DNA from: an uncultured Oscillospiraceae bacterium
Lineage (GTDB): Bacteria > Bacillota > Clostridia > Oscillospirales > Oscillospiraceae
DNA: 64,000 bases
Assembly: GCA_947627735.1 (NCBI GenBank)
Contig: CANQXG010000002.1
Coordinates: 1-64,000 of the forward strand
Direction: 5' to 3'
This document shows positions 1 to 64,000 of this stretch, piece by piece. Under the pieces are notes generated by a model. The model did no database searches. It was not told where the DNA came from and was given only the letters and a program-made list of their open reading frames with translations. Each line of letters begins with the position of its first letter. Positions within the stretch are counted from its first letter, which is position 1. The translations under genes and the position numbers were made by a program.

Positions 1-648
1 ATCGCCCAGTCCGACCTGAAGGACCTGGGCGTGCACACGGAGATGTACGTGGACGGCTTCGTGGACATCGCCATGGCCGGGAAGATCAACGGCAAAAACA
101 AGAACCTGGACTATGGCCGGCAGGTGTTCGCCTTCGCCGCCGGGTCCCAGAAGCTGTATGATTATGTAAACCGCAATCCCGACGTGATGGGCGCCACGGT
201 GGACTACACCAACGACGTGCGCGTCATCGCCCAGCTGGACAAGTTCATCTCCATCAACAACGCCGTGGACCTGGACCTGTTCGGCCAGGTGAACGCCGAG
301 TCCGCCGGCATCAAGCACATCTCCGGCACCGGCGGCCAGCTGGACTTCGTCATGGGCGCGTACCTGTCCAACGGGGGCAAGAGCTTCATCTGCCTGTCCT
401 CCACCATGACCGCCAAGGACGGCACGGTGAAGAGCCGCATCGTGCCCACCCTGACCCCGGGCAGCATCGCCACCGACCCCCGCAGCTGCGTGCAGTACAT
501 CGTCACCGAGTACGGCATGGTGAACTTGAAGGGCCTGTCCACCTGGGAGCGGGCCGAGGCGCTGATCTCCATCGCCCACCCGGACTTCCGGGAGGGGCTG
601 ATCGCCGAGGCGGAGAAGATGCACATCTGGAGAAGGAGCAACAAGTAA
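1..648 (+). CDS. Acetyl-CoA hydrolase/transferase family protein, C-terminal part
   Basis: The reading frame is open from the first base, so the N-terminal half lies outside the window. The remaining ~215 residues match the C-terminal domain of the butyryl-CoA:acetate / 4-hydroxybutyrate CoA-transferase family. They include GVHTEM, whose Glu aligns with the covalent CoA-accepting glutamate of the family, and the glycine-rich [10 protein letters not shown] loop. It resembles the complete paralogue at 2073-3368 over its full visible length, so the two are probably an old duplication separated by a divergent pyruvate kinase-like gene. A hairpin terminator follows directly. The acyl donor and acceptor cannot be told from the sequence. 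Confidence 0.85.
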
Positions 649-658
649 AATACCGAAA

Positions 659-692
659 CAAGACCGCTCCACCGGGGCGGTCTTGTTTTATT
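659..692 (+). terminator. Intrinsic terminator after the first CoA-transferase
   Basis: A 9-bp stem (CAAGACCGC with GCGGTCTTG) is followed by TTTTATT. It starts about ten bases after the stop codon and ends the upstream transcript. Confidence 0.85.
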
Positions 693-703
693 ACCTTGTT
701 GAA

Positions 704-916
704 GGCCCCCTTGCGTAAAGGGGGGCTGGCAGCGCTTTCGGGGTCCCCAAAAGGCACGCATGCCTTTTGGGGAGAGGAGGAGCGCGGGAGCGGGCGGATG
801 CCGGCGCTTGCGACGGCGCAGCTCAGCAAACGCCGCGACGACGAGACTGAGGGATTGTCGTTTACAACCCCTCCGTCGCGGCTTCGCCGCGACACCTCCC
901 CTTACACAGGGGAGGC
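704..916. repeat. Modular palindromic intergenic repeat, copy 1
   Basis: It starts with a GCCCCC...GGGGGC arm and ends with a CTCCCCTTACACAGGGGAG arm. Inside is a strong hairpin, CCCCAAAAGGCACGCATG followed by CCTTTTGGGG (about 739-766). That inner module also occurs, inverted, in copy 2 (6872-7098). The terminal arms resemble those of copies 2 and 3. It looks like a non-autonomous MITE-like or REP-like element without coding capacity. Its right arm supplies the last four codons and the stop of the pyruvate kinase-like gene at 902-1897. Confidence 0.7.
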
Positions 917-1897
917 TTTTTCTGCGCAGGCGTCCCTGTACCGCTCCGCGGCGCGGACGGTGTTGACCAGGTATTTTATGACCTCCGCGGGATGCAGGCC
1001 CACGGCGGTCTCCCCGGTGACCATCACCGACGAGGCCCCGTCCAGCACCGCATTGAAGATGTCGCTCACCTCCGCCCGGGTGGGGACGGGGCTGCGCTCC
1101 ATGGAGGCGAGCATCTGGGTCACCACCATGAAGGGCCGGCAGGCCGCCCGGCAGGCGGCGGCGATGCGCTTCTGGGCCGCCGGCAGCTCCCACAGGGGCA
1201 TGGCGTTGCCCAGGTCGCCCCGGGCGATGACGATCTCGTCCGAGGCGGCGATCAGCTCCGGCAGCTTTTCCATGCCGGACATGTTTTCCACCTTGGCCAT
1301 CAGCGCCACGTGGGCGCAGCCCGCCTCATCCAGGGCGGCGCGGACCTGGGCCAGGTCCTCCCGACCCCGGACGAAGGGCTGCATGACGGCGGTGACGCCC
1401 CAGCGGGCCGCGGCGCGGATGTTCTCCCGGTCCCGGTCCGTCAGGGCCGGCAGGGGGACGTCCAGCCCCGGCAGGGCCACGCTCTTGCCGCCGGTCAGCG
1501 TGCCGCCCCGGAGCACCTCCGCCTGGTCTGGGCCAAGGGCCCGCAGCAGCAGCTTGCCGTCGTCCAGCAGCATCTCCTGGCCGGGCCGCAGGCGACCCAG
1601 GACCGCCCGGGGCAGGGGCACGCCCGCCGTGCCCAGGGGTATCCGGGACCCCTCCGCCAGGGCCATGGGCGATGCCAGCGGCCCCACCCGCAGCTCCGGG
1701 CCCTGCATGTCTATGACCAGCTTCGGCCTGTATCCGGCGCGGGCGGACGCCCTGTCCAGCTGCTCCAGCCAGGGGGCCGCCCCCGCCAGCGTCACGTGGG
1801 ACAGGTTCAGCCGCAGCCCGGTCATGCCCAGCTCTGTCATCCGCGCCAGGGTGTCGGCGTCGGCGCAGGCGGGGCCGAGAGTGCCGTATATTTCCAT
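902..1897 (-). CDS. Short pyruvate kinase-like protein lacking the C-terminal domain
   Basis: 331 aa, against about 470-590 for ordinary pyruvate kinases. The catalytic A/B domains are recognisable: TLGPAC (6-11), RLNLSH (29-34), DMQGPELRVG (63-72), the lysine/metal motif MAKVEN (200-205), IARGDLG (224-230), TQMLASM (260-266), PTRAEVSD and VTGETA (293-298). The protein stops where the regulatory C domain would begin. Its last four codons and stop lie inside repeat copy 1, so the C-terminus may have been lost by repeat insertion. The start is chosen by an AAAGGAG ribosome site. It would convert PEP and ADP to pyruvate and ATP in the cytoplasm if active; a kinase-like paralogue with another role is also possible. 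Confidence 0.8.
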   Translation of the reverse strand: MEIYGTLGPACADADTLARMTELGMTGLRLNLSHVTLAGAAPWLEQLDRASARAGYRPKLVIDMQGPELRVGPLASPMALAEGSRIPLGTAGVPLPRAVLGRLRPGQEMLLDDGKLLLRALGPDQAEVLRGGTLTGGKSVALPGLDVPLPALTDRDRENIRAAARWGVTAVMQPFVRGREDLAQVRAALDEAGCAHVALMAKVENMSGMEKLPELIAASDEIVIARGDLGNAMPLWELPAAQKRIAAACRAACRPFMVVTQMLASMERSPVPTRAEVSDIFNAVLDGASSVMVTGETAVGLHPAEVIKYLVNTVRAAERYRDACAEKASPV

Positions 1898-1928
1898 GGA
1901 GATACGCTCCTTTCCCGTGCTCCTCCAA

Positions 1929-1957
1929 AAGATATCACATACGCTTCACAGGTGCAA
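1929..1957 (-). promoter_or_regulatory. Putative promoter of the pyruvate kinase-like gene
   Basis: On the minus strand TTGCAC and TATCTT are separated by 17 bases, about 30 bases before the start codon. It is back to back with the CoA-transferase promoter. The -10 box is only a partial match. Confidence 0.45.
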
Positions 1958-1977
1958 CAGTTTCCAGTTATCGCCTA

Positions 1978-2006
1978 TTGACATCACCGGTGGGATTTGG
2001 TATATT
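1978..2006 (+). promoter_or_regulatory. Promoter of the CoA-transferase/VOR operon
   Basis: A perfect TTGACA -35 box and a TATATT -10 box are separated by 17 bases. It leaves a leader of about 60 bases before the start at 2073. Confidence 0.75.
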
Positions 2007-2072
2007 TAGTGCGATGCATTAGAGAATGTGTTAGATGTCATTAATTTAATTCACTACATCGGAGCATAAAAC

Positions 2073-3368
2073 ATGGAATATCTTAGCCAGTACAGGGAGA
2101 AGTGCCGCACGGCGGACCAGATCGCGGCCATGGTGGAGAGCGGGTGGACCTGCTGCGCGGACGCGGCGGCCTCCATCCCCACGGCCATCATCGAGGCCAT
2201 CGGCCGCCGGGCGGAGGCGGGCCAGGTGAGGGACCTCACCTTCCACGAGCTGCTGGACCTGGCGCCCAGCGCCCTGTTTGCCTGGCCGGAGGCCATACGG
2301 CCCGTGTCCTGGTTCTCCGGGAAGAACTCCCGGGCGGCGGTGAACCGGGGCATCGCGGACGTGATGCCCTGCTACTACCGGGATATGCCCGCCCTGCACC
2401 GGGAGTATGTGGACCTGGACGCCTTTATGACGGTGGTGTCCCCCATGGACGAGGACGGCTGGTTCAGCGCCGGCGCCACCGGGTCCTACTCCGCCGCCCA
2501 GTTTGAAAAGGCGAAGCACATCTTCCTGGAGGTGAACGGGAACATGCCCCGGGCCATCACGGCGCCCCGGGTCCACATCTCCCAGGTGACGGCCCTGTGC
2601 GAGCACAATGCGCCCCTGCCCGTCGCCCCGCCCGCCAAGCTGGACGACATCAGCCGGGCCATCGGCGGCTACATCGCCCAGGAGGTGCCCGACGGGGCCA
2701 CCATCCAGCTGGGCATCGGGGCCATCCCCGAGGCGGTGGGCCTGGCGTTGAAGGACAAACACGACCTGGGCATCCACACGGAGCTGCTGCCGGACTGCAT
2801 GATGGAGCTGATCGAGTGTGGGGCCGTGACCAACGCCCGCAAGCCCATCCACACCGGCAAGACGGTGGCCACCTTCACCTTCGGCTCGGAGCGGCTGTAC
2901 CGGTACATAGACAACAACCCCGACGTGGAGATCCTGCCGGTGGAGTACGTCAACGACCCGGCGGTCATCGCCCGGCACCCCAATTTCATCTCCGTCAACG
3001 GCGGACTGGAGGTGGATTTCTTCGGCCAGGTGTGCGCCGAGAGCCTGGGCACTACCCACGTCTCCGGCACCGGCGGCCAGTCCGATTACGTCCGGGGCGC
3101 GGTGATGAGTCCGGGGGGCAAGAGCTTCATCGCCTTCCCCTCCACCGCCGCCGGCGGCACCGTCAGCCGCATCCGGGCCACCCTGACCCCCGGGGCGGTG
3201 GTGAGCACCAGCAAAAACGACGTGGACTGGATCGCCACGGAGTACGGTCTGGCCAAGCTGCGGGGCAAGACCCTGTCCCAGCGGGCCAAGGCGCTGATCG
3301 CCATCGCCCACCCGAAGTTCCGGGAGGAGCTGACGGCCCAGGCCAAGGCCATGAATATTCTGATCTAG
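2073..3368 (+). CDS. Acetyl-CoA hydrolase/transferase family CoA-transferase
   Basis: 431 aa, the normal length for the butyryl-CoA:acetate / 4-hydroxybutyrate CoA-transferase family. GIHTELL (233-239) carries the expected catalytic glutamate (E237) that forms the CoA thioester, and the VSGTGGQSDY loop is present. It is the first gene of a run with the P-loop ATPase (10-base gap) and the VOR/KOR subunits, so it may swap CoA between acetate and the acyl-CoA made by that oxidoreductase. The initiation site has only a weak GGAGC element. The substrate is unknown; membership of the family is clear. Confidence 0.85.
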   Translation: MEYLSQYREKCRTADQIAAMVESGWTCCADAAASIPTAIIEAIGRRAEAGQVRDLTFHELLDLAPSALFAWPEAIRPVSWFSGKNSRAAVNRGIADVMPCYYRDMPALHREYVDLDAFMTVVSPMDEDGWFSAGATGSYSAAQFEKAKHIFLEVNGNMPRAITAPRVHISQVTALCEHNAPLPVAPPAKLDDISRAIGGYIAQEVPDGATIQLGIGAIPEAVGLALKDKHDLGIHTELLPDCMMELIECGAVTNARKPIHTGKTVATFTFGSERLYRYIDNNPDVEILPVEYVNDPAVIARHPNFISVNGGLEVDFFGQVCAESLGTTHVSGTGGQSDYVRGAVMSPGGKSFIAFPSTAAGGTVSRIRATLTPGAVVSTSKNDVDWIATEYGLAKLRGKTLSQRAKALIAIAHPKFREELTAQAKAMNILI

Positions 3369-3378
3369 GAGAGGCGCT

Positions 3379-4065
3379 ATGAGCACTGTCCCCGCATGGA
3401 TGACGGCCTGCCGGCTCACGGCCCTGGTGGGCCACAGCGGCAGCGGCAAGACCGAGGTGGCCGTCAATATGACCGTGGCCCTGGCACAGGCCGGGATCAA
3501 AACGGCCCTGGCGGACCTGGACATCGTCAACCCCTACTTCCGCTCCCGGGAGCGGCGGGACATCCTGGCCCGGCTGGGGGTGCGGTTCGTGTCCTCCTCC
3601 CAGGCGCTGGTGGACGCGGACGTGCCGGCGCTGCCGGCGGAGCTGAACACCCTGCTGCAGGACGAGTCGCTGCGGAGCATCCTGGACATCGGCGGGGACT
3701 CGGGGGCGCGGGTGCTGGGCCGGTATCGGCACCAGATCGCCGCCCAGCCCCATCAGGTGCTGCTGGTGCTGAACGCCCACCGGCCCTGGACCCGGACGGC
3801 GGAGCAGGCCATCGCCTCCCTGCGGCAGATCGAGGCCACCATGGGCCTGCCGGTGACGGGGATCGTGAACAACACCCACCTGTGCGGGGAGACCGGGCCG
3901 GAGGATGTGCTCCTGGGCGCCCGGCTGGCCCGGCAGGTCAGCGACAAGACGGATATCCCGGTGATATGCCACTGCGCGGCGCGCCCGCTGGCCGGGCGGC
4001 TGCCGGCGATGGATGAGCCGGTATTTCCCATAGATGTGTACATGAAAAAACCTTGGGAGCGATAA
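3379..4065 (+). CDS. P-loop nucleotide-binding protein linked to a 2-oxoacid oxidoreductase operon
   Basis: 228 aa. A Walker A motif GHSGSGKTEV is near residues 19-28, followed by ADLDIVNPYF, which resembles the switch/Walker region of MinD/CobB-type (SIMIBI) ATPases, and later by VTGIVNNTH. A clear AGGAG site precedes the ATG. The 10-base gap to the CoA-transferase and 28-base gap to the ferredoxin gene place it in the same transcript. Similar ATPases sit next to VorDBAC genes in other Clostridia as far as I recall; a role in assembly or activation of the iron-sulfur enzyme is inference only. Confidence 0.65.
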   Translation: MSTVPAWMTACRLTALVGHSGSGKTEVAVNMTVALAQAGIKTALADLDIVNPYFRSRERRDILARLGVRFVSSSQALVDADVPALPAELNTLLQDESLRSILDIGGDSGARVLGRYRHQIAAQPHQVLLVLNAHRPWTRTAEQAIASLRQIEATMGLPVTGIVNNTHLCGETGPEDVLLGARLARQVSDKTDIPVICHCAARPLAGRLPAMDEPVFPIDVYMKKPWER

Positions 4066-4093
4066 TGCGCCCGGAAAGGGGAGGTGAGAACCT

Positions 4094-4306
4094 ATGACCG
4101 TGTTTTTACATTTTGACCGTGATCGCTGCAAGGGCTGCGAGCTGTGCGTGTCCGTGTGCCCGAAGCATGTTCTGGCGCTGGATATGGCCTCCACCAATGC
4201 GAAGGGATACCATCCCGCGGCGGCGAAGGACCCGGCGGCCTGCATCGCCTGTGCCAGCTGCGCGAAGATCTGTCCTGATTCGGTCATCAGCATTGAAAAA
4301 GAATGA
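4094..4306 (+). CDS. vorD: 2[4Fe-4S] ferredoxin-type delta subunit of a 2-oxoacid:ferredoxin oxidoreductase
   Basis: 70 aa with two CxxCxxCxxxCP cluster motifs, CKGCELCVSVCP and CIACASCAKICP. This is the size and layout of the delta subunit that passes electrons from the TPP site to free ferredoxin. An AGGGGAGGTGAG ribosome site precedes it. The alpha subunit starts 16 bases downstream. The family is certain; the substrate of the complex (branched-chain 2-oxoacids, 2-oxoglutarate or an aryl-pyruvate) is not. Confidence 0.9.
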   Translation: MTVFLHFDRDRCKGCELCVSVCPKHVLALDMASTNAKGYHPAAAKDPAACIACASCAKICPDSVISIEKE

Positions 4307-4321
4307 AAGGAGCTGAGCATC

Positions 4322-5389
4322 GTGGAAAAAGAACTTTGGAAGGGGAATGAGGCCATCGCGGAGGCCGCCATTCGGGCCGGCGTCAACTGCTTCTTCGGCT
4401 ACCCCATCACCCCTCAGAACGAGATCCCCGAGTATATGTCCGCCCATCTGCCCGAAGCGGGCGGGGTCTTCGTGCAGTCGGAGTCCGAGCTGGCCGCCAT
4501 CAACATGGTGTACGGCGCCGCCTCCTCCGGCATGCGCGCCATGACCTCCTCCTCCTCTCCCGGCGTGAGCCTGAAGCAGGAGGGCATCAGCTATATGGCC
4601 GGCGCGGAGCTGCCCGGCGTCATCGTGAACATGATGCGCGGCGGCCCCGGTCTGGGCACCATCCAGCCGTCCCAGTGCGATTATTTCCAGGCCACCCGCG
4701 GCGGCGGCAACGGCGATTACCGCACCATGGTGCTGGCCCCCTGCAACATCCAGGAGGCCGTGGATATGACCCAGGAGGCCTTCGATCTGGCGGATCTGTA
4801 CCGCATGCCCGTGGTGGTGCTGGGCGACGGCATGATCGGGCAGATGATGGAACCCATCGTCTGGCACGATATCCCCAAGCGGGAGCTGCCCGCCAAGGAC
4901 TGGGCGGCCAATGGCCGCCGGGGCCGGGACCACAACAACTTCGTCACCTCCCTGCGCATGGACGCGCCGGACTGCGAGGAGCACAACCGGGCGCTGCAGC
5001 GCAAGTATGACCTTATCAGCCAGACCGAGGTCCGCTGGGAGGAAACGGACACCGCCGACTGCGAGATCCTCATCGCCGCCTACGGCACCCCCGCCCGTAT
5101 CGCCTCCTCCGCGGTGGAGGAGCTGCGGGCCAAGGGCGTGAAGGCCGGCCTGTTCCGGCCCAAGACCGTGTGGCCCTTCCCCTCCAAGCGCCTGGCCGAG
5201 ATCGCCGGGCAGGACTCGGTGAAGGCCATCCTGGTGGTGGAGATGAGCATGGGCCAGATGGTGGAGGATGTGCAGCTGGCCACCAAGTGCGTCAAGCCCA
5301 TCGGCTTCCACGGCCGGCCCGGCGGCATGTTCCCCAGCGTGGAGGGCATCATGGAAGAGGCTGAGAAGCTGCTGAAGGAGGTGCAGTGA
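4322..5389 (+). CDS. vorB: 2-oxoacid:ferredoxin oxidoreductase alpha subunit (VorB-like)
   Basis: 355 aa, starting at GTG nine bases after AAGGAG. The N-terminal pyrimidine-binding domain carries GYPITPQNEIPEYM and the transketolase-type signature region SSSSPGVSLKQEG, followed by MMRGGPGLG. This fits the alpha chain of VOR/KOR enzymes that pair with a separate TPP subunit. With the beta, gamma and delta subunits it oxidatively decarboxylates a 2-oxoacid to acyl-CoA and reduces ferredoxin. It is best matched to proteins annotated 3-methyl-2-oxobutanoate dehydrogenase VorB, but the substrate is unproven. Confidence 0.88.
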   Translation: MEKELWKGNEAIAEAAIRAGVNCFFGYPITPQNEIPEYMSAHLPEAGGVFVQSESELAAINMVYGAASSGMRAMTSSSSPGVSLKQEGISYMAGAELPGVIVNMMRGGPGLGTIQPSQCDYFQATRGGGNGDYRTMVLAPCNIQEAVDMTQEAFDLADLYRMPVVVLGDGMIGQMMEPIVWHDIPKRELPAKDWAANGRRGRDHNNFVTSLRMDAPDCEEHNRALQRKYDLISQTEVRWEETDTADCEILIAAYGTPARIASSAVEELRAKGVKAGLFRPKTVWPFPSKRLAEIAGQDSVKAILVVEMSMGQMVEDVQLATKCVKPIGFHGRPGGMFPSVEGIMEEAEKLLKEVQ

Positions 5390-5390
5390 T

Positions 5391-6131
5391 ATGACCACAG
5401 TATACCGCAAGTCCGCGGGATTGCAGGACAGGGAGCTGCATTACTGCCCCGGCTGCAGCCACGGCATCGTTCATAAGCTGGTGGCCGAGTGCATGGAGGA
5501 GCTGGGCGTGATCGACACGGCGGTGCTGGTCTGCCCGGTGGGCTGCTCCGTGTTCGCCGGACATTATCTGGCCTGCGACGCGGTGGAGGCGGCCCATGGC
5601 CGCGCGCCCGCCGTCGCCACCGGCATCAAGCGGACCCATCCGGATCAGCTGGTCGTGACCTATCAGGGCGACGGCGATCTGGCCTCCATCGGCGCGGCGG
5701 AGATCGTTCACGCCGCCATGCGGGGCGAAAAGTTCACCACGATCTTTATCAATAACGCGATCTTCGGCATGACCGGCGGCCAGATGGCCCCCACCACCCT
5801 GCTGGGCCAGCGGGCCACCACGGCCCCCCATGGCCGGCAGAAGGAGATCCACGGCAGTCCCATCCGCGTGTCCGAGATGCTGGCCACCCTGGACGGCCTG
5901 GCCTACGCCGAGCGGGTGTGCGTCACCGATATCCCCCACCTGAACAAGGCCAAAAAGGCCATCAAGAAGGCCTTTGAGCTGCAGCTGTCCGGCGTGGGCT
6001 TCACCTTTGTGGAAGTGCTGTGCGCCTGCCCCACCAACTGGGGCATGGCCCCCCTGGAGGCCAACAAGTGGCTGATGGAGAACATGGCCGCTTACTATCC
6101 TCTGGGCGTCATCAAGGAGGTACAGGCCTGA
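5391..6131 (+). CDS. vorA: 2-oxoacid:ferredoxin oxidoreductase beta subunit (TPP-binding)
   Basis: 246 aa. The cysteine motif YCPGCSHGIVHK is near the N-terminus, and the TPP signature starts at GDGDLASIG and ends at the NNAIFGMTGGQ metal/diphosphate loop. It begins one base after the alpha stop and its own stop overlaps the gamma start (ATGA-type TGATGA), so the four subunits are translationally coupled. It binds thiamine diphosphate and carries out decarboxylation. There is no sign of truncation. Confidence 0.9.
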   Translation: MTTVYRKSAGLQDRELHYCPGCSHGIVHKLVAECMEELGVIDTAVLVCPVGCSVFAGHYLACDAVEAAHGRAPAVATGIKRTHPDQLVVTYQGDGDLASIGAAEIVHAAMRGEKFTTIFINNAIFGMTGGQMAPTTLLGQRATTAPHGRQKEIHGSPIRVSEMLATLDGLAYAERVCVTDIPHLNKAKKAIKKAFELQLSGVGFTFVEVLCACPTNWGMAPLEANKWLMENMAAYYPLGVIKEVQA

Positions 6132-6670
6132 TGAAAAAACAGATCATCATCTCCGGCTTCGGCGGCCAGGGCGTTATGAGCATCGGCAAGAGCCTGGTGG
6201 AGGCCGCGGTGGACGAGGGCATGCACGCCACATGGGTGCCCTCCTACGGCCCCGAGATGCGCGGCGGCACCGCCAACTGCTCCGTGGTCCTCAGCGACGA
6301 GCCGGTGGGTTCGCCGGTGTTCACCTACCCCACCGAGCTGATCGCCATGAACCTGCCCAGCCTGACCAAGTTTGAACCCAATGTGGTCGCCGGCGGGACC
6401 ATCTTCGTCAACAGCTCCATCATCTCCCAAAAGGTGGAGCGCACGGACGTGCGGGCGGTGTATGTGCCCTGCGACGCCATCGCCGACCAGCTGGGCAACA
6501 AGAAGGTGTCCAACATGGTGATGCTGGGCGCCTATATCGCCGCCACCGGCGCTCTGAAGGAGGAGACCATCCGCCACATGCTGGTGGAGATGTTCACCGG
6601 CCCCAAGGCGAAGCTGGTGGAGCTGAACATGAAGGCCCTGGAAGAGGGCGCCAAGTGCCTGGAGGGCTGA
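6131..6670 (+). CDS. vorC: 2-oxoacid:ferredoxin oxidoreductase gamma subunit
   Basis: 179 aa, starting at ATG 6131, which overlaps the beta-subunit stop by one base. IISGFGGQGVMS, PSYGPEMRGG and the ending typical of the gamma (CoA-binding) chain identify it. It closes the ATPase-VorDBAC run. An 11-bp GC-rich hairpin lies about 130 bases downstream. A longer frame begins upstream inside the beta gene, but only the start used here is supported by family alignment and overlap geometry. Confidence 0.9.
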   Translation: MKKQIIISGFGGQGVMSIGKSLVEAAVDEGMHATWVPSYGPEMRGGTANCSVVLSDEPVGSPVFTYPTELIAMNLPSLTKFEPNVVAGGTIFVNSSIISQKVERTDVRAVYVPCDAIADQLGNKKVSNMVMLGAYIAATGALKEETIRHMLVEMFTGPKAKLVELNMKALEEGAKCLEG

Positions 6671-6871
6671 TATCCGCGCGGTTTTCGTCGGATATGCAGC
6701 CGAAAAAGGGCGGCATACGGCGATATGCGGACCATGCGTGCCGTATCCGGTCGGATATGCCATGGTCTATGCCATAAATATCCGCACAAATCACACGGCC
6801 CCGCGGCATTTTGCCGCGGGGCCACCGTTTGCAGCGGGGAGAATGATGTGATATACTGTACCCAACGATTT
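6671..6871. other. Non-coding stretch with CGGATATGC repeats and a GC hairpin
   Basis: Three close variants of a CGGATATGC/GCGATATGC word occur between 6691 and 6760, partly as inverted pairs (GGCATACGG with CCGTATCC), so this stretch can fold. No start codon with a ribosome site is seen. Confidence 0.4.
6797..6823. terminator. GC-rich hairpin downstream of the VOR operon
   Basis: An 11-bp perfect stem (GGCCCCGCGGC with its complement) has a 5-base loop. The following T-run is short, so termination is likely but not certain. Confidence 0.5.
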
Positions 6872-7098
6872 GGCCCCCTCTGACGTCGGAGCACGCAAGT
6901 CAGGTTTCATCATGCCGCAAGCGGCATGATTCGAGTGACTCGCGGCTCCTCCTCTCCCCAAAAGGCAGGCGTGCCTTTTGGGGACCCCTGAGGGCTGTCA
7001 GCGCCGACAGGCGCTGACTGGGGGAGAGAAAACTTATAGTGCGGTTTATCTCTCCCTCCGTCCGCCTTCGGCGGCCACCTCCCTCGTCAGAGGGAGGC
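6872..7098. repeat. Modular palindromic intergenic repeat, copy 2
   Basis: The left arm GGCCCCCTCTGACG and right arm CGTCAGAGGGAGGC are inverted repeats. The right two thirds match copy 3 (16245-16367) almost base for base, for example TGTCAGCGCC...GGCGCTGACTGGGGGAGAG and CCGCCTTCGGCGGCCACC. A block of roughly 100 bases is inserted relative to copy 3. It contains the CCCCAAAAGG...CCTTTTGGGG hairpin of copy 1 in the opposite orientation. The repeat ends 16 bases before the gene at 7115 and lies next to its ribosome site. Confidence 0.8.
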
Positions 7099-7114
7099 AA
7101 AAAGGAGTGATGTT

Positions 7115-7525
7115 ATGTCAACTCAACCCATCCTGGCCGATCCCGCCCTGGAGGCGCTGCGGAAAAAGCTCTTCCCCCGGGTGCCCTGGGGGGCGGAGGG
7201 CCCTGTGCGCCGGCGGTATATGGCCCGGGCGGAGGGCCGGACGGTGGCCGACGCCCTGGGGGAGCTGGCCCGCCGGGAGGACTTCATCGCCCCGGAGGGG
7301 CGGGTCGTGGCGGGGGACGGGCCGGTGTGCCTGGCCACGTTCCGACAGCGGGACCGGACGGACAGCCTGGTGCTGGGCCTGGGGACGGATGTGTGCTGGT
7401 GCGACATCGCCCTGGGGACGCCGGACGCGGACGGCTGGCAGGAGCTGGTGGTCCGCAGCGAGGAGGGAGAGAACCTGGTGGCCCTGGCCAGCGCCCGGGG
7501 CGCGGTGCGGTTCCGGAAAATATAA
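7115..7525 (+). CDS. Hypothetical protein
   Basis: 136 aa, not recognised. An AAAAAGGAG ribosome site sits nine bases before the ATG, immediately after repeat copy 2, and codon use matches the neighbours, so it is probably a real gene. The sequence has an Arg/Glu-rich N-terminal half and a C-terminal half with alternating beta-type segments (SLVLGLGTDVCWCDIALG). There is no signal peptide and no membrane segment. It is 38 bases before a flavodoxin gene and may be co-transcribed with it. Confidence 0.6.
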   Translation: MSTQPILADPALEALRKKLFPRVPWGAEGPVRRRYMARAEGRTVADALGELARREDFIAPEGRVVAGDGPVCLATFRQRDRTDSLVLGLGTDVCWCDIALGTPDADGWQELVVRSEEGENLVALASARGAVRFRKI

Positions 7526-7563
7526 ACGCGAGGCAAAATAATATTTTATCCGGAGGGAGAAAA

Positions 7564-8046
7564 ATGAGCAAGGTATTGGTAGCGTATTTCAGCGCCGGCG
7601 GGGTGACCGCCGACGCGGCGAAGAAGATCGCGGAGGTCACGGGCGGGGCGCTGTATGAGATCAGGCCGGAGACCGCCTACACCAAGGCGGACCTGAACTG
7701 GATGGACCCGGCCGCCCGCAGCACCGTGGAGATGAAGGACAAGTCCTCCCGGCCGAAGCTCGCGGAAGGGACCGCCCCCGTGGCGGAGAGCGACGTGCTG
7801 CTGCTCGGCTTCCCGATCTGGTGGTACACCGCCCCCAGGATCGTCAACACGTTCCTGGAGCGCTATGACCTGGCGGGGAAGCGGATCATCCTGTTCGCCA
7901 CCTCCGGCGGCAGCGGCTTCGAGGGCGCGCTGGCCGATCTGAAGGGCAGCGTCAGCGCCTCGGCGTCCATGGAGGAGGGCATCGTCGTCCACGGACGGCA
8001 GGACAGCGCCGCCTGGAAGAAATGGACCGACACCCTGGGGCTGTAA
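7564..8046 (+). CDS. Flavodoxin
   Basis: 160 aa. The FMN phosphate loop reads YFSAGGVTADAAKKIA in place of the usual YFSxSGNT. DVLLLGFPIWWYTAP and the FATSGGSG loop match the short-chain flavodoxin family that binds FMN non-covalently and carries electrons in the cytoplasm. The start is the ATG after CCGGAGGGAG; a longer upstream frame is an artefact of the preceding gene. A bidirectional terminator follows. The altered phosphate loop (AGGVT for SGNT) is conservative. Confidence 0.88.
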   Translation: MSKVLVAYFSAGGVTADAAKKIAEVTGGALYEIRPETAYTKADLNWMDPAARSTVEMKDKSSRPKLAEGTAPVAESDVLLLGFPIWWYTAPRIVNTFLERYDLAGKRIILFATSGGSGFEGALADLKGSVSASASMEEGIVVHGRQDSAAWKKWTDTLGL

Positions 8047-8064
8047 AGCGGCAAAAAAATGAAC

Positions 8065-8092
8065 GGACCCGGACACGAACGTGTCCGGGTCC
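8065..8092. terminator. Bidirectional terminator between convergent genes
   Basis: A 12-bp stem (GGACCCGGACAC with its complement) has an A-run on the left side. It serves the flavodoxin gene and, in the other direction, the MaoC gene region. Confidence 0.7.
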
Positions 8093-8105
8093 ATTCATGC
8101 CGGGG

Positions 8106-8516
8106 TCAGTCCTCGGGGGGCAGGTATTTCACCACTGCCTCCCCGTCGGCCACCACGGTCCCCGCCTGGTTGACGCAGGTGGTGCGGAATTTATAGATAC
8201 CCTTGGCCGGGTTGAGCACCTCCGTGACGGTGGCGGTGGCGGTGACGGTGTCGCCGATGCGCACCGGGGCGGTGAAGTCCAGGGACTGGTGCAGGTACAC
8301 CGTCCCGGACCCGGGCAGATACATCCCCAGCACCGTGGAGATGAAGCCCGCCGGCAGGAGGGCGTGGGCGATCCGCTCCCCGAAGGGGCTGGCGGCGGCC
8401 TCCGCCGCGTTCACGTGCAGGCCATTGAAGTCCCCGATGACCCCGGCCATGGTGTAGATATCCGACTCGGAGACGGTCTTTCCGAAGCTGGCCTGCTGGC
8501 CAACGGTCAACGCCAT
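8106..8516 (-). CDS. MaoC-like (R)-specific enoyl-CoA hydratase
   Basis: 136 aa hot-dog fold protein. The hydratase signature GDFNGLHVNAAEA carries the catalytic Asp29 and His34, and ERIAHALLPAGF follows, as in PhaJ/MaoC enzymes. These hydrate trans-2-enoyl-CoA to (R)-3-hydroxyacyl-CoA. It follows the metallo-hydrolase gene with a one-base gap and so is the last gene of the recJ-rel-dtd run. Whether the substrate is a fatty acyl-CoA or another enoyl-CoA is unknown. Confidence 0.85.
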   Translation of the reverse strand: MALTVGQQASFGKTVSESDIYTMAGVIGDFNGLHVNAAEAAASPFGERIAHALLPAGFISTVLGMYLPGSGTVYLHQSLDFTAPVRIGDTVTATATVTEVLNPAKGIYKFRTTCVNQAGTVVADGEAVVKYLPPED

Positions 8517-8517
8517 A

Positions 8518-9120
8518 TCAGCCGACCTCCAATGCGTATTTCATGTAGTAGTTGCCCCGGCGCTCCCGGTCCAGGGTGGTGGGACCCATGTGGCCGGGGT
8601 AGACCTCATAGTCCCCCGGCAGGTCGTACAGCCGCCGCAGGCTCCCCAGCAGCGCCGGCATGTCCCCGCCGGGCAGATCGGTCCGGCCGCAGGAGCCGGC
8701 GAACAGGGTGTCCCCGGAGAAGATGGCGTCCTCGCAGATGTAGCACACGCCGCCGGGGGTGTGGCCCGGGGTTTCCATCACCCGGAAGGTCAGCCCGCCC
8801 ACGGCGATGGCGTCGGCCTCGGACACCATCATCGAACCCTCCGGGGGGTCGAAGCGGTAATCGCCCTTGCCCACGTCCCGGGCGCTCATGCACACCGTGG
8901 CGCCGGTCTCCTCCCGGACGGCGTCCACCGCCAGAACGTGGTCGAAGTGGCCGTGGGTGAGCAGGATGTACCGGGCCTGGAGATGGTGCTCCTCCAGGTA
9001 GTTCATGATGGTATTGGACTCGTCGCCCGGGTCGATGACGGCGCACTGGAGGGTGGCCTCGTCGGTGACGATGTAGCAGTTGGTCTCGATCTGGCCGACG
9101 GTGAGAGTCTTGATAAGCAT
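8518..9120 (-). CDS. MBL-fold metallo-hydrolase (glyoxalase II-like)
   Basis: 200 aa. The zinc motif THGHFDH is at 55-61 and later metal ligands lie in METPGHTPGG and IFSGDTLF, as in the YcbL/GloB group of the metallo-beta-lactamase fold. The ATG at 9120 is preferred over a GTG two codons upstream because AAGGAG lies eight bases before it and inside the end of dtd. It likely hydrolyses a thioester such as S-lactoylglutathione-type substrates, but the substrate is not readable from the sequence. Genes dtd-MBL-MaoC are tightly packed. Confidence 0.85.
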   Translation of the reverse strand: MLIKTLTVGQIETNCYIVTDEATLQCAVIDPGDESNTIMNYLEEHHLQARYILLTHGHFDHVLAVDAVREETGATVCMSARDVGKGDYRFDPPEGSMMVSEADAIAVGGLTFRVMETPGHTPGGVCYICEDAIFSGDTLFAGSCGRTDLPGGDMPALLGSLRRLYDLPGDYEVYPGHMGPTTLDRERRGNYYMKYALEVG

Positions 9121-9122
9121 AG

Positions 9123-9569
9123 TCACAGCTCCTTCGTGTCAAGCAGTATGGTGATGGGGCCGTCGTTCTGGCTGAACACCTGCATGTCCGCGCCGAACAC
9201 GCCGGTCTCCACGCGGAAGCCCCGCTCCCGGCACTGGGCGATGACGGACTCATACAGGGGGATGGCCTGCTCGGGCCGGGCGGCGCCGGTGAAGCCGGGC
9301 CGGCGGCTGCGGCAGTCGGCGAAGAGGGTGAACTGGCTGATGATGAGAAGGCTGTTGGCCCCGGCGTCGGTGGGGTTGACGTTCATCTTGCCCGCGGCGT
9401 CCTCGAACACCCGCAGGCCGCATATCCGGTCGGCGATCTTCGCCGCCTGGGCGGGGCCGTCGTCCACATGGACCCCCAGCAGCACCAGAAAGCCCTGGCC
9501 GATCTGGCCGTGGACGGCGCCGTCTATCTCCACCCGGGCGTTCTTCACCCGGGTCACCACCGCTCTCAT
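9123..9569 (-). CDS. dtd: D-aminoacyl-tRNA deacylase
   Basis: 148 aa, full length for DTD. The two active-site motifs are present: SQFTLFAD with the catalytic Thr, and the Gly-cisPro motif NDGPITI near the C-terminus. The enzyme removes D-amino acids mischarged on tRNA. The start codon overlaps the rel stop (ATGA), and the stop lies within the ribosome site of the MBL gene. This rel-dtd order is common in Firmicutes. Confidence 0.95.
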   Translation of the reverse strand: MRAVVTRVKNARVEIDGAVHGQIGQGFLVLLGVHVDDGPAQAAKIADRICGLRVFEDAAGKMNVNPTDAGANSLLIISQFTLFADCRSRRPGFTGAARPEQAIPLYESVIAQCRERGFRVETGVFGADMQVFSQNDGPITILLDTKEL

Positions 9570-11761
9570 ATGTTGCCTCCCCGGTTCACGTCCCGCACGC
9601 CCCGGACGGCCTGGAGCTTGTTGATGATGGTCTGCAGCTCCCCGGCGTGGCGGATCTCCAGGGTGATGACCACGGTGGAGGTGCCCTTGCCGGTGTCCCG
9701 GGCGTTGAGGGAGCGGACCTTGGCATTGAGGGTGTTGAGCACGGTGGCCACGTCCATCACCAGGCCGCTGCGCTCGTCGGAGGTGATATACAGGTCCGCG
9801 GCGTAGCTGTCGGTGATGTTGTCGGCCCAGGACACGCTGATCCAGCGGCCCTTGTCCTCATCCCGCTGGTAGTTGACGCAGTCTTTGCGGTGGATGGACA
9901 CGCCCAGGCCCCGGGTGATGAAGCCGATGATGGGGTCCCCGGGCACGGGGGTGCAGCAGCGGGAGAACTTGATCAGGCAGTTGTCCAGCCCCTCCACCAG
10001 CACGCCCTGGACGGCCTTCAGCTCCTTCTGCTGGCGGCGGCCCGCCCGCTCCTGCATCTTGTCCAGCTCCGTCTTTTTCACGGTGGAGCGGTTGCGGACG
10101 ATCTCGTCCCGGACCCGGCCCACCGCGTGGGCGGAGGTCATGCCGCCGTAGCCGATGGAGGCGTACACGTCGTCCATGTCCTGCACGGCCATGCGCTTGA
10201 GGATGTGGGGGACCATCTCCGGGTCGTTCACGTCCGCCATGGACAAGCCGATCCGGCGGGCCTCCGCCTCGAACATCTCCCGGCCCTGGACGATGTTCTC
10301 CTCCCGGCGCTCCTTTTTGAACCACTGCTTGATCTTGGAGCGGGCCTCGCCGCTCTTGGCGATGGTGAGCCAGTCCCGGCTGGGGCCGGAGGAGGAGTGG
10401 GAGGTGATGATGGTGACGATGTCGCCGTTCTGCAGGGGGTAGGCGATGGGCACGATCCGGCCGTTCACCTTCGCGCCGGTCATGGAGTTGCCCACGGCGG
10501 AGTGGATGGCGTAGGCGAAGTCGATGGGCGTGGCCCCGGCGGGCAGGCTCTTCACGTCCCCGTTGGGGGTAAAGACGAACACCTCGTCGTCGAACAGGTC
10601 CATCTTCAGGTCGTGGTACAGGTCCTGCACGTCGCCGGTGTCCTGCTGGGTCTCCAGAAGCCGGCGTATCCAGGCGAACTTCTCCTCGTCGCCCTCCTTG
10701 GAGCCGGTGCCGCCGGATTTGTACTTCCAGTGGGCCGCTACGCCGTATTCGGCGGTGACATGCATCTGCCAGGTGCGTATCTGCACCTCGAAGGGGATGC
10801 CCTCCGTGCCGATGACGGTGGTGTGCAGGCTCTGGTAGTTGTTGGGCTTGGGGGTGGAGATATAGTCCTTGAACCGGCCCGGGACCGGGCGGAACATCTC
10901 GTGGATGATGCCCAGGACGTTGTAGCAGTCCGCCAGGTCGTCCACGATCACCCGGAAGGCGCACAGGTCGAATATCTCCTCCACGCCCAGGTGCTGGGCG
11001 TACATCTTCCGGTAGATGCTGTAGATGTGCTTCAGCCGGCCGTAGACCTTGCAGTGGATGCCCTCCCGCTCCATGCGCTGGCCGATGCGCTGCTCCATGG
11101 CCTTCTGGAACTTTTCCATGGTGTCCCGGCGCCGGTCCAGGATGCTGGTGATCTCCCGGTAGCCCACCGGGTCCAGGTACAGCAGCGCCAGGTCCTCCAG
11201 CTCGTCCTTCATCTTCTCCACGCCCAGGCGGTGGGCGATGGGGGCGTAGATCTCCATGGTCTCCCGGGACTTGGCCAGCTGCTTCTCCGGACTCTGGAAC
11301 TCCATGGTGCGCATGTTGTGCAGCCGGTCGGCCAGCTTGATGAGGATCACCCGGATGTCCTTGGCCATGGCCAGGAGCATCTTGCGCAGGTTCTCCATCT
11401 GGTTCTCCTCCAGGGTGGAGTACTGCACCCTGGTCAGCTTCGTGACGCCCTCCACGATGTCCGCCACGTCCGCGCCGAAGCGGCTCTCCAGCTCCTGGTG
11501 GGTGGTGTCGGTGTCCTCCAGCACATCGTGGAGCAGCGCGGCCATGATGGCCTCGTCGTCCAGACCCATCTCCCCGGCGATCTTGGCCGCGGCGATGGCG
11601 TGGGTGACGTAGGGGGAGCCGTCCTTGCGCTTCTGGCCGGCGTGGGCCTGGACGGCGAAGTCGAAAGCCGTGCGGATGCGGTCCAGGTCCGGGTCGTGAC
11701 TGTTCTCCAGCAGGACGGCCTTCAGCTCGTCAAATGCCTGGTCAGGTGAAAACTCTGCCAT
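9566..11761 (-). CDS. rel: Bifunctional (p)ppGpp synthetase/hydrolase Rel
   Basis: 731 aa, the normal length. Domains in order: HD hydrolase (HAGQKRKDGSPY, ALLHDVLEDT with HD at 78-79), synthetase with VILIKLADRLHNMRTM and EVQIRTWQMH, TGS near 400-460 (DEVFVFTPNGD), and a C-terminal ACT domain. Both catalytic halves look intact, so it should both make and degrade the stringent-response alarmone. The start is the ATG after AGAGAGG at 11761; the frame stays open a further 150 codons upstream through the recJ tail, but that part is not rel. It lies 23 bases after recJ. Confidence 0.95.
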   Translation of the reverse strand: MAEFSPDQAFDELKAVLLENSHDPDLDRIRTAFDFAVQAHAGQKRKDGSPYVTHAIAAAKIAGEMGLDDEAIMAALLHDVLEDTDTTHQELESRFGADVADIVEGVTKLTRVQYSTLEENQMENLRKMLLAMAKDIRVILIKLADRLHNMRTMEFQSPEKQLAKSRETMEIYAPIAHRLGVEKMKDELEDLALLYLDPVGYREITSILDRRRDTMEKFQKAMEQRIGQRMEREGIHCKVYGRLKHIYSIYRKMYAQHLGVEEIFDLCAFRVIVDDLADCYNVLGIIHEMFRPVPGRFKDYISTPKPNNYQSLHTTVIGTEGIPFEVQIRTWQMHVTAEYGVAAHWKYKSGGTGSKEGDEEKFAWIRRLLETQQDTGDVQDLYHDLKMDLFDDEVFVFTPNGDVKSLPAGATPIDFAYAIHSAVGNSMTGAKVNGRIVPIAYPLQNGDIVTIITSHSSSGPSRDWLTIAKSGEARSKIKQWFKKERREENIVQGREMFEAEARRIGLSMADVNDPEMVPHILKRMAVQDMDDVYASIGYGGMTSAHAVGRVRDEIVRNRSTVKKTELDKMQERAGRRQQKELKAVQGVLVEGLDNCLIKFSRCCTPVPGDPIIGFITRGLGVSIHRKDCVNYQRDEDKGRWISVSWADNITDSYAADLYITSDERSGLVMDVATVLNTLNAKVRSLNARDTGKGTSTVVITLEIRHAGELQTIINKLQAVRGVRDVNRGGNI

Positions 11762-11784
11762 TTTTCCTCTCTCCGCTCTATCCT

Positions 11785-13767
11785 CTATCCGTTCTGCCGC
11801 CGCCAGGTGGGGGACAGGTCCAGATCGGTCTTGTCCTGCCACGCCACCAGCATGATCTGTACGTCCTCCCCATGGCGGGAGATGTTTGCCAGTCCCAGCT
11901 CCTGCAGCACCCGCAGGCCCAGGGCGATCTGGGCGGGGTGGAGCCGTCCGTCCAGCCGGCCCAGCCGGCTCAGCCGCGTCTGGCAGGGGCACTGGGCGCT
12001 CAGGTTCCGCCACAGCCCCGCCAGCCCGGCCCGGCTCAGCCGGTGGTCGCCCAGGCTGCCGCCGGCCAGGATGGACCCGCACAGGGCCGCCAGATCCGTC
12101 CGGCGCAGGGCCGTCATCATCAGCTGCACGCTCCGCCGGCCCCGAAATTCGCTGACCTGGGGGAAGAACACCGCGTCCACCCGGTCCCCGGGGCCGGCGC
12201 CCAGGTCCTCCGCCGATTTGGAGAACCACACGCAGTCATAGCGCTGTCCGGCCTTTTCCAGCTGCATGCGCACGTGCCGCCCGCCGCCGATGGGGGTGAC
12301 CATGGTCAGAAGGGCGTCCGTCATGCACAGCAGAGGCCGGGGGTTGGCGTTGCCGCAGGGTTCCATGGCCTCCAGACTGGCCACGCACTCCATGGAGAGC
12401 AGCGCCGGGTCCGTCACCAGCACGTCCGGGTCCAGGCTCTCCTCTCCCAGGGGGGGATGGGCGTCGTAATACGCCCACAGGGCCTGGCGGAAGCCGTCCA
12501 CGTCGGCGCTGCGGATGTTGAGTCCTGCCGCCAGGGCGTGGCCGCCGAAGGACTCCAGCCGGTCCCCGCAGGCAGCCAGGGCGTCGAACAGGTTGAACCC
12601 GCCCCAGCTGCGGCAGGAACCCTTGCCCCGGTCCCCCTCCAGGGAGATCATGATCGCCGGGACCTGGTATGCCTCGGTGAGCCGGGAGGCCACGATGCCG
12701 ATGACCCCCTGGTGCCAGCCCTCCCGGGCCAGCACGATGGGCTTGCCGGGGGGGAAGCCGGCCAGCATGTCGGCTGCCTGGTCCCATATCTCCGCCTCCA
12801 GCGCCTGGCGCTGACGGTTCATGTCGCACAGGGACTCGGCCAGGGCCATGGCCCGGTCCGGGTCGGTCTCCATCACCAGGTCCGCCGCGTCCTGCACCCG
12901 GCCCAGCCGGCCCGCGGCGTTGATCCGAGGGGCCAGGGTGAAGCCCACGGCGTTGGCGCCCAGCCGGGCCGTGTTCACCCCGGACAGCTCCATCAGCGCC
13001 GCCAGCCCGGGCCGGGGTGCGGTGCGCAGCATATCCAGGCCCTTCTTCACGATCTGCCGGTTCTCCCCGGTCAGGGGCATCACGTCGGCGATGGTGCCCA
13101 CCGCCACCAGATCGGCGTACCGCTCCAGGGCGGCCCGGCTGTCCCCGGTGAGGGCACAGGCCAGCCGGAAGGCCACGCCCACCCCGGCCAGATCCCGGTC
13201 GGGGCCGCTCCGGTCCGACTGCTTGGGGTCCACCACCGCCACGGCGGCGGGCAGCTCCTGCTGGCACTCGTGGTGGTCGGTGATGATGATGTCCACCCCC
13301 AGGGAGCGGGCGTACTCCGTTTCCGCCACGGCGGTGATGCCGCAGTCCACCGTCACGATCAGGTCCACGCCAAGCTCCCGCAGCCGGCGGATGGCCCCGG
13401 TGTTCACGCCGTAGCCCTCCTCCAGCCGGTCGGGGATATATGTCAGTGTGCGGATGCCGTACCGGGTCAGACAGTCCGCCAGCAGGCAGGTGGCGGTGAT
13501 GCCGTCCACGTCATAGTCGCCGTATACCGCCACGGTCTGGCCCCCGTCCCGGGCCTGCCGCAGCCGGGCCACGGTCCCGTCCATCCCCTGCAGGGGCGTC
13601 GTCCGCTCCGGCGGGACGGCGTCCGGGGCCAGATAGGCCCGCGCCTCCGCCTCCGTTTCTATGCCCCTGGCCGCCAGCACGGCGGCCAGCAGGGGGGTGC
13701 AGCCCGCCCGCAGGAGTTCCGCCGGGATGACCGGGGGCTGGGGTATGTTCCAAGCCTTTTCCTTCAT
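11785..13767 (-). CDS. recJ: Single-stranded-DNA-specific 5'-3' exonuclease RecJ
   Basis: 660 aa. The DHH-family motifs are seen: VYGDYDVDGITAT (81-93), VDCGIT, DHHE near 163, and the DHHA1 loop SFGGHALAAGL. The C-terminal OB-fold is followed by about 100 extra residues of low similarity. RecJ digests single-stranded DNA during recombination and mismatch or base excision repair. It heads the recJ-rel-dtd-MBL-MaoC run and has a good promoter of its own. GGAAG precedes the ATG. Confidence 0.93.
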   Translation of the reverse strand: MKEKAWNIPQPPVIPAELLRAGCTPLLAAVLAARGIETEAEARAYLAPDAVPPERTTPLQGMDGTVARLRQARDGGQTVAVYGDYDVDGITATCLLADCLTRYGIRTLTYIPDRLEEGYGVNTGAIRRLRELGVDLIVTVDCGITAVAETEYARSLGVDIIITDHHECQQELPAAVAVVDPKQSDRSGPDRDLAGVGVAFRLACALTGDSRAALERYADLVAVGTIADVMPLTGENRQIVKKGLDMLRTAPRPGLAALMELSGVNTARLGANAVGFTLAPRINAAGRLGRVQDAADLVMETDPDRAMALAESLCDMNRQRQALEAEIWDQAADMLAGFPPGKPIVLAREGWHQGVIGIVASRLTEAYQVPAIMISLEGDRGKGSCRSWGGFNLFDALAACGDRLESFGGHALAAGLNIRSADVDGFRQALWAYYDAHPPLGEESLDPDVLVTDPALLSMECVASLEAMEPCGNANPRPLLCMTDALLTMVTPIGGGRHVRMQLEKAGQRYDCVWFSKSAEDLGAGPGDRVDAVFFPQVSEFRGRRSVQLMMTALRRTDLAALCGSILAGGSLGDHRLSRAGLAGLWRNLSAQCPCQTRLSRLGRLDGRLHPAQIALGLRVLQELGLANISRHGEDVQIMLVAWQDKTDLDLSPTWRRQNG

Positions 13768-13805
13768 GCGCTTCCTTTTCCGAAAATGAGAGATATATTA
13801 TACTA

Positions 13806-13834
13806 ATTATACGCCTGCCGGCGGTGTATTGCAA
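13806..13834 (-). promoter_or_regulatory. Promoter of the recJ-rel-dtd operon
   Basis: On the minus strand TTGCAA and TATAAT are spaced 17 bases. A second TATAAT-like box lies a few bases further downstream. Confidence 0.7.
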
Positions 13835-13914
13835 CGTAAAACCGCCGGACAGAGTCGGATTTGGCAGTTTTTTCCGGTCATGGCCCGGCCCGGGAAGAAT
13901 ATGGACCGGCCCAC

Positions 13915-13943
13915 TTGCAAGGCGGGAAAAAATGTGATATAGT
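13915..13943 (+). promoter_or_regulatory. Promoter of the SGNH-hydrolase/DUF4358 pair
   Basis: TTGCAA and TATAGT are separated by 17 bases, about 80 bases upstream of the start at 14025. Confidence 0.6.
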
Positions 13944-14024
13944 ACCTCGGTAGACATAAAACGACATTTCACCGGATCATTTTGATCTTTCCGGACGGGA
14001 TACCGGGACCATTGGAGAGAAACT

Positions 14025-14927
14025 ATGAGCCATAAGACGATCGCGCTGCTGCTGGCGGCGCTGTGCGCGATATTGGCGGTGGTGCTGGTGGTGATGGGCA
14101 TGACCATGGCCGGATGGGGCCATCTCGGCGGCGGCGGGAGCCGGGTGCAGTCGGCGGAAGGGCCGGCGGCAGACCTGGGGACGGAGGCGCCGGCGGCGCA
14201 GACGGACCAGCCCGGTCCTGGGCAGGCCACGGCGGCGTCCACGGATACGCCGGCGCCCACGGCCACGGCGGAGCCGGCTGTCACGGCGGAACCCACAGCC
14301 GCGCCCTGGTCGGGGCCGGACGTGCCCGCCCAGACCACGGAGGCCACCGCGTCCTATTTCGCCGACGCGGGATTTCTGGGCAACTCGGTGCTGTCCGGGC
14401 TGTGGTGGTATGACTACGCCGACCTGCTGCCGGACGATGATTTTTACTGGAGCGACGGGCTGACCGTGCTGGGGGCGTCCCCCTACGCGGCCAAGATGTC
14501 CGGCTACGGGAAGATATACGTGGGCTTCGGCATGAACGAGCTGGGTTATGAAAAGACCACCCTGCGCCAGGCCTACAACACCGTTCTGGACCAGCTGGAG
14601 GCCAACAACCCGGACTGCATCATCTATCTGGTGAGCGTGACGCCGGTGAGCCTGTGGAAGTCCTCCAACGACAGCCTTATCACCCGGGAGAAGGTCCGCT
14701 CGTTCAACGACATGCTCCGCCAGCTGGCCCGGGAGCGGGAGGTGTGGTATCTGGACGTGTACAACGTGCTGTGCGACGAGGACGGATACCTGCCCTCCGA
14801 CGTGACCAACGACGGGGTCCACTTCACCCCGGCCCACTATGAGCTGTGGTTCGACTATATGAACACCCACTACGTTCCCGACGGCACCGAGGGCGCCCAG
14901 CCCGCCGATACCGAGGCAGCGCAGTGA
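14025..14927 (+). CDS. Membrane-anchored SGNH/GDSL-type hydrolase
   Basis: 300 aa. A single N-terminal membrane segment (about 5-28) is followed by an Ala/Pro/Thr-rich linker of about 70 residues and an extracellular SGNH-type domain. Block I reads FLGNSVLSGL (serine near residue 120, Asn replacing the usual Asp), block III is GFGMNEL and block V DGVHFTP. These would give a Ser-His-Asp site for deacylation of a cell-surface polymer. GGAGAG precedes the ATG. The pairing with the DUF4358 lipoprotein downstream suggests a shared envelope role. Confidence 0.75.
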   Translation: MSHKTIALLLAALCAILAVVLVVMGMTMAGWGHLGGGGSRVQSAEGPAADLGTEAPAAQTDQPGPGQATAASTDTPAPTATAEPAVTAEPTAAPWSGPDVPAQTTEATASYFADAGFLGNSVLSGLWWYDYADLLPDDDFYWSDGLTVLGASPYAAKMSGYGKIYVGFGMNELGYEKTTLRQAYNTVLDQLEANNPDCIIYLVSVTPVSLWKSSNDSLITREKVRSFNDMLRQLAREREVWYLDVYNVLCDEDGYLPSDVTNDGVHFTPAHYELWFDYMNTHYVPDGTEGAQPADTEAAQ

Positions 14928-14962
14928 TGGCACAAAAAATACGGAGATAAGGGAGAGCCAAC

Positions 14963-15424
14963 ATGAAACGAGTTTGCGTATGCATCGTGATCGCGGCGCT
15001 GCTGCTGTGCCTGACCGCCTGCGGCGGGGGCAAGGACGTGGACCTGGAGGGCCTGGCGGCGGACCTGACCGCCAGCGAGGCCTTCACCGAGGACATGAAC
15101 CAGTATGCCGCCGCCCCCGGCGTGGCCCAGGGGCTGTACCGGTATGAGGACGCCGACATGGAGCAGTGCATCCTCTACTGCAACGCCACCTCCGGCGAGG
15201 AGATCTTCCTGGCCAAGACCAGCGGCGAGGATGTGGCCGAGACCATGGAGAACGCCTGCCACGACCGGGTGACCAACCAGATCGCATGGCTGGAGAACTA
15301 CGCCCCGGACGCCGTGCCCCGGCTGGAGAACGCCATCGTCCTGCGACAGGGGAACTACGTGATCTTCGTGGTGGCCAATGACGCCGCCGCGGCCCAGTCC
15401 ATCGTGGACGGGTATGTGAAGTGA
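14963..15424 (+). CDS. DUF4358 family lipoprotein
   Basis: 153 aa. A lipoprotein signal peptide ends in the lipobox LTAC (Cys20), so the mature protein is lipid-anchored outside the membrane. The rest fits DUF4358, with conserved AxxAxxxIVDGYVK near the end. The function of the family is unknown. It lies 35 bases after the SGNH hydrolase and is likely co-transcribed. A 10-bp hairpin (15448-15470) follows. Confidence 0.7.
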   Translation: MKRVCVCIVIAALLLCLTACGGGKDVDLEGLAADLTASEAFTEDMNQYAAAPGVAQGLYRYEDADMEQCILYCNATSGEEIFLAKTSGEDVAETMENACHDRVTNQIAWLENYAPDAVPRLENAIVLRQGNYVIFVVANDAAAAQSIVDGYVK

Positions 15425-15447
15425 GATAAGGCACATTCGCACCGACG

Positions 15448-15470
15448 CGCCCGGCTCCAGGAGCCGGGCG
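15448..15470 (+). terminator. Hairpin after the DUF4358 lipoprotein gene
   Basis: A 10-bp perfect stem (CGCCCGGCTC with GAGCCGGGCG) and a CAG loop. No T-run follows, so it may weaken rather than end transcription into tcdA. Confidence 0.45.
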
Positions 15471-15496
15471 TGTCGCCCATAATGGAGGAGAGGGAC

Positions 15497-16201
15497 GTGG
15501 AAGGACAGTTTTCCAGAACGGAGATGCTCCTGGGCGGCCAGGCCATGGAGCGGCTGCGCCGGGCGCGGGTGCTCCTGTTCGGCGTGGGCGGCGTGGGCGG
15601 CTATGTGGCGGAGGCCCTGGCCCGCAGCGGCGTGGGCGCGCTGGACCTGGTGGACGGCGACGTGGTGAGCCTGACCAACCTGAACCGGCAGATCATCGCC
15701 CTGCACAGCACCCTGGGCCAGTACAAGGTGGACGCGGCCCGGGCGCGGCTGGCGGACATCAACCCGGACATGGCCGTGGGCGCGTACAGGACTTTCTATA
15801 CGCCGGACACGGCGGACGGGTTCGACCTGTCCGGCTACGACTATGTCATCGACGCGGTGGACAGCGTCGCCGCCAAGCTGGAGCTGGCCGTCCGGACCCG
15901 GGCGGCGGGCGTGCCTATCATCAGCAGCATGGGCGCGGGCAACAAGCTGGACCCCTCCGCCTTTGAGGTGGCGGACATATCCAGGACCAGCGTCTGCCCC
16001 CTGGCCCGGGTGATGCGCCGGGAGCTGAAGAAGCGGGGGATCAGCCACCTGAAGGTAGTCTATTCCCGGGAAATCCCCCTGACGCCGGCGGGCGGCGGGG
16101 AGGACGGACGCCGCCCCGTGCCCGGCAGCACCGCCTTCGTCCCCGCCGCGGCGGGACTGGTCCTGGCCGGCGCGGTCATCCGCGACCTGGCGGGGGTGTA
16201 G
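15497..16201 (+). CDS. tcdA: tRNA threonylcarbamoyladenosine dehydratase TcdA (ThiF/E1-like)
   Basis: 234 aa. The N-terminal FSRTEMLLGGQAM and nucleotide loop GVGGVGGYVAEALARSG are typical of TcdA, which uses ATP to cyclise t6A37 of tRNA. NLNRQ and the DAVDS metal-site region follow. The GTG at 15497 is preferred because GGAGGAGAGG lies just upstream; an in-frame ATG at 15482 is the alternative. The family is clear; an E1-like enzyme for another modification is less likely. Confidence 0.85.
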   Translation: MEGQFSRTEMLLGGQAMERLRRARVLLFGVGGVGGYVAEALARSGVGALDLVDGDVVSLTNLNRQIIALHSTLGQYKVDAARARLADINPDMAVGAYRTFYTPDTADGFDLSGYDYVIDAVDSVAAKLELAVRTRAAGVPIISSMGAGNKLDPSAFEVADISRTSVCPLARVMRRELKKRGISHLKVVYSREIPLTPAGGGEDGRRPVPGSTAFVPAAAGLVLAGAVIRDLAGV

Positions 16202-16244
16202 AATTGAACATGCGCCTTATTCCATAACGCGAACCCCAGAATCC

Positions 16245-16367
16245 GGCCCCCTCTGACGAGGGGGCTGTCAGCGCCTTTGGCGCTGACTGGGGGAGAGAAA
16301 ACTTGTAGCCTGGCGTATCTCTCCCTCCGTCCGCCTTCGGCGGCCACCTCCCTCGTCAGAGGGAGGC
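16245..16367. repeat. Modular palindromic intergenic repeat, copy 3
   Basis: This is the shortest, cleanest copy. Arms GGCCCCCTCTGACGAGG and CCTCGTCAGAGGGAGGC are inverted. The inner parts TGTCAGCGCCTTTGGCGCTG and CCGCCTTCGGCGG each fold into a hairpin. The whole unit is about 123 bases, lies between tcdA and a divergent-function transporter operon and has no coding capacity. Confidence 0.8.
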
Positions 16368-16410
16368 GTATTCTTTTCTGCTGACTGGAAGGCGGTCTTT
16401 TTGTTCCCAC

Positions 16411-16439
16411 TTGACTGCGGGCGGAAAGTATGCTATTCT
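16411..16439 (+). promoter_or_regulatory. Promoter of the peptide ABC transporter operon
   Basis: TTGACT and TATTCT are spaced 17 bases apart, about 55 bases upstream of the ATG at 16495. Confidence 0.6.
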
Positions 16440-16494
16440 CATACCCGCCAAGAGAAAACTAAATATGGAGCCAAAAAGGAGTTATACTAACGCC

Positions 16495-18066
16495 ATGAAA
16501 AAACGTGTTATCACTCTCCTGCTGGCGGCGGCCCTGACGGTTGCACTCTGCGCATGCGGAGGCGGCCAGTCTTCCCAGACCGCACAGCCAACACCGGCGG
16601 ACGATCCGATCGCCGGAAACACCGGCTCCACAGGCGAAGCCGCTGACGGCGCAGAACTCACCGTCGGCATCGCCGCAGACCTGGACAGCAGTCTTGACCC
16701 GCACGTATCATCGTCGTCGGCAGGAACCAGAGAAGTCCTATTCAACATCTATGAAGGGCTTGTAAAGCCTGACACACAAGGAAATCTCGTCCCCGCCGTT
16801 GCCGAAGGATACACCGCCAATGACACCGCCGATCGATACACCTTCACTCTCCGTGAGGGCGTGCGGTTCCATGACGGAAGTGAGGTCACGGTAGGGGACG
16901 TTGTTTATTCCCTGTCCAGAGCCGCGGGATTGGAGACGGGCGAACCTCTCATGAGCACCCTCTCCGGCATCGCTTCTGTGGAAGCCACCGACGACAGGAC
17001 CGTCGTCGTCACCCTCTCCGCGCCCGACGTGGAGTTTCCCGCCTATATGACCGCCGCCATCATTCCCGAGGGCAGCGACCCGGCGGACGGCGTCATCGGC
17101 ACGGGACCGTTCAAGTACGTTTCCCGCTCTCCCCAGGAGAACATCGTCATGGAGCGCTTCGACGACTATTGGGGGGAGAAGGCCCTGTGCGCCAAGGTGA
17201 CCTTCAAGGTCATTGAGGACGGCCAGACCATGGTCATGAGCCTGCGCTCCGGCGCCATCGACCTGGCGGCCCATCTGGAGGCCAGTCAGGTGGCGGAGCT
17301 GTCCGACCTGAACGTGCTGGAGGGCAGCATGAACCTGGTGCAGGCCGTGTATCTCAACAACGCCCAGCCGCCCTTTGACGACATCCGGGTGCGCCAGGCG
17401 CTGTGCTACGCCGTCGATAAGCAGGCGGTCATCGACCTGGCGGGGGACGGCCATGGCACCCCCGTGGGCAGCAGCATGTACCCCGCCTTCGGCAGGTTCT
17501 TTGACGCGGCGCTGGCGGACTACTACCAGCCGGACACGGCCAAGGCCCTGGAATTGCTGGCCGAGGCGGGCTATGACAAGGCCCATCCGCTGGAGTTCAC
17601 CATCACCGTGCCCAGCAACTATACCCCCCACGTGGACGCGGCCCAGGTGGTCGTGAATCTCCTGGACCAGCTGGACGGCGTGGTGAAGGCCCAGATCGAA
17701 CAGGTGGAGTGGGCCACCTGGTACTCCGACGTGTACCAGGGCCGGCAGTTCGAGGCCACCGTGTGCGGCATGGACGCCTCCACCCTCACCGGCTCGGCCA
17801 TGCTCGCCCGCTTCGTCAGCGACAACGCCAAGAACTTCATCGGCTTTGCCGACGCCGACTACGACGCGGCCTATGCCGCCGCGCTGGCGGACGGCAGCAA
17901 GCTGGAGGAGTGCTTCGACACATGCCAGCAGATCCTGGCCCAGCAGGCGGCCAACGTGTACATCCAGGACCTGGCGGAATTTGTGGTCATGCAGAGCAAT
18001 GTGTCCGGCTACCGGTTCTATCCGCTGTACGTGATGGACCTGGCCTGCGTGGCCAAGACCGCATAA
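16495..18066 (+). CDS. Peptide/nickel-type ABC transporter substrate-binding lipoprotein
   Basis: 523 aa, family SBP_bac_5. A lipoprotein signal with Cys21 after LCA is followed by a short Ser/Thr/Pro linker and the binding domain (REVLFNIYEGLVKP, YTFTLREGVRFHDG, RVRQALCYAVDKQ-type region). It delivers an oligopeptide or similar ligand to the DppBCDF-like complex encoded next. ATG 16495 is taken because it starts the signal peptide, with AAGGAG 13 bases away. The first ~180 codons use more CTC, GCA and AGA than the rest, an oddity discussed under findings. Confidence 0.88.
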   Translation: MKKRVITLLLAAALTVALCACGGGQSSQTAQPTPADDPIAGNTGSTGEAADGAELTVGIAADLDSSLDPHVSSSSAGTREVLFNIYEGLVKPDTQGNLVPAVAEGYTANDTADRYTFTLREGVRFHDGSEVTVGDVVYSLSRAAGLETGEPLMSTLSGIASVEATDDRTVVVTLSAPDVEFPAYMTAAIIPEGSDPADGVIGTGPFKYVSRSPQENIVMERFDDYWGEKALCAKVTFKVIEDGQTMVMSLRSGAIDLAAHLEASQVAELSDLNVLEGSMNLVQAVYLNNAQPPFDDIRVRQALCYAVDKQAVIDLAGDGHGTPVGSSMYPAFGRFFDAALADYYQPDTAKALELLAEAGYDKAHPLEFTITVPSNYTPHVDAAQVVVNLLDQLDGVVKAQIEQVEWATWYSDVYQGRQFEATVCGMDASTLTGSAMLARFVSDNAKNFIGFADADYDAAYAAALADGSKLEECFDTCQQILAQQAANVYIQDLAEFVVMQSNVSGYRFYPLYVMDLACVAKTA

Positions 18067-19008
18067 GTGCGGTATGTACTGAAAAAAACAGGAGTATTGC
18101 TCGTCACCCTGCTCCTCATATCCCTGCTCGCCTTCCTGGCGTTCCAGATCATCCCCGCCGACCCCGTCACAAAGCTCTTGGGCACCGACTATACCCCGGA
18201 GCGGGCGGCCGCGCTGCGGCATGAGCTGGGACTGGACAGGAACGTTCTGGTGCGGTATCTGGATTGGCTCACCGGGTTCGTCACCGGGGATCTGGGCGTC
18301 AGCTACAGCTACGGCATGTCCGTCAGCGATGTCATGGCCGGGAAGGGCGCCGTCACGGCGGCCCTGTCGGTCATGGCGTGGCTGCTGGTCATCGCCATCA
18401 GCGTCCCTCTTGGCATCACGCTGGCCCGCTGGCAGGGGCGACGGCTCGACCGGGTATTCGTGGCCATGAACCAAGTGTTCATGGCCATTCCCCCGTTCTT
18501 CCTGGGGATACTGTTCACCTACATATTCGGCATGGTGCTGAAGCTGTTCGTCCCCGGCGGGTTCATCCTGCCGGAGGAGAGCCTGGGAGGCTTTTTCGGC
18601 TATCTGTTCTTCCCGGCGCTGGCCATCGCCCTGCCCAAGGCGGCCATGGTGACGAAGCTGCTGCGCAGCTCCATCCTGAACCAGATGGATCAGGACTATG
18701 TGCGCACGGCCTACAGCCGGGGCAATTCCCGCTGGAGCGTGATACGCACCCATGTTCTGCGAAACGCCATCCTGCCGGTGGTCACCTTCGTGGCCATGAC
18801 CCTGGCGGACATCGTGGCCGGGTCCATCATCGTGGAGCAGGTGTTCGCCCTGCCCGGGCTGGGGCGGCTGCTGCTGGCCAGCATCGGCAACCGGGACTAT
18901 CCGGTGGTGCAGTGCATCGTGGTCATCATCGCCGCGGTGGTGGTGTTCATGAACTACCTGGCGGACGTGGTCACCCAATACATCGATCCCCGCATTAGAC
19001 TGGGGTGA
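18067..19008 (+). CDS. dppB: Peptide-type ABC transporter permease (DppB-like)
   Basis: 313 aa with about six membrane segments and the BPD_transp_1 signature region AYSRGNSRWSVIRTHVLRNA (EAA loop) that contacts the ATPases. The start is a GTG that immediately follows the binding-protein stop, with no separate ribosome site, so translation is probably coupled. It forms the membrane pore with the next gene product. Confidence 0.88.
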   Translation: MRYVLKKTGVLLVTLLLISLLAFLAFQIIPADPVTKLLGTDYTPERAAALRHELGLDRNVLVRYLDWLTGFVTGDLGVSYSYGMSVSDVMAGKGAVTAALSVMAWLLVIAISVPLGITLARWQGRRLDRVFVAMNQVFMAIPPFFLGILFTYIFGMVLKLFVPGGFILPEESLGGFFGYLFFPALAIALPKAAMVTKLLRSSILNQMDQDYVRTAYSRGNSRWSVIRTHVLRNAILPVVTFVAMTLADIVAGSIIVEQVFALPGLGRLLLASIGNRDYPVVQCIVVIIAAVVVFMNYLADVVTQYIDPRIRLG

Positions 19009-19012
19009 GCAT

Positions 19013-19816
19013 ATGAAACTTGGGCACAACAAAAACTTCACACTGGGGGCGGTCATCACCGCTTTCATGCTCGCCGTCATCCTGGTGGGCATGGTCTGGA
19101 CGCCCTATGACCCCAACGCCATGGACGGCGCGGCCAAGCGCCTGGCCCCCTGTCTGGCCCACCCCCTGGGCACGGACAACTTCGGCCGGGACATCCTGTC
19201 CCGGGTGATCGAGGGGGCGGGGGCCACCTTCCTCATCGCCGCCGCCACCGTGGCCATCGGTCTGGCCGCGGGGCTGGTCATCGGCGGCCTCACCGGCTAT
19301 TACGGCGGGTGGCTGGATGAGATCATCATGCGCCTGAACGACGCCGTCGCCGCCTTCCCCAGCATCCTGCTGGCACTGGTGCTCATCGCCCTGATGGAGC
19401 CGGGCCGGTCCAGCATCATCCTGGCGCTGGGGGTGCTGTTCGTGCCCAGCTTCGCCCGCATCGTCCGGGCGGAGGTGGCCCGGCAGAAGAGCCTGGACTA
19501 TGTGGCCAGCGCCCGGCTCATGGGGGCGGGGGACATGCGGGTGCTGTTCGGCCACATCCTGCCCAACATCGTGCCGGTGCTGCTGCCCAGCGTGGCCATC
19601 GGCTTCAACAACGCCGTGCTGGCGGAGGCGTCCATGAGCTATCTGGGCGTGGGCGTCCAGCCGCCGGACGCCAGTCTGGGCCGGATGCTCAACGAGGCCC
19701 AGAGCTATCTCATGTCCGCGCCCTGGTACGCCTTGAGCGCCGGCGCGGCCATCATCCTGCTGATCCTGGGCTTCGGCCTGCTCAGCGAGGGCTTGGGAGG
19801 GGAACGGGATGCTTGA
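19013..19816 (+). CDS. dppC: Peptide-type ABC transporter permease (DppC-like)
   Basis: 267 aa. It starts with a membrane segment and a periplasmic-type loop with HPLGTDNFGRDILSRV, typical of DppC/OppC. The EAA loop SARLMGAGDMRVLFGHILPN follows. It begins four bases after the dppB stop, and its end overlaps the first ATPase gene by eight bases. It is the second half of the translocation pore. Confidence 0.9.
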   Translation: MKLGHNKNFTLGAVITAFMLAVILVGMVWTPYDPNAMDGAAKRLAPCLAHPLGTDNFGRDILSRVIEGAGATFLIAAATVAIGLAAGLVIGGLTGYYGGWLDEIIMRLNDAVAAFPSILLALVLIALMEPGRSSIILALGVLFVPSFARIVRAEVARQKSLDYVASARLMGAGDMRVLFGHILPNIVPVLLPSVAIGFNNAVLAEASMSYLGVGVQPPDASLGRMLNEAQSYLMSAPWYALSAGAAIILLILGFGLLSEGLGGERDA

Positions 19817-20591
19817 GATCCGCGACCTGCATGTGACGTTCCTGTCCACCGGCAAGGAGGCGGTCCGGGGCGTGGACCTGGCCATCGCCCCCGGCCAGCG
19901 CATGGGGCTGGTGGGGGAGTCCGGTTCGGGAAAGACCGTCACCGCTATGGCCCTGTCCGGTCTCATCGAGCGCTGGAACGTGGACATGTCCGGCCAGGTG
20001 CTGTTCGAGGGCCGGGACCTGCTCACCTGCTCCCGGGACCAGCTGCGCCATGTCCAGGGAAAGGACATCGGCGTGGTGTTCCAGGAGCCTATGACCAGCC
20101 TCAACCCCCTGATGCGGGTGGGCCGGCAGGTGGAGGAGGTGCTGCGCATCCATACGGATCTGACCGCCGCCCAGCGCCGGCAGAGGGCACTGGAGGCCAT
20201 GGACCAGGTGGGCCTGCCGGAGCCGGAGGTCACCTATGAAAAGTACCCCCACCAGCTGTCCGGCGGCCAGCGCCAGCGGGCCGTCATCGCCTCGGCCATG
20301 GTGATCCACCCCAAGCTGCTCATATGCGACGAACCCACCACCGCCCTGGACGTGACCGTCCAGGCCCAGATACTGCGGCTGCTGAAATCCATCAGCCGGG
20401 ACTACGGCGTGGCCATATTGCTGATAAGCCACGATCTGAGCGTGGTGCGGCGGCTGTGCGAGAGCGTGGCGGTGATGTACCAGGGCCGGATCGTGGAGCG
20501 GGGGGACACGGAGGACATCTTCTCCCACCCCCAGGACGAATACACCAAGCGGCTCATCGCCGCCATACCCAAGAGGAAGCACCATGAATGA
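19809..20591 (+). CDS. dppD: Peptide-type ABC transporter ATPase (DppD-like)
   Basis: 260 aa. Walker A GESGSGKT, signature LSGGQRQR, Walker [13 protein letters not shown] and the switch histidine ISHDLSVV are all intact. The peptide-transporter Q-loop [13 protein letters not shown] is diagnostic. It overlaps both neighbours by eight bases. It hydrolyses ATP on the inner side of the membrane to drive uptake. Confidence 0.92.
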
Positions 20592-21360
20592 ACAGCGCGC
20601 CGCCGCGCCGGCGTCCGATGAGCGCGTCCTGGAGGTGGAGCACCTCACCGTCCGGTACTCCGACGCCACCGTCTTTGGCCGCCGGGCCGGGTATGAGGCG
20701 GTCCACGATGTGAGTTTTTATGTCAACCATGGGGAGATCGTCGGCCTGGTGGGGGAGTCCGGCTGCGGCAAGTCCACCCTGTCCAAGGCCATATTGGGCA
20801 TGCTCCCGGCGGGGGACGTGACGGGCCGGATCACCCACTACACAAAGCGGCCCCAGATGGTGTTCCAGGACCCCTTTTCCAGCCTGAACCCGGCCAGGAC
20901 CATCGGCTGGATACTGGAAGAGCCGCTGCGCATCTTCGGCAAATACGACGCCCCCGAGCGGAAGCGCCGGGTGCTGGACATGATGGAGCGGGTGGGACTG
21001 GATAAAGATTATGTTAACCAACGGCCCCGACAGCTGTCCGGCGGCCAGCGCCAGCGGGTGTCCATCGCCCTGGCCCTGATCCAGCGGCCCCGGTTCATCA
21101 TCGCCGACGAGCCGGTGTCCGCCCTGGACGTGACCATCCAGGCCCAGATACTGGACCTGCTGTGGGATCTGCGGCGGGAGCTGGACCTGAGCTATCTGTT
21201 CATCAGCCACGACCTGAACGTGGTGTACTCCATCTGCGATCGGGTGATGGTGATGGAGGGCGGGCGGATCATCGAGTCCGGCACGGTGGACGAGGTGTAC
21301 GACCACCCCCGGCAGGAATACACGAAAAAGCTGCTCCAGGCGGTGCGGGATGAGATATGA
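20584..21360 (+). CDS. dppF: Peptide-type ABC transporter ATPase (DppF-like)
   Basis: 258 aa. Walker [11 protein letters not shown]-loop [12 protein letters not shown], signature LSGGQRQR and Walker [13 protein letters not shown] are intact. It is the partner of the preceding ATPase. It is about 50-60 residues shorter than many DppF proteins, mainly at the C-terminal oligopeptide extension that often carries a Cys cluster, which is absent here. It overlaps sfsA by 11 bases. Confidence 0.92.
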
Positions 21361-22018
21361 AAGCGTGCGGGCCGGACGTTTCATCGCCCGGCCCAACCGG
21401 TTCATCGCCTATGTGGAGCTGGATGGCCGCACCGAAACGGTGCACGTGAAGAACACCGGCCGGTGCCGGGAGCTGCTCGTGCCCGGGAACACGGTGTACC
21501 TGGCGGAGGGGCGCAACCCCGCCCGAAAGACCCGCTATGACCTGGTGGCGGTCCGGCGGGGGGAGCGGCTCATCAACATGGACAGCCAGGCCCCCAACGC
21601 CGCGGCGCTGGAGTGGCTGCGGGCGGGGGCGCTGTTCCCGCCGGGCACGGAGATAAGGCCGGAGTACACCTGCGGCGACAGCCGGTTCGATGTGGCGGCG
21701 TTCACCCCGGACCTGGCGCTGCTGGAGGTCAAGGGGGTCACCCTGGAGCGGGACGGCGCGGCCCTGTTCCCCGACGCGCCCACGGCGCGGGGGACGAAGC
21801 ATTTGCGGGAGCTGGCCGCCTTTCCGGGCCAGGCGTATGTGCTGTTTGTCATCCAGATGGAGGGCGCGGCGTACTTCGCCCCCAACGAGGCCACGGACCC
21901 GGCCTTCGCCGGGGCGCTGCGGGCGGCCCGGGACGCGGGGGTGCACATCCTGGCCTATGACTGCCGGGTGACGCCGGACAGCATGACAATAAACCGTCCG
22001 GTGGAGATACGGCTGTGA
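21350..22018 (+). CDS. sfsA: SfsA family DNA/RNA nuclease
   Basis: 222 aa, full length. [12 protein letters not shown], the PD-(D/E)xK-like RFDVAAF...LLEVKGVTL core and [13 protein letters not shown] are characteristic of SfsA. The family was first linked to maltose-gene regulation and later shown to have nuclease activity; the role here is unknown. It overlaps the end of the dppF-like gene by 11 bases and so shares its transcript. A strong terminator follows. Confidence 0.9.
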
Positions 22019-22025
22019 AAAAAGA

Positions 22026-22051
22026 CCGCCGGGAGCAGACGCTCCCGGCGG
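22026..22051. terminator. Convergent terminator between sfsA and the MFS gene
   Basis: An 11-bp stem (CCGCCGGGAGC with its complement) has A-rich sequence on the left and ATTATTT on the right, so it can act in both directions. Confidence 0.75.
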
Positions 22052-22064
22052 ACATTATTTGCGG

Positions 22065-23342
22065 TCATGGTGTCTTTTCCTTCCGGGCTTTCCCCAGCAC
22101 ATGGCCCAGCAGGGGCAGGAGGATCAGTCCCGCCGCGGCGGCGGCCATCAGCACGGCGTAGAGCACGGTGCTCTCGCCGCTGCCCAGCAGGCCGGGCAGG
22201 GCGTACAGCAGCGCCAGCGCGGGGATCAGCGCCCGGCAGGCGGTCAGCATCCCCTGCCGGCCAAAGGCGCGGGCGATGAGGGCCGGCACCACGGTGGACA
22301 CGCCGCCCATCATGCAGGCAACCGTCAGGGCCAGGAGAATGCCCGCCACGGGACCTATCTTTTCCGGGAAGGCCCACAGCAGGCAGGCGCATCCCAGCCC
22401 CGCCAAGAGCAGGGGCAGCGACGGCCACACCTGGCCGATGCGATCGCACAGCCAGCCGAAAAAGTAGCTGACGGGGATGGCGAAGATGGCCCCCAGGGCC
22501 AGCCAGACCGCGGCCCGGTCCGGAAGGGCGGCGCCGCCCCGGGCCATGAGCCGCACCTCCACGGTGCCCAGGCACCCGGCAGCCGTCAGGGTCAGCGCCC
22601 CCGCCACCGCCAGCACCAGCCAGAATCGCCCGCCGGCCATGAGCTTTCCCAGGCCCGGGGCCGGCTCCGGGTCGTCCTCACCGTCGGGGGGCGTGCCCGC
22701 CCCGTCGGGGTACAGGCCCGTGTCCTCCGGCGTGTCCCGCAGCAGGAACCGCGCCGCCGGCATCAGCAGCGCCAGCGCCAGGGCGAACGCTGCCCACACC
22801 GGCCTCCAGTCCCCGCCCAGGCGGGAGACGATCAGTCCGGCGGCCCAGTCCGCCCCCAGGGCGGCGCACAGCGGCCCGCCCAGGGTCACCAGGCCCAGCG
22901 CCCGGCCCAGGGAGCGGCTGAACCACATGGCCGTCAGGCACAGCACCGCCGCGTACACGCACACGCACCCGCAGCTGAGCAGCACCTGGGCCAGCACGTA
23001 GAAAGCGTATATGCCGGCCCCGCCGAAGGCGTCCAGACCATTGGCGGCCATCATGGCGGCACAGCCGGCGGCGGCCAGGGCGCTGCCGATGATGAGCACC
23101 TGGCGGATGCCGGAGCGGGCCATGGTCCGGGCGCAGAGAAACGCCGCGGGCACGGCCAGGAAATAGCCCACCGTCACAGGTGCGGTCAGCGCCCGGACAG
23201 ACCAGCCGCCGGCCTCCGGGGTGATGAGCCGGAGGGCCAGCTGGGTCTGGCCGGCGTGGATGGCGGCGGCGAGGAAGGTGTAGATCAGGGCCATCAGGCC
23301 CAGGCCCAGGGCGTATACGGTGAATTTTTTATTGGTGAACAT
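22065..23342 (-). CDS. MFS transporter
   Basis: 425 aa with about 12 hydrophobic segments in two halves joined by a charged loop near 210-235 (PDGEDDPEPAPG). The first half has the substrate/antiporter-like FLCARTMARSGIRQ loop after segment 2. The fold fits the oxalate/formate-antiporter-like or general MFS group, but the cargo cannot be assigned. It is 15 bases downstream of the CxxC-repeat protein gene on the same strand. Confidence 0.75.
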   Translation of the reverse strand: MFTNKKFTVYALGLGLMALIYTFLAAAIHAGQTQLALRLITPEAGGWSVRALTAPVTVGYFLAVPAAFLCARTMARSGIRQVLIIGSALAAAGCAAMMAANGLDAFGGAGIYAFYVLAQVLLSCGCVCVYAAVLCLTAMWFSRSLGRALGLVTLGGPLCAALGADWAAGLIVSRLGGDWRPVWAAFALALALLMPAARFLLRDTPEDTGLYPDGAGTPPDGEDDPEPAPGLGKLMAGGRFWLVLAVAGALTLTAAGCLGTVEVRLMARGGAALPDRAAVWLALGAIFAIPVSYFFGWLCDRIGQVWPSLPLLLAGLGCACLLWAFPEKIGPVAGILLALTVACMMGGVSTVVPALIARAFGRQGMLTACRALIPALALLYALPGLLGSGESTVLYAVLMAAAAAGLILLPLLGHVLGKARKEKTP

Positions 23343-23357
23343 GGCTGCCTCCCGCCC

Positions 23358-24125
23358 TTACCGGTCGTCGGACTTCTTCTTCAGCGACCGGGTCAGGACC
23401 ACCGCCTCCGCCGCGATGACCGCCAGGGCGGCCACGGCGATGCCGATCCAGAGGCCTGTCCGGCTGCCGGACGGCGCCGGGGCCGGGGCGTCGGTCTCCT
23501 CCGCCGGGATATCGGTGGGGGAGGCCTCGTCATCCGCCGGCTCTTCGTCGGCGGGGTCGTCCGCCAGGGAGTAGTAAAACTCCGCGTTGCCCTCGGTGGC
23601 GGCCAGGGTCTGGCCGCAGTTGGCGCAGCGCCATGTGCCGTAGCTGATGAAGGCGCCGGTATCGTCCCGCTGGGCGTCATACTGGTATTGGTAGTCATGG
23701 CCCACGGCGGGGATCAGGGTCTGACCGCAGACGGTGCACACCACGCCGGCGGTGCACTCCGGCTCCTCCCGGTCGGGCACGTGGCCGGGCGCTTTGACCA
23801 GATCGAAATAGCTGCTGCCGCACAGGGTGCAGGTGTAGGAGATCTGGCCGTCCTCCGTGCAGGTGACGGTGCGGCCGGTCTCCACGTATGTATGCTCCCC
23901 GGTGGGCAGGGTCTCGGCGGTGTAGGTCAGGCCGCACTTGGCGCAGGTATAGGCCAGCAGGCCCTTGTCCACGCAGGTGGCCTCCTTCACCACGGACACC
24001 TCGAAGTGGTGGGGGCATACCGCCGGGTCCGGTGTGGCGGCGGGGCCGGGGGCGGCATAGGCCGGCGCGCTCAGCATCAGCGCCAGCACGGCGGCGAGGA
24101 GGATGAACGGCTTGCGCATTTTCAT
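23358..24125 (-). CDS. Secreted, membrane-anchored protein with CxxC repeats
   Basis: 255 aa. It has a signal peptide (about 1-26, ending APAYA), then three to four units with the pattern ATC-x4-G-x3-YTC-x2-CG: TCVDKGLLAYTCAKCG, TCTEDGQISYTCTLCG, and shorter CTVCG and CANCG units. An acidic Pro/Thr linker, one membrane helix (about 222-245) and a Lys-rich tail follow. Such units are common in surface proteins of gut Clostridia; the paired cysteines may bind zinc or form disulfides. The ATG follows AAAGGAG. No function is known. Confidence 0.65.
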   Translation of the reverse strand: MKMRKPFILLAAVLALMLSAPAYAAPGPAATPDPAVCPHHFEVSVVKEATCVDKGLLAYTCAKCGLTYTAETLPTGEHTYVETGRTVTCTEDGQISYTCTLCGSSYFDLVKAPGHVPDREEPECTAGVVCTVCGQTLIPAVGHDYQYQYDAQRDDTGAFISYGTWRCANCGQTLAATEGNAEFYYSLADDPADEEPADDEASPTDIPAEETDAPAPAPSGSRTGLWIGIAVAALAVIAAEAVVLTRSLKKKSDDR

Positions 24126-24208
24126 GGCGACGCTCCTTTCCCGGCCCGGATGGGCCGGCAACAGCATGATAACACACGCCCCGGAGGGGAATGTGGCCCG
24201 GTGCGTCG

Positions 24209-24237
24209 AAAAAACACCCGTCTGGACGGGTGTTTTT
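24209..24237 (-). terminator. Terminator of the glyQS-hypothetical-NadE-like transcript
   Basis: Stem AAAAACACCCGTC / GACGGGTGTTTTT with T-runs on both strands. It begins six bases after the stop of the NadE-like gene. Confidence 0.85.
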
Positions 24238-24242
24238 CCTCT

Positions 24243-25430
24243 TCACAGGGTCATCCGGTTCTCCAGGGGGAACACCTCCGGCCCGTCGCAGGGCTGGGGG
24301 CGGCGGTAATTGTCGAAGAAACAGTCCAGGGTCTGCTGGATGTCCCGGTCCTTGTACCGGTCGCGGAAGGTGTCGTCCAGCAGCCGGGCCAAGGCCCACT
24401 TGGGCATGTCGTACAGCAGGGAGAAGTGGAGCAGAAAGTCGTACAGCACCCAGGGCTGGGCATCGTCCATGACGATGGACCGGATGGGCACGGACAGATC
24501 CATGTTCCCGCAGGTGTTGGCCCAGTGGCGCACTACCAGGCCCGCCACGCTCCGGGGGATGGTGGCGTTCACGGCGTAGTGCTCCGGCCTGACGCCCTGG
24601 ATGGCCCGGGCGGTCAGATCCGTGGCGTCCACCTTCAGGCCGGCGTCGGAGGCGGCGGGGGTGATCCCCAGCGCCGCGCCGATGCGGGCGGCCCGGTTGC
24701 CGGTCAGGTCCGCGTGTATGTTCCGGCGGCTCAGCTTCAGCCGGTCCACCGCCGTCACGCAGGCGGCCAGGGCCAGCAGGGAGGAGGGGTCCCGCCCCAC
24801 CGCCAGGCTCAGCTGGGTGGCGCCGCAGGCGAGCATCCGCCGGGCCAGGGCGTCGCCCTGCAGGCGGAGGATGCGGGGCAGCATCTCCGGCCGGGGGGTC
24901 CAGGGGGTGGTGGACTGCTCGTGCAGGTCGTCATCGGCGGGGACGGCCTTCTCCCGGCTGGGGATGGACACCCGGGCCGTGGCGTAGCCGTCGGCGTTGG
25001 CCAGGATGGCGCCGTTCTGGGCGATGATGCACTGGCCGGTGTAGATGCGCCCGCCGTCGCCGCCCATGGGGCAGGCCATGACCACCACGGCCATGTTCTC
25101 ATGGCTGGACAGGGCCGCCAGATGGACGTTGTCGTAGTGGGAGGAGGCGGTGGCGGGGGTGTCCGCCGAGCAGCACAGCACATCCAGGTCGTGGTGGTGC
25201 AGCAGCTCCTCCCGGGGCAGGGACTGGCGGGTCAGCGGATAGACGGCCATCTTTCCCGCCTGGCGCTCCAGGGCGCCCCGGTTCATGTCCTCGGGCAGCC
25301 CCGCCGGCAGCACCAGCAGCGCCGCGCCGTCGGCGCGGGCCTGGCTGATGGCGGCCAGGACGTTGGCCATGTTCTGGCCTGGCCGGCCGGGGAGGATCTC
25401 CGGCGCGGCGGCGGCGATCTTGATCTTCAC
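24243..25430 (-). CDS. Degenerate NAD synthetase paralogue (probable pseudoenzyme)
   Basis: 395 aa. By alignment from memory it follows glutamine-dependent NAD synthetase (about 640 aa). An N-terminal nitrilase-like half reads IKIAAAAPEI and CIIAQNGAILA. A synthetase half has YAVNATIPRSV (about 286-296), VLYDFLLHF and a tail around CDGPEVFPL. Key parts are missing. The ATP loop SGGxDS is AVGRDPSS (210-217), the nitrilase glutamate position reads LPAGLP, and large blocks are deleted in both halves. It is co-oriented with glyQS and a small membrane protein. The frame is intact, so it may be a maintained regulatory or binding protein rather than a decaying gene. Confidence 0.6.
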   Translation of the reverse strand: MKIKIAAAAPEILPGRPGQNMANVLAAISQARADGAALLVLPAGLPEDMNRGALERQAGKMAVYPLTRQSLPREELLHHHDLDVLCCSADTPATASSHYDNVHLAALSSHENMAVVVMACPMGGDGGRIYTGQCIIAQNGAILANADGYATARVSIPSREKAVPADDDLHEQSTTPWTPRPEMLPRILRLQGDALARRMLACGATQLSLAVGRDPSSLLALAACVTAVDRLKLSRRNIHADLTGNRAARIGAALGITPAASDAGLKVDATDLTARAIQGVRPEHYAVNATIPRSVAGLVVRHWANTCGNMDLSVPIRSIVMDDAQPWVLYDFLLHFSLLYDMPKWALARLLDDTFRDRYKDRDIQQTLDCFFDNYRRPQPCDGPEVFPLENRMTL

Positions 25431-25436
25431 GGGCTG

Positions 25437-25808
25437 TCAGCCCCTTTCAAAAGTGATGAGGTCCTGGGGAAAATACCGCAGTATGGCGGCCCGGGCGGCG
25501 GCGAAGTTGCCCTCGGTCACCGTCACGGTGACGGTGTCGCCGGTGACGGCTGCGGTCATGTCATACTCGTCCAGCTCCGGGAACACCTGCTCCTCCAGCA
25601 CTGAGACAAGGACGGGCAGGTCGTGCTCATAGCTGGCCCGCTCCGGCGGCGTGTAGCCGGGGATGGGGTCCCGGCCCGCGGTGAGGCACAGGGCCGTCAC
25701 CAGCACCGCCACGATCAGAAACAGCGCGCAGCCCGCCGGGCGGATGCTCCGGACGAAGGCCTGGCCCGCGGTGAGCTTTTCCTCGGCAGGCCGGTTCTGC
25801 TCGTTCAC
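25437..25808 (-). CDS. Small single-pass membrane protein, unknown function
   Basis: 123 aa, starting at GTG two bases after the glyQS stop, with no clear ribosome site; translation is probably coupled. The N-terminal cytoplasmic stretch of about 30 residues is followed by one membrane helix (CALFLIVAVLVTALCLTAG) and an extracellular alpha/beta-looking domain ending in FPQDLITFERG. Not recognised. The longer frame that reads back into glyQS is not the gene. Confidence 0.6.
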   Translation of the reverse strand: MNEQNRPAEEKLTAGQAFVRSIRPAGCALFLIVAVLVTALCLTAGRDPIPGYTPPERASYEHDLPVLVSVLEEQVFPELDEYDMTAAVTGDTVTVTVTEGNFAAARAAILRYFPQDLITFERG

Positions 25809-25810
25809 AG

Positions 25811-27247
25811 TTAATACTTGATGCGCTGGGCGATATAGTCGGCCACCTCGGCCATGGGGATGCGGACCTGCTCCATGGAGTCCCGCTCCCGGACGGTGAC
25901 GCAGCCGTCGGCGGGCACGTCGCCGTCGCCCACGGTCTGGAAGTCCAGGGTGACGCAGAAGGGGGTGCCGATCTCGTCCTGGCGGCGATAGCGCTTGCCG
26001 ATGGAGCCGGTCTCGTCGTAGTCGCAGGAGAACTCCTTGGCCAGCTGGGCATACAGCTCCTTCGCCGGGCCGGACAGCACGTCCTTCTTCGACAGGGGCA
26101 GCACCGCGCACTTGTAGGGCGCCAGCTGGGGATGCAGGTGCAGCACCGTGCGCACGTCGGGGTTGCCCTTCTTGTCCACGCCCACCTGCTCCTCGTCGTA
26201 GGCGTCGATGAGGAAGGCCAGCATCACCCGGTCCGCGCCCAGACTGGGTTCGATGACGTAGGGGATGAAGCCCTCGGCCATGCCCTCTTCCTTGTATTCC
26301 ATCTTCTCGCCGGAGAAGGTCTGGTGCTGGGTCAGGTCGTAGTCGGTCCGGTCGGCGATGCCCCACAGCTCGCCCCAGCCGAAGGGGAACAGGTACTCGA
26401 AGTCCGTGGTGGCCTTGGAGTAGAAGCTCAGCTCCTCGGGGGTGTGGTCACGCAGGCGCAGATACTCGTCCGTCATGCCCAGCTCCAGCAGCCACTTGTG
26501 GCAGAAGTTCCGCCAGTAGTCGAACCACTCCAGGTCCGTGCCCGGGGCGCAGAAGAACTCCAGCTCCATCTGCTCGAACTCCAGGATGCGGAAGGTGAAG
26601 TTGCCCGGGGTGATCTCGTTGCGGAAGCTCTTGCCGATCTGGCAGATGCCGAAGGGCAGCTTTTTGCGGGTGGTGCGCAGCACGCTCTTATAATCGACGA
26701 AGATGCCCTGGGCGGTCTCCGGGCGCAGATACACGTCCGTGCCGGACTCCTGGGTGACGCCCTGGTGGGTCTTGAACATGAGGTTGAATTTCTTGATGTC
26801 GGAGAAATCCGTGGCGCCGCAGCCGGGGCAGGGGATCTTCTTCTCCCGGATATAGTCCACCATCTCGTCGTTGGTCAGGGCCTCCACGTTGATGTCGGTG
26901 CCCGTTTCCTTGGCCCACTCCTCGATGAGCTTGTCGGCGCGGTGACGGCGCTTGCAGCTCTTGCAGTCGATGAGGGGGTCGTTGAAGTTGGTCACGTGGC
27001 CGGAGGCCTCCCACACCCGGGGGTTCATCAGGATGCCGGCGTCCAGGCCCACGTTGTAGGGACTCTCCTGGACGAACTTCTTCCACCAGGCGTTTTTCAC
27101 GTTCTGCTTCATCAGAACGCCCAGCGGGCCGTAATCCCAGGAGTTGGCCAGGCCGCCGTAGATCTCGGATCCGGCGAAGATGAAGCCCCTGTTCTTGCAC
27201 AGGGCGACGATCTTTTCCATCGTCTTGTCTTGGGCGTGCATGCGCAT
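25811..27247 (-). CDS. glyQS: Glycyl-tRNA synthetase, homodimeric type
   Basis: 478 aa. It belongs to the alpha2 (eukaryote/Gram-positive type) class II enzyme. [18 protein letters not shown] is the N-terminal signature, FRNEITP motif 2 and the C-terminal anticodon-binding domain ([15 protein letters not shown]) are complete. A small insertion with CPGC (about 115-118) could hold zinc. It charges tRNA-Gly in the cytoplasm. The ATG follows GGAG by ten bases and lies a few bases after the yfbR stop. Confidence 0.95.
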
Positions 27248-27251
27248 AGTA

Positions 27252-27875
27252 TCAGTTCTCCTTTTCGGATATTGTATTCAGTGCGGGTTCGCGATAGTCC
27301 ATCGTCCCCAGCTCGTCCAGCGTCCGCTCGAAGGCGGGGATGAAATGGGCGATGAAGTAGTCCACCTCGGGCATGGCGTATTCCCGGAGGGTGCGCAGGG
27401 TGCGCTCCTCCGCCTGGAGAAATTCGTCGTTGCCCGCCCGGCGCTCCTCGATGCACTTGATATAGGCGGCCAGCTTGTCGGCGGCCTTCACCAGGCTCTT
27501 CAGCGCCGGCTCCGGCTCAGCCAGCAGTCCTGCGTAGGCCGGGCGCAGGGCCGGGGGCAGGGTGTTCAGAAGCTTTTCCGACGCCTCGGCCTCCACCTGC
27601 CGGTAGGCGGCCATGATGTCCGGGTTGCGGTACTTGATGGGGGTGGGCAGGTCCCCGGTGAGGATCTCCCCGGCGTCGTGGAACAATGCCGCGGCAGCCG
27701 CGGCGTTGGGGTCGCAGGGCACGGCGAACACGTCCCGTCGGATCACCGCCAGCGCGTGGGCCAGCACCGCCACCATGTGGCTGTGCTCCTGGACGTTCTC
27801 CGGCGTCACCGAGCGCATCAGCGCCCAGCGGCCGATGTTCTTCATCCTGGCGATGAGGGCGTAAAAGCTGTCCAC
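27252..27875 (-). CDS. yfbR: HD-domain 5'-deoxynucleotidase YfbR-like
   Basis: 207 aa. [11 protein letters not shown], the metal motif [23 protein letters not shown] and [10 protein letters not shown] match YfbR. That enzyme dephosphorylates deoxyribonucleoside 5'-monophosphates at an HD metal site. The GTG start follows GGGAGG by about 12 bases. It is transcribed with glyQS (four-base gap). Its promoter is divergent from the O-antigen-ligase operon. Confidence 0.9.
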
Positions 27876-27913
27876 GGAACAGGCGGGCCTCCCTTCCCTG
27901 CAAAGTACCCTAT

Positions 27914-27942
27914 ACTATATCATATTATTTTCCGGTTTTCAA
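27914..27942 (-). promoter_or_regulatory. Promoter of yfbR-glyQS
   Basis: On the minus strand TTGAAA and TATAGT are spaced 17 bases. It is immediately back to back with the promoter at 27947-27975. Confidence 0.65.
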
Positions 27943-27946
27943 TGCC

Positions 27947-27975
27947 TTGTGCTTCCCGCGGGGCCAATGTATAAT
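27947..27975 (+). promoter_or_regulatory. Promoter of the O-antigen-ligase/radical SAM operon
   Basis: TTGTGC and TATAAT are spaced 17 bases, about 28 bases before the start codon at 28003. Confidence 0.7.
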
Positions 27976-28002
27976 ATGGGCAGCGGAAAAGGAGCGCGCG
28001 AG

Positions 28003-29346
28003 ATGGACTTCCCCTTCCTGAACAGGGCCCGGTGGGTCACGGACAAGTACATACTGGCCATGCTGGGACTGTTCCCGCTGTACGTGGGCTTTCAGGGCTA
28101 TCACGCCATCACCGAGGCGAAGCTGGCCTTCTGCGCCTGGGCCACCGGGCTGTGGGCGGCGGCGGTGCTGGTGATGATTCTCTGCGGGCTGATCGCCGGG
28201 GAGCGGTACCGGCTGGATATCCGGCCGGCCCACATGGCGGTGGGGCTGTTTCTGGCGGTGAGCGCCCTGTCCGCCATGGCGTCGGAGTACGGCGGGACGT
28301 GCCTGGTGGGGGCGGCCCGGTATAACGGCTATCTGACCACGCTGCTGTACGGGGCGGTCTTTTTCGGCGTGTCCCAGCTGGGGACGCCCCGGCGGCGGTA
28401 CGTGTGGGCCATGGGCCTGAGCGCGGCGGTGTGCTGCGCCATCGCGTTTTTGCAGCTCATGGGCCTGGACCCCTTCTGGTTTTACCCGGAGGGGACGGAT
28501 TATTATGACAAATACGTGGCCTACAACAGCGCCTTCCTGGGCACCATCGGCAACACGGGGCTGCTGGCGGCCTATCTGTGCCTGGCGGCGCCGCTGACGG
28601 CGGTGTACGGGGCACTGAGCCGGCATCGCAGCGACAGGCTGCTGTTCATCCCGGCGGGGATGAGCCTGGTGACGCTGGCGCTGTGCGACGTGGACGCGGG
28701 GGTGCTGGCCATGGCGGGCTGCGCCCTGGCGGCGGCGCCCATAGCCATCCGGGACCGGCGGGCGGCCCGCGTCGCCGGCGGGATCAGCGGCGGGCTGGTC
28801 GCCGGGGGCCTGGCGGGGCTGTGGTTCTGGCCGGGGAAGAGCGGCACCCTCTACGAGATGCACCAGGTGCTCCACGGCCACATGGCCGACGAGTTCGGCT
28901 CCCACCGGGGGCAGATATGGAAGCGGTGCTGGGAGCTGTTCAAGCAACAGCCCTGGCTGGGGGGCGGACCGGGCACCGGCGCGCTCCGCTTCGACATCCA
29001 GTGGTACAGCGACGTCCGCCAGGCGGCCAGCAGCGTGGACAACGCCCACAACGTCTACCTGGGCTATCTGGTGGACATCGGCGTGTTCGGCGCGGCGGCC
29101 TATGTCGCCGCCGTCGGCCTGAGCCTTATCACGTGGATAAAGCGCCGGCGGAAGGACGCCCTGTACCCGGCGGTGGGGGCGGCGTTTTTCGCCTACGCCA
29201 TCCAGGACTTCTTCGGCCTGGGCCTGATCCTCACCGAGCCGATGTTCTGGCTCATATGGGGGCTGCTGGAGTCCCGGCCGGAGGCGCGGGAGGAGATGGG
29301 AGGACAGCTTGAACAAGACGAGAGTATTGCTGATCGCGTTTTATAA
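28003..29346 (+). CDS. O-antigen ligase (WaaL/Wzy_C) family membrane protein
   Basis: 447 aa with about ten membrane segments and a long loop before the last segments. That loop contains FKQQPWLGGGPGTGALRF and DNAHNVYLGYLVDIG, the family pattern with the functional Arg/His region. Members join or polymerise lipid-linked glycans at the outer membrane face. A Gram-positive host suggests teichoic-type or capsular glycan, or another acceptor. AAAGGAG precedes the ATG at 28003. The 3' end overlaps the radical SAM gene by 38 bases. Confidence 0.8.
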   Translation: MDFPFLNRARWVTDKYILAMLGLFPLYVGFQGYHAITEAKLAFCAWATGLWAAAVLVMILCGLIAGERYRLDIRPAHMAVGLFLAVSALSAMASEYGGTCLVGAARYNGYLTTLLYGAVFFGVSQLGTPRRRYVWAMGLSAAVCCAIAFLQLMGLDPFWFYPEGTDYYDKYVAYNSAFLGTIGNTGLLAAYLCLAAPLTAVYGALSRHRSDRLLFIPAGMSLVTLALCDVDAGVLAMAGCALAAAPIAIRDRRAARVAGGISGGLVAGGLAGLWFWPGKSGTLYEMHQVLHGHMADEFGSHRGQIWKRCWELFKQQPWLGGGPGTGALRFDIQWYSDVRQAASSVDNAHNVYLGYLVDIGVFGAAAYVAAVGLSLITWIKRRRKDALYPAVGAAFFAYAIQDFFGLGLILTEPMFWLIWGLLESRPEAREEMGGQLEQDESIADRVL

Positions 29347-30808
29347 CCGCAAGGCCCTGGGCGTACGGTATCTGGAGGCGGCGCTGCTGCGCGCCGGCCA
29401 CGACGTGCGCACGGTCTATTATAAGGATTTCAACAGCGTCCATCCCCGCCAGACCACCGACGGGGAGCTGGCCCTGCTGAAAAAGGAGATCGCCGCCTAC
29501 GGCCCGGCGCTGATCGGCCTGTCCGCCATGAGTTCCATGTACCTGGACACGGTCAACGCCGTCATGGAGATGATCGCCGGCAGCTTTTCCATCCCCATGG
29601 TCTGCGGCGGCGCCTTCGCCAGCATGTTCCCCGACTACTTCCTCCGCCGGGGGGCGCAGTTCGTGATCCGCAGCGACGGGGAGAACCCCACCTGCCTGCT
29701 GGCGGACGCCCTGGCCAGCGGCACGGCGTGGGAGGACATCCCCAGCCTGTGCTACATGAAGGACGGGGCGGTGGTCGCCAATGAGATCGGCGGCCTTCTC
29801 AACGACATCGACGGCTACGGCATCCCCGTCATCCACAGCCATAACGCCTGCTTCATCGACGGCGACCGGGTGCGGGAGGGGGACCCCCAGCTGGGCACCC
29901 GCAGCTATGAGGTGATCGCGTCCAGGGGCTGCCCCTTCAACTGCTCCTACTGCTGCTGCCGCAATCTGCGCCAGCTTCTGCCCAAGGGCATCAGCGGTGT
30001 GCGCACCCGCTCGGTGGACAGCGTCATCCGGGAGCTGACCGAGGCGAAGAAGCAGTGCCGCCATATCGCCTTCATCCACTTCTACGACGAGATATTCCCC
30101 GACCTGCCCGGGTGGGTGGACCAGTTCGTCCGGGAGTACAAGCGGCACATCGGCCTGCCCTTCACCATCTGGACGCACCCCAAGAGGGTGGACGGCGAGG
30201 TGCTGCAAAAGCTGGTGGACGTGGGCCTGACCGAGGTGATCATGGGCATCCAGTCCGGCTCGGAGCGCATCCGCCGGGACGTGTTCCACCGCTACGAGAC
30301 CCAGCAGGACATCCTGGACGCGGTGCACACCATCCGCCGGTCCGGCGTGTTCTGGTGCAGCTATGACTTCATGCTCCAGCACCCCTTCGAGACCATCGAG
30401 GATCTGAAGGAGAGCTACTGGCTGGCCAAGGAGATGGACGGGCCTTACGAGCTGCAGCTGCACGGGCTGAACTTCCTGCCGGGGACGGACATCGTGCCCA
30501 TGGCGGTGGACGCCGGGTACTACACCCGGGAGGAGATGGACGCGATCATGTTCGCGCCCATGGAGGAGCAGTTCGGCGCCTACTGGAAGCAGAACACCTC
30601 CCGGGAGAGCGAGCTGTGGTATAAGATGCTGTACTGCCTGCAGTTCAAGTCCCTGCGGGGCCGGATCGAGTCGTTTGAGAGCGACGTCGCCGCCCACGGC
30701 GGGGAGATCGACTCCCTCTATACCCTGGGCCAGAAGCTGAGCCGGGTCCGGTACGTGTACAAAAAATCCCGGGTGGTGCTGAAGAGATACACGGGGATAG
30801 GCCGATGA
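29309..30808 (+). CDS. B12-binding-like radical SAM protein
   Basis: 499 aa, starting at TTG after GGGAGG inside the end of the previous gene. Residues 1 to about 140 resemble a cobalamin-binding Rossmann domain (VLLIAFYNRKALGVRYLEA, SAMSSMYLDT) but lack the DxHxxG base-off histidine motif. The radical SAM cysteines CPFNCSYC are near 209-216, with an extra CC next to them, followed by a TIM-barrel (IMGIQSGSERIRRD). Such enzymes do methylations or rearrangements on cofactors, lipids or glycans. It overlaps the methyltransferase by four bases. Confidence 0.8.
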   Translation: MNKTRVLLIAFYNRKALGVRYLEAALLRAGHDVRTVYYKDFNSVHPRQTTDGELALLKKEIAAYGPALIGLSAMSSMYLDTVNAVMEMIAGSFSIPMVCGGAFASMFPDYFLRRGAQFVIRSDGENPTCLLADALASGTAWEDIPSLCYMKDGAVVANEIGGLLNDIDGYGIPVIHSHNACFIDGDRVREGDPQLGTRSYEVIASRGCPFNCSYCCCRNLRQLLPKGISGVRTRSVDSVIRELTEAKKQCRHIAFIHFYDEIFPDLPGWVDQFVREYKRHIGLPFTIWTHPKRVDGEVLQKLVDVGLTEVIMGIQSGSERIRRDVFHRYETQQDILDAVHTIRRSGVFWCSYDFMLQHPFETIEDLKESYWLAKEMDGPYELQLHGLNFLPGTDIVPMAVDAGYYTREEMDAIMFAPMEEQFGAYWKQNTSRESELWYKMLYCLQFKSLRGRIESFESDVAAHGGEIDSLYTLGQKLSRVRYVYKKSRVVLKRYTGIGR

Positions 30809-31647
30809 AGGCGCTGCTGCTGTGGCTGAACCGGCTGTTCCCCCTGCCGGAGCACCCCCTGAACCTGCAAAACGCGGGGACGGAGTCCTACGCCATGTGG
30901 CAGTACGGGAAGGGCGCCGACACGGTCCGGCTGTTTTCGGAGCGGTACGCGCCGGAGGCGATGTTCCGGGACAGGGACGTGTGCGACGTGGGCTGCGGCG
31001 CGGGGGGAAAGAGCCTGTACTATGCCGCCCAGGGGGCGCGGCACGTGACGGGCCTGGACGTGGCGGCGGGCTACGGTCCCCAGGCACAGGCTTTGGCGGA
31101 GGAGCTGGGCCTGGCAGACCGGTTCACCTTCCTGGTCCGGGACGGGGCGGACACCGGCCTGCCGGCGGAGAGCTTCGACACGGTGATGATGAACGACGCC
31201 ATGGAGCACGTGGCCGACCCGGCGGGGGTGCTGGCCGAGTGCGCCCGCATCCTCCGGCCCGGCGGGCGGCTGTATGTGACGTTCCCGCCCTATGGCCACC
31301 CCTACGGTGCCCACATGTCCGACCGGATCGGCATCCCCTGGGTGCATCTGCTGTTCTCCGCAAAGACGCTCATCGCCGCCTATGAGCAGCTGTGCCGGGA
31401 CGTGCCCGACGGGGCGGAGCGGGTGGCCCTGCGCATCGGCCGGAGCGATGACGGGCAGAAGCGGATCACCTATATCAACAAAATGACGCTCCGCCGCTTC
31501 CGTGCCCTGCGGGAGCAGGCGCCCCTGGCGGTGGAATACTACCGGGAGGTGCCTCTGCGGCCGTTCCTGGCCCTGCCGGCAAAGTGTCCCGGGCTGCGGG
31601 AGGTGCTGGTGAAGATGGCGGTGTGCGTGTTCGTCAAACCGGCGTGA
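30805..31647 (+). CDS. Class I SAM-dependent methyltransferase
   Basis: 280 aa. Motif I VCDVGCGAGGKSLYYAA, acidic loop GLDVAAG and FDTVMMNDAMEHV are typical of the Methyltransf_11/25 group. It overlaps the radical SAM gene (ATGA) and ends the operon before a strong hairpin. With the ligase and radical SAM enzyme it suggests modification of a surface glycan or lipid-linked precursor. The substrate is unknown. Confidence 0.8.
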   Translation: MKALLLWLNRLFPLPEHPLNLQNAGTESYAMWQYGKGADTVRLFSERYAPEAMFRDRDVCDVGCGAGGKSLYYAAQGARHVTGLDVAAGYGPQAQALAEELGLADRFTFLVRDGADTGLPAESFDTVMMNDAMEHVADPAGVLAECARILRPGGRLYVTFPPYGHPYGAHMSDRIGIPWVHLLFSAKTLIAAYEQLCRDVPDGAERVALRIGRSDDGQKRITYINKMTLRRFRALREQAPLAVEYYREVPLRPFLALPAKCPGLREVLVKMAVCVFVKPA

Positions 31648-31663
31648 GCGAAAGAAAACAGGA

Positions 31664-31696
31664 AAAGGGCCTGCACAGTGATGTGCAGACCCTTTA
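31664..31696. terminator. Bidirectional terminator between convergent genes
   Basis: The stem AAAGGG-CTGCACA / TGTGCAG-CCCTTT has one internal mismatch and a GTGA loop. A-rich sequence lies on one side and TTTTTG on the other. Confidence 0.75.
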
Positions 31697-31709
31697 GTTT
31701 TTGTTGCTG

Positions 31710-33746
31710 TCAGCCGGCGTTGGAGCTGGAAGGCGGCTGGGTGGGGATGTTGCTGCTGCTGTTGGGATCGGGGGTGGTCGCCGGCGGCTGCGTCGGCGGC
31801 TGTGTCGGCTGCGCCGTGGCCGTGGGGGCGGTGGAGGCAGCGGGCGGGGACTCCCGGGGAGGCGTGGGCGTGGCGCCGGGCGTCTCCGTGCCGGTGCTGC
31901 CGGTGCTGCCGCCGTCAGGCGTGGGCGAGGGACTGGGACTGGGCGAGGGGCTGGGGCTGGGACTGGCCTCCGGCTGGCCGGCCATGAAGGTGGTGCCCGC
32001 GTAGGTGCGCACGATCTGGCCGGTGTACTTGCCGATGAAGCGGATGGTCACGACCACGGTGCTGTTGTTGTACACCTGGGCGGTGACGGTGTAGTCCTGG
32101 CCGCAGGTCAGGATGTTGGCCCCGTCCCGGATGACCATGGTGGTCAGGTCGGTGTCGGCGTTGATGGCGGGGATCACGATCCGGCTGGCCGGCGGCGCGC
32201 CCGCACCCTCGGGAGCGGTCTCGATGTCCTCGTCCAGCTTGAACAGCAGCACCAGCAGGGCGTCGTCCGTGTTGTCCTCGCCGGCGACGGTGAAGTGCAG
32301 CACCTCCCGCTGGGTGGGCTGGGTCTCAGGCGCCGCGCCGCCCAGATAGGCGGGGGCGGGAACACCCTCCTCGGGGGCGGTGCCCGCGGGGAAGTCGGCC
32401 TCGTTCACCTCGTCGGGCAGCATCTCCATGGCGGTGATGTAGTGGCGCTCACCGTCAGTGTAATAGTCCAGGGTGTCCATCTGGGAGCCGTCTGACAGCT
32501 TCGCGGTCTGGATCAGCCACCGGGTGCGGTAGCTGCTGTCGGTGAGGATCACGTTCTCGTTGTTGTCGTCCAGGTTCAGGAAGCTGCCGTTGTTCTCCAT
32601 GGAATAACGGGTGTTGCTGGCGTAATACTCCCCGTCGGTGGTCCACAGCATGCCGGCGGTCACGGCGCCGCCCAGGCACCACTGGCCGTCGTCCGTCTTT
32701 ACCAGGGGCATATCCACGGTGCGCATGTTGGTGCCGTCCAGGTTCAGCAGCACCCGGGCCACAGGGCCGGGGGTCTGCTCGGGGGCGGGAGCGGCCTCGC
32801 CGGCGGTCTCTGCGTCATCGCCGCCCTCGGCGGTCTCCACGAAGGAGAAATCGACGCCGTCCTCCCCGTCGGGGGAGTCGGTGGGCACGGCGGTGGGTTC
32901 GGCCTCGTCGGAGGACTCATCCTCCTCATCGCCGGGCATATCCTGCAGGAAGGCGATCACGTAGGTTTCGTCGTCCTCCATCTTCTCGGCCAGGGTGAAC
33001 ACCCCGTTCTGCACGTCGCTGTACATGCCGTAATCCATGGCCGTGATGGGCGCGGGGGTGGGTTCCGGCGTGGGCACGGGGGTGGGGGTGGGCTCCGCGG
33101 TGGGTTCCGGCGAGGGCGAGGGTTCGGCGGAGATGACCTGGAAGGCGAAGGGGGACAGGTCGTTCACCATGAAGGTGACGGAGTGGTCCCGGATGGTATA
33201 TGTACCCACGGTCTCCCACTCGTTGTCGTGATTATAATGGTGTACGGCCAGGCCGTCCCCGTCGGGCCAGGTGGGGTCGCTGACGGTGACGTACATGGGT
33301 CCCTCCGGGTCCTTCTTGCCGGTCCAGTTGATGTCCAGCAGGACCATGTCCTCCTCGGGAGGCACCACGTCGGGCCGCTGGGTGCCCTGGGTGACGGCGA
33401 TGTTGCCGGACAGGTTCTTGCCGGTGCCGTCGGCGGCGTCGATCTGGGTGGTGATGCCGGGGGCGATGTCGGCCTGGGCGTCGGCGGTGGTGCCGTTCAC
33501 CCGGTCCATGATGTCGCCGCCGAAGACCTGCCAGACCAGATAGCCCAGCGCGGCCACGACCACCAGAAGGATGACGACCAGGACCCAGATCTTCCACTTG
33601 CCCGAGCCGCGGCGGGGCGGCTCCGGGTAGGGATCATAATCATTGTATGCGGGCTCGTAATCGGGCTCGTACTCAGGCTCGCGGCTCCTGCCGCGGGCGG
33701 GCTGTTGCGTTGGCGCAGCGTGCTTCGCCAGATGACTACCAGACAT
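31710..33746 (-). CDS. Large membrane-anchored extracellular protein with Pro/Ser/Thr-rich linkers
   Basis: 678 aa. A cytoplasmic head of about 50 residues with tandem EPEYEPDYEPAY is followed by one membrane helix (about 52-74), so it is probably a type II membrane protein. The outside part has a beta-rich domain (about 105-205), a SPSPEPTAEPTPTPVPTPEP linker, a larger domain (about 225-585) with acidic inserts, and a final low-complexity Ser/Pro/Thr tail. Not recognised as a named family. It lies just before the tRNA pair and is transcribed away from it from its own promoter. Confidence 0.65.
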   Translation of the reverse strand: MSGSHLAKHAAPTQQPARGRSREPEYEPDYEPAYNDYDPYPEPPRRGSGKWKIWVLVVILLVVVAALGYLVWQVFGGDIMDRVNGTTADAQADIAPGITTQIDAADGTGKNLSGNIAVTQGTQRPDVVPPEEDMVLLDINWTGKKDPEGPMYVTVSDPTWPDGDGLAVHHYNHDNEWETVGTYTIRDHSVTFMVNDLSPFAFQVISAEPSPSPEPTAEPTPTPVPTPEPTPAPITAMDYGMYSDVQNGVFTLAEKMEDDETYVIAFLQDMPGDEEDESSDEAEPTAVPTDSPDGEDGVDFSFVETAEGGDDAETAGEAAPAPEQTPGPVARVLLNLDGTNMRTVDMPLVKTDDGQWCLGGAVTAGMLWTTDGEYYASNTRYSMENNGSFLNLDDNNENVILTDSSYRTRWLIQTAKLSDGSQMDTLDYYTDGERHYITAMEMLPDEVNEADFPAGTAPEEGVPAPAYLGGAAPETQPTQREVLHFTVAGEDNTDDALLVLLFKLDEDIETAPEGAGAPPASRIVIPAINADTDLTTMVIRDGANILTCGQDYTVTAQVYNNSTVVVTIRFIGKYTGQIVRTYAGTTFMAGQPEASPSPSPSPSPSPSPTPDGGSTGSTGTETPGATPTPPRESPPAASTAPTATAQPTQPPTQPPATTPDPNSSSNIPTQPPSSSNAG

Positions 33747-33777
33747 AGAATCACTACCTTACGTCAAGGATGCGCCT

Positions 33778-33806
33778 ATTATATATGATTTCCATGGAAA
33801 AAGCAA
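33778..33806 (-). promoter_or_regulatory. Promoter of the large anchored protein gene
   Basis: On the minus strand TTGCTT and TATAAT are spaced 17 bases, about 30 bases before the start codon. Confidence 0.65.
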
Positions 33807-33890
33807 CAAAAAATTACGAAAGTTTGCGAAATGGTAAACGTCCGCCTTCGGCGGGGGTGACAAAATTCCGCCGGAAAGCGATTTTTGGTC

Positions 33891-33919
33891 TTGACAGGGG
33901 GGATAGAAGTTAGTATAAT
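33891..33919 (+). promoter_or_regulatory. Promoter of the tRNA-Asp/tRNA-Thr operon
   Basis: A perfect consensus: TTGACA, 17 bases, TATAAT. It sits 20 bases before the first tRNA. Confidence 0.9.
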
Positions 33920-33939
33920 CATAAAGCTGTTTGAGCCGT

Positions 33940-34016
33940 GGCCGGGTAGTTCAGTCGGTTAGAACGCCGGCCTGTCACGCCGGAGGTCGAGGGTTCAAGT
34001 CCCTTCTCGGTCGCCA
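33940..34016 (+). tRNA. tRNA-Asp (GTC)
   Basis: 77 bases with encoded CCA. The acceptor GGCCGGG pairs with CTCGGTC (two G-U pairs), the anticodon loop CTGTCAC gives GTC, and the T-loop is TTCAAGT. It is directly joined to tRNA-Thr with no spacer. Confidence 0.97.
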
Positions 34017-34092
34017 GCTGCTGTAGCTCAGTCGGTAGAGCGCGTCATTGGTAATGACGAGGTCGGCAGTCCGAATCTGCCCAGCAGCTCCA
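34017..34092 (+). tRNA. tRNA-Thr (GGT), integration target of the element
   Basis: 76 bases with encoded CCA. The acceptor GCTGCTG pairs perfectly with CAGCAGC and the anticodon loop TTGGTAA gives GGT. Bases from 34047 to the 3' end are repeated at 52964-53016. The T-stem here has an A-T pair where the distant copy has G-C, so this 3' half probably came in with the element. The gene remains complete and should be functional. Confidence 0.97.
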
Positions 34093-34099
34093 CAGCAAA
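34047..34099 (+). other. Left attachment site (attL) in tRNA-Thr
   Basis: 53 bases from the anticodon loop through seven bases past CCA match 52964-53016 with only two differences. The two differences form one base pair of the T-stem (A-T here, G-C at the right end). This defines the duplicated core left by tyrosine-recombinase integration. Confidence 0.92.
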
Positions 34100-34130
34100 C
34101 CCCGTAACCGCAATGGTTACGGGGTTTTTC
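34100..34130 (+). terminator. Terminator supplied by the element for the tRNA operon
   Basis: A 10-bp stem (CCCCGTAACC with GGTTACGGGG) is followed by TTTTTC, directly after attL. The original terminator probably lies beyond attR at 53017-53048, with a different stem sequence but the same position. Confidence 0.85.
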
Positions 34131-34160
34131 TATATTTTTCCAGCCATCGGATCATTCAAA

Positions 34161-34182
34161 AAAGACACACCAAAAGACACAC
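34161..34182 (+). repeat. Left integrase arm-type repeats
   Basis: Two direct copies of AAAGACACAC (34161-34170 and 34173-34182) lie 60-80 bases inside attL. The same word occurs three times at the right end (52803-52844). This is the pattern of arm-binding sites of lambda-type integrases; binding is inferred. Confidence 0.65.
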
Positions 34183-34259
34183 GGGGCGCAAAAAACGAGC
34201 CGGACAGGGTCAATCTGTCCGGCCTTTTTATGCTCTTCTCGTCCCCCCATGGGCGGGGT

Positions 34260-35480
34260 TTACCCGGCGCTATGCTTCTCGCTGTCTTGCGGCGTGTCCT
34301 CCTTGATGCTGTCCCGGACGATATCGCTCGCCCGCTTCCGGCTCTCTTTGTTGGCGTCGGTGTACATGCGAAGGGTGACGGCCTTATCCGAGTGGCCCAG
34401 ATTCTCCGCTATGCTGGCAACGTCGGCGCCGTTGGTGATGCCTATGCTGGCGTAGGTGTGCCGGAGCTTGTGCGGGTGGAGCTCCACGCCGTAGCGTTTG
34501 GAAAAAGTGGCGAGATACTTTGTGGGGGTCGTTGCAAACATCGGTTCGCTGTTCTGGCCCCTCTTGGGAAACACGAATTGAGATATACCGTTCTTGATCT
34601 GTTCCCGTTGCACTTCCTTCAACAGGGCCATAACATCCGGGCCGACATCAATGGTCCTGATTCGGCGGCTCTTTGGTGTGTCTAGGTAAGACCCGGCATC
34701 GGGAGTGTAACAGACATTACTGGCGATGGCGATCTGGTTGCTTGTGAAGTCAACGGCACTCCACTTCAAGGCGGAAATCTCACCGCGCCTGCAGCCTGTG
34801 TCGATCAGCAGCCGAATATATGCTCGCCACTTCAACGGCTCTTTGTCCAGGCATTCCAGGATATAACGGACCTCCGAGACGGTGCATGAATCGACCTCAT
34901 CCATAATGATCTCGTCCTTGCGGGGCGTGGGCCTGTCAACCTTGTTCATCGGGTTGCGGTCTATCACGTCCTTTTTGTAAGCCCGGCCAAACAGGCCAGA
35001 CAGGACAGCATAGCACTTCACACATGAGCTGTGAGCCTTTCCTTCGGCTTTAAGGCCAAGGAGAAGCGAATCTATATCATCTGTCGTAACTTCTGTGATC
35101 TTCTTGTCGCCGATTTTGGGGTATATCCAGTTATCAAGGCACCGCTGGTAGCTGTCTCGTGTGTTTTCGGCCAAGCCAATTCGCTTTGCGGGCATATACA
35201 TGTTTTCTGCGTACTGCCGGACTGTAAGGATTCTTGCGGCCTCCTCAGCGGCCGCGGCCTCCCGCTCCTTTCGCTCTTTCCCGGATATGACCTCCCCGGC
35301 CTTGCACTGCCTCTCAAAATCTGCGGCGACCTTGGCCAGCTCCCGCTCAATGGCCCTCTTGCTCCAGCCGGCCGGCGGCGCCCAGCGCATGGAGAGGGTG
35401 GGGAGGCCCCGGCCCCGGCGCACGCGGATGCGGTAAGATATGCTACCGTTTTTCGCCGCAACCATGTCGATGCTGGGCAC
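34260..35480 (-). CDS. int: Site-specific tyrosine recombinase (integrase)
   Basis: 406 aa. An N-terminal arm-binding domain is followed by a core-binding SAM-like domain (YAENMYMPAKRIGLAENTRDSY) and the catalytic domain with Arg in DTGCRRGEI, HKLRHTYAS and the tyrosine in AVTLRMY. All catalytic residues are visible, so it should be active. The GTG at 35480 is preferred over an in-frame GTG at 35489 because AAGGAGG lies eight bases before it. The gene points toward attL and the tRNA, as expected. Confidence 0.95.
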   Translation of the reverse strand: MPSIDMVAAKNGSISYRIRVRRGRGLPTLSMRWAPPAGWSKRAIERELAKVAADFERQCKAGEVISGKERKEREAAAAEEAARILTVRQYAENMYMPAKRIGLAENTRDSYQRCLDNWIYPKIGDKKITEVTTDDIDSLLLGLKAEGKAHSSCVKCYAVLSGLFGRAYKKDVIDRNPMNKVDRPTPRKDEIIMDEVDSCTVSEVRYILECLDKEPLKWRAYIRLLIDTGCRRGEISALKWSAVDFTSNQIAIASNVCYTPDAGSYLDTPKSRRIRTIDVGPDVMALLKEVQREQIKNGISQFVFPKRGQNSEPMFATTPTKYLATFSKRYGVELHPHKLRHTYASIGITNGADVASIAENLGHSDKAVTLRMYTDANKESRKRASDIVRDSIKEDTPQDSEKHSAG

Positions 35481-35528
35481 GTGTCTCACCTCCTTATAAC
35501 TTGCTTTAAGCTATCTGATTGAGTATAC

Positions 35529-36356
35529 TTATTGTGTGAAGGCTGCGTTATCAGCTATATCCGCTAGTTTTGCCTTTGCTGCATCCTTTCGCATAGAGGA
35601 GCCAGTGAACATAATAGGAACACACATAGCCAACAGCCGGTCAAATATGCGAGCGTGGGCAGAATCGCGTGGGTGCTTCAGGTCGTGTAGAGACAAATTA
35701 GTGGTTACTATCAGTGGCTTTTGGATTCGATACCGAGTGTCGATCACATTATAGACTTGCTCAAGGCCGTATTCTGTCCCGCGCTCCATCCCGAAGTCAT
35801 CCAAAATCAGCAAAGGGTAGTGACAGAGATGGCTGATGTATTCGTTTTTCTCAAACGTCGCATTTAAATCATTAATGACTTCTGCGAAGTTTGTCATGCG
35901 TATAGGGACTTCTTGTTCCAGCAAGGCATTGGCGATGCAGCCGGCAAAAAAACTTTTACCGGTGCCAACTCCGCCCCACAGCAGATAGCCAGTGTTCTTT
36001 TCTGCCATCTCCGGCCAGTGTTCAACGAAGTAGTGGGCGAGATACATCTGTGGACAGTTTCCGTTGTCGTGCTCAAACGTCCACGTCCGCATCGGGGCGC
36101 ATGCGAATGCCTGACGCTTTAGCCTCGCGACAGTCTCGCGGTGACCTCGGGCAGCCTTGGCTGCATCCTCTCGGTCCCTTTGCTCCTTTAAGCAGGCGCA
36201 GGGGATGGGAACTAGAGTACCACTCATGGGTGGCGTTGTGAGTAGCAACTGCTTTGGCGAGTGACATTTTCCGCAGTATATGATGCCATTTTCGATATAA
36301 TCATCAGGCTCGGGCGTCAGGGGCGCAGCCTTTATACCAAAAGAAGGGGTGGTCAT
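35529..36356 (-). CDS. DnaC/IstB-like ATPase, helicase loader
   Basis: 275 aa. The N-terminal Cys cluster CGKCHSPK plus CAC may bind zinc. The AAA+ core has Walker A GGVGTGKS near 127-134, Walker B LLILDDFGME and sensor TTNLSLHDL. Proteins of this type load the replicative helicase for phage and element replication. The start overlaps the replisome-organizer stop (ATGA). Codon use is AT-richer than the host. Confidence 0.9.
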   Translation of the reverse strand: MTTPSFGIKAAPLTPEPDDYIENGIIYCGKCHSPKQLLLTTPPMSGTLVPIPCACLKEQRDREDAAKAARGHRETVARLKRQAFACAPMRTWTFEHDNGNCPQMYLAHYFVEHWPEMAEKNTGYLLWGGVGTGKSFFAGCIANALLEQEVPIRMTNFAEVINDLNATFEKNEYISHLCHYPLLILDDFGMERGTEYGLEQVYNVIDTRYRIQKPLIVTTNLSLHDLKHPRDSAHARIFDRLLAMCVPIMFTGSSMRKDAAKAKLADIADNAAFTQ

Positions 36357-36907
36357 AGGCTCTCGCCCTCCTCACATGTGTAGGATGGGATGGAGCTCTT
36401 TCGGGGCACGTTTGTGCCCTTATGTGCCCACGTGAGTTGGGAGTTTCCTTCTTTCTCTTCTGTTTCTTCTTCTGGCTCTAAATCTATCTCTAATATAGGT
36501 GGACATTTGTCCTTGTCGACTTTGGCCAGAAGACCTTGCTTTTGGAGTCCCTCGCGCTCTTTCCGTTTTCGGTCAGCATCGGTTGAACTTTTTCCGATCA
36601 TGAGTTGCATGTCGACAATATGGTACATACCGTTTGTAAGCTGCTCAACTAGATTTAGCTCTATTAAACTACGCATTGCAGAGGTCATGATGGCGTTGGA
36701 GACTGAGGTGCAGACGGCAAGGGTCTCAATCGTGTGCGGCTGATCCCCAAAGTACAGTAGACCCTCCTGCGACAGGGATAGTAGACACAACTGCAGATAA
36801 ATCACTAAGGTACGGTACCCGGATTTTTGAGACAGTATCAGCTTCACCTGAGCCCGAGAGAAGAAGGAGTCTGGCAGCCTCATGTAATAATAGCGCTTGC
36901 TCGTCAT
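36353..36907 (-). CDS. Replisome-organizer N-domain protein
   Basis: 184 aa. RYYYMRLPDSFF and the following winged-helix region (VIYLQLCLLSLSQEGLLYF) match the phage replisome organizer N-terminal domain that binds origin DNA. The C-terminal part is Lys/Glu-rich and disordered. The C-terminal domain found in longer family members is missing and may be replaced by the adjacent DnaC-like protein. It overlaps genes on both sides by four bases. Confidence 0.75.
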   Translation of the reverse strand: MTSKRYYYMRLPDSFFSRAQVKLILSQKSGYRTLVIYLQLCLLSLSQEGLLYFGDQPHTIETLAVCTSVSNAIMTSAMRSLIELNLVEQLTNGMYHIVDMQLMIGKSSTDADRKRKEREGLQKQGLLAKVDKDKCPPILEIDLEPEEETEEKEGNSQLTWAHKGTNVPRKSSIPSYTCEEGESL

Positions 36908-37098
36908 TGGTCCAGGCCTCCCTTATTCTCGGCAGCCGACTTCTGTTCAAGCAAGGCCATAGCGGCGGGGAAGTTGACCATATATTTTGTTCCGCACATA
37001 ATGAACGGCACCATGCCAGCGTGGACCATCTTCCTCCACTGGTACTGGCTAATACCGCTGCGTGTGGCAGCCTCGCGTATCGTGCAATATACTGTCAT
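36904..37098 (-). CDS. Small HTH protein, excisionase-like
   Basis: 64 aa. An MTVYCTIREAATRSGIS start and YQWRKMVHAGMVPF resemble MerR/Xis-type winged helix proteins that bind att DNA or the element origin. AAGGAGG is nine bases before the ATG at 37098. It heads the HTH-organizer-DnaC run, all coupled by ATGA overlaps. Either excisionase or replication regulator is possible. Confidence 0.7.
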   Translation of the reverse strand: MTVYCTIREAATRSGISQYQWRKMVHAGMVPFIMCGTKYMVNFPAAMALLEQKSAAENKGGLDQ

Positions 37099-37217
37099 AA
37101 TATTATGCCTCCTTACGGCGCACAATATCATGTCACGCTCAATTTAGCTATAACAATTGTGGATGCAATATCGCAGCAGAAATCCGTGTATAATTTTTAT
37201 ATTCTTGGAGGTGGATC

Positions 37218-38255
37218 ATGACAGCGCATCAGGTTCTAACCAGCAAGATACCATTCATGGCAGATACGGTGGACTTCTTCTCGAAGGGTTACGAAGATGA
37301 TGTATCGCTGCTTTTCGATGAGCGAGAAGTCCTTATATATGAGGGCGAAGGCGCCAACACGGCAGCTATAAGACATCCATATTTTCGCAGCCATTATATG
37401 CAGCGCCTCCAGATAGCGGATGTGTTGAATGAAATCCTATCTACCGCCGAACTGCAAGTGGAGGCGGAGAGTTATGTCCTGGATACGTTGATGGACAGGA
37501 TGGATAAGTACCAACAGATTTCAGTTGATCTTGAGTGTGTTTCCTATGCACGAGAATGCAATGAAATCTATGAAAAGAACCGACGAGAAGCAGAGCGGTT
37601 GTTATCGCTTAGCAAGTTTTTCTTTGAAAACAATATAAGGCGAATTCCGTATTCGCGCATAGAAATCATGTTTTCTGAAAACCTGCATATGCCAGAAAAA
37701 CGACTAATGCGTGATAGGGAGCATGATGTACTCTCAGATGAAGCACTAGCAGAGAACGGAATAGAAGACCCGGAGTGGGCGGACCCAGATTACTGGATCA
37801 AACATTGGAAGGAGTTGGCCAGCGGACCTCGCAGAGCAAAATACCTATATAGCTGCAAATCAATACTCGAAGCAGGCTTTGCTATCCTGGACTACATGGC
37901 TATATCCGGGATTGTTTTACGCAGGTGTAATTGCTGCGATAAAATCTTTGTTCCTGTTGGAGATGGGCGTAGTAGATATTGCAGTAACCAGTGCGCGAGA
38001 CAGCATGAAAAGAGCAGGATAGCACAAGCGAAGAATACTGAAATAGAAAAGGTAATAAATAATATTCGTTCTTTGGGATATAGGAGAGCTTATATTTCAT
38101 GCGCTCCAAACGAGCAGGAAAAAAGAGAGAAAGAGTACCGAGATAGTTTGGATTATATTTTAAGCATCAGGGAGCGCAAAAGGAATGGAGCTCTTTCCGA
38201 CGAAGACGCCTTAAAGTTGCTGACTGACTATCATCTCAAGTTAAAAAACAGCTGA
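37218..38255 (+). CDS. Hypothetical protein with a C-terminal zinc-ribbon
   Basis: 345 aa, divergent from the replication run. GGAGG is close to the ATG and TATAAT lies at 37189-37194. The N-terminal two thirds are helical and charged. Near residue 235 a Cys pattern CNCCDK...YCSNQC (CxxC, then CxxxC) suggests a treble-clef or ribbon zinc site like those in DUF6076 proteins; that assignment is tentative. The C-terminus is Arg/Lys/Glu-rich. Codon use is AT-rich, typical of the element. Confidence 0.6.
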   Translation: MTAHQVLTSKIPFMADTVDFFSKGYEDDVSLLFDEREVLIYEGEGANTAAIRHPYFRSHYMQRLQIADVLNEILSTAELQVEAESYVLDTLMDRMDKYQQISVDLECVSYARECNEIYEKNRREAERLLSLSKFFFENNIRRIPYSRIEIMFSENLHMPEKRLMRDREHDVLSDEALAENGIEDPEWADPDYWIKHWKELASGPRRAKYLYSCKSILEAGFAILDYMAISGIVLRRCNCCDKIFVPVGDGRSRYCSNQCARQHEKSRIAQAKNTEIEKVINNIRSLGYRRAYISCAPNEQEKREKEYRDSLDYILSIRERKRNGALSDEDALKLLTDYHLKLKNS

Positions 38256-38262
38256 GGCAGTA

Positions 38263-38466
38263 TTAAGGAGGATCAAAAAGCTTGTCTTCCGCAGCCTTTC
38301 GCAGGAAGTCATAGTATTCTTCTGCTCCGCATCGGCTCACATGCTCCCTCGCCTTATGGCCTGTGGCAGTGGCCTTACAGGGGCGGCAAATTGCCGTTGT
38401 GCCCGCCCGCTTGCTTGATCTGATCTGCTTGATATGTATGATATAGTGAACACCGGAACTTTCCAT
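38263..38466 (-). CDS. Small Cys-containing protein coupled to the XRE-DUF3883 gene
   Basis: 67 aa. GGAGGCGC lies eight bases before the ATG at 38466, and the start is one base after the upstream stop, so it is probably translated. It has a basic stretch and a C-x2-C...H...H-x3-C pattern (CRPCKATATGHKAREHVSRC), which could bind zinc. An in-frame ATG upstream lies in the preceding gene. No family is recognised. Confidence 0.5.
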   Translation of the reverse strand: MESSGVHYIIHIKQIRSSKRAGTTAICRPCKATATGHKAREHVSRCGAEEYYDFLRKAAEDKLFDPP

Positions 38467-38467
38467 A

Positions 38468-39151
38468 TCAGCGCCTCCACACAATATACTCTGTGGGTTC
38501 CTTTATAAAAGAGAGGACCTGCCCGGCGTTGTAGACGATTTGGCTGGGGGCGTCTTTCCTGCTGTTCATGTGATAGACCAGATGGAGCTCGTAATTCAGA
38601 CTGTTTGCACAACAATAGCTGGCCACCTCCAGCTCGCTGCCAGAGAGAGTAAAGGGGTCGCTGACGCCGCTCCGCGTCGTTTTCACCGTTATGAAAATAG
38701 GCTCTCCGCTTTGGGTGAAGGAGAAAATGTCATAGCCGGAGGAAGGGTCATCGGCGTAGGCCTCGTTGACGCCGATGGCATAAGGCGTTCCCTGGAGCTT
38801 CAGACGTTCCTGCTCGGCCACATAGGCCTCGCCGGCGCGTTCCAATTCATCCTGGCGCTGGAGGCGCCTGGACAGGCGTGAAAAGCGCTTCCGGGCACTA
38901 TTGGGCCGCTGAGTCAACATAGGCAGGGCAGTCCCCACCTCGTCGTTGAAGATGGCATCGGCCGGAAGGTGGTAATACTCAGCCAGGCGCTTGTATTTCC
39001 GCTGTTCAAGATTCTTTTGGCCCCGCTCGATGCGGACGATGTCCTGTATGCTTATGCCAGCTTGCTGGGCGACCTGCTGCTGGGTGAGGCCCAGATGGAG
39101 CCGCATATATCGGGCCAGGTTGATGGGGTCGGCAAACACTTCATAATACAT
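38468..39151 (-). CDS. XRE-family HTH protein fused to a DUF3883-like domain
   Basis: 227 aa. An N-terminal XRE helix-turn-helix (LTQQQVAQQAGISIQDIVRIERG, split around the recognition helix) is followed by a basic linker and a C-terminal domain with GYDIFSFTQ, ITVKTTRSG and PFTLSGSELEVA, which fits DUF3883. In this PD-(D/E)xK-like domain the usual ExK is TxK here, so nuclease activity is doubtful. The ATG at 39151 follows AGGAGG. A leader with a terminator lies directly upstream. Likely a regulator or part of a defence-type pair. Confidence 0.7.
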   Translation of the reverse strand: MYYEVFADPINLARYMRLHLGLTQQQVAQQAGISIQDIVRIERGQKNLEQRKYKRLAEYYHLPADAIFNDEVGTALPMLTQRPNSARKRFSRLSRRLQRQDELERAGEAYVAEQERLKLQGTPYAIGVNEAYADDPSSGYDIFSFTQSGEPIFITVKTTRSGVSDPFTLSGSELEVASYCCANSLNYELHLVYHMNSRKDAPSQIVYNAGQVLSFIKEPTEYIVWRR

Positions 39152-39272
39152 ATTCGTACCTCCTAAAATGAAATAGAAAACACCGTGCAGGTATGTTCCT
39201 CCTGCACGGTGCGGTACGGTCATATGCATACCGTAGGCCGTAAATGCTGCGCCGCAGGATTAAAACCGACCC

Positions 39273-39301
39273 TTGCAATCATAACGCAAAGGGGGTATAC
39301 T
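39273..39301 (+). promoter_or_regulatory. Antisense promoter within leader 1
   Basis: TTGCAA and TATACT are spaced 17 bases on the plus strand, facing the leader promoter. Leader 2 has the same box pair at the equivalent place. Confidence 0.6.
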
Positions 39302-39307
39302 AATCCT

Positions 39308-39403
39308 GCGGCGCGGGCAATTCGGCCCGCTGTGTAGGTGGTCACTTCACCTATGCAAGTACATCAAAGTGCCAGCTTTGGTGTACTGCCGCTGTTTTCT
39401 TTT
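39308..39403 (+). ncRNA. Putative antisense RNA 1
   Basis: It would start just after the promoter at 39273-39301 and carries hairpins at 39313-39330 and 39335-39352. It would end at the stem 39359-39386, followed after a short gap by GTTTTCTTTTA. Along its whole length it is complementary to the 5' part of leader 1. Homologous to antisense RNA 2 (CTGTGTAGG, TGCA, and a final hairpin with a CCAG loop). Confidence 0.55.
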
Positions 39404-39411
39404 ATATGGTG

Positions 39412-39440
39412 ATTATACCACAAATTCAGCGTTTTTTCAA
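39412..39440 (-). promoter_or_regulatory. Promoter of leader 1
   Basis: On the minus strand TTGAAA and TATAAT are spaced 17 bases. The sequence around the -10 box (GTGGTATAAT) is shared with the leader 2 promoter. Confidence 0.75.
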
Positions 39441-39542
39441 GTATAATAAGCTTGTTTTTGCGGCATTTTCATCTGATGGTATAATGGGCCCTGCTGAGAA
39501 GCAGGAGCCCACGTTATATATGTGGGATATAATGAAATATTA

Positions 39543-41024
39543 TCACCAAGCATAATACGCATAGATGTGATACCCATACATACCATATAGGTCGTCATAC
39601 TCATACTTGATGATTATATTGCCGTAGGTAGCTTTATCGCGTGCCCAGCCACCTTCTCCGTACGTAGTATCTGCTATGGCTTTCCCGAGTTCAACGAGAC
39701 CGTCATACTCGGTAGTGGCATAAAGGCCTTTCCCGTTAAAAACATTAGTGGTTCCGGCATAAAGCGGGGCAAAACCATTTTCAGGAGTTGCAAGGCCGTA
39801 ATAAAATATGTCGGCATACCCACCACCTACATAGTGTTCGAGCCCATAAGTTTCTAACGCATACGCAAGAATCTCCTGTTCGGCCTGCGCCACCTGTTCG
39901 TCGGTCAGCCAGGGGCCAGCGACCTTATCGCCCCGTGAGCCATCCGAATTGACATGATACCCGTCCACATCGCAGTTGGCGGCCATCTTGCCATCGGAGT
40001 AGAAGTAGTAATACTTGCCGCCGATGCTGTTCCAGCCGTTATCGAACGCCCTGCCAAAGGTGCCATTGTGCTTGGTGTTGAAGTAGTACCAATAGCCATC
40101 GACCCACTGCCAGCCGGTCAAGACCTTGCCAAAAGTACCGTCATGCTTTGGATTGAAGTAGTACCATCCATCGTCTGCCCGGCCCAGGTCGATTTCCCGC
40201 AGGCCATCCAGCATCTTGCCGTCCGCACCGAGGAAGTACCACCCGTTTCCGTCCTGGACCCAATCGCCAGTGACCATCTTGCCGGACATGTCGAAGTAGT
40301 AGTAGGTACCCTCAATGTACTGCCAGCCGGTCGCGGCTTTGCTGTTCTTATAGTAGTATTTGCCTCCGTTGTCATCGGTGAACCAGCCGTTGGCGGGGTG
40401 AGAGGGGGCGGGAGGCGTGGTGCCGCCGCTGGGGCCGCCTTTGCTCCAGGTGTTGGTGCTGCGGTCGTAGTCGCCCCATGCGGAGGTCCAAGTGCATTCT
40501 CCAAAATGGCCGTTGTGGTTAGGCCCAAACCAGGCTTCACCGGCGATGCCTGTATTCTGCCAGCCGGAAAGAACCGCGCCTAAACAGCCGTTAGAATCGG
40601 TGTCCTGGAACATGAACCAGCCGGTGCCGTTGGGATTGCTGACGTACTGGAAGCCGGTAGCCATCTTGCCGTCAGCGTCGAGATAGTACCACAGGCCATG
40701 GGCAGAGCCCTCGCCGAACAGCCAGTAGTCCTGCAGCATCTTGCCGTTCTTGTAGTAGTACCAGCTGCCGTCCTCTTTGACCCAGCCGTTGGCCGTGGCG
40801 GCGGTGGTCGCCGGGACGTCCGCCGTCAGTTCGTCCTCCACCGAAATGGGAGTTGCGGGCTCTATGGCAGCTTCCTCCTCGGACTCGACGGCGGCGGCCA
40901 TCAGCGGGGCCTCAAGCTCCGCTTCTGGAAGGACAGGAGACGCCTCTTCCGCGCCGAGGGCCGGAACGCAAAAAACGATGGTCACAGCAAAGATGCTCAA
41001 CAGCATGGATAAAGTTTTCTTCAT
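39543..41024 (-). CDS. Secreted protein with cell-wall-binding (choline-binding-type) repeats
   Basis: 493 aa. The signal peptide (about 1-26) is followed by a Glu/Ala/Pro-rich stretch. About seven aromatic repeats of the CW_binding type follow, for example WVKEDGSWYYYKNGKML and WQYIEGTYYYFDMSGKM, split in two groups by a GGTTPPAPSHP linker. A C-terminal domain of about 115 residues is Tyr/Gly-rich and unknown. Such repeats bind choline or other wall polymers. GGAGG precedes the ATG at 41024; the frame upstream of it is leader. As element cargo it could change the host surface. Confidence 0.8.
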   Translation of the reverse strand: MKKTLSMLLSIFAVTIVFCVPALGAEEASPVLPEAELEAPLMAAAVESEEEAAIEPATPISVEDELTADVPATTAATANGWVKEDGSWYYYKNGKMLQDYWLFGEGSAHGLWYYLDADGKMATGFQYVSNPNGTGWFMFQDTDSNGCLGAVLSGWQNTGIAGEAWFGPNHNGHFGECTWTSAWGDYDRSTNTWSKGGPSGGTTPPAPSHPANGWFTDDNGGKYYYKNSKAATGWQYIEGTYYYFDMSGKMVTGDWVQDGNGWYFLGADGKMLDGLREIDLGRADDGWYYFNPKHDGTFGKVLTGWQWVDGYWYYFNTKHNGTFGRAFDNGWNSIGGKYYYFYSDGKMAANCDVDGYHVNSDGSRGDKVAGPWLTDEQVAQAEQEILAYALETYGLEHYVGGGYADIFYYGLATPENGFAPLYAGTTNVFNGKGLYATTEYDGLVELGKAIADTTYGEGGWARDKATYGNIIIKYEYDDLYGMYGYHIYAYYAW

Positions 41025-41235
41025 AAATGATGCACCTCCAGATAAGAATAGCGCCGCCACACCGAAAAAGGGTATGACGGCACCAGAATAATCGGCAGCG
41101 GCCGAATGATGTGATGCCGACAGGGCCGCAGGGGACCGGTTGCCCGGCCCCTGCATGGACCCCGCCGGAAAAGCAAAAAAGCGGTGCAGGGCTATCCCTA
41201 CACCGCAGACACATCAAAAGGCCATCAACCCACAC

Positions 41236-41264
41236 TTGTAAAACCAAGCGTAAAAGGGTATAAT
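41236..41264 (+). promoter_or_regulatory. Antisense promoter within leader 2
   Basis: TTGTAA and TATAAT are spaced 17 bases on the plus strand, opposite to the leader direction. Confidence 0.6.
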
Positions 41265-41270
41265 GCCCAT

Positions 41271-41360
41271 GGGCGCTGCAAAGCTGTGTAGGAGCTCACC
41301 CTCCTGCATAGGGTCGTGAGGTGTTACCAGCGCCTCACGACCTGCCTTTTGCGTTTCCGT
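41271..41360 (+). ncRNA. Putative antisense RNA 2
   Basis: It begins after the promoter at 41236-41264 and includes the hairpin around 41289-41305. It would end at the perfect 10-bp stem GGTCGTGAGG/CCTCACGACC (about 41312-41342) and a short T-run. It is fully complementary to the 5' part of leader 2 and similar in order and motifs to antisense RNA 1. Confidence 0.55.
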
Positions 41361-41367
41361 ACTCCTA

Positions 41368-41396
41368 ATTATACCACGATTTAGGAGATTTCGCAA
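41368..41396 (-). promoter_or_regulatory. Promoter of leader 2
   Basis: On the minus strand TTGCGA and TATAAT are spaced 17 bases. The -10 context GTGGTATAAT is the same as in leader 1. Confidence 0.7.
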
Positions 41397-41453
41397 GCGT
41401 TATTTCTATATTTTTAGAGGTTTTATTTCCGCAAATATTTATACTTCTTTTTA

Positions 41454-41492
41454 TGGGAGAATGGCCCCGTGCCGTTCTCCCATTCGCTTTTT
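41454..41492 (+). terminator. Hairpin in the gap between leader 2 and the gene at 41591
   Basis: A stem built on ATGGGAGAA / TTCTCCCAT with inner GGC/GCC pairs is followed by CGCTTTTT. It could end plus-strand transcripts coming from antisense RNA 2. Confidence 0.55.
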
Positions 41493-41534
41493 AAAAGTGG
41501 AATTACATAGAAGAAAAACGAGGTGCCCAAAAAT

Positions 41535-41563
41535 TTGGCGATTTCGAGGTTTGGTGATATACT
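41535..41563 (+). promoter_or_regulatory. Promoter of the gene at 41591
   Basis: TTGGCG and TATACT are spaced 17 bases, 28 bases before the ATG. Confidence 0.6.
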
Positions 41564-41590
41564 ATCCCCAGACAAAATAAGGAGCATAAA

Positions 41591-42424
41591 ATGAGTATAG
41601 ATGGAACAGAAAGAGCGCGGAGGATTCTTGCGTTTGAACGTCGGCGGACAACGGACCTGAAGGAAGTTCTGTCGAGAATGATAAATAACTGCAGCCGGCA
41701 TTTGGAGCGTGTTCAGTACCGCGAGTTGAGTTTGGAAGCGGCAGAGAATAAATCTTTGGCAAACGATGTGACCTATGGCATCGGCAATGACGCAGCCGAG
41801 TTTGATTCGAAAAATCTCGGTGACATTGAGGATATCATTGATATTTTGTTTTCGTTCTCAGAAGAAGACAAGATATTAGTGGGGGATATGCTTGCTGCTC
41901 CTCCAGTGTCCGAAGAGAATATTTGGGGCGTTTTTGATGGCGTTTGGCTGATGCTCCATACACCTCTGTTACCGCCAGGTGGTGACAGGAGCAAGTATCA
42001 TACACATCGCAATAAATATGCGCCCAGTGCTGATTATGGACATCCGTTTGTAGATGCAGTAAATAAAGCTATGTCTGAACTCCTACCGACTATTCCACCG
42101 GAAGCGTATCGGCGGTTTGCCACAAAGACTGTGTCCTTTTACTATATTTATCCGAAGAACAAGATGCAGATACCTGACAGCGACCGGTATGACACAAAGG
42201 CAATTATCGACGCGGTCACTGGGTGGCTGCCCGGAGGTGATGCGGCGTTGAGCTGTTCCTTGACGTTCCAGTCGATTCAATCTGATGTGCTTATGAAGGG
42301 GACATACATCGTTGTGCGCCCCTCGGTGAACGAGCAGAAGGGCATTGAAAACGACTTGAGAGCCATGATGGCCATGCGAAAAAATGACGATTTGCCGCTC
42401 TCATTTTTTCGCATGGGGAATTGA
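41591..42424 (+). CDS. Hypothetical element protein
   Basis: 277 aa, not securely recognised. AAGGAG precedes the ATG. The C-terminal third (SDRYDTKAIIDAV, LPGGDAALSCS, GTYIVV) resembles small proteins of clostridial integrative elements, possibly DUF6100, but this is from memory. There is no signal peptide or membrane segment. AT-rich codon use matches the element. It is followed at 106 bases by another unknown gene on the same strand. Confidence 0.55.
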   Translation: MSIDGTERARRILAFERRRTTDLKEVLSRMINNCSRHLERVQYRELSLEAAENKSLANDVTYGIGNDAAEFDSKNLGDIEDIIDILFSFSEEDKILVGDMLAAPPVSEENIWGVFDGVWLMLHTPLLPPGGDRSKYHTHRNKYAPSADYGHPFVDAVNKAMSELLPTIPPEAYRRFATKTVSFYYIYPKNKMQIPDSDRYDTKAIIDAVTGWLPGGDAALSCSLTFQSIQSDVLMKGTYIVVRPSVNEQKGIENDLRAMMAMRKNDDLPLSFFRMGN

Positions 42425-42530
42425 CGGAAAACCCTTGATTTGAACGGGTTTCGGGCGTCCCGATACTTGAAAAAATGGCGAACAAAGGCGGTCGCCACAT
42501 TTTCTTTGTTTTATTACTGGAGGTCCCAAC

Positions 42531-44090
42531 ATGATGACAGCATTTGAGAGAGTGATGTATGAGGTGTTTGTCCATACGGTCGTCCCTAAGTCAGTTCTCC
42601 TGTTTATCCTGGAAAAGGCCAATGCCTACCGGTGCATTGAGAAGGCAAAGGCGCAACACCTTATCCGTGAGATTTCGTTTGTTTCCAGAAATGTTGTAAC
42701 CGTGACCAGGTGGACGGAGGATGTACTGATTATCACGCCAGAAGGGGTGGAGTACGTCCGAGACCACATGACTTCTGTTATCCCCTGGGCGACTTACATC
42801 GAGAAGACGATAGACAAAATCGATATGTTTGGCGGGCCAGTATCCTGGGCGACGATTGCGACTCGTTATGGGCGCATCACTGCAGCCGCAGTGATGGCGA
42901 CAAGCATAGGGGCTCGGTCAGAGCCTACATGCTTTAGCTATAAAACCCATGAATATGATGATGACGCTCTCCTGGACGATGAGGTGGATGCTATGCTGGC
43001 CGGTAAATCCTACGAACCACCGGCGACTGTATCAGCTTATGGCGTCCTAATGGCCAGCGCTCTTCAGGAATATTTAGATATAATTGACCGCTTTGGTAAT
43101 ACTCCTTTTTTTGCGGACGGAAGGTCAGACATGGAGTTCCTTTCGGCTCCGCTTATCAAAAGAGAAATAAGTAAATGGGCGGCAGCCAAAGCGGACAAAC
43201 AACCAGACATTCAGGGCGGGCGGTACTGTGGTATTCTTACTTCACGGAAAAGGGCGGTCTTGTTATATATGGTCACGCCCGCCGCTCAATTGATGTGGCA
43301 TAAACATTTTGTTGAGCGCGAAATACGGGCAATCAATATTATGAAGCGAATAAGAATAGGCTATGACCATGAGAGTAAAGGTATATCAGGAATGATTATT
43401 TTTACTAGCGTGGAAATGTTCAAATATACTTATAATTCGCATCGTACAAAGGCAAACAAGCTTCCAGCAAAAAACCGTGAGTTTGGGTATGGAGTCGAGT
43501 ACCTTTGGGCGATTCCATACGGCAAAGATGGATGCAGAGAAATGTATTCCATCATGGAAACATCTCCCTACGAGGAGAATCAGAAAGCAATAGAATGTTT
43601 GGTTAAAACCGGGGAGTTTGAACGTAAAAAACTGGACATAGACACAAAGGCCTTTCCTCTGCAATCAAAGAGCGGGATTCTGGTGGCCATCAATGTTCAC
43701 CTGGACATCAAATATATAGTTCAGATTGAGAGGACTGTCTGCAACGTAAAGGACAAGCGTTTTGCCGTGGCCTGCTTTGGGTGGCAGGCACCGTACTATA
43801 AGGCGGTGCTGGGGGATAGTGTAGACATTATTGTGCTGGACAAGTATCTGCCCGGTTATATCCAGGCATGGGAGAGTATCGACCCGGAGCTGGACATCGA
43901 GATAGGGCTCATTATTTTCATTGCAGTATTGACTGTGCTGCTGATGCAGCCGAAGGTCAGTAACGATTTCTGCCGCCTGATCAAGCGTGACGTCAACGCC
44001 TTCCATCCGGCTATCGTTGTAAATGTAATTTGTGTTGAACAGCGTGCGGGCACGATCCGATGGGTGAAAGGAAAGGGAAGCCGTATATGA
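42531..44090 (+). CDS. Hypothetical element protein, 3' end probably lost
   Basis: 519 aa as read. The first ~75 residues look like a winged helix (FERVMYEVFVHTVVPKSVLL, IITPEGVEYVRDHM), followed by an alpha/beta region up to about residue 450 (FAVACFGWQAPYYKAVLGD). From about 43895 on, the frame runs through the antisense strand of the ImmA-Fic gene and the translation loses protein character. The true C-terminus was probably removed by a deletion joining two convergent genes. Function unknown; a replication-relaxation or MobA-like role cannot be confirmed. GGAGG precedes the ATG. Confidence 0.5.
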   Translation: MMTAFERVMYEVFVHTVVPKSVLLFILEKANAYRCIEKAKAQHLIREISFVSRNVVTVTRWTEDVLIITPEGVEYVRDHMTSVIPWATYIEKTIDKIDMFGGPVSWATIATRYGRITAAAVMATSIGARSEPTCFSYKTHEYDDDALLDDEVDAMLAGKSYEPPATVSAYGVLMASALQEYLDIIDRFGNTPFFADGRSDMEFLSAPLIKREISKWAAAKADKQPDIQGGRYCGILTSRKRAVLLYMVTPAAQLMWHKHFVEREIRAINIMKRIRIGYDHESKGISGMIIFTSVEMFKYTYNSHRTKANKLPAKNREFGYGVEYLWAIPYGKDGCREMYSIMETSPYEENQKAIECLVKTGEFERKKLDIDTKAFPLQSKSGILVAINVHLDIKYIVQIERTVCNVKDKRFAVACFGWQAPYYKAVLGDSVDIIVLDKYLPGYIQAWESIDPELDIEIGLIIFIAVLTVLLMQPKVSNDFCRLIKRDVNAFHPAIVVNVICVEQRAGTIRWVKGKGSRI

Positions 44091-44723
44091 ATCTATCAGA
44101 TCAGCATATAGGCCGGCATATGTCAGCCCACGTTCTCTCCGTTGTTTTTCAGGCGCAAATTTAGAAATGCGTTTTCTTAATTTGTTCGGCGATGTGTCCC
44201 CGTCCAGCATATAGAGCTTATATGCGATCCTGTACACGCAGGCGTCAAAACTCACGCCAAAGTGGTCTGCTATCTCCAAAACCGCAGGAAGAGAAACTTT
44301 TCCGTTCACTGCCCGTTGGCAGACTTGCCTTTTCAATTCGCCGATCGGCATAAGAACGGCAGCAGCAAAGCTCTCGGCAAACTTTTCTCTCGGTTCATCG
44401 CTCCCAGACGGACAGGCGATTTCTTTTTCTGCATCCCTGAAATGATGGCACAACTCATGCACGGCAGTATAGCGCTGCCGAGTGATCGGTCTATTGTAGT
44501 TGATACCGACGACCGCTGTATCGTCACCATCCGATGCCGGAATGTATACTCCCTCCAGGTTCTTAAAATTCCTGAAAGAGAATAGGATGCCGGCATCTTT
44601 AAGCATCTGAAAAGGATTCAGAGGATAGGACAGAGGGCTATCCGCAAAATACATCCGCAGATAGCCCTGTGCCATTTTCTCAGGGTCAGTATACAGTTTT
44701 GCCCGCGACTGGAAATCGGTCAT
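43665..44723 (-). CDS. ImmA/IrrE metallopeptidase with a truncated Fic-type N-region
   Basis: 352 aa as read. The zinc peptidase site HELCH (89-93) lies in TAVHELCHHF, followed by EKFAESFAAAVLMP, as in ImmA proteins that cleave XRE repressors. After about residue 215 TNYIYNDSRMEGV and LDQAAEIVTDLRL resemble the start of a Fic domain. The HPFxxGNGR motif is never reached: from about 43895 downward the frame enters the 3' end of the opposite gene. The peptidase half looks functional. It overlaps the XRE gene by four bases (ATGA). Confidence 0.7.
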   Translation of the reverse strand: MTDFQSRAKLYTDPEKMAQGYLRMYFADSPLSYPLNPFQMLKDAGILFSFRNFKNLEGVYIPASDGDDTAVVGINYNRPITRQRYTAVHELCHHFRDAEKEIACPSGSDEPREKFAESFAAAVLMPIGELKRQVCQRAVNGKVSLPAVLEIADHFGVSFDACVYRIAYKLYMLDGDTSPNKLRKRISKFAPEKQRRERGLTYAGLYADLIDSYTASLSFHPSDRARTLFNTNYIYNDSRMEGVDVTLDQAAEIVTDLRLHQQHSQYCNENNEPYLDVQLRVDTLPCLDITGQILVQHNNVYTIPQHRLIVRCLPPKAGHGKTLVLYVADSPLNLNYIFDVQVNIDGHQNPAL

Positions 44724-45040
44724 TTGCCCGTCTGTTCCCTTATTCTCTCTTTAAACTGCATAAGATTAATTATTTCCGCTTGGTCCTGTTCAGTCAGCCT
44801 CTCAAAGTTGCGCGCAAAGAGTACGGCGGGCCCATTGACTCTTGTGCCATGCAAAAGGGTGTCCGCTGAGACATTAAAAAGGGTACTCAAAGAAGCTAGT
44901 TCGTCAGCAGATACCTTCCGATTACCTGATTCGATTTGAGTTACAGCGGCTCGGTTGATGCCCAAGTAGTTGGCCACATAGTCCTGAGAAAGATGCATCC
45001 GCGTCCGGTATTCTCTGATCCTTTCGTTTAGTTCACTCAT
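44720..45040 (-). CDS. XRE-family repressor paired with ImmA
   Basis: 106 aa. HTH region MHLSQDYVANYLGINRAAVTQIESG is split around the recognition helix, followed by a short helical dimer part. The ATG at 45040 is favoured over one three codons upstream because AAGG is then correctly spaced. It is translationally coupled to the ImmA gene. The pair matches ImmR-ImmA modules that control excision of integrative elements, or an XRE-peptidase toxin-antitoxin. Confidence 0.85.
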   Translation of the reverse strand: MSELNERIREYRTRMHLSQDYVANYLGINRAAVTQIESGNRKVSADELASLSTLFNVSADTLLHGTRVNGPAVLFARNFERLTEQDQAEIINLMQFKERIREQTGK

Positions 45041-45228
45041 TTGGTTCATCCTTCTTTCAAATATGGCATCACATATATAGTATACTTCTGCACGGTGCAA
45101 AAAGCAACACTTTTTGTTGGAAAATCAAACGTCATATCATTAAATGACTACTTTTAATTGCCATATAGAAAGCCCGGTCCTCTTTCATAGAATAATGTCG
45201 GAATGTCGGATCGCGGTTTGTTCATTAG

Positions 45229-45456
45229 GAGAAGCTGCAGGCCCGCCACGACGGGCTACAAAAGAAGCTGGAGCGGCGGCAGATCCAGGCGGACGAGCTC
45301 AGCGGCTTCCTCTTCGCCGTCTATGCGCTGGACACTCTTCCGCTGGACTTCGACCCGGCCCTCTGGACCGCCACAGTGGACCACGTCACAGTCCACGCCG
45401 ACGGCCGGCTGGTGTTCCGCTTCCGCAACGGCGCGGAGGTCACAGAGAAGTTGTAA
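45229..45456 (+). pseudogene. Remnant of a large serine recombinase (C-terminal end)
   Basis: Without a usable start, the frame encodes about 75 residues ending in ALDTLPLDFDPALW, VDHVTVHADGRLVF and RFRNGAEV, then TAA. This matches the extreme C-terminus of resolvase-type integrases (FDxxLWxxxVDxVTVxxDGxxxFxFxxG). It is strongly GC-rich inside AT-rich surroundings. It is probably a relic of an earlier element that carried the potassium cassette. Confidence 0.65.
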
Positions 45457-45474
45457 CAGGCCGAAAAATACAGG

Positions 45475-45511
45475 AAAGAGGTCATCCATAAATTTTATAG
45501 ATGACCTCTTT
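45475..45511. terminator. Hairpin terminator after the recombinase remnant
   Basis: A 12-bp perfect stem (AAAGAGGTCATC with GATGACCTCTTT) and TTTT follow the remnant. In the minus direction it also lies after the tRNA-like sequence at 45541-45611. Confidence 0.8.
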
Positions 45512-45540
45512 TGGCGTTATGAAATGTCGATACTAGTTAT

Positions 45541-45611
45541 GTTAGCGGGAGATGGCTTTAAGCTCCCGACCTCCGGGTCATGAAACTCCCGGCGAGTTAC
45601 CAGGCCGCTCC
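45541..45611 (-). repeat. Degenerate tRNA-Met-like sequence A
   Basis: On the minus strand the order D-arm (GAGCGGCCTGGTAACTCG), CAT anticodon loop in TTTCATGACC, GGAGGTCG variable region and CTCCCGC acceptor 3' strand can be followed. The 5' acceptor strand and a proper T-arm are missing. It aligns over its length, with roughly two thirds identity by eye, with sequence B (51652-51727). The two lie in direct orientation around the potassium cassette. Confidence 0.6.
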
Positions 45612-45627
45612 AAAGGCAAAACCAACC

Positions 45628-46545
45628 TTACCAAAACCTCTTCTTTTTCATGATCCACAGGCACAGGAGAACGATGACCGCGCTGGCCCCGATGACCACC
45701 GGATAGCCATACTTCCATGTGAGCTCCGGCATCCCTGCAAAGTTCATCCCGTACCACCCGGTCACCAGTGTCAGCGGCAGAAAAACGGTGGTGACAATGG
45801 TGAGCGTCTTCATGATCTTGTTCTGCCGGACGTCGATCTCCGCCTGAAACTGCTCGCGTACCTGCAGCCCGTATTCCCGCAGGGTCTGGGCCTCGCTTTG
45901 CAGCCGTCCGATGCGCTTTTCTATCAGGTGGAGCTGGCGCAGCTCGGCTTCCGAAAACAGCCCGCTCTCATTTTCCTGGAGGGTGCAGACCATATCTTCC
46001 ATTTGGGTATAGTACCGTATCCACCGGGCGACTTCCTTGCGCAGGGCCATCATATCGGCGTTAAGGTCTTCCAGTCTCCCCGCCAGGATCTTGTCCTCCA
46101 TCCGGTTCACCTGCTCCTCCAGTTCCTGCAGATGATGCAGGTCCCTGGCCAGAAGCAGTTCCAGAAAATCATAGAAAAAGCCACCGGGGCCGGGGCCTGT
46201 ATGGTCGTCCTCCTTACGCAGGCGCTGGACCATGGACACACCCGTGCCCGTATCGTCACAGAGGATGACCCATCTGTCCGCGAGAAGATACCCAAAAGCG
46301 ATGGGCGCGCCATTCTTGGCCTTTCTGGGCGTGACGATGGAACCGCAGACGCATCCGTGTCGGACTTCCGCCCGGCATGTCCGGGCATCCCGAGGGGAGG
46401 GTGTGTGGCAGAGGATATCCTTCAGTCCCTGGACCGACGTTCCCCGTGCCAGTTCCTCCGATGCCAGCAGCACAAGGATACTGTCCTTCTCCCCTGGCCC
46501 GTCCTCCACAGGCCGTAACGCAGCGCTTATATCATACAACACCAT
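45628..46545 (-). CDS. corA: CorA-family magnesium/divalent cation transporter
   Basis: 305 aa. A long cytoplasmic N-terminal domain with helical heptads (LHHLQELEEQVNRMEDK) is followed by two C-terminal membrane helices. The diagnostic GMN motif is in YGMNFAGMPEL after the first helix. It forms a pentameric Mg2+ channel. GGAGGG precedes the ATG at 46545. It is the last gene of the minus-strand ktrB-ktrA-kdpD-kdpE-corA array, 63 bases after kdpE. Confidence 0.88.
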   Translation of the reverse strand: MVLYDISAALRPVEDGPGEKDSILVLLASEELARGTSVQGLKDILCHTPSPRDARTCRAEVRHGCVCGSIVTPRKAKNGAPIAFGYLLADRWVILCDDTGTGVSMVQRLRKEDDHTGPGPGGFFYDFLELLLARDLHHLQELEEQVNRMEDKILAGRLEDLNADMMALRKEVARWIRYYTQMEDMVCTLQENESGLFSEAELRQLHLIEKRIGRLQSEAQTLREYGLQVREQFQAEIDVRQNKIMKTLTIVTTVFLPLTLVTGWYGMNFAGMPELTWKYGYPVVIGASAVIVLLCLWIMKKKRFW

Positions 46546-46608
46546 AACGCTTCCCTCCGATCCTCTATGCCAGTTCACTCCGGATGAGACCTAATGTCGT
46601 CTTGCCCG

Positions 46609-47304
46609 TCACTCTACCTTCATCATTCGGTAGCCGATGCCGATGTGGGTCTGGATGTACTGGGGCGAGCCGGGGGCGGCCTCCAGCTTTTTGCGCAGCG
46701 TCGCCATGTATACCCGCAGACTGGCCACGTCATTGTCCCAAGAGCTTCCCCACACGCCCTGGGTGATGAATTTGTGGGTCAGGACCTTGCCGGTGTTCCG
46801 GGCCAGCAGGCATAAGAGCTTATACTCGATGGCCGTCAGGTGCAGCTCCTCCCCGCCCAGCCAGGCGCACCCGGCGGCAAAGTCGATGCGCAGCGCACCG
46901 TTTTCATAGACGGATGCGCTCTCGTCTCCGCCCATCAGAGCCAGCCGCCGCTGGGTGACCCGGAGCCGGGCCAGCAGCTCGTCCACGGAGAAGGGCTTTG
47001 TGAGATAGTCGTCCGCGCCGGCATCCAGAGCGGCGATTTTGTCGGCGTCCTCGCTGCGGGCGCTGATGACGATGATGGGTACATTGGACCAGTCGCGGAC
47101 CCGGTGGATGACCTCCACGCCGTCCATGTCGGGCAGGCCCAGGTCCAGCAAAATGACATCTGGGGCATGGGAGGCAGCTTCCATCACTGCCCCCTCGCCC
47201 GTGTCTGCGGTGAGATAGCGGTAATCATGGGCCTTCAATGTGGTGGCGATTAGGTTCCGCACAGGCGGGTCATCCTCCACCACGAGAATGAGAAACTTAT
47301 TCAT
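46609..47304 (-). CDS. kdpE: KdpE-like response regulator
   Basis: 231 aa OmpR/PhoB family. The receiver has EDD (10-12), LLDLGLPD with the phosphorylated Asp near 54 and TKPF Lys near 104. The C-terminal winged helix (LTAIEYKLLCLLARN, YMATLRKKLE) is complete. The start overlaps the sensor kinase stop by eight bases. No kdpFABC genes are in the window; the adjacent ktrAB genes are the obvious targets, which is inference. Confidence 0.92.
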   Translation of the reverse strand: MNKFLILVVEDDPPVRNLIATTLKAHDYRYLTADTGEGAVMEAASHAPDVILLDLGLPDMDGVEVIHRVRDWSNVPIIVISARSEDADKIAALDAGADDYLTKPFSVDELLARLRVTQRRLALMGGDESASVYENGALRIDFAAGCAWLGGEELHLTAIEYKLLCLLARNTGKVLTHKFITQGVWGSSWDNDVASLRVYMATLRKKLEAAPGSPQYIQTHIGIGYRMMKVE

Positions 47305-49231
47305 GCAGCGTTACCTCCTCCAGAGGCAGAGTAAAGCGGAACACCGCGCCATGTGGCTGATTGTCCCGGACCTCTATGGTCCCGCCGTGGGCCTGGATAA
47401 TAGCTCGGCAAAGGTACAGCCCCAGCCCCAGCCGGCGGCGGTCGTCCGCCACGGGGGCCTGGCCGCAGAAGAACTTTTCAAACACCCGTTCCTTCTCGCT
47501 GTCCGCCACACCGGGCCCATCGTCGGTCACCAGAACCTCTACCATACCGCCGCACTGGCCGTCTGTTACAGTGACGGAGGCGTTTTCTCCGGCATATTTG
47601 AAGGCGTTGTCTATGAGATTCACGATGACCTGCACCGCCAGCCGAGCGTCGGCCCGCACCAGCAGCAGCTCCTTGGAGTGGATCACCCGGACAGCGCCTT
47701 TTCTCGTCTTGCGGCGGGTGTGGGCTACGGCTTCGTCCACGATGTCGCTCAAAAGCTCCGCCGAGGGATTGAGGGTCATGCGGCCCTCCTCGATGCGGGT
47801 GGCGTACAGGAGATTTTCCACCAGCTCCGTGAGCCACTGGGCGTCGTCATAGATGTCGCCATAGATGGCCCGTCGGGTCTCCGGGTCAAATTTATCCTCG
47901 TTGGCCAGGAGATTGGCCGCGTTGCCGGAGATGGTGGTCAGGGGTGTGCGCAGATCGTGGGAGATGGTGCGCAGAAGGTCCGCCCGCAGCTTCTCGCTCT
48001 CCGCCAGCACTGCGGCGGCCTCCTTCTCCCGGGCGTTGCGCTCGTTCTCCAGCGCTAGGGTGCACTCCGCCAGGATGGAGGATAGGATGTCCCGCTCCGA
48101 GCCGTCCAGCATTTCCGAGCGCACATCCAGCCCGACCACGCCATATTTTCGGTCATTGACCTTTAAGGGAGCATAGAGATACCCGCCCTTATCCCCTTCG
48201 CCGGGGGCATCCTCCGTCAGAGCCCGCCGCGCCGCAGGACGCTCCGCATCCGTGTCGTAGGCCATTTCGCCCGTGGCCGGGTACAGCATCGGCTCCTGCA
48301 AGAGTCCGTCCTCCAGTGGATATATGACGGTATTCCGTCCCAGGAGGCCGACCAGCCGCTCCGCCGCCGTGTCCAGTATCTCGTCCCGGCCCCTGGCCTT
48401 GGACAGAGCCTGATTGGCGTCAAAGAGCATCTTCGTCCGTCGGGCGGTGAGGGCTGCCTGTCCCGCCCGTGCCTTATAGCGCATCGCCAGGGTGCTGGTG
48501 ATATAGGCCGTAAGGAACATGATGAGGAACGTCACGGGATAGCCGGTGCCGTAAGCCGCAAAGGAAAAGCGGGGAACTGTAAAGAGGTAGTTGAACACCA
48601 GTACGCTTGCCACCGAGGATGCCAGCGCATAGACAGGGTGGGTAGTGACCACCGAGGTGAGCACCACGCCCAGAATGTAGACCATGATGATGTTGGCGTC
48701 CGTAAAGCCCCAGGTATGGAGCGGCAGGCTGATGAGCGTAGCGGCGGCCAGGATACCCAGGCTCCACAGGGCGTTTTTCGCCGCGCTCTTGCCGGATTCG
48801 GCTGCTTGCTTGGGCCGGTAAGGGCCGTCTGCGCTCTTGTCCGGGATGATGTGGATGTCCACCTCCGGGGCATAGGCCAGTAGCTGCTCTGTCAGAGGCG
48901 GCCGGCCGAATAGGCGCCTTCTCCCGGCAGAACTGCGCCCCAGAACGATCTTCGTTACGCCGTTCAGCCTGGCGTACTCCGCGATCTGAAAGGGCACATC
49001 CTCGCCATAGACCGTCTCGATCCGGGCCCCCAGCTTTTCCGCCAGGGCCTGGTTATAACGCAGACGCCGCTTGTCCTCCTGCGAGGCAGCACCCGCGTCC
49101 GAGGTCTTTACATACAAGGCCGTGAACGTTCCTCTAAAAACCTGGGCCATCCGGGCTGCCGTGCGGATGATACGTCCGTTGGAGGGCGAGGAGGAAAGGC
49201 ACGCTAGAATATGCTCGCTGCCGGATTCCAT
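47297..49231 (-). CDS. kdpD: KdpD-like sensor histidine kinase lacking the N-terminal KdpD domain
   Basis: 644 aa, against about 890 for full KdpD. It starts directly with the universal-stress-type domain (HILACLSSSPSNGRIIRTA, VLGRSSAGRRRLFG), then four membrane helices (DUF4118), a GAF-like region, the HisKA motif SHDLRTPLTTISG and an intact ATPase domain (NLIDNAFKYAG, DDGPGV, GLGLYLC). The missing N-terminal part is the c-di-AMP or ATP-binding KdpD domain of many homologues. The ATG at 49231 is chosen over an upstream one since a GGGGGTG element precedes it. Confidence 0.88.
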   Translation of the reverse strand: MESGSEHILACLSSSPSNGRIIRTAARMAQVFRGTFTALYVKTSDAGAASQEDKRRLRYNQALAEKLGARIETVYGEDVPFQIAEYARLNGVTKIVLGRSSAGRRRLFGRPPLTEQLLAYAPEVDIHIIPDKSADGPYRPKQAAESGKSAAKNALWSLGILAAATLISLPLHTWGFTDANIIMVYILGVVLTSVVTTHPVYALASSVASVLVFNYLFTVPRFSFAAYGTGYPVTFLIMFLTAYITSTLAMRYKARAGQAALTARRTKMLFDANQALSKARGRDEILDTAAERLVGLLGRNTVIYPLEDGLLQEPMLYPATGEMAYDTDAERPAARRALTEDAPGEGDKGGYLYAPLKVNDRKYGVVGLDVRSEMLDGSERDILSSILAECTLALENERNAREKEAAAVLAESEKLRADLLRTISHDLRTPLTTISGNAANLLANEDKFDPETRRAIYGDIYDDAQWLTELVENLLYATRIEEGRMTLNPSAELLSDIVDEAVAHTRRKTRKGAVRVIHSKELLLVRADARLAVQVIVNLIDNAFKYAGENASVTVTDGQCGGMVEVLVTDDGPGVADSEKERVFEKFFCGQAPVADDRRRLGLGLYLCRAIIQAHGGTIEVRDNQPHGAVFRFTLPLEEVTLHE

Positions 49232-49286
49232 GGCCTTCACCCCCTTCCTGCGTTCATCATAGCACAAAACCGATCATTCTTCCACA

Positions 49287-49934
49287 TCAGATGCGGAAGC
49301 ACCGCTGCACGGCTTTGGGCCTGCCCAGCACCAGCATGGACTCGTCCGTGCCTAGCACGGTATCGGGTCCCACTTCCGTGTTCAGCCGGCCGCCCTCCCG
49401 GATGCCCAGGATGTTAAGGCCGTACTTTTTCCGAATGTCCAGGGCTACCACCGTCTTCCCGCTCCAGGCGGGCGGGACGGCCAGCTCGAACAGCGAGCAG
49501 TCCCCGTCCAGTTCGATGTAGTCCAGGATGCTCCGGCTGGTGCAGCGCACGGCAGTCCAGGCAGCCAGCTGCTTTTCCGGGTACACCACCTCGTCCGCGC
49601 CGTTGCGCAGGAGGAATTTCTCCTGCATCTCGCTGGCCGCCCGGGCGACCACCTTTTTCGCCCCCAGGTCCTTCAGGATCGCCGCCGTTTCCAGCGAGTT
49701 TTGAAAGTTGTCCCCGATGGCCACGATGCACACGTCGAAACTGGGCACTCCCAGCCCGGAGAGAAAGGCGCGGCTGGTGCTGTCCCCGATCTGGGCCGCC
49801 GTCACCATGGGCAGCACCGCGCTGACCCGCTCTTCACTGTTGTCCACCGCCAGCACCTGGCAGTGCATCTCGCAGAGCTTTTCCGCGATGTGAGAGCCGA
49901 ACCGGCCCAGTCCTATCAACAATACCGACCTCAT
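49287..49934 (-). CDS. ktrA: KtrA/TrkA-type potassium channel regulator
   Basis: 215 aa. The RCK-N Rossmann domain has LLIGLGRFGSHIAEKL, GDSTSRAFL and the acidic residue region, and the RCK-C domain ends in TVLGTDESMLVLG. It binds NAD(H)/ATP and gates the KtrB pore. TAGGAGG precedes the ATG at 49934, eleven bases after ktrB; a longer frame reading through ktrB in another phase is not the gene. This is the single-RCK size of Ktr rather than the double TrkA. Confidence 0.92.
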   Translation of the reverse strand: MRSVLLIGLGRFGSHIAEKLCEMHCQVLAVDNSEERVSAVLPMVTAAQIGDSTSRAFLSGLGVPSFDVCIVAIGDNFQNSLETAAILKDLGAKKVVARAASEMQEKFLLRNGADEVVYPEKQLAAWTAVRCTSRSILDYIELDGDCSLFELAVPPAWSGKTVVALDIRKKYGLNILGIREGGRLNTEVGPDTVLGTDESMLVLGRPKAVQRCFRI

Positions 49935-49945
49935 AGCGAAACCTC

Positions 49946-51271
49946 CTATCCTATCGTCAGCTTTTCCGCCGGGAGGAGCGCCTCCCGCTTCCTGCCAGCC
50001 AGGGCAGCAAAGATCAGTGTCAGACCGCCCGCCCGGCCAAAGAACATGAGAAATATGAGGATACCCCGGCTGAGCTGTCCCAGCGTGGGCGTGATGCCCA
50101 GAGACAGGCCCACCGTGCCGATAGCCGAGGCTGTCTCGAAAAGGCACGCCCCCAGCGGCAGCGCCTCCGCCCGGCTGATGACCGCCCCGCCCAAGAGAAA
50201 CAGGGTCAGATACATCACCAGCACCGTGGCGGCAGTGCGCACCGCGCCCTCCTCCAGCCGCCGGTCGAAAAGGCTCGTATGCTCCCGGCGGCGGAACACC
50301 GCCCATGCGGTGGCGGCAAGCGCCGCCAGAGTCGTGGTTTTCATACCACCTGCGGTAGAGCCAGGCGACCCGCCGGTCAGCATCAGGGCGATGGTGAGGG
50401 CCTGGCCCGTGCTGCTCAAGGCCGCCTGGTCCGTGGTGTTGAAGCCCGCCGTCCGGGGCGTCACCGCCTGGAACAGACTTGACCATACCCGCTGGCGCAT
50501 GGGGTAAGCAGCAAACTCGCCGAAGAAGAAGTATACCGCAGGAAGTGCGATAAGAAGCCCTGTAACAGACAGTATGACCTTGCTCTGCATACTAAAGCGG
50601 CGCAAATGCACGCCGTGTGTCCGCACATCCTCCCAAGTGAGAAAGCCGATGCCGCCCACTACGATGAGCGCCATGACAGTGAGATTGATGACCGGCTGGG
50701 AGGCAAAGGAAGTCAGCGAGGAAAAAGCCTCCTCCCGGCCCATCAGGTCGAAACCCGCATTGCAAAAGGCGGACACGGCGTGGAAAAGCCCGTACCATAT
50801 CCCTTCTTTCAGCCCATAACGTCGGCAGAACACCGGGGCCATGACCGCCGCGCCGGTCAGTTCAATGATGACTGCGCCACAGATGATGGTCCCCGCCAGC
50901 CGGACGATTCCGCTGATGGAGTGGGCGGAGAGCGACTCCTGGATGGCTGTGCGCTGCTTCAGGCTCACGCGCCTGCCGGTCAGGGCGACCATGGTCATCG
51001 CCGCCGTCACCACCCCCATGCCGCCGATCTGGATGAGCAGCAGCAGTACCCCCTGGCCGAAGCCGCTCCAATAGGTGGCAGTGTCCCGCACCACCAAGCC
51101 CGTAACGCACACGGCGGAGGTAGCGGTGAACAGCGCGTCGGAAAAGTTTGCGCCGCGCCCGTCACGGGTGGAGACGGGGAGCATGAGCAAAAGACTCCCC
51201 AGCAGGATGAGGGCCATAAAGCCCAGAATGATGATCTGCGATGTAGACAGGTCTCTCTCCATCCGGCGCAC
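49946..51271 (-). CDS. ktrB: KtrB/TrkH-type potassium uptake pore protein
   Basis: 441 aa. The four pore loops include TSAVCVTGLVV, SAFCNAGFDL, PRTAGFNTTD and the last with ASAIGTVGLSL, each with the selectivity glycine, and the gating segment GGSPGSTAGGMKTTT is intact. The GTG at 51271 follows GGGAGG by eight bases; an ATG three codons later is the alternative. It is the first gene of the cation cassette. Length matches KtrB. Confidence 0.92.
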   Translation of the reverse strand: MRRMERDLSTSQIIILGFMALILLGSLLLMLPVSTRDGRGANFSDALFTATSAVCVTGLVVRDTATYWSGFGQGVLLLLIQIGGMGVVTAAMTMVALTGRRVSLKQRTAIQESLSAHSISGIVRLAGTIICGAVIIELTGAAVMAPVFCRRYGLKEGIWYGLFHAVSAFCNAGFDLMGREEAFSSLTSFASQPVINLTVMALIVVGGIGFLTWEDVRTHGVHLRRFSMQSKVILSVTGLLIALPAVYFFFGEFAAYPMRQRVWSSLFQAVTPRTAGFNTTDQAALSSTGQALTIALMLTGGSPGSTAGGMKTTTLAALAATAWAVFRRREHTSLFDRRLEEGAVRTAATVLVMYLTLFLLGGAVISRAEALPLGACLFETASAIGTVGLSLGITPTLGQLSRGILIFLMFFGRAGGLTLIFAALAGRKREALLPAEKLTIG

Positions 51272-51380
51272 GGCTCTCACCTCCCTGGTGGCATCATTGT
51301 GCCACAAGTCTTGTGAAATGTGCGTTAGCATTTGCCCGGTCGGCATAAAGATCGCATTAAAAATGCAGCAAGATGAAACG

Positions 51381-51415
51381 AGAGCGCAGCAGCTAATTGC
51401 TGCGCTCTTGTTTAT
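51381..51415 (+). terminator. Hairpin upstream of ktrB
   Basis: An 11-bp perfect stem (AGAGCGCAGCA with TGCTGCGCTCT) and TTGTTTA. It could insulate the ktr promoter region. Confidence 0.6.
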
Positions 51416-51417
51416 CC

Positions 51418-51480
51418 TTAACGAATCCTCGGTCGTTTAACGATACCCCGGTAATTTAACGAATCGCGGTCGTTTAACGG
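51418..51480. repeat. Four TTAACGA-type direct repeats
   Basis: TTAACGA/TTAACGG recurs at 51418, 51437, 51456 and 51474, that is every 18-19 bases, in units that also share CGGT(C/A)(G/A)T. It has the look of iterons or a regulator array upstream of ktrB. Confidence 0.6.
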
Positions 51481-51609
51481 TAGCGCCCCGCCAGGGCCTG
51501 CACTTTCACCCCGAAAGGCCCTCTCAAAACCGCGCCATACAGGCACTAAAACCCATAAAATGCAACGCGCCAGGGCGGAAAGCCTTGGCGCGTCGGCACA
51601 ATATAACGA

Positions 51610-51644
51610 TAACGCAGTCGATACCATTGTATCAAACTGCGTTA
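51610..51644 (-). terminator. Hairpin after tRNA-like sequence B
   Basis: The outer stem TAACGCAGT/ACTGCGTTA and inner GATA/TATC are directly 3' of tRNA-like sequence B on the minus strand, where a tRNA terminator would be expected. Confidence 0.5.
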
Positions 51645-51651
51645 CCAGTTA

Positions 51652-51727
51652 TGGTGGCGGGAGAGGGATTTGAAATCCTGGCTTTCGGGCTATGAAATTA
51701 ACGCGTTATCGGACCGCTCTATCCACG
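51652..51727 (-). repeat. Degenerate tRNA-Met-like sequence B
   Basis: On the minus strand TAGAGCGGTCCGATAACGCG (D-arm), TTTCATAGCCCGAA (CAT anticodon), TTCAAAT (T-loop) and CTCCCGCCACCA (acceptor end with CCA) are visible. Anticodon and T-stems are broken and the 5' acceptor does not pair, so it is not a working tRNA. It is a direct repeat of sequence A. Confidence 0.6.
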
Positions 51728-51887
51728 AACAGGGATGCCAGGCCGTTTCCCAGAACAAAAACATGCTGTTTACGTCCACATGAAAGACCAGCCGTTCTAT
51801 GGCCTCACCACACCTCCCGGCAATTAATTTGCGCGTTCTTCGTCCGTATAAAAGCGGCGGCCCATCCGGGCCGCCGTGAGTGATTTA

Positions 51888-52220
51888 TTAAGGTGTGTCG
51901 CCGGCTTGCTTCACCATCAGCTCCACCATCTGAAGGATGCGCTGCTGCTCCTCGTTCGGTAACGCCTCCAGAAGCTGGGACAGCCGCGTTGTTTTATACT
52001 CTGTCCCGTGCTCTACCACATCACAGAACAGCGCGTCTGCCGAGACCTCCAAACCGTTGATGATCGCTATCAGCTTTTCGTAGCGCGGGAACGCCGTGCC
52101 CCGCTCCACCGTAGAAATGTAATTGGGCGTGAGGCCGATCTTCTCCGCGAACTGCTCCTGGGTAAGCCCGATCCGCTCGCGGCACTCCTTCACACGCTTC
52201 CCAAACCGTTTGTCGATCAT
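51888..52220 (-). CDS. XRE-family transcriptional regulator
   Basis: 110 aa. The HTH (LTQEQFAEKIGLTPNYISTVERG, split around the recognition helix) is followed by a helical tail (LLEALPNEEQQRILQMVELM) typical of small clostridial XRE regulators. AAAGGG lies upstream of the ATG. It is divergent from the gene at 52340. Its target is unknown; it may act on the shared intergenic region, which has GTTAGAG repeats (about 52298-52320). Confidence 0.85.
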   Translation of the reverse strand: MIDKRFGKRVKECRERIGLTQEQFAEKIGLTPNYISTVERGTAFPRYEKLIAIINGLEVSADALFCDVVEHGTEYKTTRLSQLLEALPNEEQQRILQMVELMVKQAGDTP

Positions 52221-52235
52221 ATTTCAACCATGCCC

Positions 52236-52264
52236 TTTACTAATCCGTTCCGGCATAGTATAAT
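52236..52264 (+). promoter_or_regulatory. Promoter of the gene at 52340
   Basis: TTTACT and TATAAT are spaced 17 bases. It overlaps the start region of the divergent XRE gene. Confidence 0.6.
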
Positions 52265-52339
52265 TCAAAACGTCATACTCAAACACAAACGAAAAGCGTT
52301 AGAGTATGTGTTAGAGAATTAGAAAGGAGCAAAAAAGTT

Positions 52340-52777
52340 ATGCTTTTATACAAAGATGAGAAGTTTCATGCGCATGGTGTCGCGTTCGCGATCCCGGACG
52401 GGTTCCTGGTGGAGCCGGCGCCGGATGCCATCCCGCAGAACGGTTTTGTTGCATACACCCCGGACCAGCGGTACATGGTGGAGTGGGACGTGGAACAGGG
52501 CTGCCATGGCACCAAGGAGGAACTGGAGGAGTTGTTTCTCCCCGGCAGCGCCTTTCTGCCGCTGGGACCCATTACCCCGCTCACAGTCAACGGCCTGACC
52601 GGACACCAGGTGATGTGCCGCTCCAACACTGATCAGCGCTGGGAGATGCGTTTCGATGCCGGAGAGGGCGTGGAGCTCTCTGTATGTGTATACACCAATA
52701 TGAAAAACGGCAGTATTAAGAATACCAGGGACGCGGAGTTTATGAAAGAGGTCCTGGCGGGCCTTGGTGTGGACTAA
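52340..52777 (+). CDS. Hypothetical protein near the right end of the element
   Basis: 145 aa, not recognised. AAAGGAG precedes the ATG. The sequence is mixed alpha/beta without signal peptide (FAIPDGFLVEPAPDAIP, YMVEWDVEQGCHGTKEELEEL). Codon use is host-like rather than AT-rich. Antisense frames of similar length are shadows. It is the last gene before the arm repeats and attR. Confidence 0.6.
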   Translation: MLLYKDEKFHAHGVAFAIPDGFLVEPAPDAIPQNGFVAYTPDQRYMVEWDVEQGCHGTKEELEELFLPGSAFLPLGPITPLTVNGLTGHQVMCRSNTDQRWEMRFDAGEGVELSVCVYTNMKNGSIKNTRDAEFMKEVLAGLGVD

Positions 52778-52802
52778 GCGGTCCAAATTTACTGCTGTTT
52801 TA

Positions 52803-52844
52803 AAAGACACACAAAAGACACACCGACACCCTAAAAAGACACAC
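52803..52844 (+). repeat. Right integrase arm-type repeats
   Basis: Three direct copies of AAAGACACAC (52803-52812, 52814-52823, 52835-52844), the same word and orientation as at the left end. They lie about 120-160 bases inside attR. Confidence 0.65.
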
Positions 52845-52963
52845 AAGAGCCCAGAGCAAGCCACAACAAGCTACAACAGGCAAAACCCGGAACGCCTAGA
52901 GCCATGGGCGATACAGCCGACAAGATACAGCAAGCTGCAACAGCTAAAAACAAACGGATTATA

Positions 52964-53016
52964 ATTGGTAATGACGAGGTCGGCGGTCCGAATCCGCCCA
53001 GCAGCTCCACAGCAAA
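52964..53016 (+). other. Right attachment site (attR), orphan tRNA-Thr 3' half
   Basis: 53 bases identical to 34047-34099 except for two positions that together form a G-C pair in the T-stem. It contains the anticodon loop, T-arm and CCA but no 5' half, so it makes no tRNA. It is most likely the original chromosomal 3' end displaced by integration. Confidence 0.92.
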
Positions 53017-53048
53017 AACCCCGCGGTCATTGACCGCGGGGTTTTTTT
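53017..53048 (+). terminator. Original tRNA operon terminator
   Basis: CCCCGCGGTCATTGACCGCGGGG folds into a stem of about ten pairs followed by seven Ts, immediately after attR. It occupies the same place relative to the tRNA end as the element-borne terminator at 34100. Confidence 0.85.
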
Positions 53049-53065
53049 AGTGTCTTTAGACGTAG

Positions 53066-53655
53066 GAGTAAACCCCCGTTTCTACCGGGGGAAGAGAAGA
53101 AGCTTTAGCATGAGAAAAACCTCCTATTGCTGTATACTGGTAACGGTTTGGCGACCGCATTACCAAGGAAGCAATAGGAGGTTTTTATGCAGATCAAGAA
53201 AAACGACAGAGAAGAAATAAAAAGTACAGCCCACTCGAAGTACAGATGCCAGTATCACATAGTGTTTGCCCCGAAGTACAGGAGGAAGGAAGAATGTGGA
53301 GATACTGGTGGAAGCAGAGGCGTGCCCAGACCACATACATATGCTGGTGAGCATCCCGCCGTATTTGCGTGTAGCACAGTTCATGGGATTTCTCAAGGGA
53401 AAGAGCAGCCTGATGATATTTGACAGGCATGCGAACCTGAAGTACAAGTACGGGTCGAGGAATTTCTGGTGCAGAGGGTACTATGTGGATACTTTACGGG
53501 TGACAAGAATAAGAAGGCATAAAAAGACAGCCGCTTAAAGCGGCTGCCCGAGATGGTAATGCGGTGTCAAACTTTCAGAACCCCTTCCAGGGGCTACGTC
53601 CGTATTTGCCCCTTCTAGGGGCTGGTCATGCCACCAGTTTACTGGTGGTCATGAC
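53066..53655 (+). mobile_element. IS200/IS605-family insertion remnant
   Basis: Subterminal hairpins are at the left (CCCCCG...CGGGGG, 53073-53091) and right (CCACCAG...CTGGTGG, 53631-53648, plus two CCCCTT-AGGGG hairpins). A 17-bp inverted repeat (53115-53131 with 53170-53186) just before the transposase start would sequester its ribosome site. These are hallmarks of IS200. The transposase is broken. Confidence 0.75.
53187..53538 (+). pseudogene. tnpA: Broken IS200-type transposase TnpA (Y1, HUH)
   Basis: The first frame gives HSKYRCQYHIVFAPKYRRK. The match then continues in another frame with ACPDHIHMLVSIPPYL (HUH histidines), FLKGKSSLMIFDRHANLKY and FWCRGYYVDT. About 30 residues between the two parts are deleted with a frameshift near 53285, and the C-terminal helix with the end of the protein is also shifted and lost. 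It cannot be active without help in trans. Confidence 0.85.
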
Positions 53656-53668
53656 TTGTCCGTGCCTG

Positions 53669-55015
53669 TCACTGGGCGGGCTTTCCCATGCCCGTCACCC
53701 GCCAGCGGCCCGTCCGGTACCGGGCGTAGGAGATGATAAAGTTCACGCCCCAGCCCACGGGGATGGCGTACCACACCCAGGCGATGCCCAGCCGGGGGGC
53801 CATGACCTTGGCGATCACCACCCGGATGCACAGGTTCAGAAGGTTCGCCAGGGTGAACACCGGCATGTCCCCCGCGCCCCGGAGCAGGCCGTCCGCCGCC
53901 ATCTTCAGCCCGATGAGGGCGAAGAACCACCCCAGGAAGGCCAGGTAGTCCCGCCCAGTGGAAAGGGCCAGGGGGGAGCTGTCCGCGGCCAGGAACAGGC
54001 CGATGATCTGCCGGTTGCCCAGCTCCAGGATCAGGCAGATCACCGCCGCGCACAGGGCCACCAGCTTCAGACTGGCCCGCCAGCCCTGCACCACCCGCTC
54101 CTGCCGGTCCGCGCCCATGTTCTGGGCGGTGAAGGTGGCCACGGCGTTGCCGATGCCGCTCATGGGCACCACGCACATGGACTCGATGCGCATCCCGGCG
54201 GAGAACCCGGCCAGGGCCTGGGAGCCGAAGCTGTTCACCACCGACTGCACCAGCATCATGCCGATGGACACGGTGGACTGCTGCAAGATGGAGGGCAGGG
54301 CGATGCGGGCCATGGGCAGCAGTTGGTCCGGGGCAAAGCGCCGGCCTGCGCCCTCCATGCGCCCCAGCAGCCGCAGCAGCACCCCGAAGCTCAGCAGCGC
54401 CGACACCCCCTGGGCGATCAGGGTGGCCCAGGCCGCCCCGGCCACGCCCATGTGCAGATGCGCCACCGCCACCCAGTCCAGGATCACGTTGAACACCGAC
54501 GAGAAGATCAGAAATCCCAGGGGGATGCGGGACCGGCCCAGGGCGTTGAACATGGACGACAGGACGTTGTACATGAACAAAAACGGCAGCCCCAAAAAGT
54601 AGATGTCCAGATAGGTCACCGCCATGTCCATCACGTCCGCCGGGGTGTTCAGGGCCAGCAATATGCGCCGGTCCATCCACAGCCCGAACCCGCCCAGCAG
54701 CACGCTCAGCGCCAGAAAGGCCGTAAGGGCCGTGTATACCGCCGCCTTCATGGGGCCGATCTTCCTGCCGCCGAACAGGCGGCTGACGATGACAGAGGCG
54801 CCGTTGCCGCCGCCGATGGCCACACAGATGAAGATGTTCGTCAGGGCCATGGACGCCCCCACGGCCCCCAGGGCCTGCTCGCCCACGAACCGGCCCACGA
54901 TGGCGGAGTCCGCCATGGTGTAGGTCTGCTGGAACAGGTTGCCCAGGATCATGGGTGCGGCAAAGACCGCCAGCGCCCGCAGAGGCGGCTCGGAGATGAG
55001 ATAGTCCTCCCGCAC
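53669..55015 (-). CDS. MATE-family efflux transporter
   Basis: 448 aa with about 12 membrane segments in two homologous halves. FAAPMILGNLFQQTYTMADS and NVLSSMFNALGRSRIPL are typical of the DinF/NorM-like MATE group, which exports drugs or metabolites using Na+ or H+. GTG 55015 is preferred over an earlier ATG because AAAGGGGG lies upstream and the family pattern starts there. It ends beside the IS200 remnant. The substrate is unknown. Confidence 0.88.
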   Translation of the reverse strand: MREDYLISEPPLRALAVFAAPMILGNLFQQTYTMADSAIVGRFVGEQALGAVGASMALTNIFICVAIGGGNGASVIVSRLFGGRKIGPMKAAVYTALTAFLALSVLLGGFGLWMDRRILLALNTPADVMDMAVTYLDIYFLGLPFLFMYNVLSSMFNALGRSRIPLGFLIFSSVFNVILDWVAVAHLHMGVAGAAWATLIAQGVSALLSFGVLLRLLGRMEGAGRRFAPDQLLPMARIALPSILQQSTVSIGMMLVQSVVNSFGSQALAGFSAGMRIESMCVVPMSGIGNAVATFTAQNMGADRQERVVQGWRASLKLVALCAAVICLILELGNRQIIGLFLAADSSPLALSTGRDYLAFLGWFFALIGLKMAADGLLRGAGDMPVFTLANLLNLCIRVVIAKVMAPRLGIAWVWYAIPVGWGVNFIISYARYRTGRWRVTGMGKPAQ

Positions 55016-55060
55016 GGCGTCCCGACCCCCTTTCCCGCATCCGCGGCGGATATCGGCTAA

Positions 55061-55089
55061 ATTATAATGTATCCGACCAAATGGGACAA
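55061..55089 (-). promoter_or_regulatory. Promoter of the MATE gene
   Basis: On the minus strand TTGTCC and TATAAT are spaced 17 bases, about 45 bases before the GTG. Confidence 0.65.
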
Positions 55090-55113
55090 GTGCCCAAATG
55101 TAAATTCGGCAAA

Positions 55114-55129
55114 GTGCAATCGTTTGCAC
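55114..55129. promoter_or_regulatory. LacI-type operator 1
   Basis: GTGCAATCGTTTGCAC is an inverted repeat GTGCAA-N4-TTGCAC around a central CG, the form bound by LacI/GalR regulators. It lies between the MATE and liv promoters. Confidence 0.6.
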
Positions 55130-55169
55130 ACCGGTTTTAGTATAAAATGCTAAATCGATCGGGCGGGTA

Positions 55170-55198
55170 TTGACAAAATGGTGAAATCGGTCTAATAT
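55170..55198 (+). promoter_or_regulatory. Promoter of the liv-like/sugar-acid operon
   Basis: TTGACA and TAATAT are spaced 17 bases. It leaves a leader of about 200 bases that carries two more operator-like palindromes. Confidence 0.7.
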
Positions 55199-55273
55199 TA
55201 TTCCATCATTTTAGTCAAATTAGGGTAATTTGACATAAGATTCCGAGACTCTGGTATCGGGAACTGTGATAAA

Positions 55274-55308
55274 TGCAAACGCTTTGCAAGAAATTGAAAA
55301 CGTTTGCA
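55274..55308. promoter_or_regulatory. LacI-type operators 2 and 3
   Basis: TGCAAACGCTTTGCA (55274-55288) and TGAAAACGTTTGCA (55295-55308) are two palindromes in tandem downstream of the promoter. They share the TGCAAA/TTTGCA arms with operator 1. Their place fits roadblock repression or looping with operator 1 by the LacI protein at 62201. Confidence 0.6.
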
Positions 55309-55405
55309 AAACTGCAACCCCCCTGCCACAGGCCGTTTTTCGGATACACCGCCGCCGGCGCGGCGTGTAGAATATTCAAATACAAAATGAAAAGGAGAAC
55401 TAGCC

Positions 55406-56674
55406 ATGAAAAAACTCATTGCGCTGCTGATCGCTCTGGTCATGGTGTTCAGCCTGGCCGCCTGCGGTTCCTCCGGCAGCTCCGAGGCTCCCAAGACCGA
55501 GCCGGAGCAGGAGCAGACCCCTGCGGAAGCGAGCGGCGAGGCCGAAGAACCCGAAGAACCCGCCGCTGAGAGCGGCGAAGCCGAAGAGCCTGAAGAGCCT
55601 GCGGAAGAGGGCGGCGAGATCCTGATCGGCTGCCTGCAGGACATCACCGGCGCCACCTCCACCCTGGGTTCCTCCGTCCAGGCCGGCGCCCAGGCCGCTG
55701 TGGATGAGATCAACGCCAACGGCGGCATCGGCGGCAAGACCCTGGTCATGAAGACCTACGACACCAAGGGCGACGTGACCGAGGCCGTCAACGCCTTCAT
55801 CACCGCCGTCACTGTGGACAAGGTCGCTCTGATCGTCGGGCCTCCCGTGGCCAACATCGCCAACGCCATCAAGGAGACCGCCGAGACCTATGACGTGCCT
55901 GTCATGGGCTTCGCCATGGACCCCGCCTGCCAGCTGAAGGACGACGGCACCGCCTATAAGAACATGTTCTGCTTCCAGCCCAGCGCCACGGCCCAGGGCG
56001 CCATCATGGCGGCCTACGCCCTGCAGAACGGCCTGAAGACCTTCGGCATCCTGTACAACCAGGAGAACGCCTACTCCGTGTCCCTGCTGGCCCCCTTCAC
56101 CGACCGGCTGGCCGAGGAGAACATCACCATCGACGACAGCCTGATCGTGCCCTACGGCGCGGCTGACACCGACTACAAGACCCTGCTGCAGCCCATCGTT
56201 TCCGCCGGCGTGGACGCCATTTACTGCCCCAACTACACCCAGCAGCTGGTGGCCATCGAGCAGGCCGCGGCCGACTTGGGCTACCAGGGCAAGATCATCA
56301 CCGGCCTGGACGGCGCGCCCAACTTCAATGATCTGTACGGCGCCGACTGCTCCAACGTGTACTACATCAACAACATCAACACCGACGATCCCGGCACCGC
56401 CGAGAAGGCTGCCGCCGTGGAGGGCAAGGTGAGCGCGGTCAACAAGTACTTCCTGGGCTATGATGTCGTCATGATCGCCAAGCAGTGCATCGAGACCGCC
56501 GGTCTGGACGACCCCGCGGCGCTGCTGGACGCCATCGCCAATGTCACCGATTTTGAGGGCCTGACCGGCACCATCACCATGGACCCGGCCACCCACATGC
56601 CCGGCAACATGGCCATGTTCATGTACACCTACGACGGCCAGACGCCCGTGATGCTGGGCGAGTTCGCCGGCTGA
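55406..56674 (+). CDS. livK: Liv-family ABC transporter substrate-binding lipoprotein
   Basis: 422 aa. A lipoprotein signal with lipobox LAAC (Cys20) is followed by an acidic Glu/Pro linker with repeated GEAEEPEEPA and a type I periplasmic-binding fold (IGCLQDITGATSTLGSSVQ, VGPPVANIANAIKETAE). This is the family of LivJ/LivK and also of aromatic-acid and amide binders. AAAGGAG precedes the ATG. The downstream neighbours (dehydratase, epimerase, LacI) suggest a sugar-acid-like ligand instead of branched-chain amino acids. Confidence 0.88.
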   Translation: MKKLIALLIALVMVFSLAACGSSGSSEAPKTEPEQEQTPAEASGEAEEPEEPAAESGEAEEPEEPAEEGGEILIGCLQDITGATSTLGSSVQAGAQAAVDEINANGGIGGKTLVMKTYDTKGDVTEAVNAFITAVTVDKVALIVGPPVANIANAIKETAETYDVPVMGFAMDPACQLKDDGTAYKNMFCFQPSATAQGAIMAAYALQNGLKTFGILYNQENAYSVSLLAPFTDRLAEENITIDDSLIVPYGAADTDYKTLLQPIVSAGVDAIYCPNYTQQLVAIEQAAADLGYQGKIITGLDGAPNFNDLYGADCSNVYYINNINTDDPGTAEKAAAVEGKVSAVNKYFLGYDVVMIAKQCIETAGLDDPAALLDAIANVTDFEGLTGTITMDPATHMPGNMAMFMYTYDGQTPVMLGEFAG

Positions 56675-56722
56675 TGACAGCCACGGGGATACGTCCCCGC
56701 CGATAAAACAAACACCTGGCAA

Positions 56723-56755
56723 GGCCCCCGGCCCCCCTTCCGGGGCCGGGGGTTT
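56723..56755 (+). terminator. Attenuator hairpin after the binding-protein gene
   Basis: A GC-rich stem CCCCCGGCCCC/GGGGCCGGGGG with a CCTTC loop and only three Ts. It probably gives partial termination so that more binding protein than permease is made. Confidence 0.7.
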
Positions 56756-56784
56756 GCTGCAACAGCAAAGAATGGAGGCCAGTG

Positions 56785-57657
56785 ATGTCGCTGCAAATCC
56801 TGATCAACGGCATAGCCACAGGCTCGATCTACGCGCTGATCGCCACGGGCTTTGCCCTGATCTTCAATGTCCTGAAGTTTTCCAACTTCTCTCACGGCGC
56901 AACCATGACCGCCAGCGCCTTTGTGGCGTACTTCCTTCTGGAGGGAGCAGGGCTGGGCCTGGTCCCCACGCTGCTGGTGGCTGCCGCGGCCGGGGCGCTG
57001 ATCGCCTTGGTGGGCGAGTTCGTGGGCTTCCGCCGTATCCTGCTCAACCACTCCAGCGCCACTTATTTCTTCGTGTCCTCCATCACCCTGGGCACGCTGT
57101 ATGAGGGCCTGGTGACCATCAAGGCGGGGTCCAACTTCTTCAACTTCCCCCGCTTTTTCTCCACCCCCACCATCAACATCGGCGCGCAGGTCATCTCCAC
57201 CAGCGATGTGGTGATGTTCTGCATCAGCATGGTCGCGCTGCTGATCCTGGCCTTCATCATCCAGAAGACCCGTCTGGGCCGGGCGCTGCGGGCCATCTCC
57301 TTCGACCGTGATACCGCCCAGCTGATGGGCATCAACTCCACCCGCATCATCCAGCTCACCTTCGTCATCTCCGGCGTCCTGGCCGGCATCGCGGGCGTGT
57401 TCCTGGGGATCAAGTACACCCTGTACCCCACCCTGGGTTCGCTGGTGGTGAAGGGCTTCATCGCCTCCGTCATCGGCGGACTGGGGAGCCTGACCGGCGC
57501 GGTCATCGGCGCGGTGCTGCTGGGCGTGGTGGAGACGATCCTGCTGAGCCTGCTGGGTTCCGGCTATTCCACCATCGCCACGTTCGCCATCATGCTGGTG
57601 TTCCTGCTGTTCCGTCCCCAGGGCATCGCCGGCAGCAACGTGCAGGAAAAAGCGTAA
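56785..57657 (+). CDS. livH: Liv-family ABC transporter permease (LivH-like)
   Basis: 290 aa with about eight membrane segments. GIATGSIYALIATGFALIF is the N-terminal signature and GRALRAISFDRDTAQLMGIN the ATPase-contact loop. The ATG at 56785 is used since GGAGG is six bases before it; a GTG one codon upstream is too close. It pairs with the LivM-like permease 12 bases downstream. Confidence 0.9.
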   Translation: MSLQILINGIATGSIYALIATGFALIFNVLKFSNFSHGATMTASAFVAYFLLEGAGLGLVPTLLVAAAAGALIALVGEFVGFRRILLNHSSATYFFVSSITLGTLYEGLVTIKAGSNFFNFPRFFSTPTINIGAQVISTSDVVMFCISMVALLILAFIIQKTRLGRALRAISFDRDTAQLMGINSTRIIQLTFVISGVLAGIAGVFLGIKYTLYPTLGSLVVKGFIASVIGGLGSLTGAVIGAVLLGVVETILLSLLGSGYSTIATFAIMLVFLLFRPQGIAGSNVQEKA

Positions 57658-57669
57658 GGAGGCGTCAGA

Positions 57670-58554
57670 ATGTCTGCTCTTATTTCGAACGTTCTCACGC
57701 AGGTGTTCATCACCCTCATCGCCGTGGCGGGCGTGTATGTGCTCACCGGTCTGACGGGCATGTTCAGCCTGGGCCAGGCGGCCTTCATGGCCATCGGCGC
57801 CTACGCCTCCGGTCTGCTGGTCATCCGTGCCCACCTGCCCATCCCGCTGGCCATGCTGCTGGCGGTGCTGCTGGCCACGGTGGTGGGCTATCTGATCGGC
57901 TATCCCGTGGTGCGGCTGCGGCGTGACTACATATCGCTGGTGACGCTGGGCTTCGGCGAGGCCATCGCGGCGCTGCTCAACCGCATGACCACCCTCACCG
58001 GCGGCGCCTCCGGCCTGACCGGCATCCCCCGGACCGTGGGTCTGGGCGTGACGGCGGTGTCCGCGGTGATCGCCATCGCCCTGGTGGCGTCGTTCAAGAC
58101 GAGCAAATATGGCCGGCAGTGCATCGCCCTGCGGGGCGACCCCCTGGCCGCCCAGGCCATGGGCATCAACGTCACCCGGGTGAAGATGATCGCTTTCCTT
58201 CTGAGCGTGGCCCTGACGGCCTACTCCGGGTGCCTGTACGCCTTCTATATGTCCTACGTGGACCCCAGCGGCTTCGGCTGGAAGAAGAGCGCGGACTGGG
58301 TCATCATGGTGTTCTTCGGCGGCGTCAACAGCCTGACCGGTTCCACCATCGGCGCGTTCGTCCTCAGCGGCCTGCCCCAGGTGCTGCGCAGTCTGCAGAA
58401 TTACCGCTACGTCATCTACGCCGTGCTGGTGCTCATCATCCTGAACTTCAAGCCCTCCGGACTGCTGGGCGAGTGGGAGCTGACGCCCCGGAACGTGAAG
58501 CGGCTGTTCGCCGGCCGGAAAAAGCCGGCGGAGAAAAAACAGGAGGAGGTGTGA
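57670..58554 (+). CDS. livM: Liv-family ABC transporter permease (LivM-like)
   Basis: 294 aa. GMFSLGQAAFMAIGAYASG and the coupling loop SKYGRQCIALRGDPLAAQAMGIN are characteristic of LivM. About nine membrane segments are present. The tail is Lys-rich and cytoplasmic. AAGGAGG precedes the ATG, and the first ATPase starts three bases after the stop. Confidence 0.9.
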   Translation: MSALISNVLTQVFITLIAVAGVYVLTGLTGMFSLGQAAFMAIGAYASGLLVIRAHLPIPLAMLLAVLLATVVGYLIGYPVVRLRRDYISLVTLGFGEAIAALLNRMTTLTGGASGLTGIPRTVGLGVTAVSAVIAIALVASFKTSKYGRQCIALRGDPLAAQAMGINVTRVKMIAFLLSVALTAYSGCLYAFYMSYVDPSGFGWKKSADWVIMVFFGGVNSLTGSTIGAFVLSGLPQVLRSLQNYRYVIYAVLVLIILNFKPSGLLGEWELTPRNVKRLFAGRKKPAEKKQEEV

Positions 58555-58557
58555 GCC

Positions 58558-59322
<765 letters not shown>

Positions 59323-59324
59323 GC

Positions 59325-60032
59325 ATGGAGACTATACTGAAAGTGACCGGCCTGTCGGTCAGCTACGGCCATGTGGAGGCCCTGCGCGGCGTGGACGTGG
59401 ACGTGCGACGGGGGCAGATCGTGTCCATCATCGGCGCCAACGGCGCCGGCAAGACCACCCTTCTGCGCACCATATCCGGCATGGTGAAGCCCCTGGCGGG
59501 CACCATCGAGTTCGAGGGAAAGCCCCTGCCGAAAAAGCCCCATAAGATCGTGGCCGAGGGCGTCATCCACGTGCCCGAGGGGCGCAAGTGCTTTTCCGGC
59601 CTGACCATCCGGGACAACCTGCTCACCGGCGGGTACGTGTTCAAGGGCAGGGACCTGAACGAGGACCTGCAGGAGCAGTACAAGCTCTTCCCCATCCTGG
59701 AGCAGCGGAAAAACCAGTACGCCGGCACCCTGTCCGGCGGCGAGCAGCAGATGCTGGCGGTGGCCCGGGGACTGATGGGCCGGCCCAAGATCCTGCTGCT
59801 GGACGAGCCGTCCATGGGCCTGGCCCCCATCATCGTCAACCAGATCTATGACCTGATCCGGCAGATCAGGGACCGGGGCATCACCGTGCTGCTGGTGGAG
59901 CAGAACGCCCGGAAGGCCCTGGGCGTGTGCGACTACGCCTACGTGCTGGAGAACGGCCGCATCAACCTGCAGGGCACCGGCGAGGAGCTGCTGGGTTCCG
60001 ACGAGGTGCGCAAGGCCTATCTGGCCGGGTGA
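59325..60032 (+). CDS. livF: Liv-family ABC transporter ATPase (LivF-like)
   Basis: 235 aa from ATG 59325, which has AAGGAGG seven bases upstream; an ATG two codons earlier overlaps the livG stop and is the alternative. Walker A GANGAGKTT, VPEGRKCFSGLTI, signature LSGGEQQM and Walker B LLLDEPSMGLAP are intact. It completes the five-part transporter. The VOC gene begins four bases after its stop. Confidence 0.92.
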   Translation: METILKVTGLSVSYGHVEALRGVDVDVRRGQIVSIIGANGAGKTTLLRTISGMVKPLAGTIEFEGKPLPKKPHKIVAEGVIHVPEGRKCFSGLTIRDNLLTGGYVFKGRDLNEDLQEQYKLFPILEQRKNQYAGTLSGGEQQMLAVARGLMGRPKILLLDEPSMGLAPIIVNQIYDLIRQIRDRGITVLLVEQNARKALGVCDYAYVLENGRINLQGTGEELLGSDEVRKAYLAG

Positions 60033-60036
60033 GAGC

Positions 60037-60399
60037 ATGGGCTACACACCGGATCTCCGCTTCGACCACATGGGCGTCAACTGCGCCGATGGGGAGCAGG
60101 CCGCGGCCTGCGCCGACCGCTTCGCGCTGCTGTTCGGCATCCCCCGGGACCCGGACAGGGAGGGAGCCGGGTCCTGCTACTCCGGGGCACAGATCGAGTG
60201 GATGAAGGGTCCCGGCCCGGGCGCATGCGGACACATCGCCCTGGCCACCGCCGACCTGCCCGGCGCCCGGGCATGGCTGGAGGAGCGGGGCTTCACCTTC
60301 GACGACGCCACCGCCAAATACTTCCCCGACGGGCGGATGCTGGTCATCTACGCCCGGGAGCAGATCGGCGGCTTCGCCATCCATCTGGTCCAGCGGTGA
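60037..60399 (+). CDS. Stand-alone VOC-fold protein like the C-terminal domain of clostridial KDPG aldolase
   Basis: 120 aa. LRFDHMGVNC, WMKGPGPGACGHIAL and REQIGGFAIHLVQ match, from memory, the glyoxalase-type (VOC) domain fused to the C-terminus of many Firmicutes KHG/KDPG aldolases. Here there is no aldolase domain; the frame starts cleanly four bases after livF. His11 and the GHI histidine could bind metal. Next to a sugar-acid-type dehydratase, a role as isomerase or lyase accessory in the same pathway is plausible. Confidence 0.65.
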   Translation: MGYTPDLRFDHMGVNCADGEQAAACADRFALLFGIPRDPDREGAGSCYSGAQIEWMKGPGPGACGHIALATADLPGARAWLEERGFTFDDATAKYFPDGRMLVIYAREQIGGFAIHLVQR

Positions 60400-60438
60400 G
60401 AAAAGGCAGAATATTTACAGAATAATCACAAATACGCG

Positions 60439-60464
60439 CGGCGGCCCCGTCCGGCGGGGCTGCC
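60439..60464 (+). terminator. Hairpin between the VOC and dehydratase genes
   Basis: The stem CGGCCCCG/CGGGGCTG with a short loop is followed by CCATTTG. It has no proper T-run, so it may act as a processing or attenuation site. Confidence 0.45.
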
Positions 60465-60480
60465 ATTTGGGAGGACAAGC

Positions 60481-62157
60481 ATGACTGGTGAGAAGATACG
60501 GTCCTGGAACGAGGAGTCGCTGGACCACAGAAACGCCCTGCTGTACGCCATGGGCATCAGCCAGGAGGACGCCAAGCGCCCCGTGATCGGCCTGATAAAC
60601 GGCTGGAACGAGATGAACCCCGGCCACTTCCCCTTCGACAAGCAGGTCATCGCCGAGATGAAGGAGGAGATCTACGCCGCGGGGGGCCTGGCCCTGGAGC
60701 TGCCGGTGACCGGCATATGCGACGGCATGTGCTCCAACACCCCCGGCGACCGCTACACCCTGCCCGCCCGGGACCTGGTGTCCGGGGAGGTGGAGACCGT
60801 GGCGGAGCTGAACGGCCTGGAGGGCATGATCATCATGGCCACCTGCGACAAGGTGGTGCCGGGCATGATCATGGGCGCGCTGCGGGTGAACATCCCCACC
60901 GTCATGTTCACCGGCGGGTACATGGCCGCCGGCCATTACAAGGGCCACATGCTGACCCTGACCCACACCAAGCAGGCCTACGCCGCCTATGTGGCCGGGG
61001 ACATCACCCGGGAGCAGTACAAGGCCGTGGTCAGCAGCGCCTGCCCCACCCCCGGCGCCTGCCCCTTCATGGGCACCGCCAACACCATGAGTTCCATGGC
61101 GGAGATATTGGGCCTGAGTCCCCACGGCAACGCCAGCTGCCGCAGCCAGAGCGAGAAGTGGCACGCCCTGGCCCGGGAGGCCGCCCGGGGCGTGATGCGG
61201 GCCTGGGAGCAGGACATCCGCCCCCGGGACATCATCGACCAGACCAGCTTTGAGAACGTGGTGCGCTATATGATGGCCACCGGCGGCAGCACCAACAGCG
61301 TGCTGCACATCCCCGCCCTGGCCCGGCAGATCGGCTGCGACATCACCCCGGAGACCTTCGACCGCATCAGCCGGGAGGTGCCGGTCATCAGCACCATCTA
61401 TCCCAACCACCCCACCTATACCATGGAGGAGTTCGACGCCGCCGGCGGCCTGGGGGCCGTGGTGAAGGAGCTGGCCGCCGCCGGGAAGATCGACGTCGAT
61501 GCCAAGGGCGTGTTCGGCACCATCGGCGAGAAGGCCGCCCTGGCGGAGAACAAGAACCCCGAGGTGATCCACCCCGTCAGCGACCCCATCCATGAGCAGG
61601 GGGGCCTGGCGGTGCTCCACGGCAACATCGGCCCCGACAGCGCCATCGTCAAGTTCAGCGCCGTGGACCCGGCCGCCTGGCGCTTCAGCGGCCCGGCCCG
61701 GTGCTTCGACAGCCAGGACGACGCCTGGCACGCCATTCTGGAGGACCGGATCGAGGCCGGGGACGTGGTGGTCATCCGCTACGAGGGACCCAAGGGCAGC
61801 CCCGGCATGCCCCACATGGAGACCTTCATGGCCGCCGTGCTGGGCAAGGGCATGGGCACGAAGCTGGCCCTGGTGTCCGACGGGCGCTTCAGCGGCGCCA
61901 CCGGCGGACTGGCCATCGGCCACGTCAGCCCCGAGGCCTATGAGGGCGGGCCGCTGGCCCTGCTGCGGGACGGGGACATGATCCACATCGACATCCGTGA
62001 TCGCACCCTCACCGCCGACGTGAGCGACGAGGAGTTCGCCCGCCGGAAAGCCCAGTGGCAGCCCGTGCGCAAGCCGGCCACCGGCTGGCTGCAGCTTTAC
62101 CGCAAGCACTGCACCTCCGCCCACCGGGGCGCCACCGTCTACTGGGACAATGACTGA
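60481..62157 (+). CDS. IlvD/Edd-family dehydratase, probably for a sugar acid
   Basis: 558 aa, full length. [10 protein letters not shown] (42-51), ICDGM (79-83), the cluster cysteine in ATCDK (C122) and CPTPGACP (188-195) before [10 protein letters not shown] give the iron-sulfur site. The PGH/CDG variant is seen in some archaeal and clostridial IlvD-like proteins. The enzyme removes water from a dihydroxy acid to give a 2-oxo-acid. Absence of other ilv genes and the LacI/epimerase/VOC neighbours favour a sugar acid such as gluconate or galactonate. The ATG follows GGGAGG. Confidence 0.82.
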
Positions 62158-62200
62158 CGTCCCCGGTACGGCGCAAGATCATATCCGAAGGAGTCGCCCC

Positions 62201-63217
62201 ATGGCAAGCATGAAGGAAGTGGCGGACGCCGCGGGCGTATCCGTCAGCACCGTATCCCGTGTCCTCAACGGCAAGAGCTGCGTCAACAGCGCCACCCGCC
62301 AGCGGGTGCTGGAGGTGGTGGAGCAGACCAAATTCCACCCCAACGTCCTGGCCAAGAGCCTGAAGCTGGGCCGCAGCCATACCATATGTCTGCTGGTGCC
62401 CTCCATTGAAAACCAGATCTTCGCCCACATCACCCGGGGCCTGGAGGACACCGCCCGCAAGAGCGGCTTCGCGGTGGTGCTGTGCAACACCGACGAGGAC
62501 GCCATGGTGGAGCGGGCCTACATCGACAAGATGAAGACCTACTGGATCGAGGGCTTCGCCATCTGCCCCACCGCCGGCGGCAACGAGGACTATATCCGGG
62601 ACCTGCGGGCCAGCGGCTTTCCCACCGCCCTGGTCTGCCGCTACTCCCAGGAGGACGTGGGGGCCATGGACATCGTTTCCGTGGACAACTACCAGGCCGC
62701 CTACGACGGCACGAAGTACCTCATCCGCACCGGCCACCGGCGCATTGCCCTGGCCGCCGGGCGGGAAGAGCTGTTCCTGTACCGGGAGCGGTACAGGGGC
62801 TACTGCGCGGCCCTGGCGGACGCCGGCATTCCCTATGACGACGAGCTGGTCATGCGGGAGGTGAGCGGCACGGACAGCTTTTACCAGGCCACCCGCCAGG
62901 TGATGAGCCTGCCGGAGCCGCCGGACGCCATCTTCGCCACCAGCGACCCCAAGGCCTTCGTGGTGATGCACGCGCTGCATGACCTGGGCAAGCGCATCCC
63001 TCAGGACGTGTCCCTGCTGGGGTTCGACAACGTGGCGCTGTCGTCCAATATGGAGCCGCCCCTGTCCACCGTGGGCCAGCCCCTGTACGAGATGGGCTGC
63101 GCCGCGGCCAAGACGCTGCTGCGGCAGATCGACTACAAGAACAAAAACGGCGTGCTGCCCCCGGCCATCCACCACGTGATGGGCGTGGACCTGATCATCC
63201 GCCGCTCCACCAACTGA
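62201..63217 (+). CDS. LacI-family transcriptional regulator
   Basis: 338 aa. The N-terminal HTH and hinge (MKEVADAAGVSVSTVSRVLNG) are canonical, and the periplasmic-binding-type effector domain includes CLLVPSIENQIFA and the C-terminal SLLGFDNV. AAGGAG precedes the ATG at 62201; upstream in-frame codons lie in the dehydratase tail. It most likely binds the palindromes at 55114-55308 and responds to the pathway substrate. It is co-oriented with the genes it would control. Confidence 0.92.
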   Translation: MASMKEVADAAGVSVSTVSRVLNGKSCVNSATRQRVLEVVEQTKFHPNVLAKSLKLGRSHTICLLVPSIENQIFAHITRGLEDTARKSGFAVVLCNTDEDAMVERAYIDKMKTYWIEGFAICPTAGGNEDYIRDLRASGFPTALVCRYSQEDVGAMDIVSVDNYQAAYDGTKYLIRTGHRRIALAAGREELFLYRERYRGYCAALADAGIPYDDELVMREVSGTDSFYQATRQVMSLPEPPDAIFATSDPKAFVVMHALHDLGKRIPQDVSLLGFDNVALSSNMEPPLSTVGQPLYEMGCAAAKTLLRQIDYKNKNGVLPPAIHHVMGVDLIIRRSTN

Positions 63218-63238
63218 CGGTCGGGAAAGGAGCTAGCC

Positions 63239-64000
63239 TTGAACCTGCTGGGCATCAACCTTTGGAACTGGCGCCCCGGGCTGGACCGGGAGTGCGCGGC
63301 CCTGCCGGAGCATGTAGCGGCGCTGGGCTTCGACGCGGTGGAGCTGCCCATGACGGACAGCGCCCTGCCGGAGGGGATGGAACAGGCCCTGCGCCGCAGC
63401 GGCCTGGCCGTGACCATGTGCGCGGCCCTGGGACCGGGACGGGACCTGTCCAGCCCGGAGGAGGCCGTGCGGCGGAGCACCATGGACTACCTGACCGAAT
63501 GCCTGCGCACCGGCGCGTCGGTGGGGGCGACGGTGCTGTGCGGGCCGCTGTATACCGGCGGGGGAAAGCGCCATACGCTTCCCCCGGAGGAGAAGGCCCG
63601 GGAGTGGGAGCGGGCGGTGACCGGTCTGCGGGAACTGGCCCGCCGGGCCGGGGACTGGGGCGTGGCGCTGAGTCTGGAGCCGCTGAACCGCTACCGCACC
63701 AGCGTGGCCAACACCGCCGCGCAGGTGCTGACCATGATCGAGGACATAGGCGAGGCCGGCGTGGGGCTGCACTTCGACACCTATCACGCCTGCCTGGAGG
63801 AAAAGGACCTGCTCCGGGCGCTGGAGGGCGCCCTTGAAAGCGGGCGGGTGAACCACTTCCACGCCTGCGCCAACAACCGGGGCGCCCCCGGCCAAGGGGT
63901 CATCCCCTGGGACGATGTGATGGACCTGCTGGTCCGCTACGGCTACGCCGGGCACATCACCATGGAGACCTTCGCCCCCGGCGGGCTGGACGCCAGCTGG
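63239..64000 (+). CDS. Sugar phosphate isomerase/epimerase (tagatose/psicose epimerase type), 3' end cut
   Basis: 254 residues are visible before the window ends. It starts at TTG seven bases after AAAGGAG. The AP-endonuclease-2 TIM barrel has the four metal ligands in order: Glu in SLEPLNRY, Asp in HFDTYH, His in NHFHACANN and Glu in METF, as in D-tagatose 3-epimerase and D-psicose 3-epimerase. It would isomerise a ketose or related sugar in the pathway fed by the Liv-like importer. The exact sugar is unknown. Confidence 0.82.
   Translation, partial: MNLLGINLWNWRPGLDRECAALPEHVAALGFDAVELPMTDSALPEGMEQALRRSGLAVTMCAALGPGRDLSSPEEAVRRSTMDYLTECLRTGASVGATVLCGPLYTGGGKRHTLPPEEKAREWERAVTGLRELARRAGDWGVALSLEPLNRYRTSVANTAAQVLTMIEDIGEAGVGLHFDTYHACLEEKDLLRALEGALESGRVNHFHACANNRGAPGQGVIPWDDVMDLLVRYGYAGHITMETFAPGGLDASW

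Follow-up and report, generated by a model that had tools for sequence, protein, structure and literature searches.

We estimate at about 0.7 the probability that the module at 39.2 kb of the window (the whole 64,000-nt stretch analysed, from an uncultured Oscillospiraceae bacterium) is an antisense-RNA-controlled transcription attenuator, one of a family dispersed in cellular genomes. This reading is drawn from sequence comparison, and the module is apparently one copy of a widespread, undescribed gene switch of the Clostridia. On the leader strand its parts follow the order A - hairpin 3 - 1 - 2 - hairpin 1 - antisense promoter (other strand) - 3 - 4 - A' - gene (Table 1).

In the proposed course of events, the leader promoter would start a leader of ~235 nt, and the opposite strand, as the conserved promoter and structure suggest, would yield a stable ~95-nt RNA spanning A to hairpin 1. 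When this RNA is absent, segment 2, whose capacity to pair with arm 3 is documented below, would hold arm 3, so that terminator 3:4 would be blocked and the gene read. When the antisense RNA is bound to the 5' part of the leader, arm 3 would be left free, terminator 3:4 would form, and transcription would stop before the gene. The pairing A:A' would hold the antiterminated form or protect the RNA ends, and is the least certain of these steps.

Table 1. Features of the two module copies in the window
Feature	Positions	Strand	Basis
Copy at 39.2 kb
Leader promoter, TTGAAA-17-TATAAT, extended -10	39412..39440	-	promoter scan; 17-bp TTG in 84/104 copies
Predicted leader RNA of the XRE-DUF3883 gene, start to terminator tail, ~235 nt	39170..39405	-	start inferred from -10 box
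Segment A, leader 5' end, complementary to terminator tail A'	39390..39404	-	8 bp only in this copy
Segment 1, 5' arm of leader hairpin 2	39348..39357	-	structure/covariation
Segment 2 (CCTACACAGC), candidate antiterminator, complementary to terminator 5' arm	39329..39338	-	one A-C mismatch in core pairing
Antisense promoter, TTGCAA-17-TATACT	39273..39301	+	17-bp TTG in 85/104 copies, 34/39 distant copies
Predicted antisense RNA, ~95 nt	39308..39402	+	ends inferred
Antisense RNA, closing stem	39308-39312/39388-39392	+	folding, covariation
Antisense RNA, hairpin 1	39313-39330	+	folding, covariation
Antisense RNA, hairpin 2	39331-39357	+	folding, covariation
Antisense RNA, hairpin 3 with U tract (its terminator)	39358-39402	+	folding, covariation
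Leader terminator: arm 3 39201-39212, arm 4 39180-39191, tail A' 39170-39180	39170..39212	-	sequence
Controlled gene: HTH_3 + NOV_C (DUF3883) protein, 227 aa	38468..39151	-	ORF + Pfam
Copy at 41.2 kb
Leader promoter, TTGCGA-17-TATAAT, extended -10	41368..41396	-	promoter scan
Antisense promoter, TTGTAA-17-TATAAT	41236..41264	+	promoter scan
Predicted antisense RNA	41271..41356	+	ends inferred
Segment 2 (CCTACACAGC), CCTACAC Watson-Crick match to GTGTAGG of own terminator	41283..41292	-	sequence
Leader terminator, GCGGTGTAGGG-4-CCCTGCACCGC + U tail	41169..41206	-	terminator scan
Controlled gene, signal-peptide-like N terminus + choline-binding repeats	39543..41024	-	ORF + Pfam

A sequence-only reading of the region had proposed a minus-strand leader promoter, a strong leader terminator and a second promoter on the plus strand, and all three are present. 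The leader promoter has an extended -10 (TG) and 11/12 matches, while the plus-strand promoter (9/12) is directed back into the leader. The terminator, about 20 bases ahead of the start codon at 39151, consists of GCACCGTGCAGG, a loop of 9 nt, CCTGCACGGTGT and then TTTTCTATTTC (39212-39170, minus strand); it escaped the first scan, which allowed loops of 3-8 nt, and was recovered by a script with longer loops. A lone 9/12 promoter site is not significant by itself, because the scan finds 22 promoter-like sites over 7 kb where shuffled sequence gives 7.8 (sd 2.8). Compared with shuffles, the fold of this copy has a z of -9.5 for the leader and -7.6 for the antisense RNA. Its antisense promoter sits between perfect inverted repeats, GCGCCGCAGGATTA (39249-39262 and 39301-39314), which give a large leader hairpin.

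The equivalent module that had been claimed at 41.2 kb indeed has the same parts in the same order, 2 kb from the first copy, and a third copy lies on another contig of the same genome (C35), ahead of a lipoprotein-like gene. The 3' part of a tRNA-Thr gene is repeated 18.9 kb apart (34047-34099 and 52964-53016; two exact 21-mers in register) and is adjoined by a tyrosine integrase gene (34260-35489). These are likely the attachment repeats of an element enclosing both module copies. The same element carries, at 43665-45100, an XRE regulator beside a Peptidase_M78 (IrrE-like) protein, a pair that is typical of element repressors.

A pattern scan of 300 genomes of the family found the module in two, the window's own genome included. 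One pattern scan of genome contigs gave 14 stretches, of which seven (eight copies), all titled Oscillospiraceae, were judged real by eye and seven (L006, L007, L009, L010, L012, L014 and L019) were rejected as chance. The covariance search that the sequence-only reading had suggested was run from ten seed copies. These had been found with patterns that required GGTATAAT, CTACACAGC and AKTATA, so these letters carry no weight in their alignment (A2). With a cut-off of E 0.01, the resulting model (R1) had matches in 133 of the 400 genomes searched from the family of the window, in 48 of 106 genera; within the window's own genus, three of nine genomes had no match among those listed. A second model (R2) was built from 104 copies (102 distinct), chosen from 30 given loci and 80 of the listed R1 matches taken nearly by score order, by which strong matches are favoured. 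The alignment drew on 100 sources and omitted L011, L035, L037 and L068 (duplicates or overlaps) and L119-L130.

R2 found three copies in the window's own genome and, at E 0.001, matched 17 of 391 genomes sampled over the class and 9 of 398 sampled over the phylum, the own genome being included in each; the copies in that genome were still recovered under the stricter filters of the large class and phylum searches. Copies per genome are lower bounds in the family, class and phylum searches, in which eight candidates were scored per genome. As controls, R2 had no match in five genomes with chance pattern matches, in 198 genomes of the class of L010 (Seonamhaeicola, which we take to be a Bacteroidota genome) or in 200 genomes of the class of L009 (Lacicoccus). 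Exact patterns found nothing in two scans of viral contigs, and the copy at 39.2 kb, the only query used there, found nothing in phage records. A plasmid search with L024 as its only query returned a 59-bp piece of a Subdoligranulum variabile plasmid, which was discarded as it does not match R2. For 778 similar pairs of copies, from the same or from different genomes, the median start of the similarity is 1 nt, and its median end 155 nt, from the -10 region. Therefore, it is the module that is common to the copies, and mostly not the gene.

The promoters could be assessed partly outside the model, in that the -10 box was taken as the best match at the model edge and lies inside the copy-finding model, and the -35 boxes lie outside it. 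The spacing between TTG and -10 is exactly 17 bp in 84 of the 104 leader promoters and 85 of the 104 antisense promoters, and any other spacing from 5 to 30 occurs in at most nine copies. Chance is excluded by this conserved layout, that is, by the 17-bp spacing in both promoters. In 39 distant copies from the class and phylum samples, the antisense promoter has the TTG at 17 bp in 34, and the leader promoter at 17 bp in 14, at 16 bp in eight, at 18 in four and at 20 in nine.

The two promoters converge at a distance of about 100 bp in most copies, as would be expected if the effect were one of colliding transcription, with the convergent promoters interfering and RNA pairing irrelevant. This explanation, however, would leave the structured antisense RNA and the covarying pairings 2:3 and A:A', described below, unexplained, and we regard it as very improbable.

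The plus-strand RNA folds into three hairpins inside a closing stem. Over the 104 copies, 97.9% of 3140 cells are paired and double changes are found at 25 of 31 pairs, against 79.1% paired in shuffles and 36-52% in slid versions. The alignment was fitted to the model and so favours the structure; a ten-sequence MAFFT alignment made before the model, with a hand-drawn structure, gives the same picture (94.8% paired, 14 pairs). Read as the antisense strand, the 104 copies hold 547 G-U cells and 14 A-C cells, and read as the leader strand, only 80.9% of their cells are paired. Therefore, the plus-strand RNA is the one selected as a folded RNA. On the leader strand, A-C mismatches weaken hairpin 2 at the place where segment 2, which is its 3' half, would need to be free. 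U-turn (YUNR) loops, which are common in plasmid antisense RNAs, are not enriched (29/104 antisense loops against 27/104 leader loops). Stav et al. likewise take A-C mismatches as a sign that a structure is being read on the wrong strand (PMC6429828).

Of the two terminator rules applied, the one used for these counts finds a terminator in 96 of the 104 copies, at most 330 nt away from the leader -10; three of the remaining eight are cut by a contig end (96/101 uncut). Measured from the module start at the leader -10, arm 3 begins at a median of 195 nt. This 5' arm of the terminator often reads G-GUGUAGG, which are the letters of the antisense RNA, and can pair with the CCUACAC of segment 2. 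In 16 copies that belong to another subfamily, both sides have changed jointly (CUCAGCAC or CUCGACAC with GUGUUGAG). The 2:3 duplex scores of the two subfamilies are 16.3 and 20.6 for their own partners, 11.7 and 11.9 when crossed, and 11.7 with a shuffled arm, and in 20 of 96 copies the score is 12 or less, which is about the shuffled level. Among 80 non-redundant copies the own mean was reached by none of 500 permutations. Within the large subfamily alone, where both sides are nearly invariant, covariation is not significant (29/500 permutations).

When nascent transcripts ending after arm 3 were folded, the mean probability of pairing between arm 3 and segment 2 was 0.484 per nt and fell to 0.209 on shuffling of segment 2; it exceeded 0.3 in 76 of 96 copies against 31 when shuffled. 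The copy at 39.2 kb has the layout of an attenuator, as had been claimed, but its antiterminator pairing contains an A-C mismatch and is predicted to be weak (0.07, against 0.43 in the 41.2-kb copy), so it is not the best example of its family. With the region covered by the antisense RNA blocked, the mean free fraction of arm 3 rises from 0.23 to 0.40, a change in the expected direction and of modest size, with a gain above 0.2 in 34 of 80 copies. The wobble test for 2:3 on the leader strand gave more A-C (88) than G-U (27), the opposite of what is expected for leader-strand pairing alone. We suppose that the A-C excess reflects the need of arm 3 to pair with arm 4 as well. A pairing 1:4 is also seen, but its G-U and A-C counts are about equal (55 and 62), and it is not claimed. 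Attenuation by a leader peptide and a type I toxin-antitoxin arrangement were set aside, an ORF of at least 8 codons, preceded by an RBS and closed before the terminator, being present in 3 of 96 leaders.

In the 39 class and phylum copies, of which one (L150) is from the window's family and one (L148) is cut short, a terminator is present in 33, a 2:3 score of at least 14 in 28 and an A:A' score of at least 22 in 23, with thresholds set by eye, any terminator within 450 nt accepted and no shuffled control. These downstream features amount to an independent prediction, since the model stops at the antisense -10 and the terminator lies outside it. Taken together, the 104 aligned family copies and these 39 lend support to the layout and logic of antisense-controlled attenuation of the pT181/pIP501 type that had been put forward for the region, so far as sequence can tell. 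Inspection by eye of L024-L033 showed that a further variable hairpin (about GCAUGAGAAG..CUUCUUGCGC) often stands upstream of the terminator and after the antisense promoter, and that pairing is possible between a UGUGUCGCAU stretch and AUGCGGCA close to where the leader starts. These leaders may hold a second switch.

The stem containing GUGUAGG, common to most copies inspected, also invites another interpretation, namely that the plus-strand RNA is a free small RNA which acts in trans on many mRNAs through this stem, its overlap with the leader being secondary. Such an RNA would agree with the plus strand being the structured one and with the several copies present in many genomes. On the opposite strand, however, the leader promoter with its 17-bp spacing, the terminator and the mimicking arm 3 are conserved, and hairpin 3 varies between copies, which fits pairing in cis. 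We therefore hold the trans-acting RNA to be unlikely, if the least improbable of the alternatives considered here.

For the attenuator, the strongest long-range covariation in these alignments is that of A:A', which the sequence-only reading had missed. In many copies about 12-16 nt near the leader 5' end match the terminator tail, with letters that differ between copies; the match is 8 bp long in both window copies. Among non-redundant copies the score is 25.9 for own partners and 17.4 (sd 0.49) for permuted ones, and the own value was reached in none of 500 permutations. The raw wobble counts are G-U 75 and A-C 27; corrected for the tail letters they become 42/555 and 10/74 (p 0.11), and they are not counted in favour of A:A'.

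A and A' might instead be DNA inverted repeats of an invertible promoter or mobile cassette, with RNA pairing incidental. Repeats of 12-16 bp flanking a promoter, a module shared by copies whose genes mostly are not, and the lack of a G-U preference in the corrected wobble test are all in keeping with this. However, A differs widely between copies, even among the three of the window's own genome, so there is no single recombinase site. Furthermore, ten related pairs (of 45 listed, with one strand searched and a single gene, from three genomes, accounting for three of the ten) align unbroken over the module and both flanks, and hence are in the same orientation. Reasoning from the anatomy, an inversion would again put a terminator ahead of the gene. 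We consider the DNA explanation quite improbable and, because A varies within one genome and the ten flank-spanning pairs share their orientation, lean toward A:A' acting as an RNA pairing.

The module does precede the XRE-DUF3883 regulator gene whose control had been proposed, but it is not specific to that gene and elsewhere precedes many unrelated ones. Among the 104 copies, 77 distinct downstream genes passed the rule for inclusion. A simple hydrophobicity rule assigned an N terminus like that of a signal peptide or membrane protein to 43 of these 77, and to 28 of 152 other genes at the loci. A Pfam scan covered 57 of 71 downstream gene references, near-duplicates and some short ones having been dropped by hand, and found SLH in 10 of the 57 proteins, Cu_amine_oxidN1 in seven, LRR_5 in five, phage integrase in four, and NOV_C, HATPase_c and RHS in three each. 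The genes thus comprise surface proteins, regulators, integrases and others, and none is the plasmid replication gene that the pT181/pIP501 class requires. The gene after the module in L030 resembles the XRE protein of the window (47% identity), and a NOV_C-type gene may be a recurrent target. In L008 and L018 the gene upstream of the module and divergent from it, presumably a leucyl-tRNA synthetase, is of the same type, yet the downstream genes differ.

The frequency of SLH domains bears on the possibility that the leader is a ligand- or protein-sensing element, a riboswitch candidate, with the opposite promoter incidental. Stav et al. (2019; PMC6429828) reported 80 examples of the SLH motif, a riboswitch candidate that precedes SLH-domain genes in bacteria including Clostridia, and the present module likewise precedes such genes in Clostridia. 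That motif was presented as a candidate for ligand binding, and the word 'antisense' does not appear in the main text of the report (PMC6429828). A sensing leader is hard to reconcile with a leader strand that pairs so badly where the other pairs well, with the conserved antisense promoters, and with hairpin letters that vary freely provided they stay paired, unlike those of an aptamer; we give it very little credence. Compared by description rather than by sequence, the SLH motif may be an earlier sighting of part of the module family.

The attenuation logic proposed here matches that described for pT181 (PMC4878617), and antisense attenuation has likewise been described for pIP501 repR (PMC4981023). 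As these accounts outline them, pT181 repC and pIP501 repR share with the module a convergent antisense RNA against the 5' leader, an intrinsic terminator placed ahead of the gene, and an antiterminator that occupies the 5' arm of this terminator. In contrast, each of them serves one plasmid rep gene, whereas the module occurs as dispersed copies in cellular genomes ahead of unrelated genes, and it differs further in its three-hairpin antisense RNA inside a closing stem and in the conserved A:A' pairing. The module is therefore filed as working like pT181/pIP501 rather than as a member, because the defining plasmid replication gene is absent.

With Rfam 15 at the gathering cut-off, the window (two tRNAs only) and ten further loci gave no family match for the module, and permissive scans of the window copies and eight loci gave four weak matches to unrelated families, which were dismissed. 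A search of the open-licence literature found no description of the module family. In Bacteroides polysaccharide loci, a family of cis-antisense RNAs (DonS type) is found beside surface-protein genes of gut bacteria. The two families are alike in this respect and differ in phylum; R2 matched 0/198 genomes in the Seonamhaeicola class, and the abstract openings consulted on DonS-type RNAs make no mention of such attenuation. Fremin and Bhatt (2021; PMC8040213) list 3161 candidates, among which the module family could be represented.

At slightly better than even odds, we would go further and regard the copies as a large unnamed class of antisense attenuators, portable cassettes across the Clostridia, of which 1-8 were found per matching genome (8 being the number scored). 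Each would have a private antisense RNA as the gate for an element gene or for a protein that is secreted or at the surface, so that a genome would hold several independent RNA-only gates, and the terminator would mimic the antisense RNA in two places, arm 3 and the tail. Antisense attenuation is familiar chiefly as a control of plasmid copy number and as a tool of synthetic biology derived from one plasmid element. The account of pT181 agrees with this (PMC4878617).

If the proposed reading is true, this natural family, with many divergent copies ahead of diverse Clostridia genes, would be a general means of surface-protein control. Since the frequent targets are secreted or surface proteins, and sometimes genes of integrated elements, the likely outcome for surface proteins is low, threshold-like or uneven expression. 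The family would also be a rich source of ready-made attenuator pairs that differ in their recognition hairpins, and in many genomes the unannotated sequence upstream of genes would become a testable regulatory layer.
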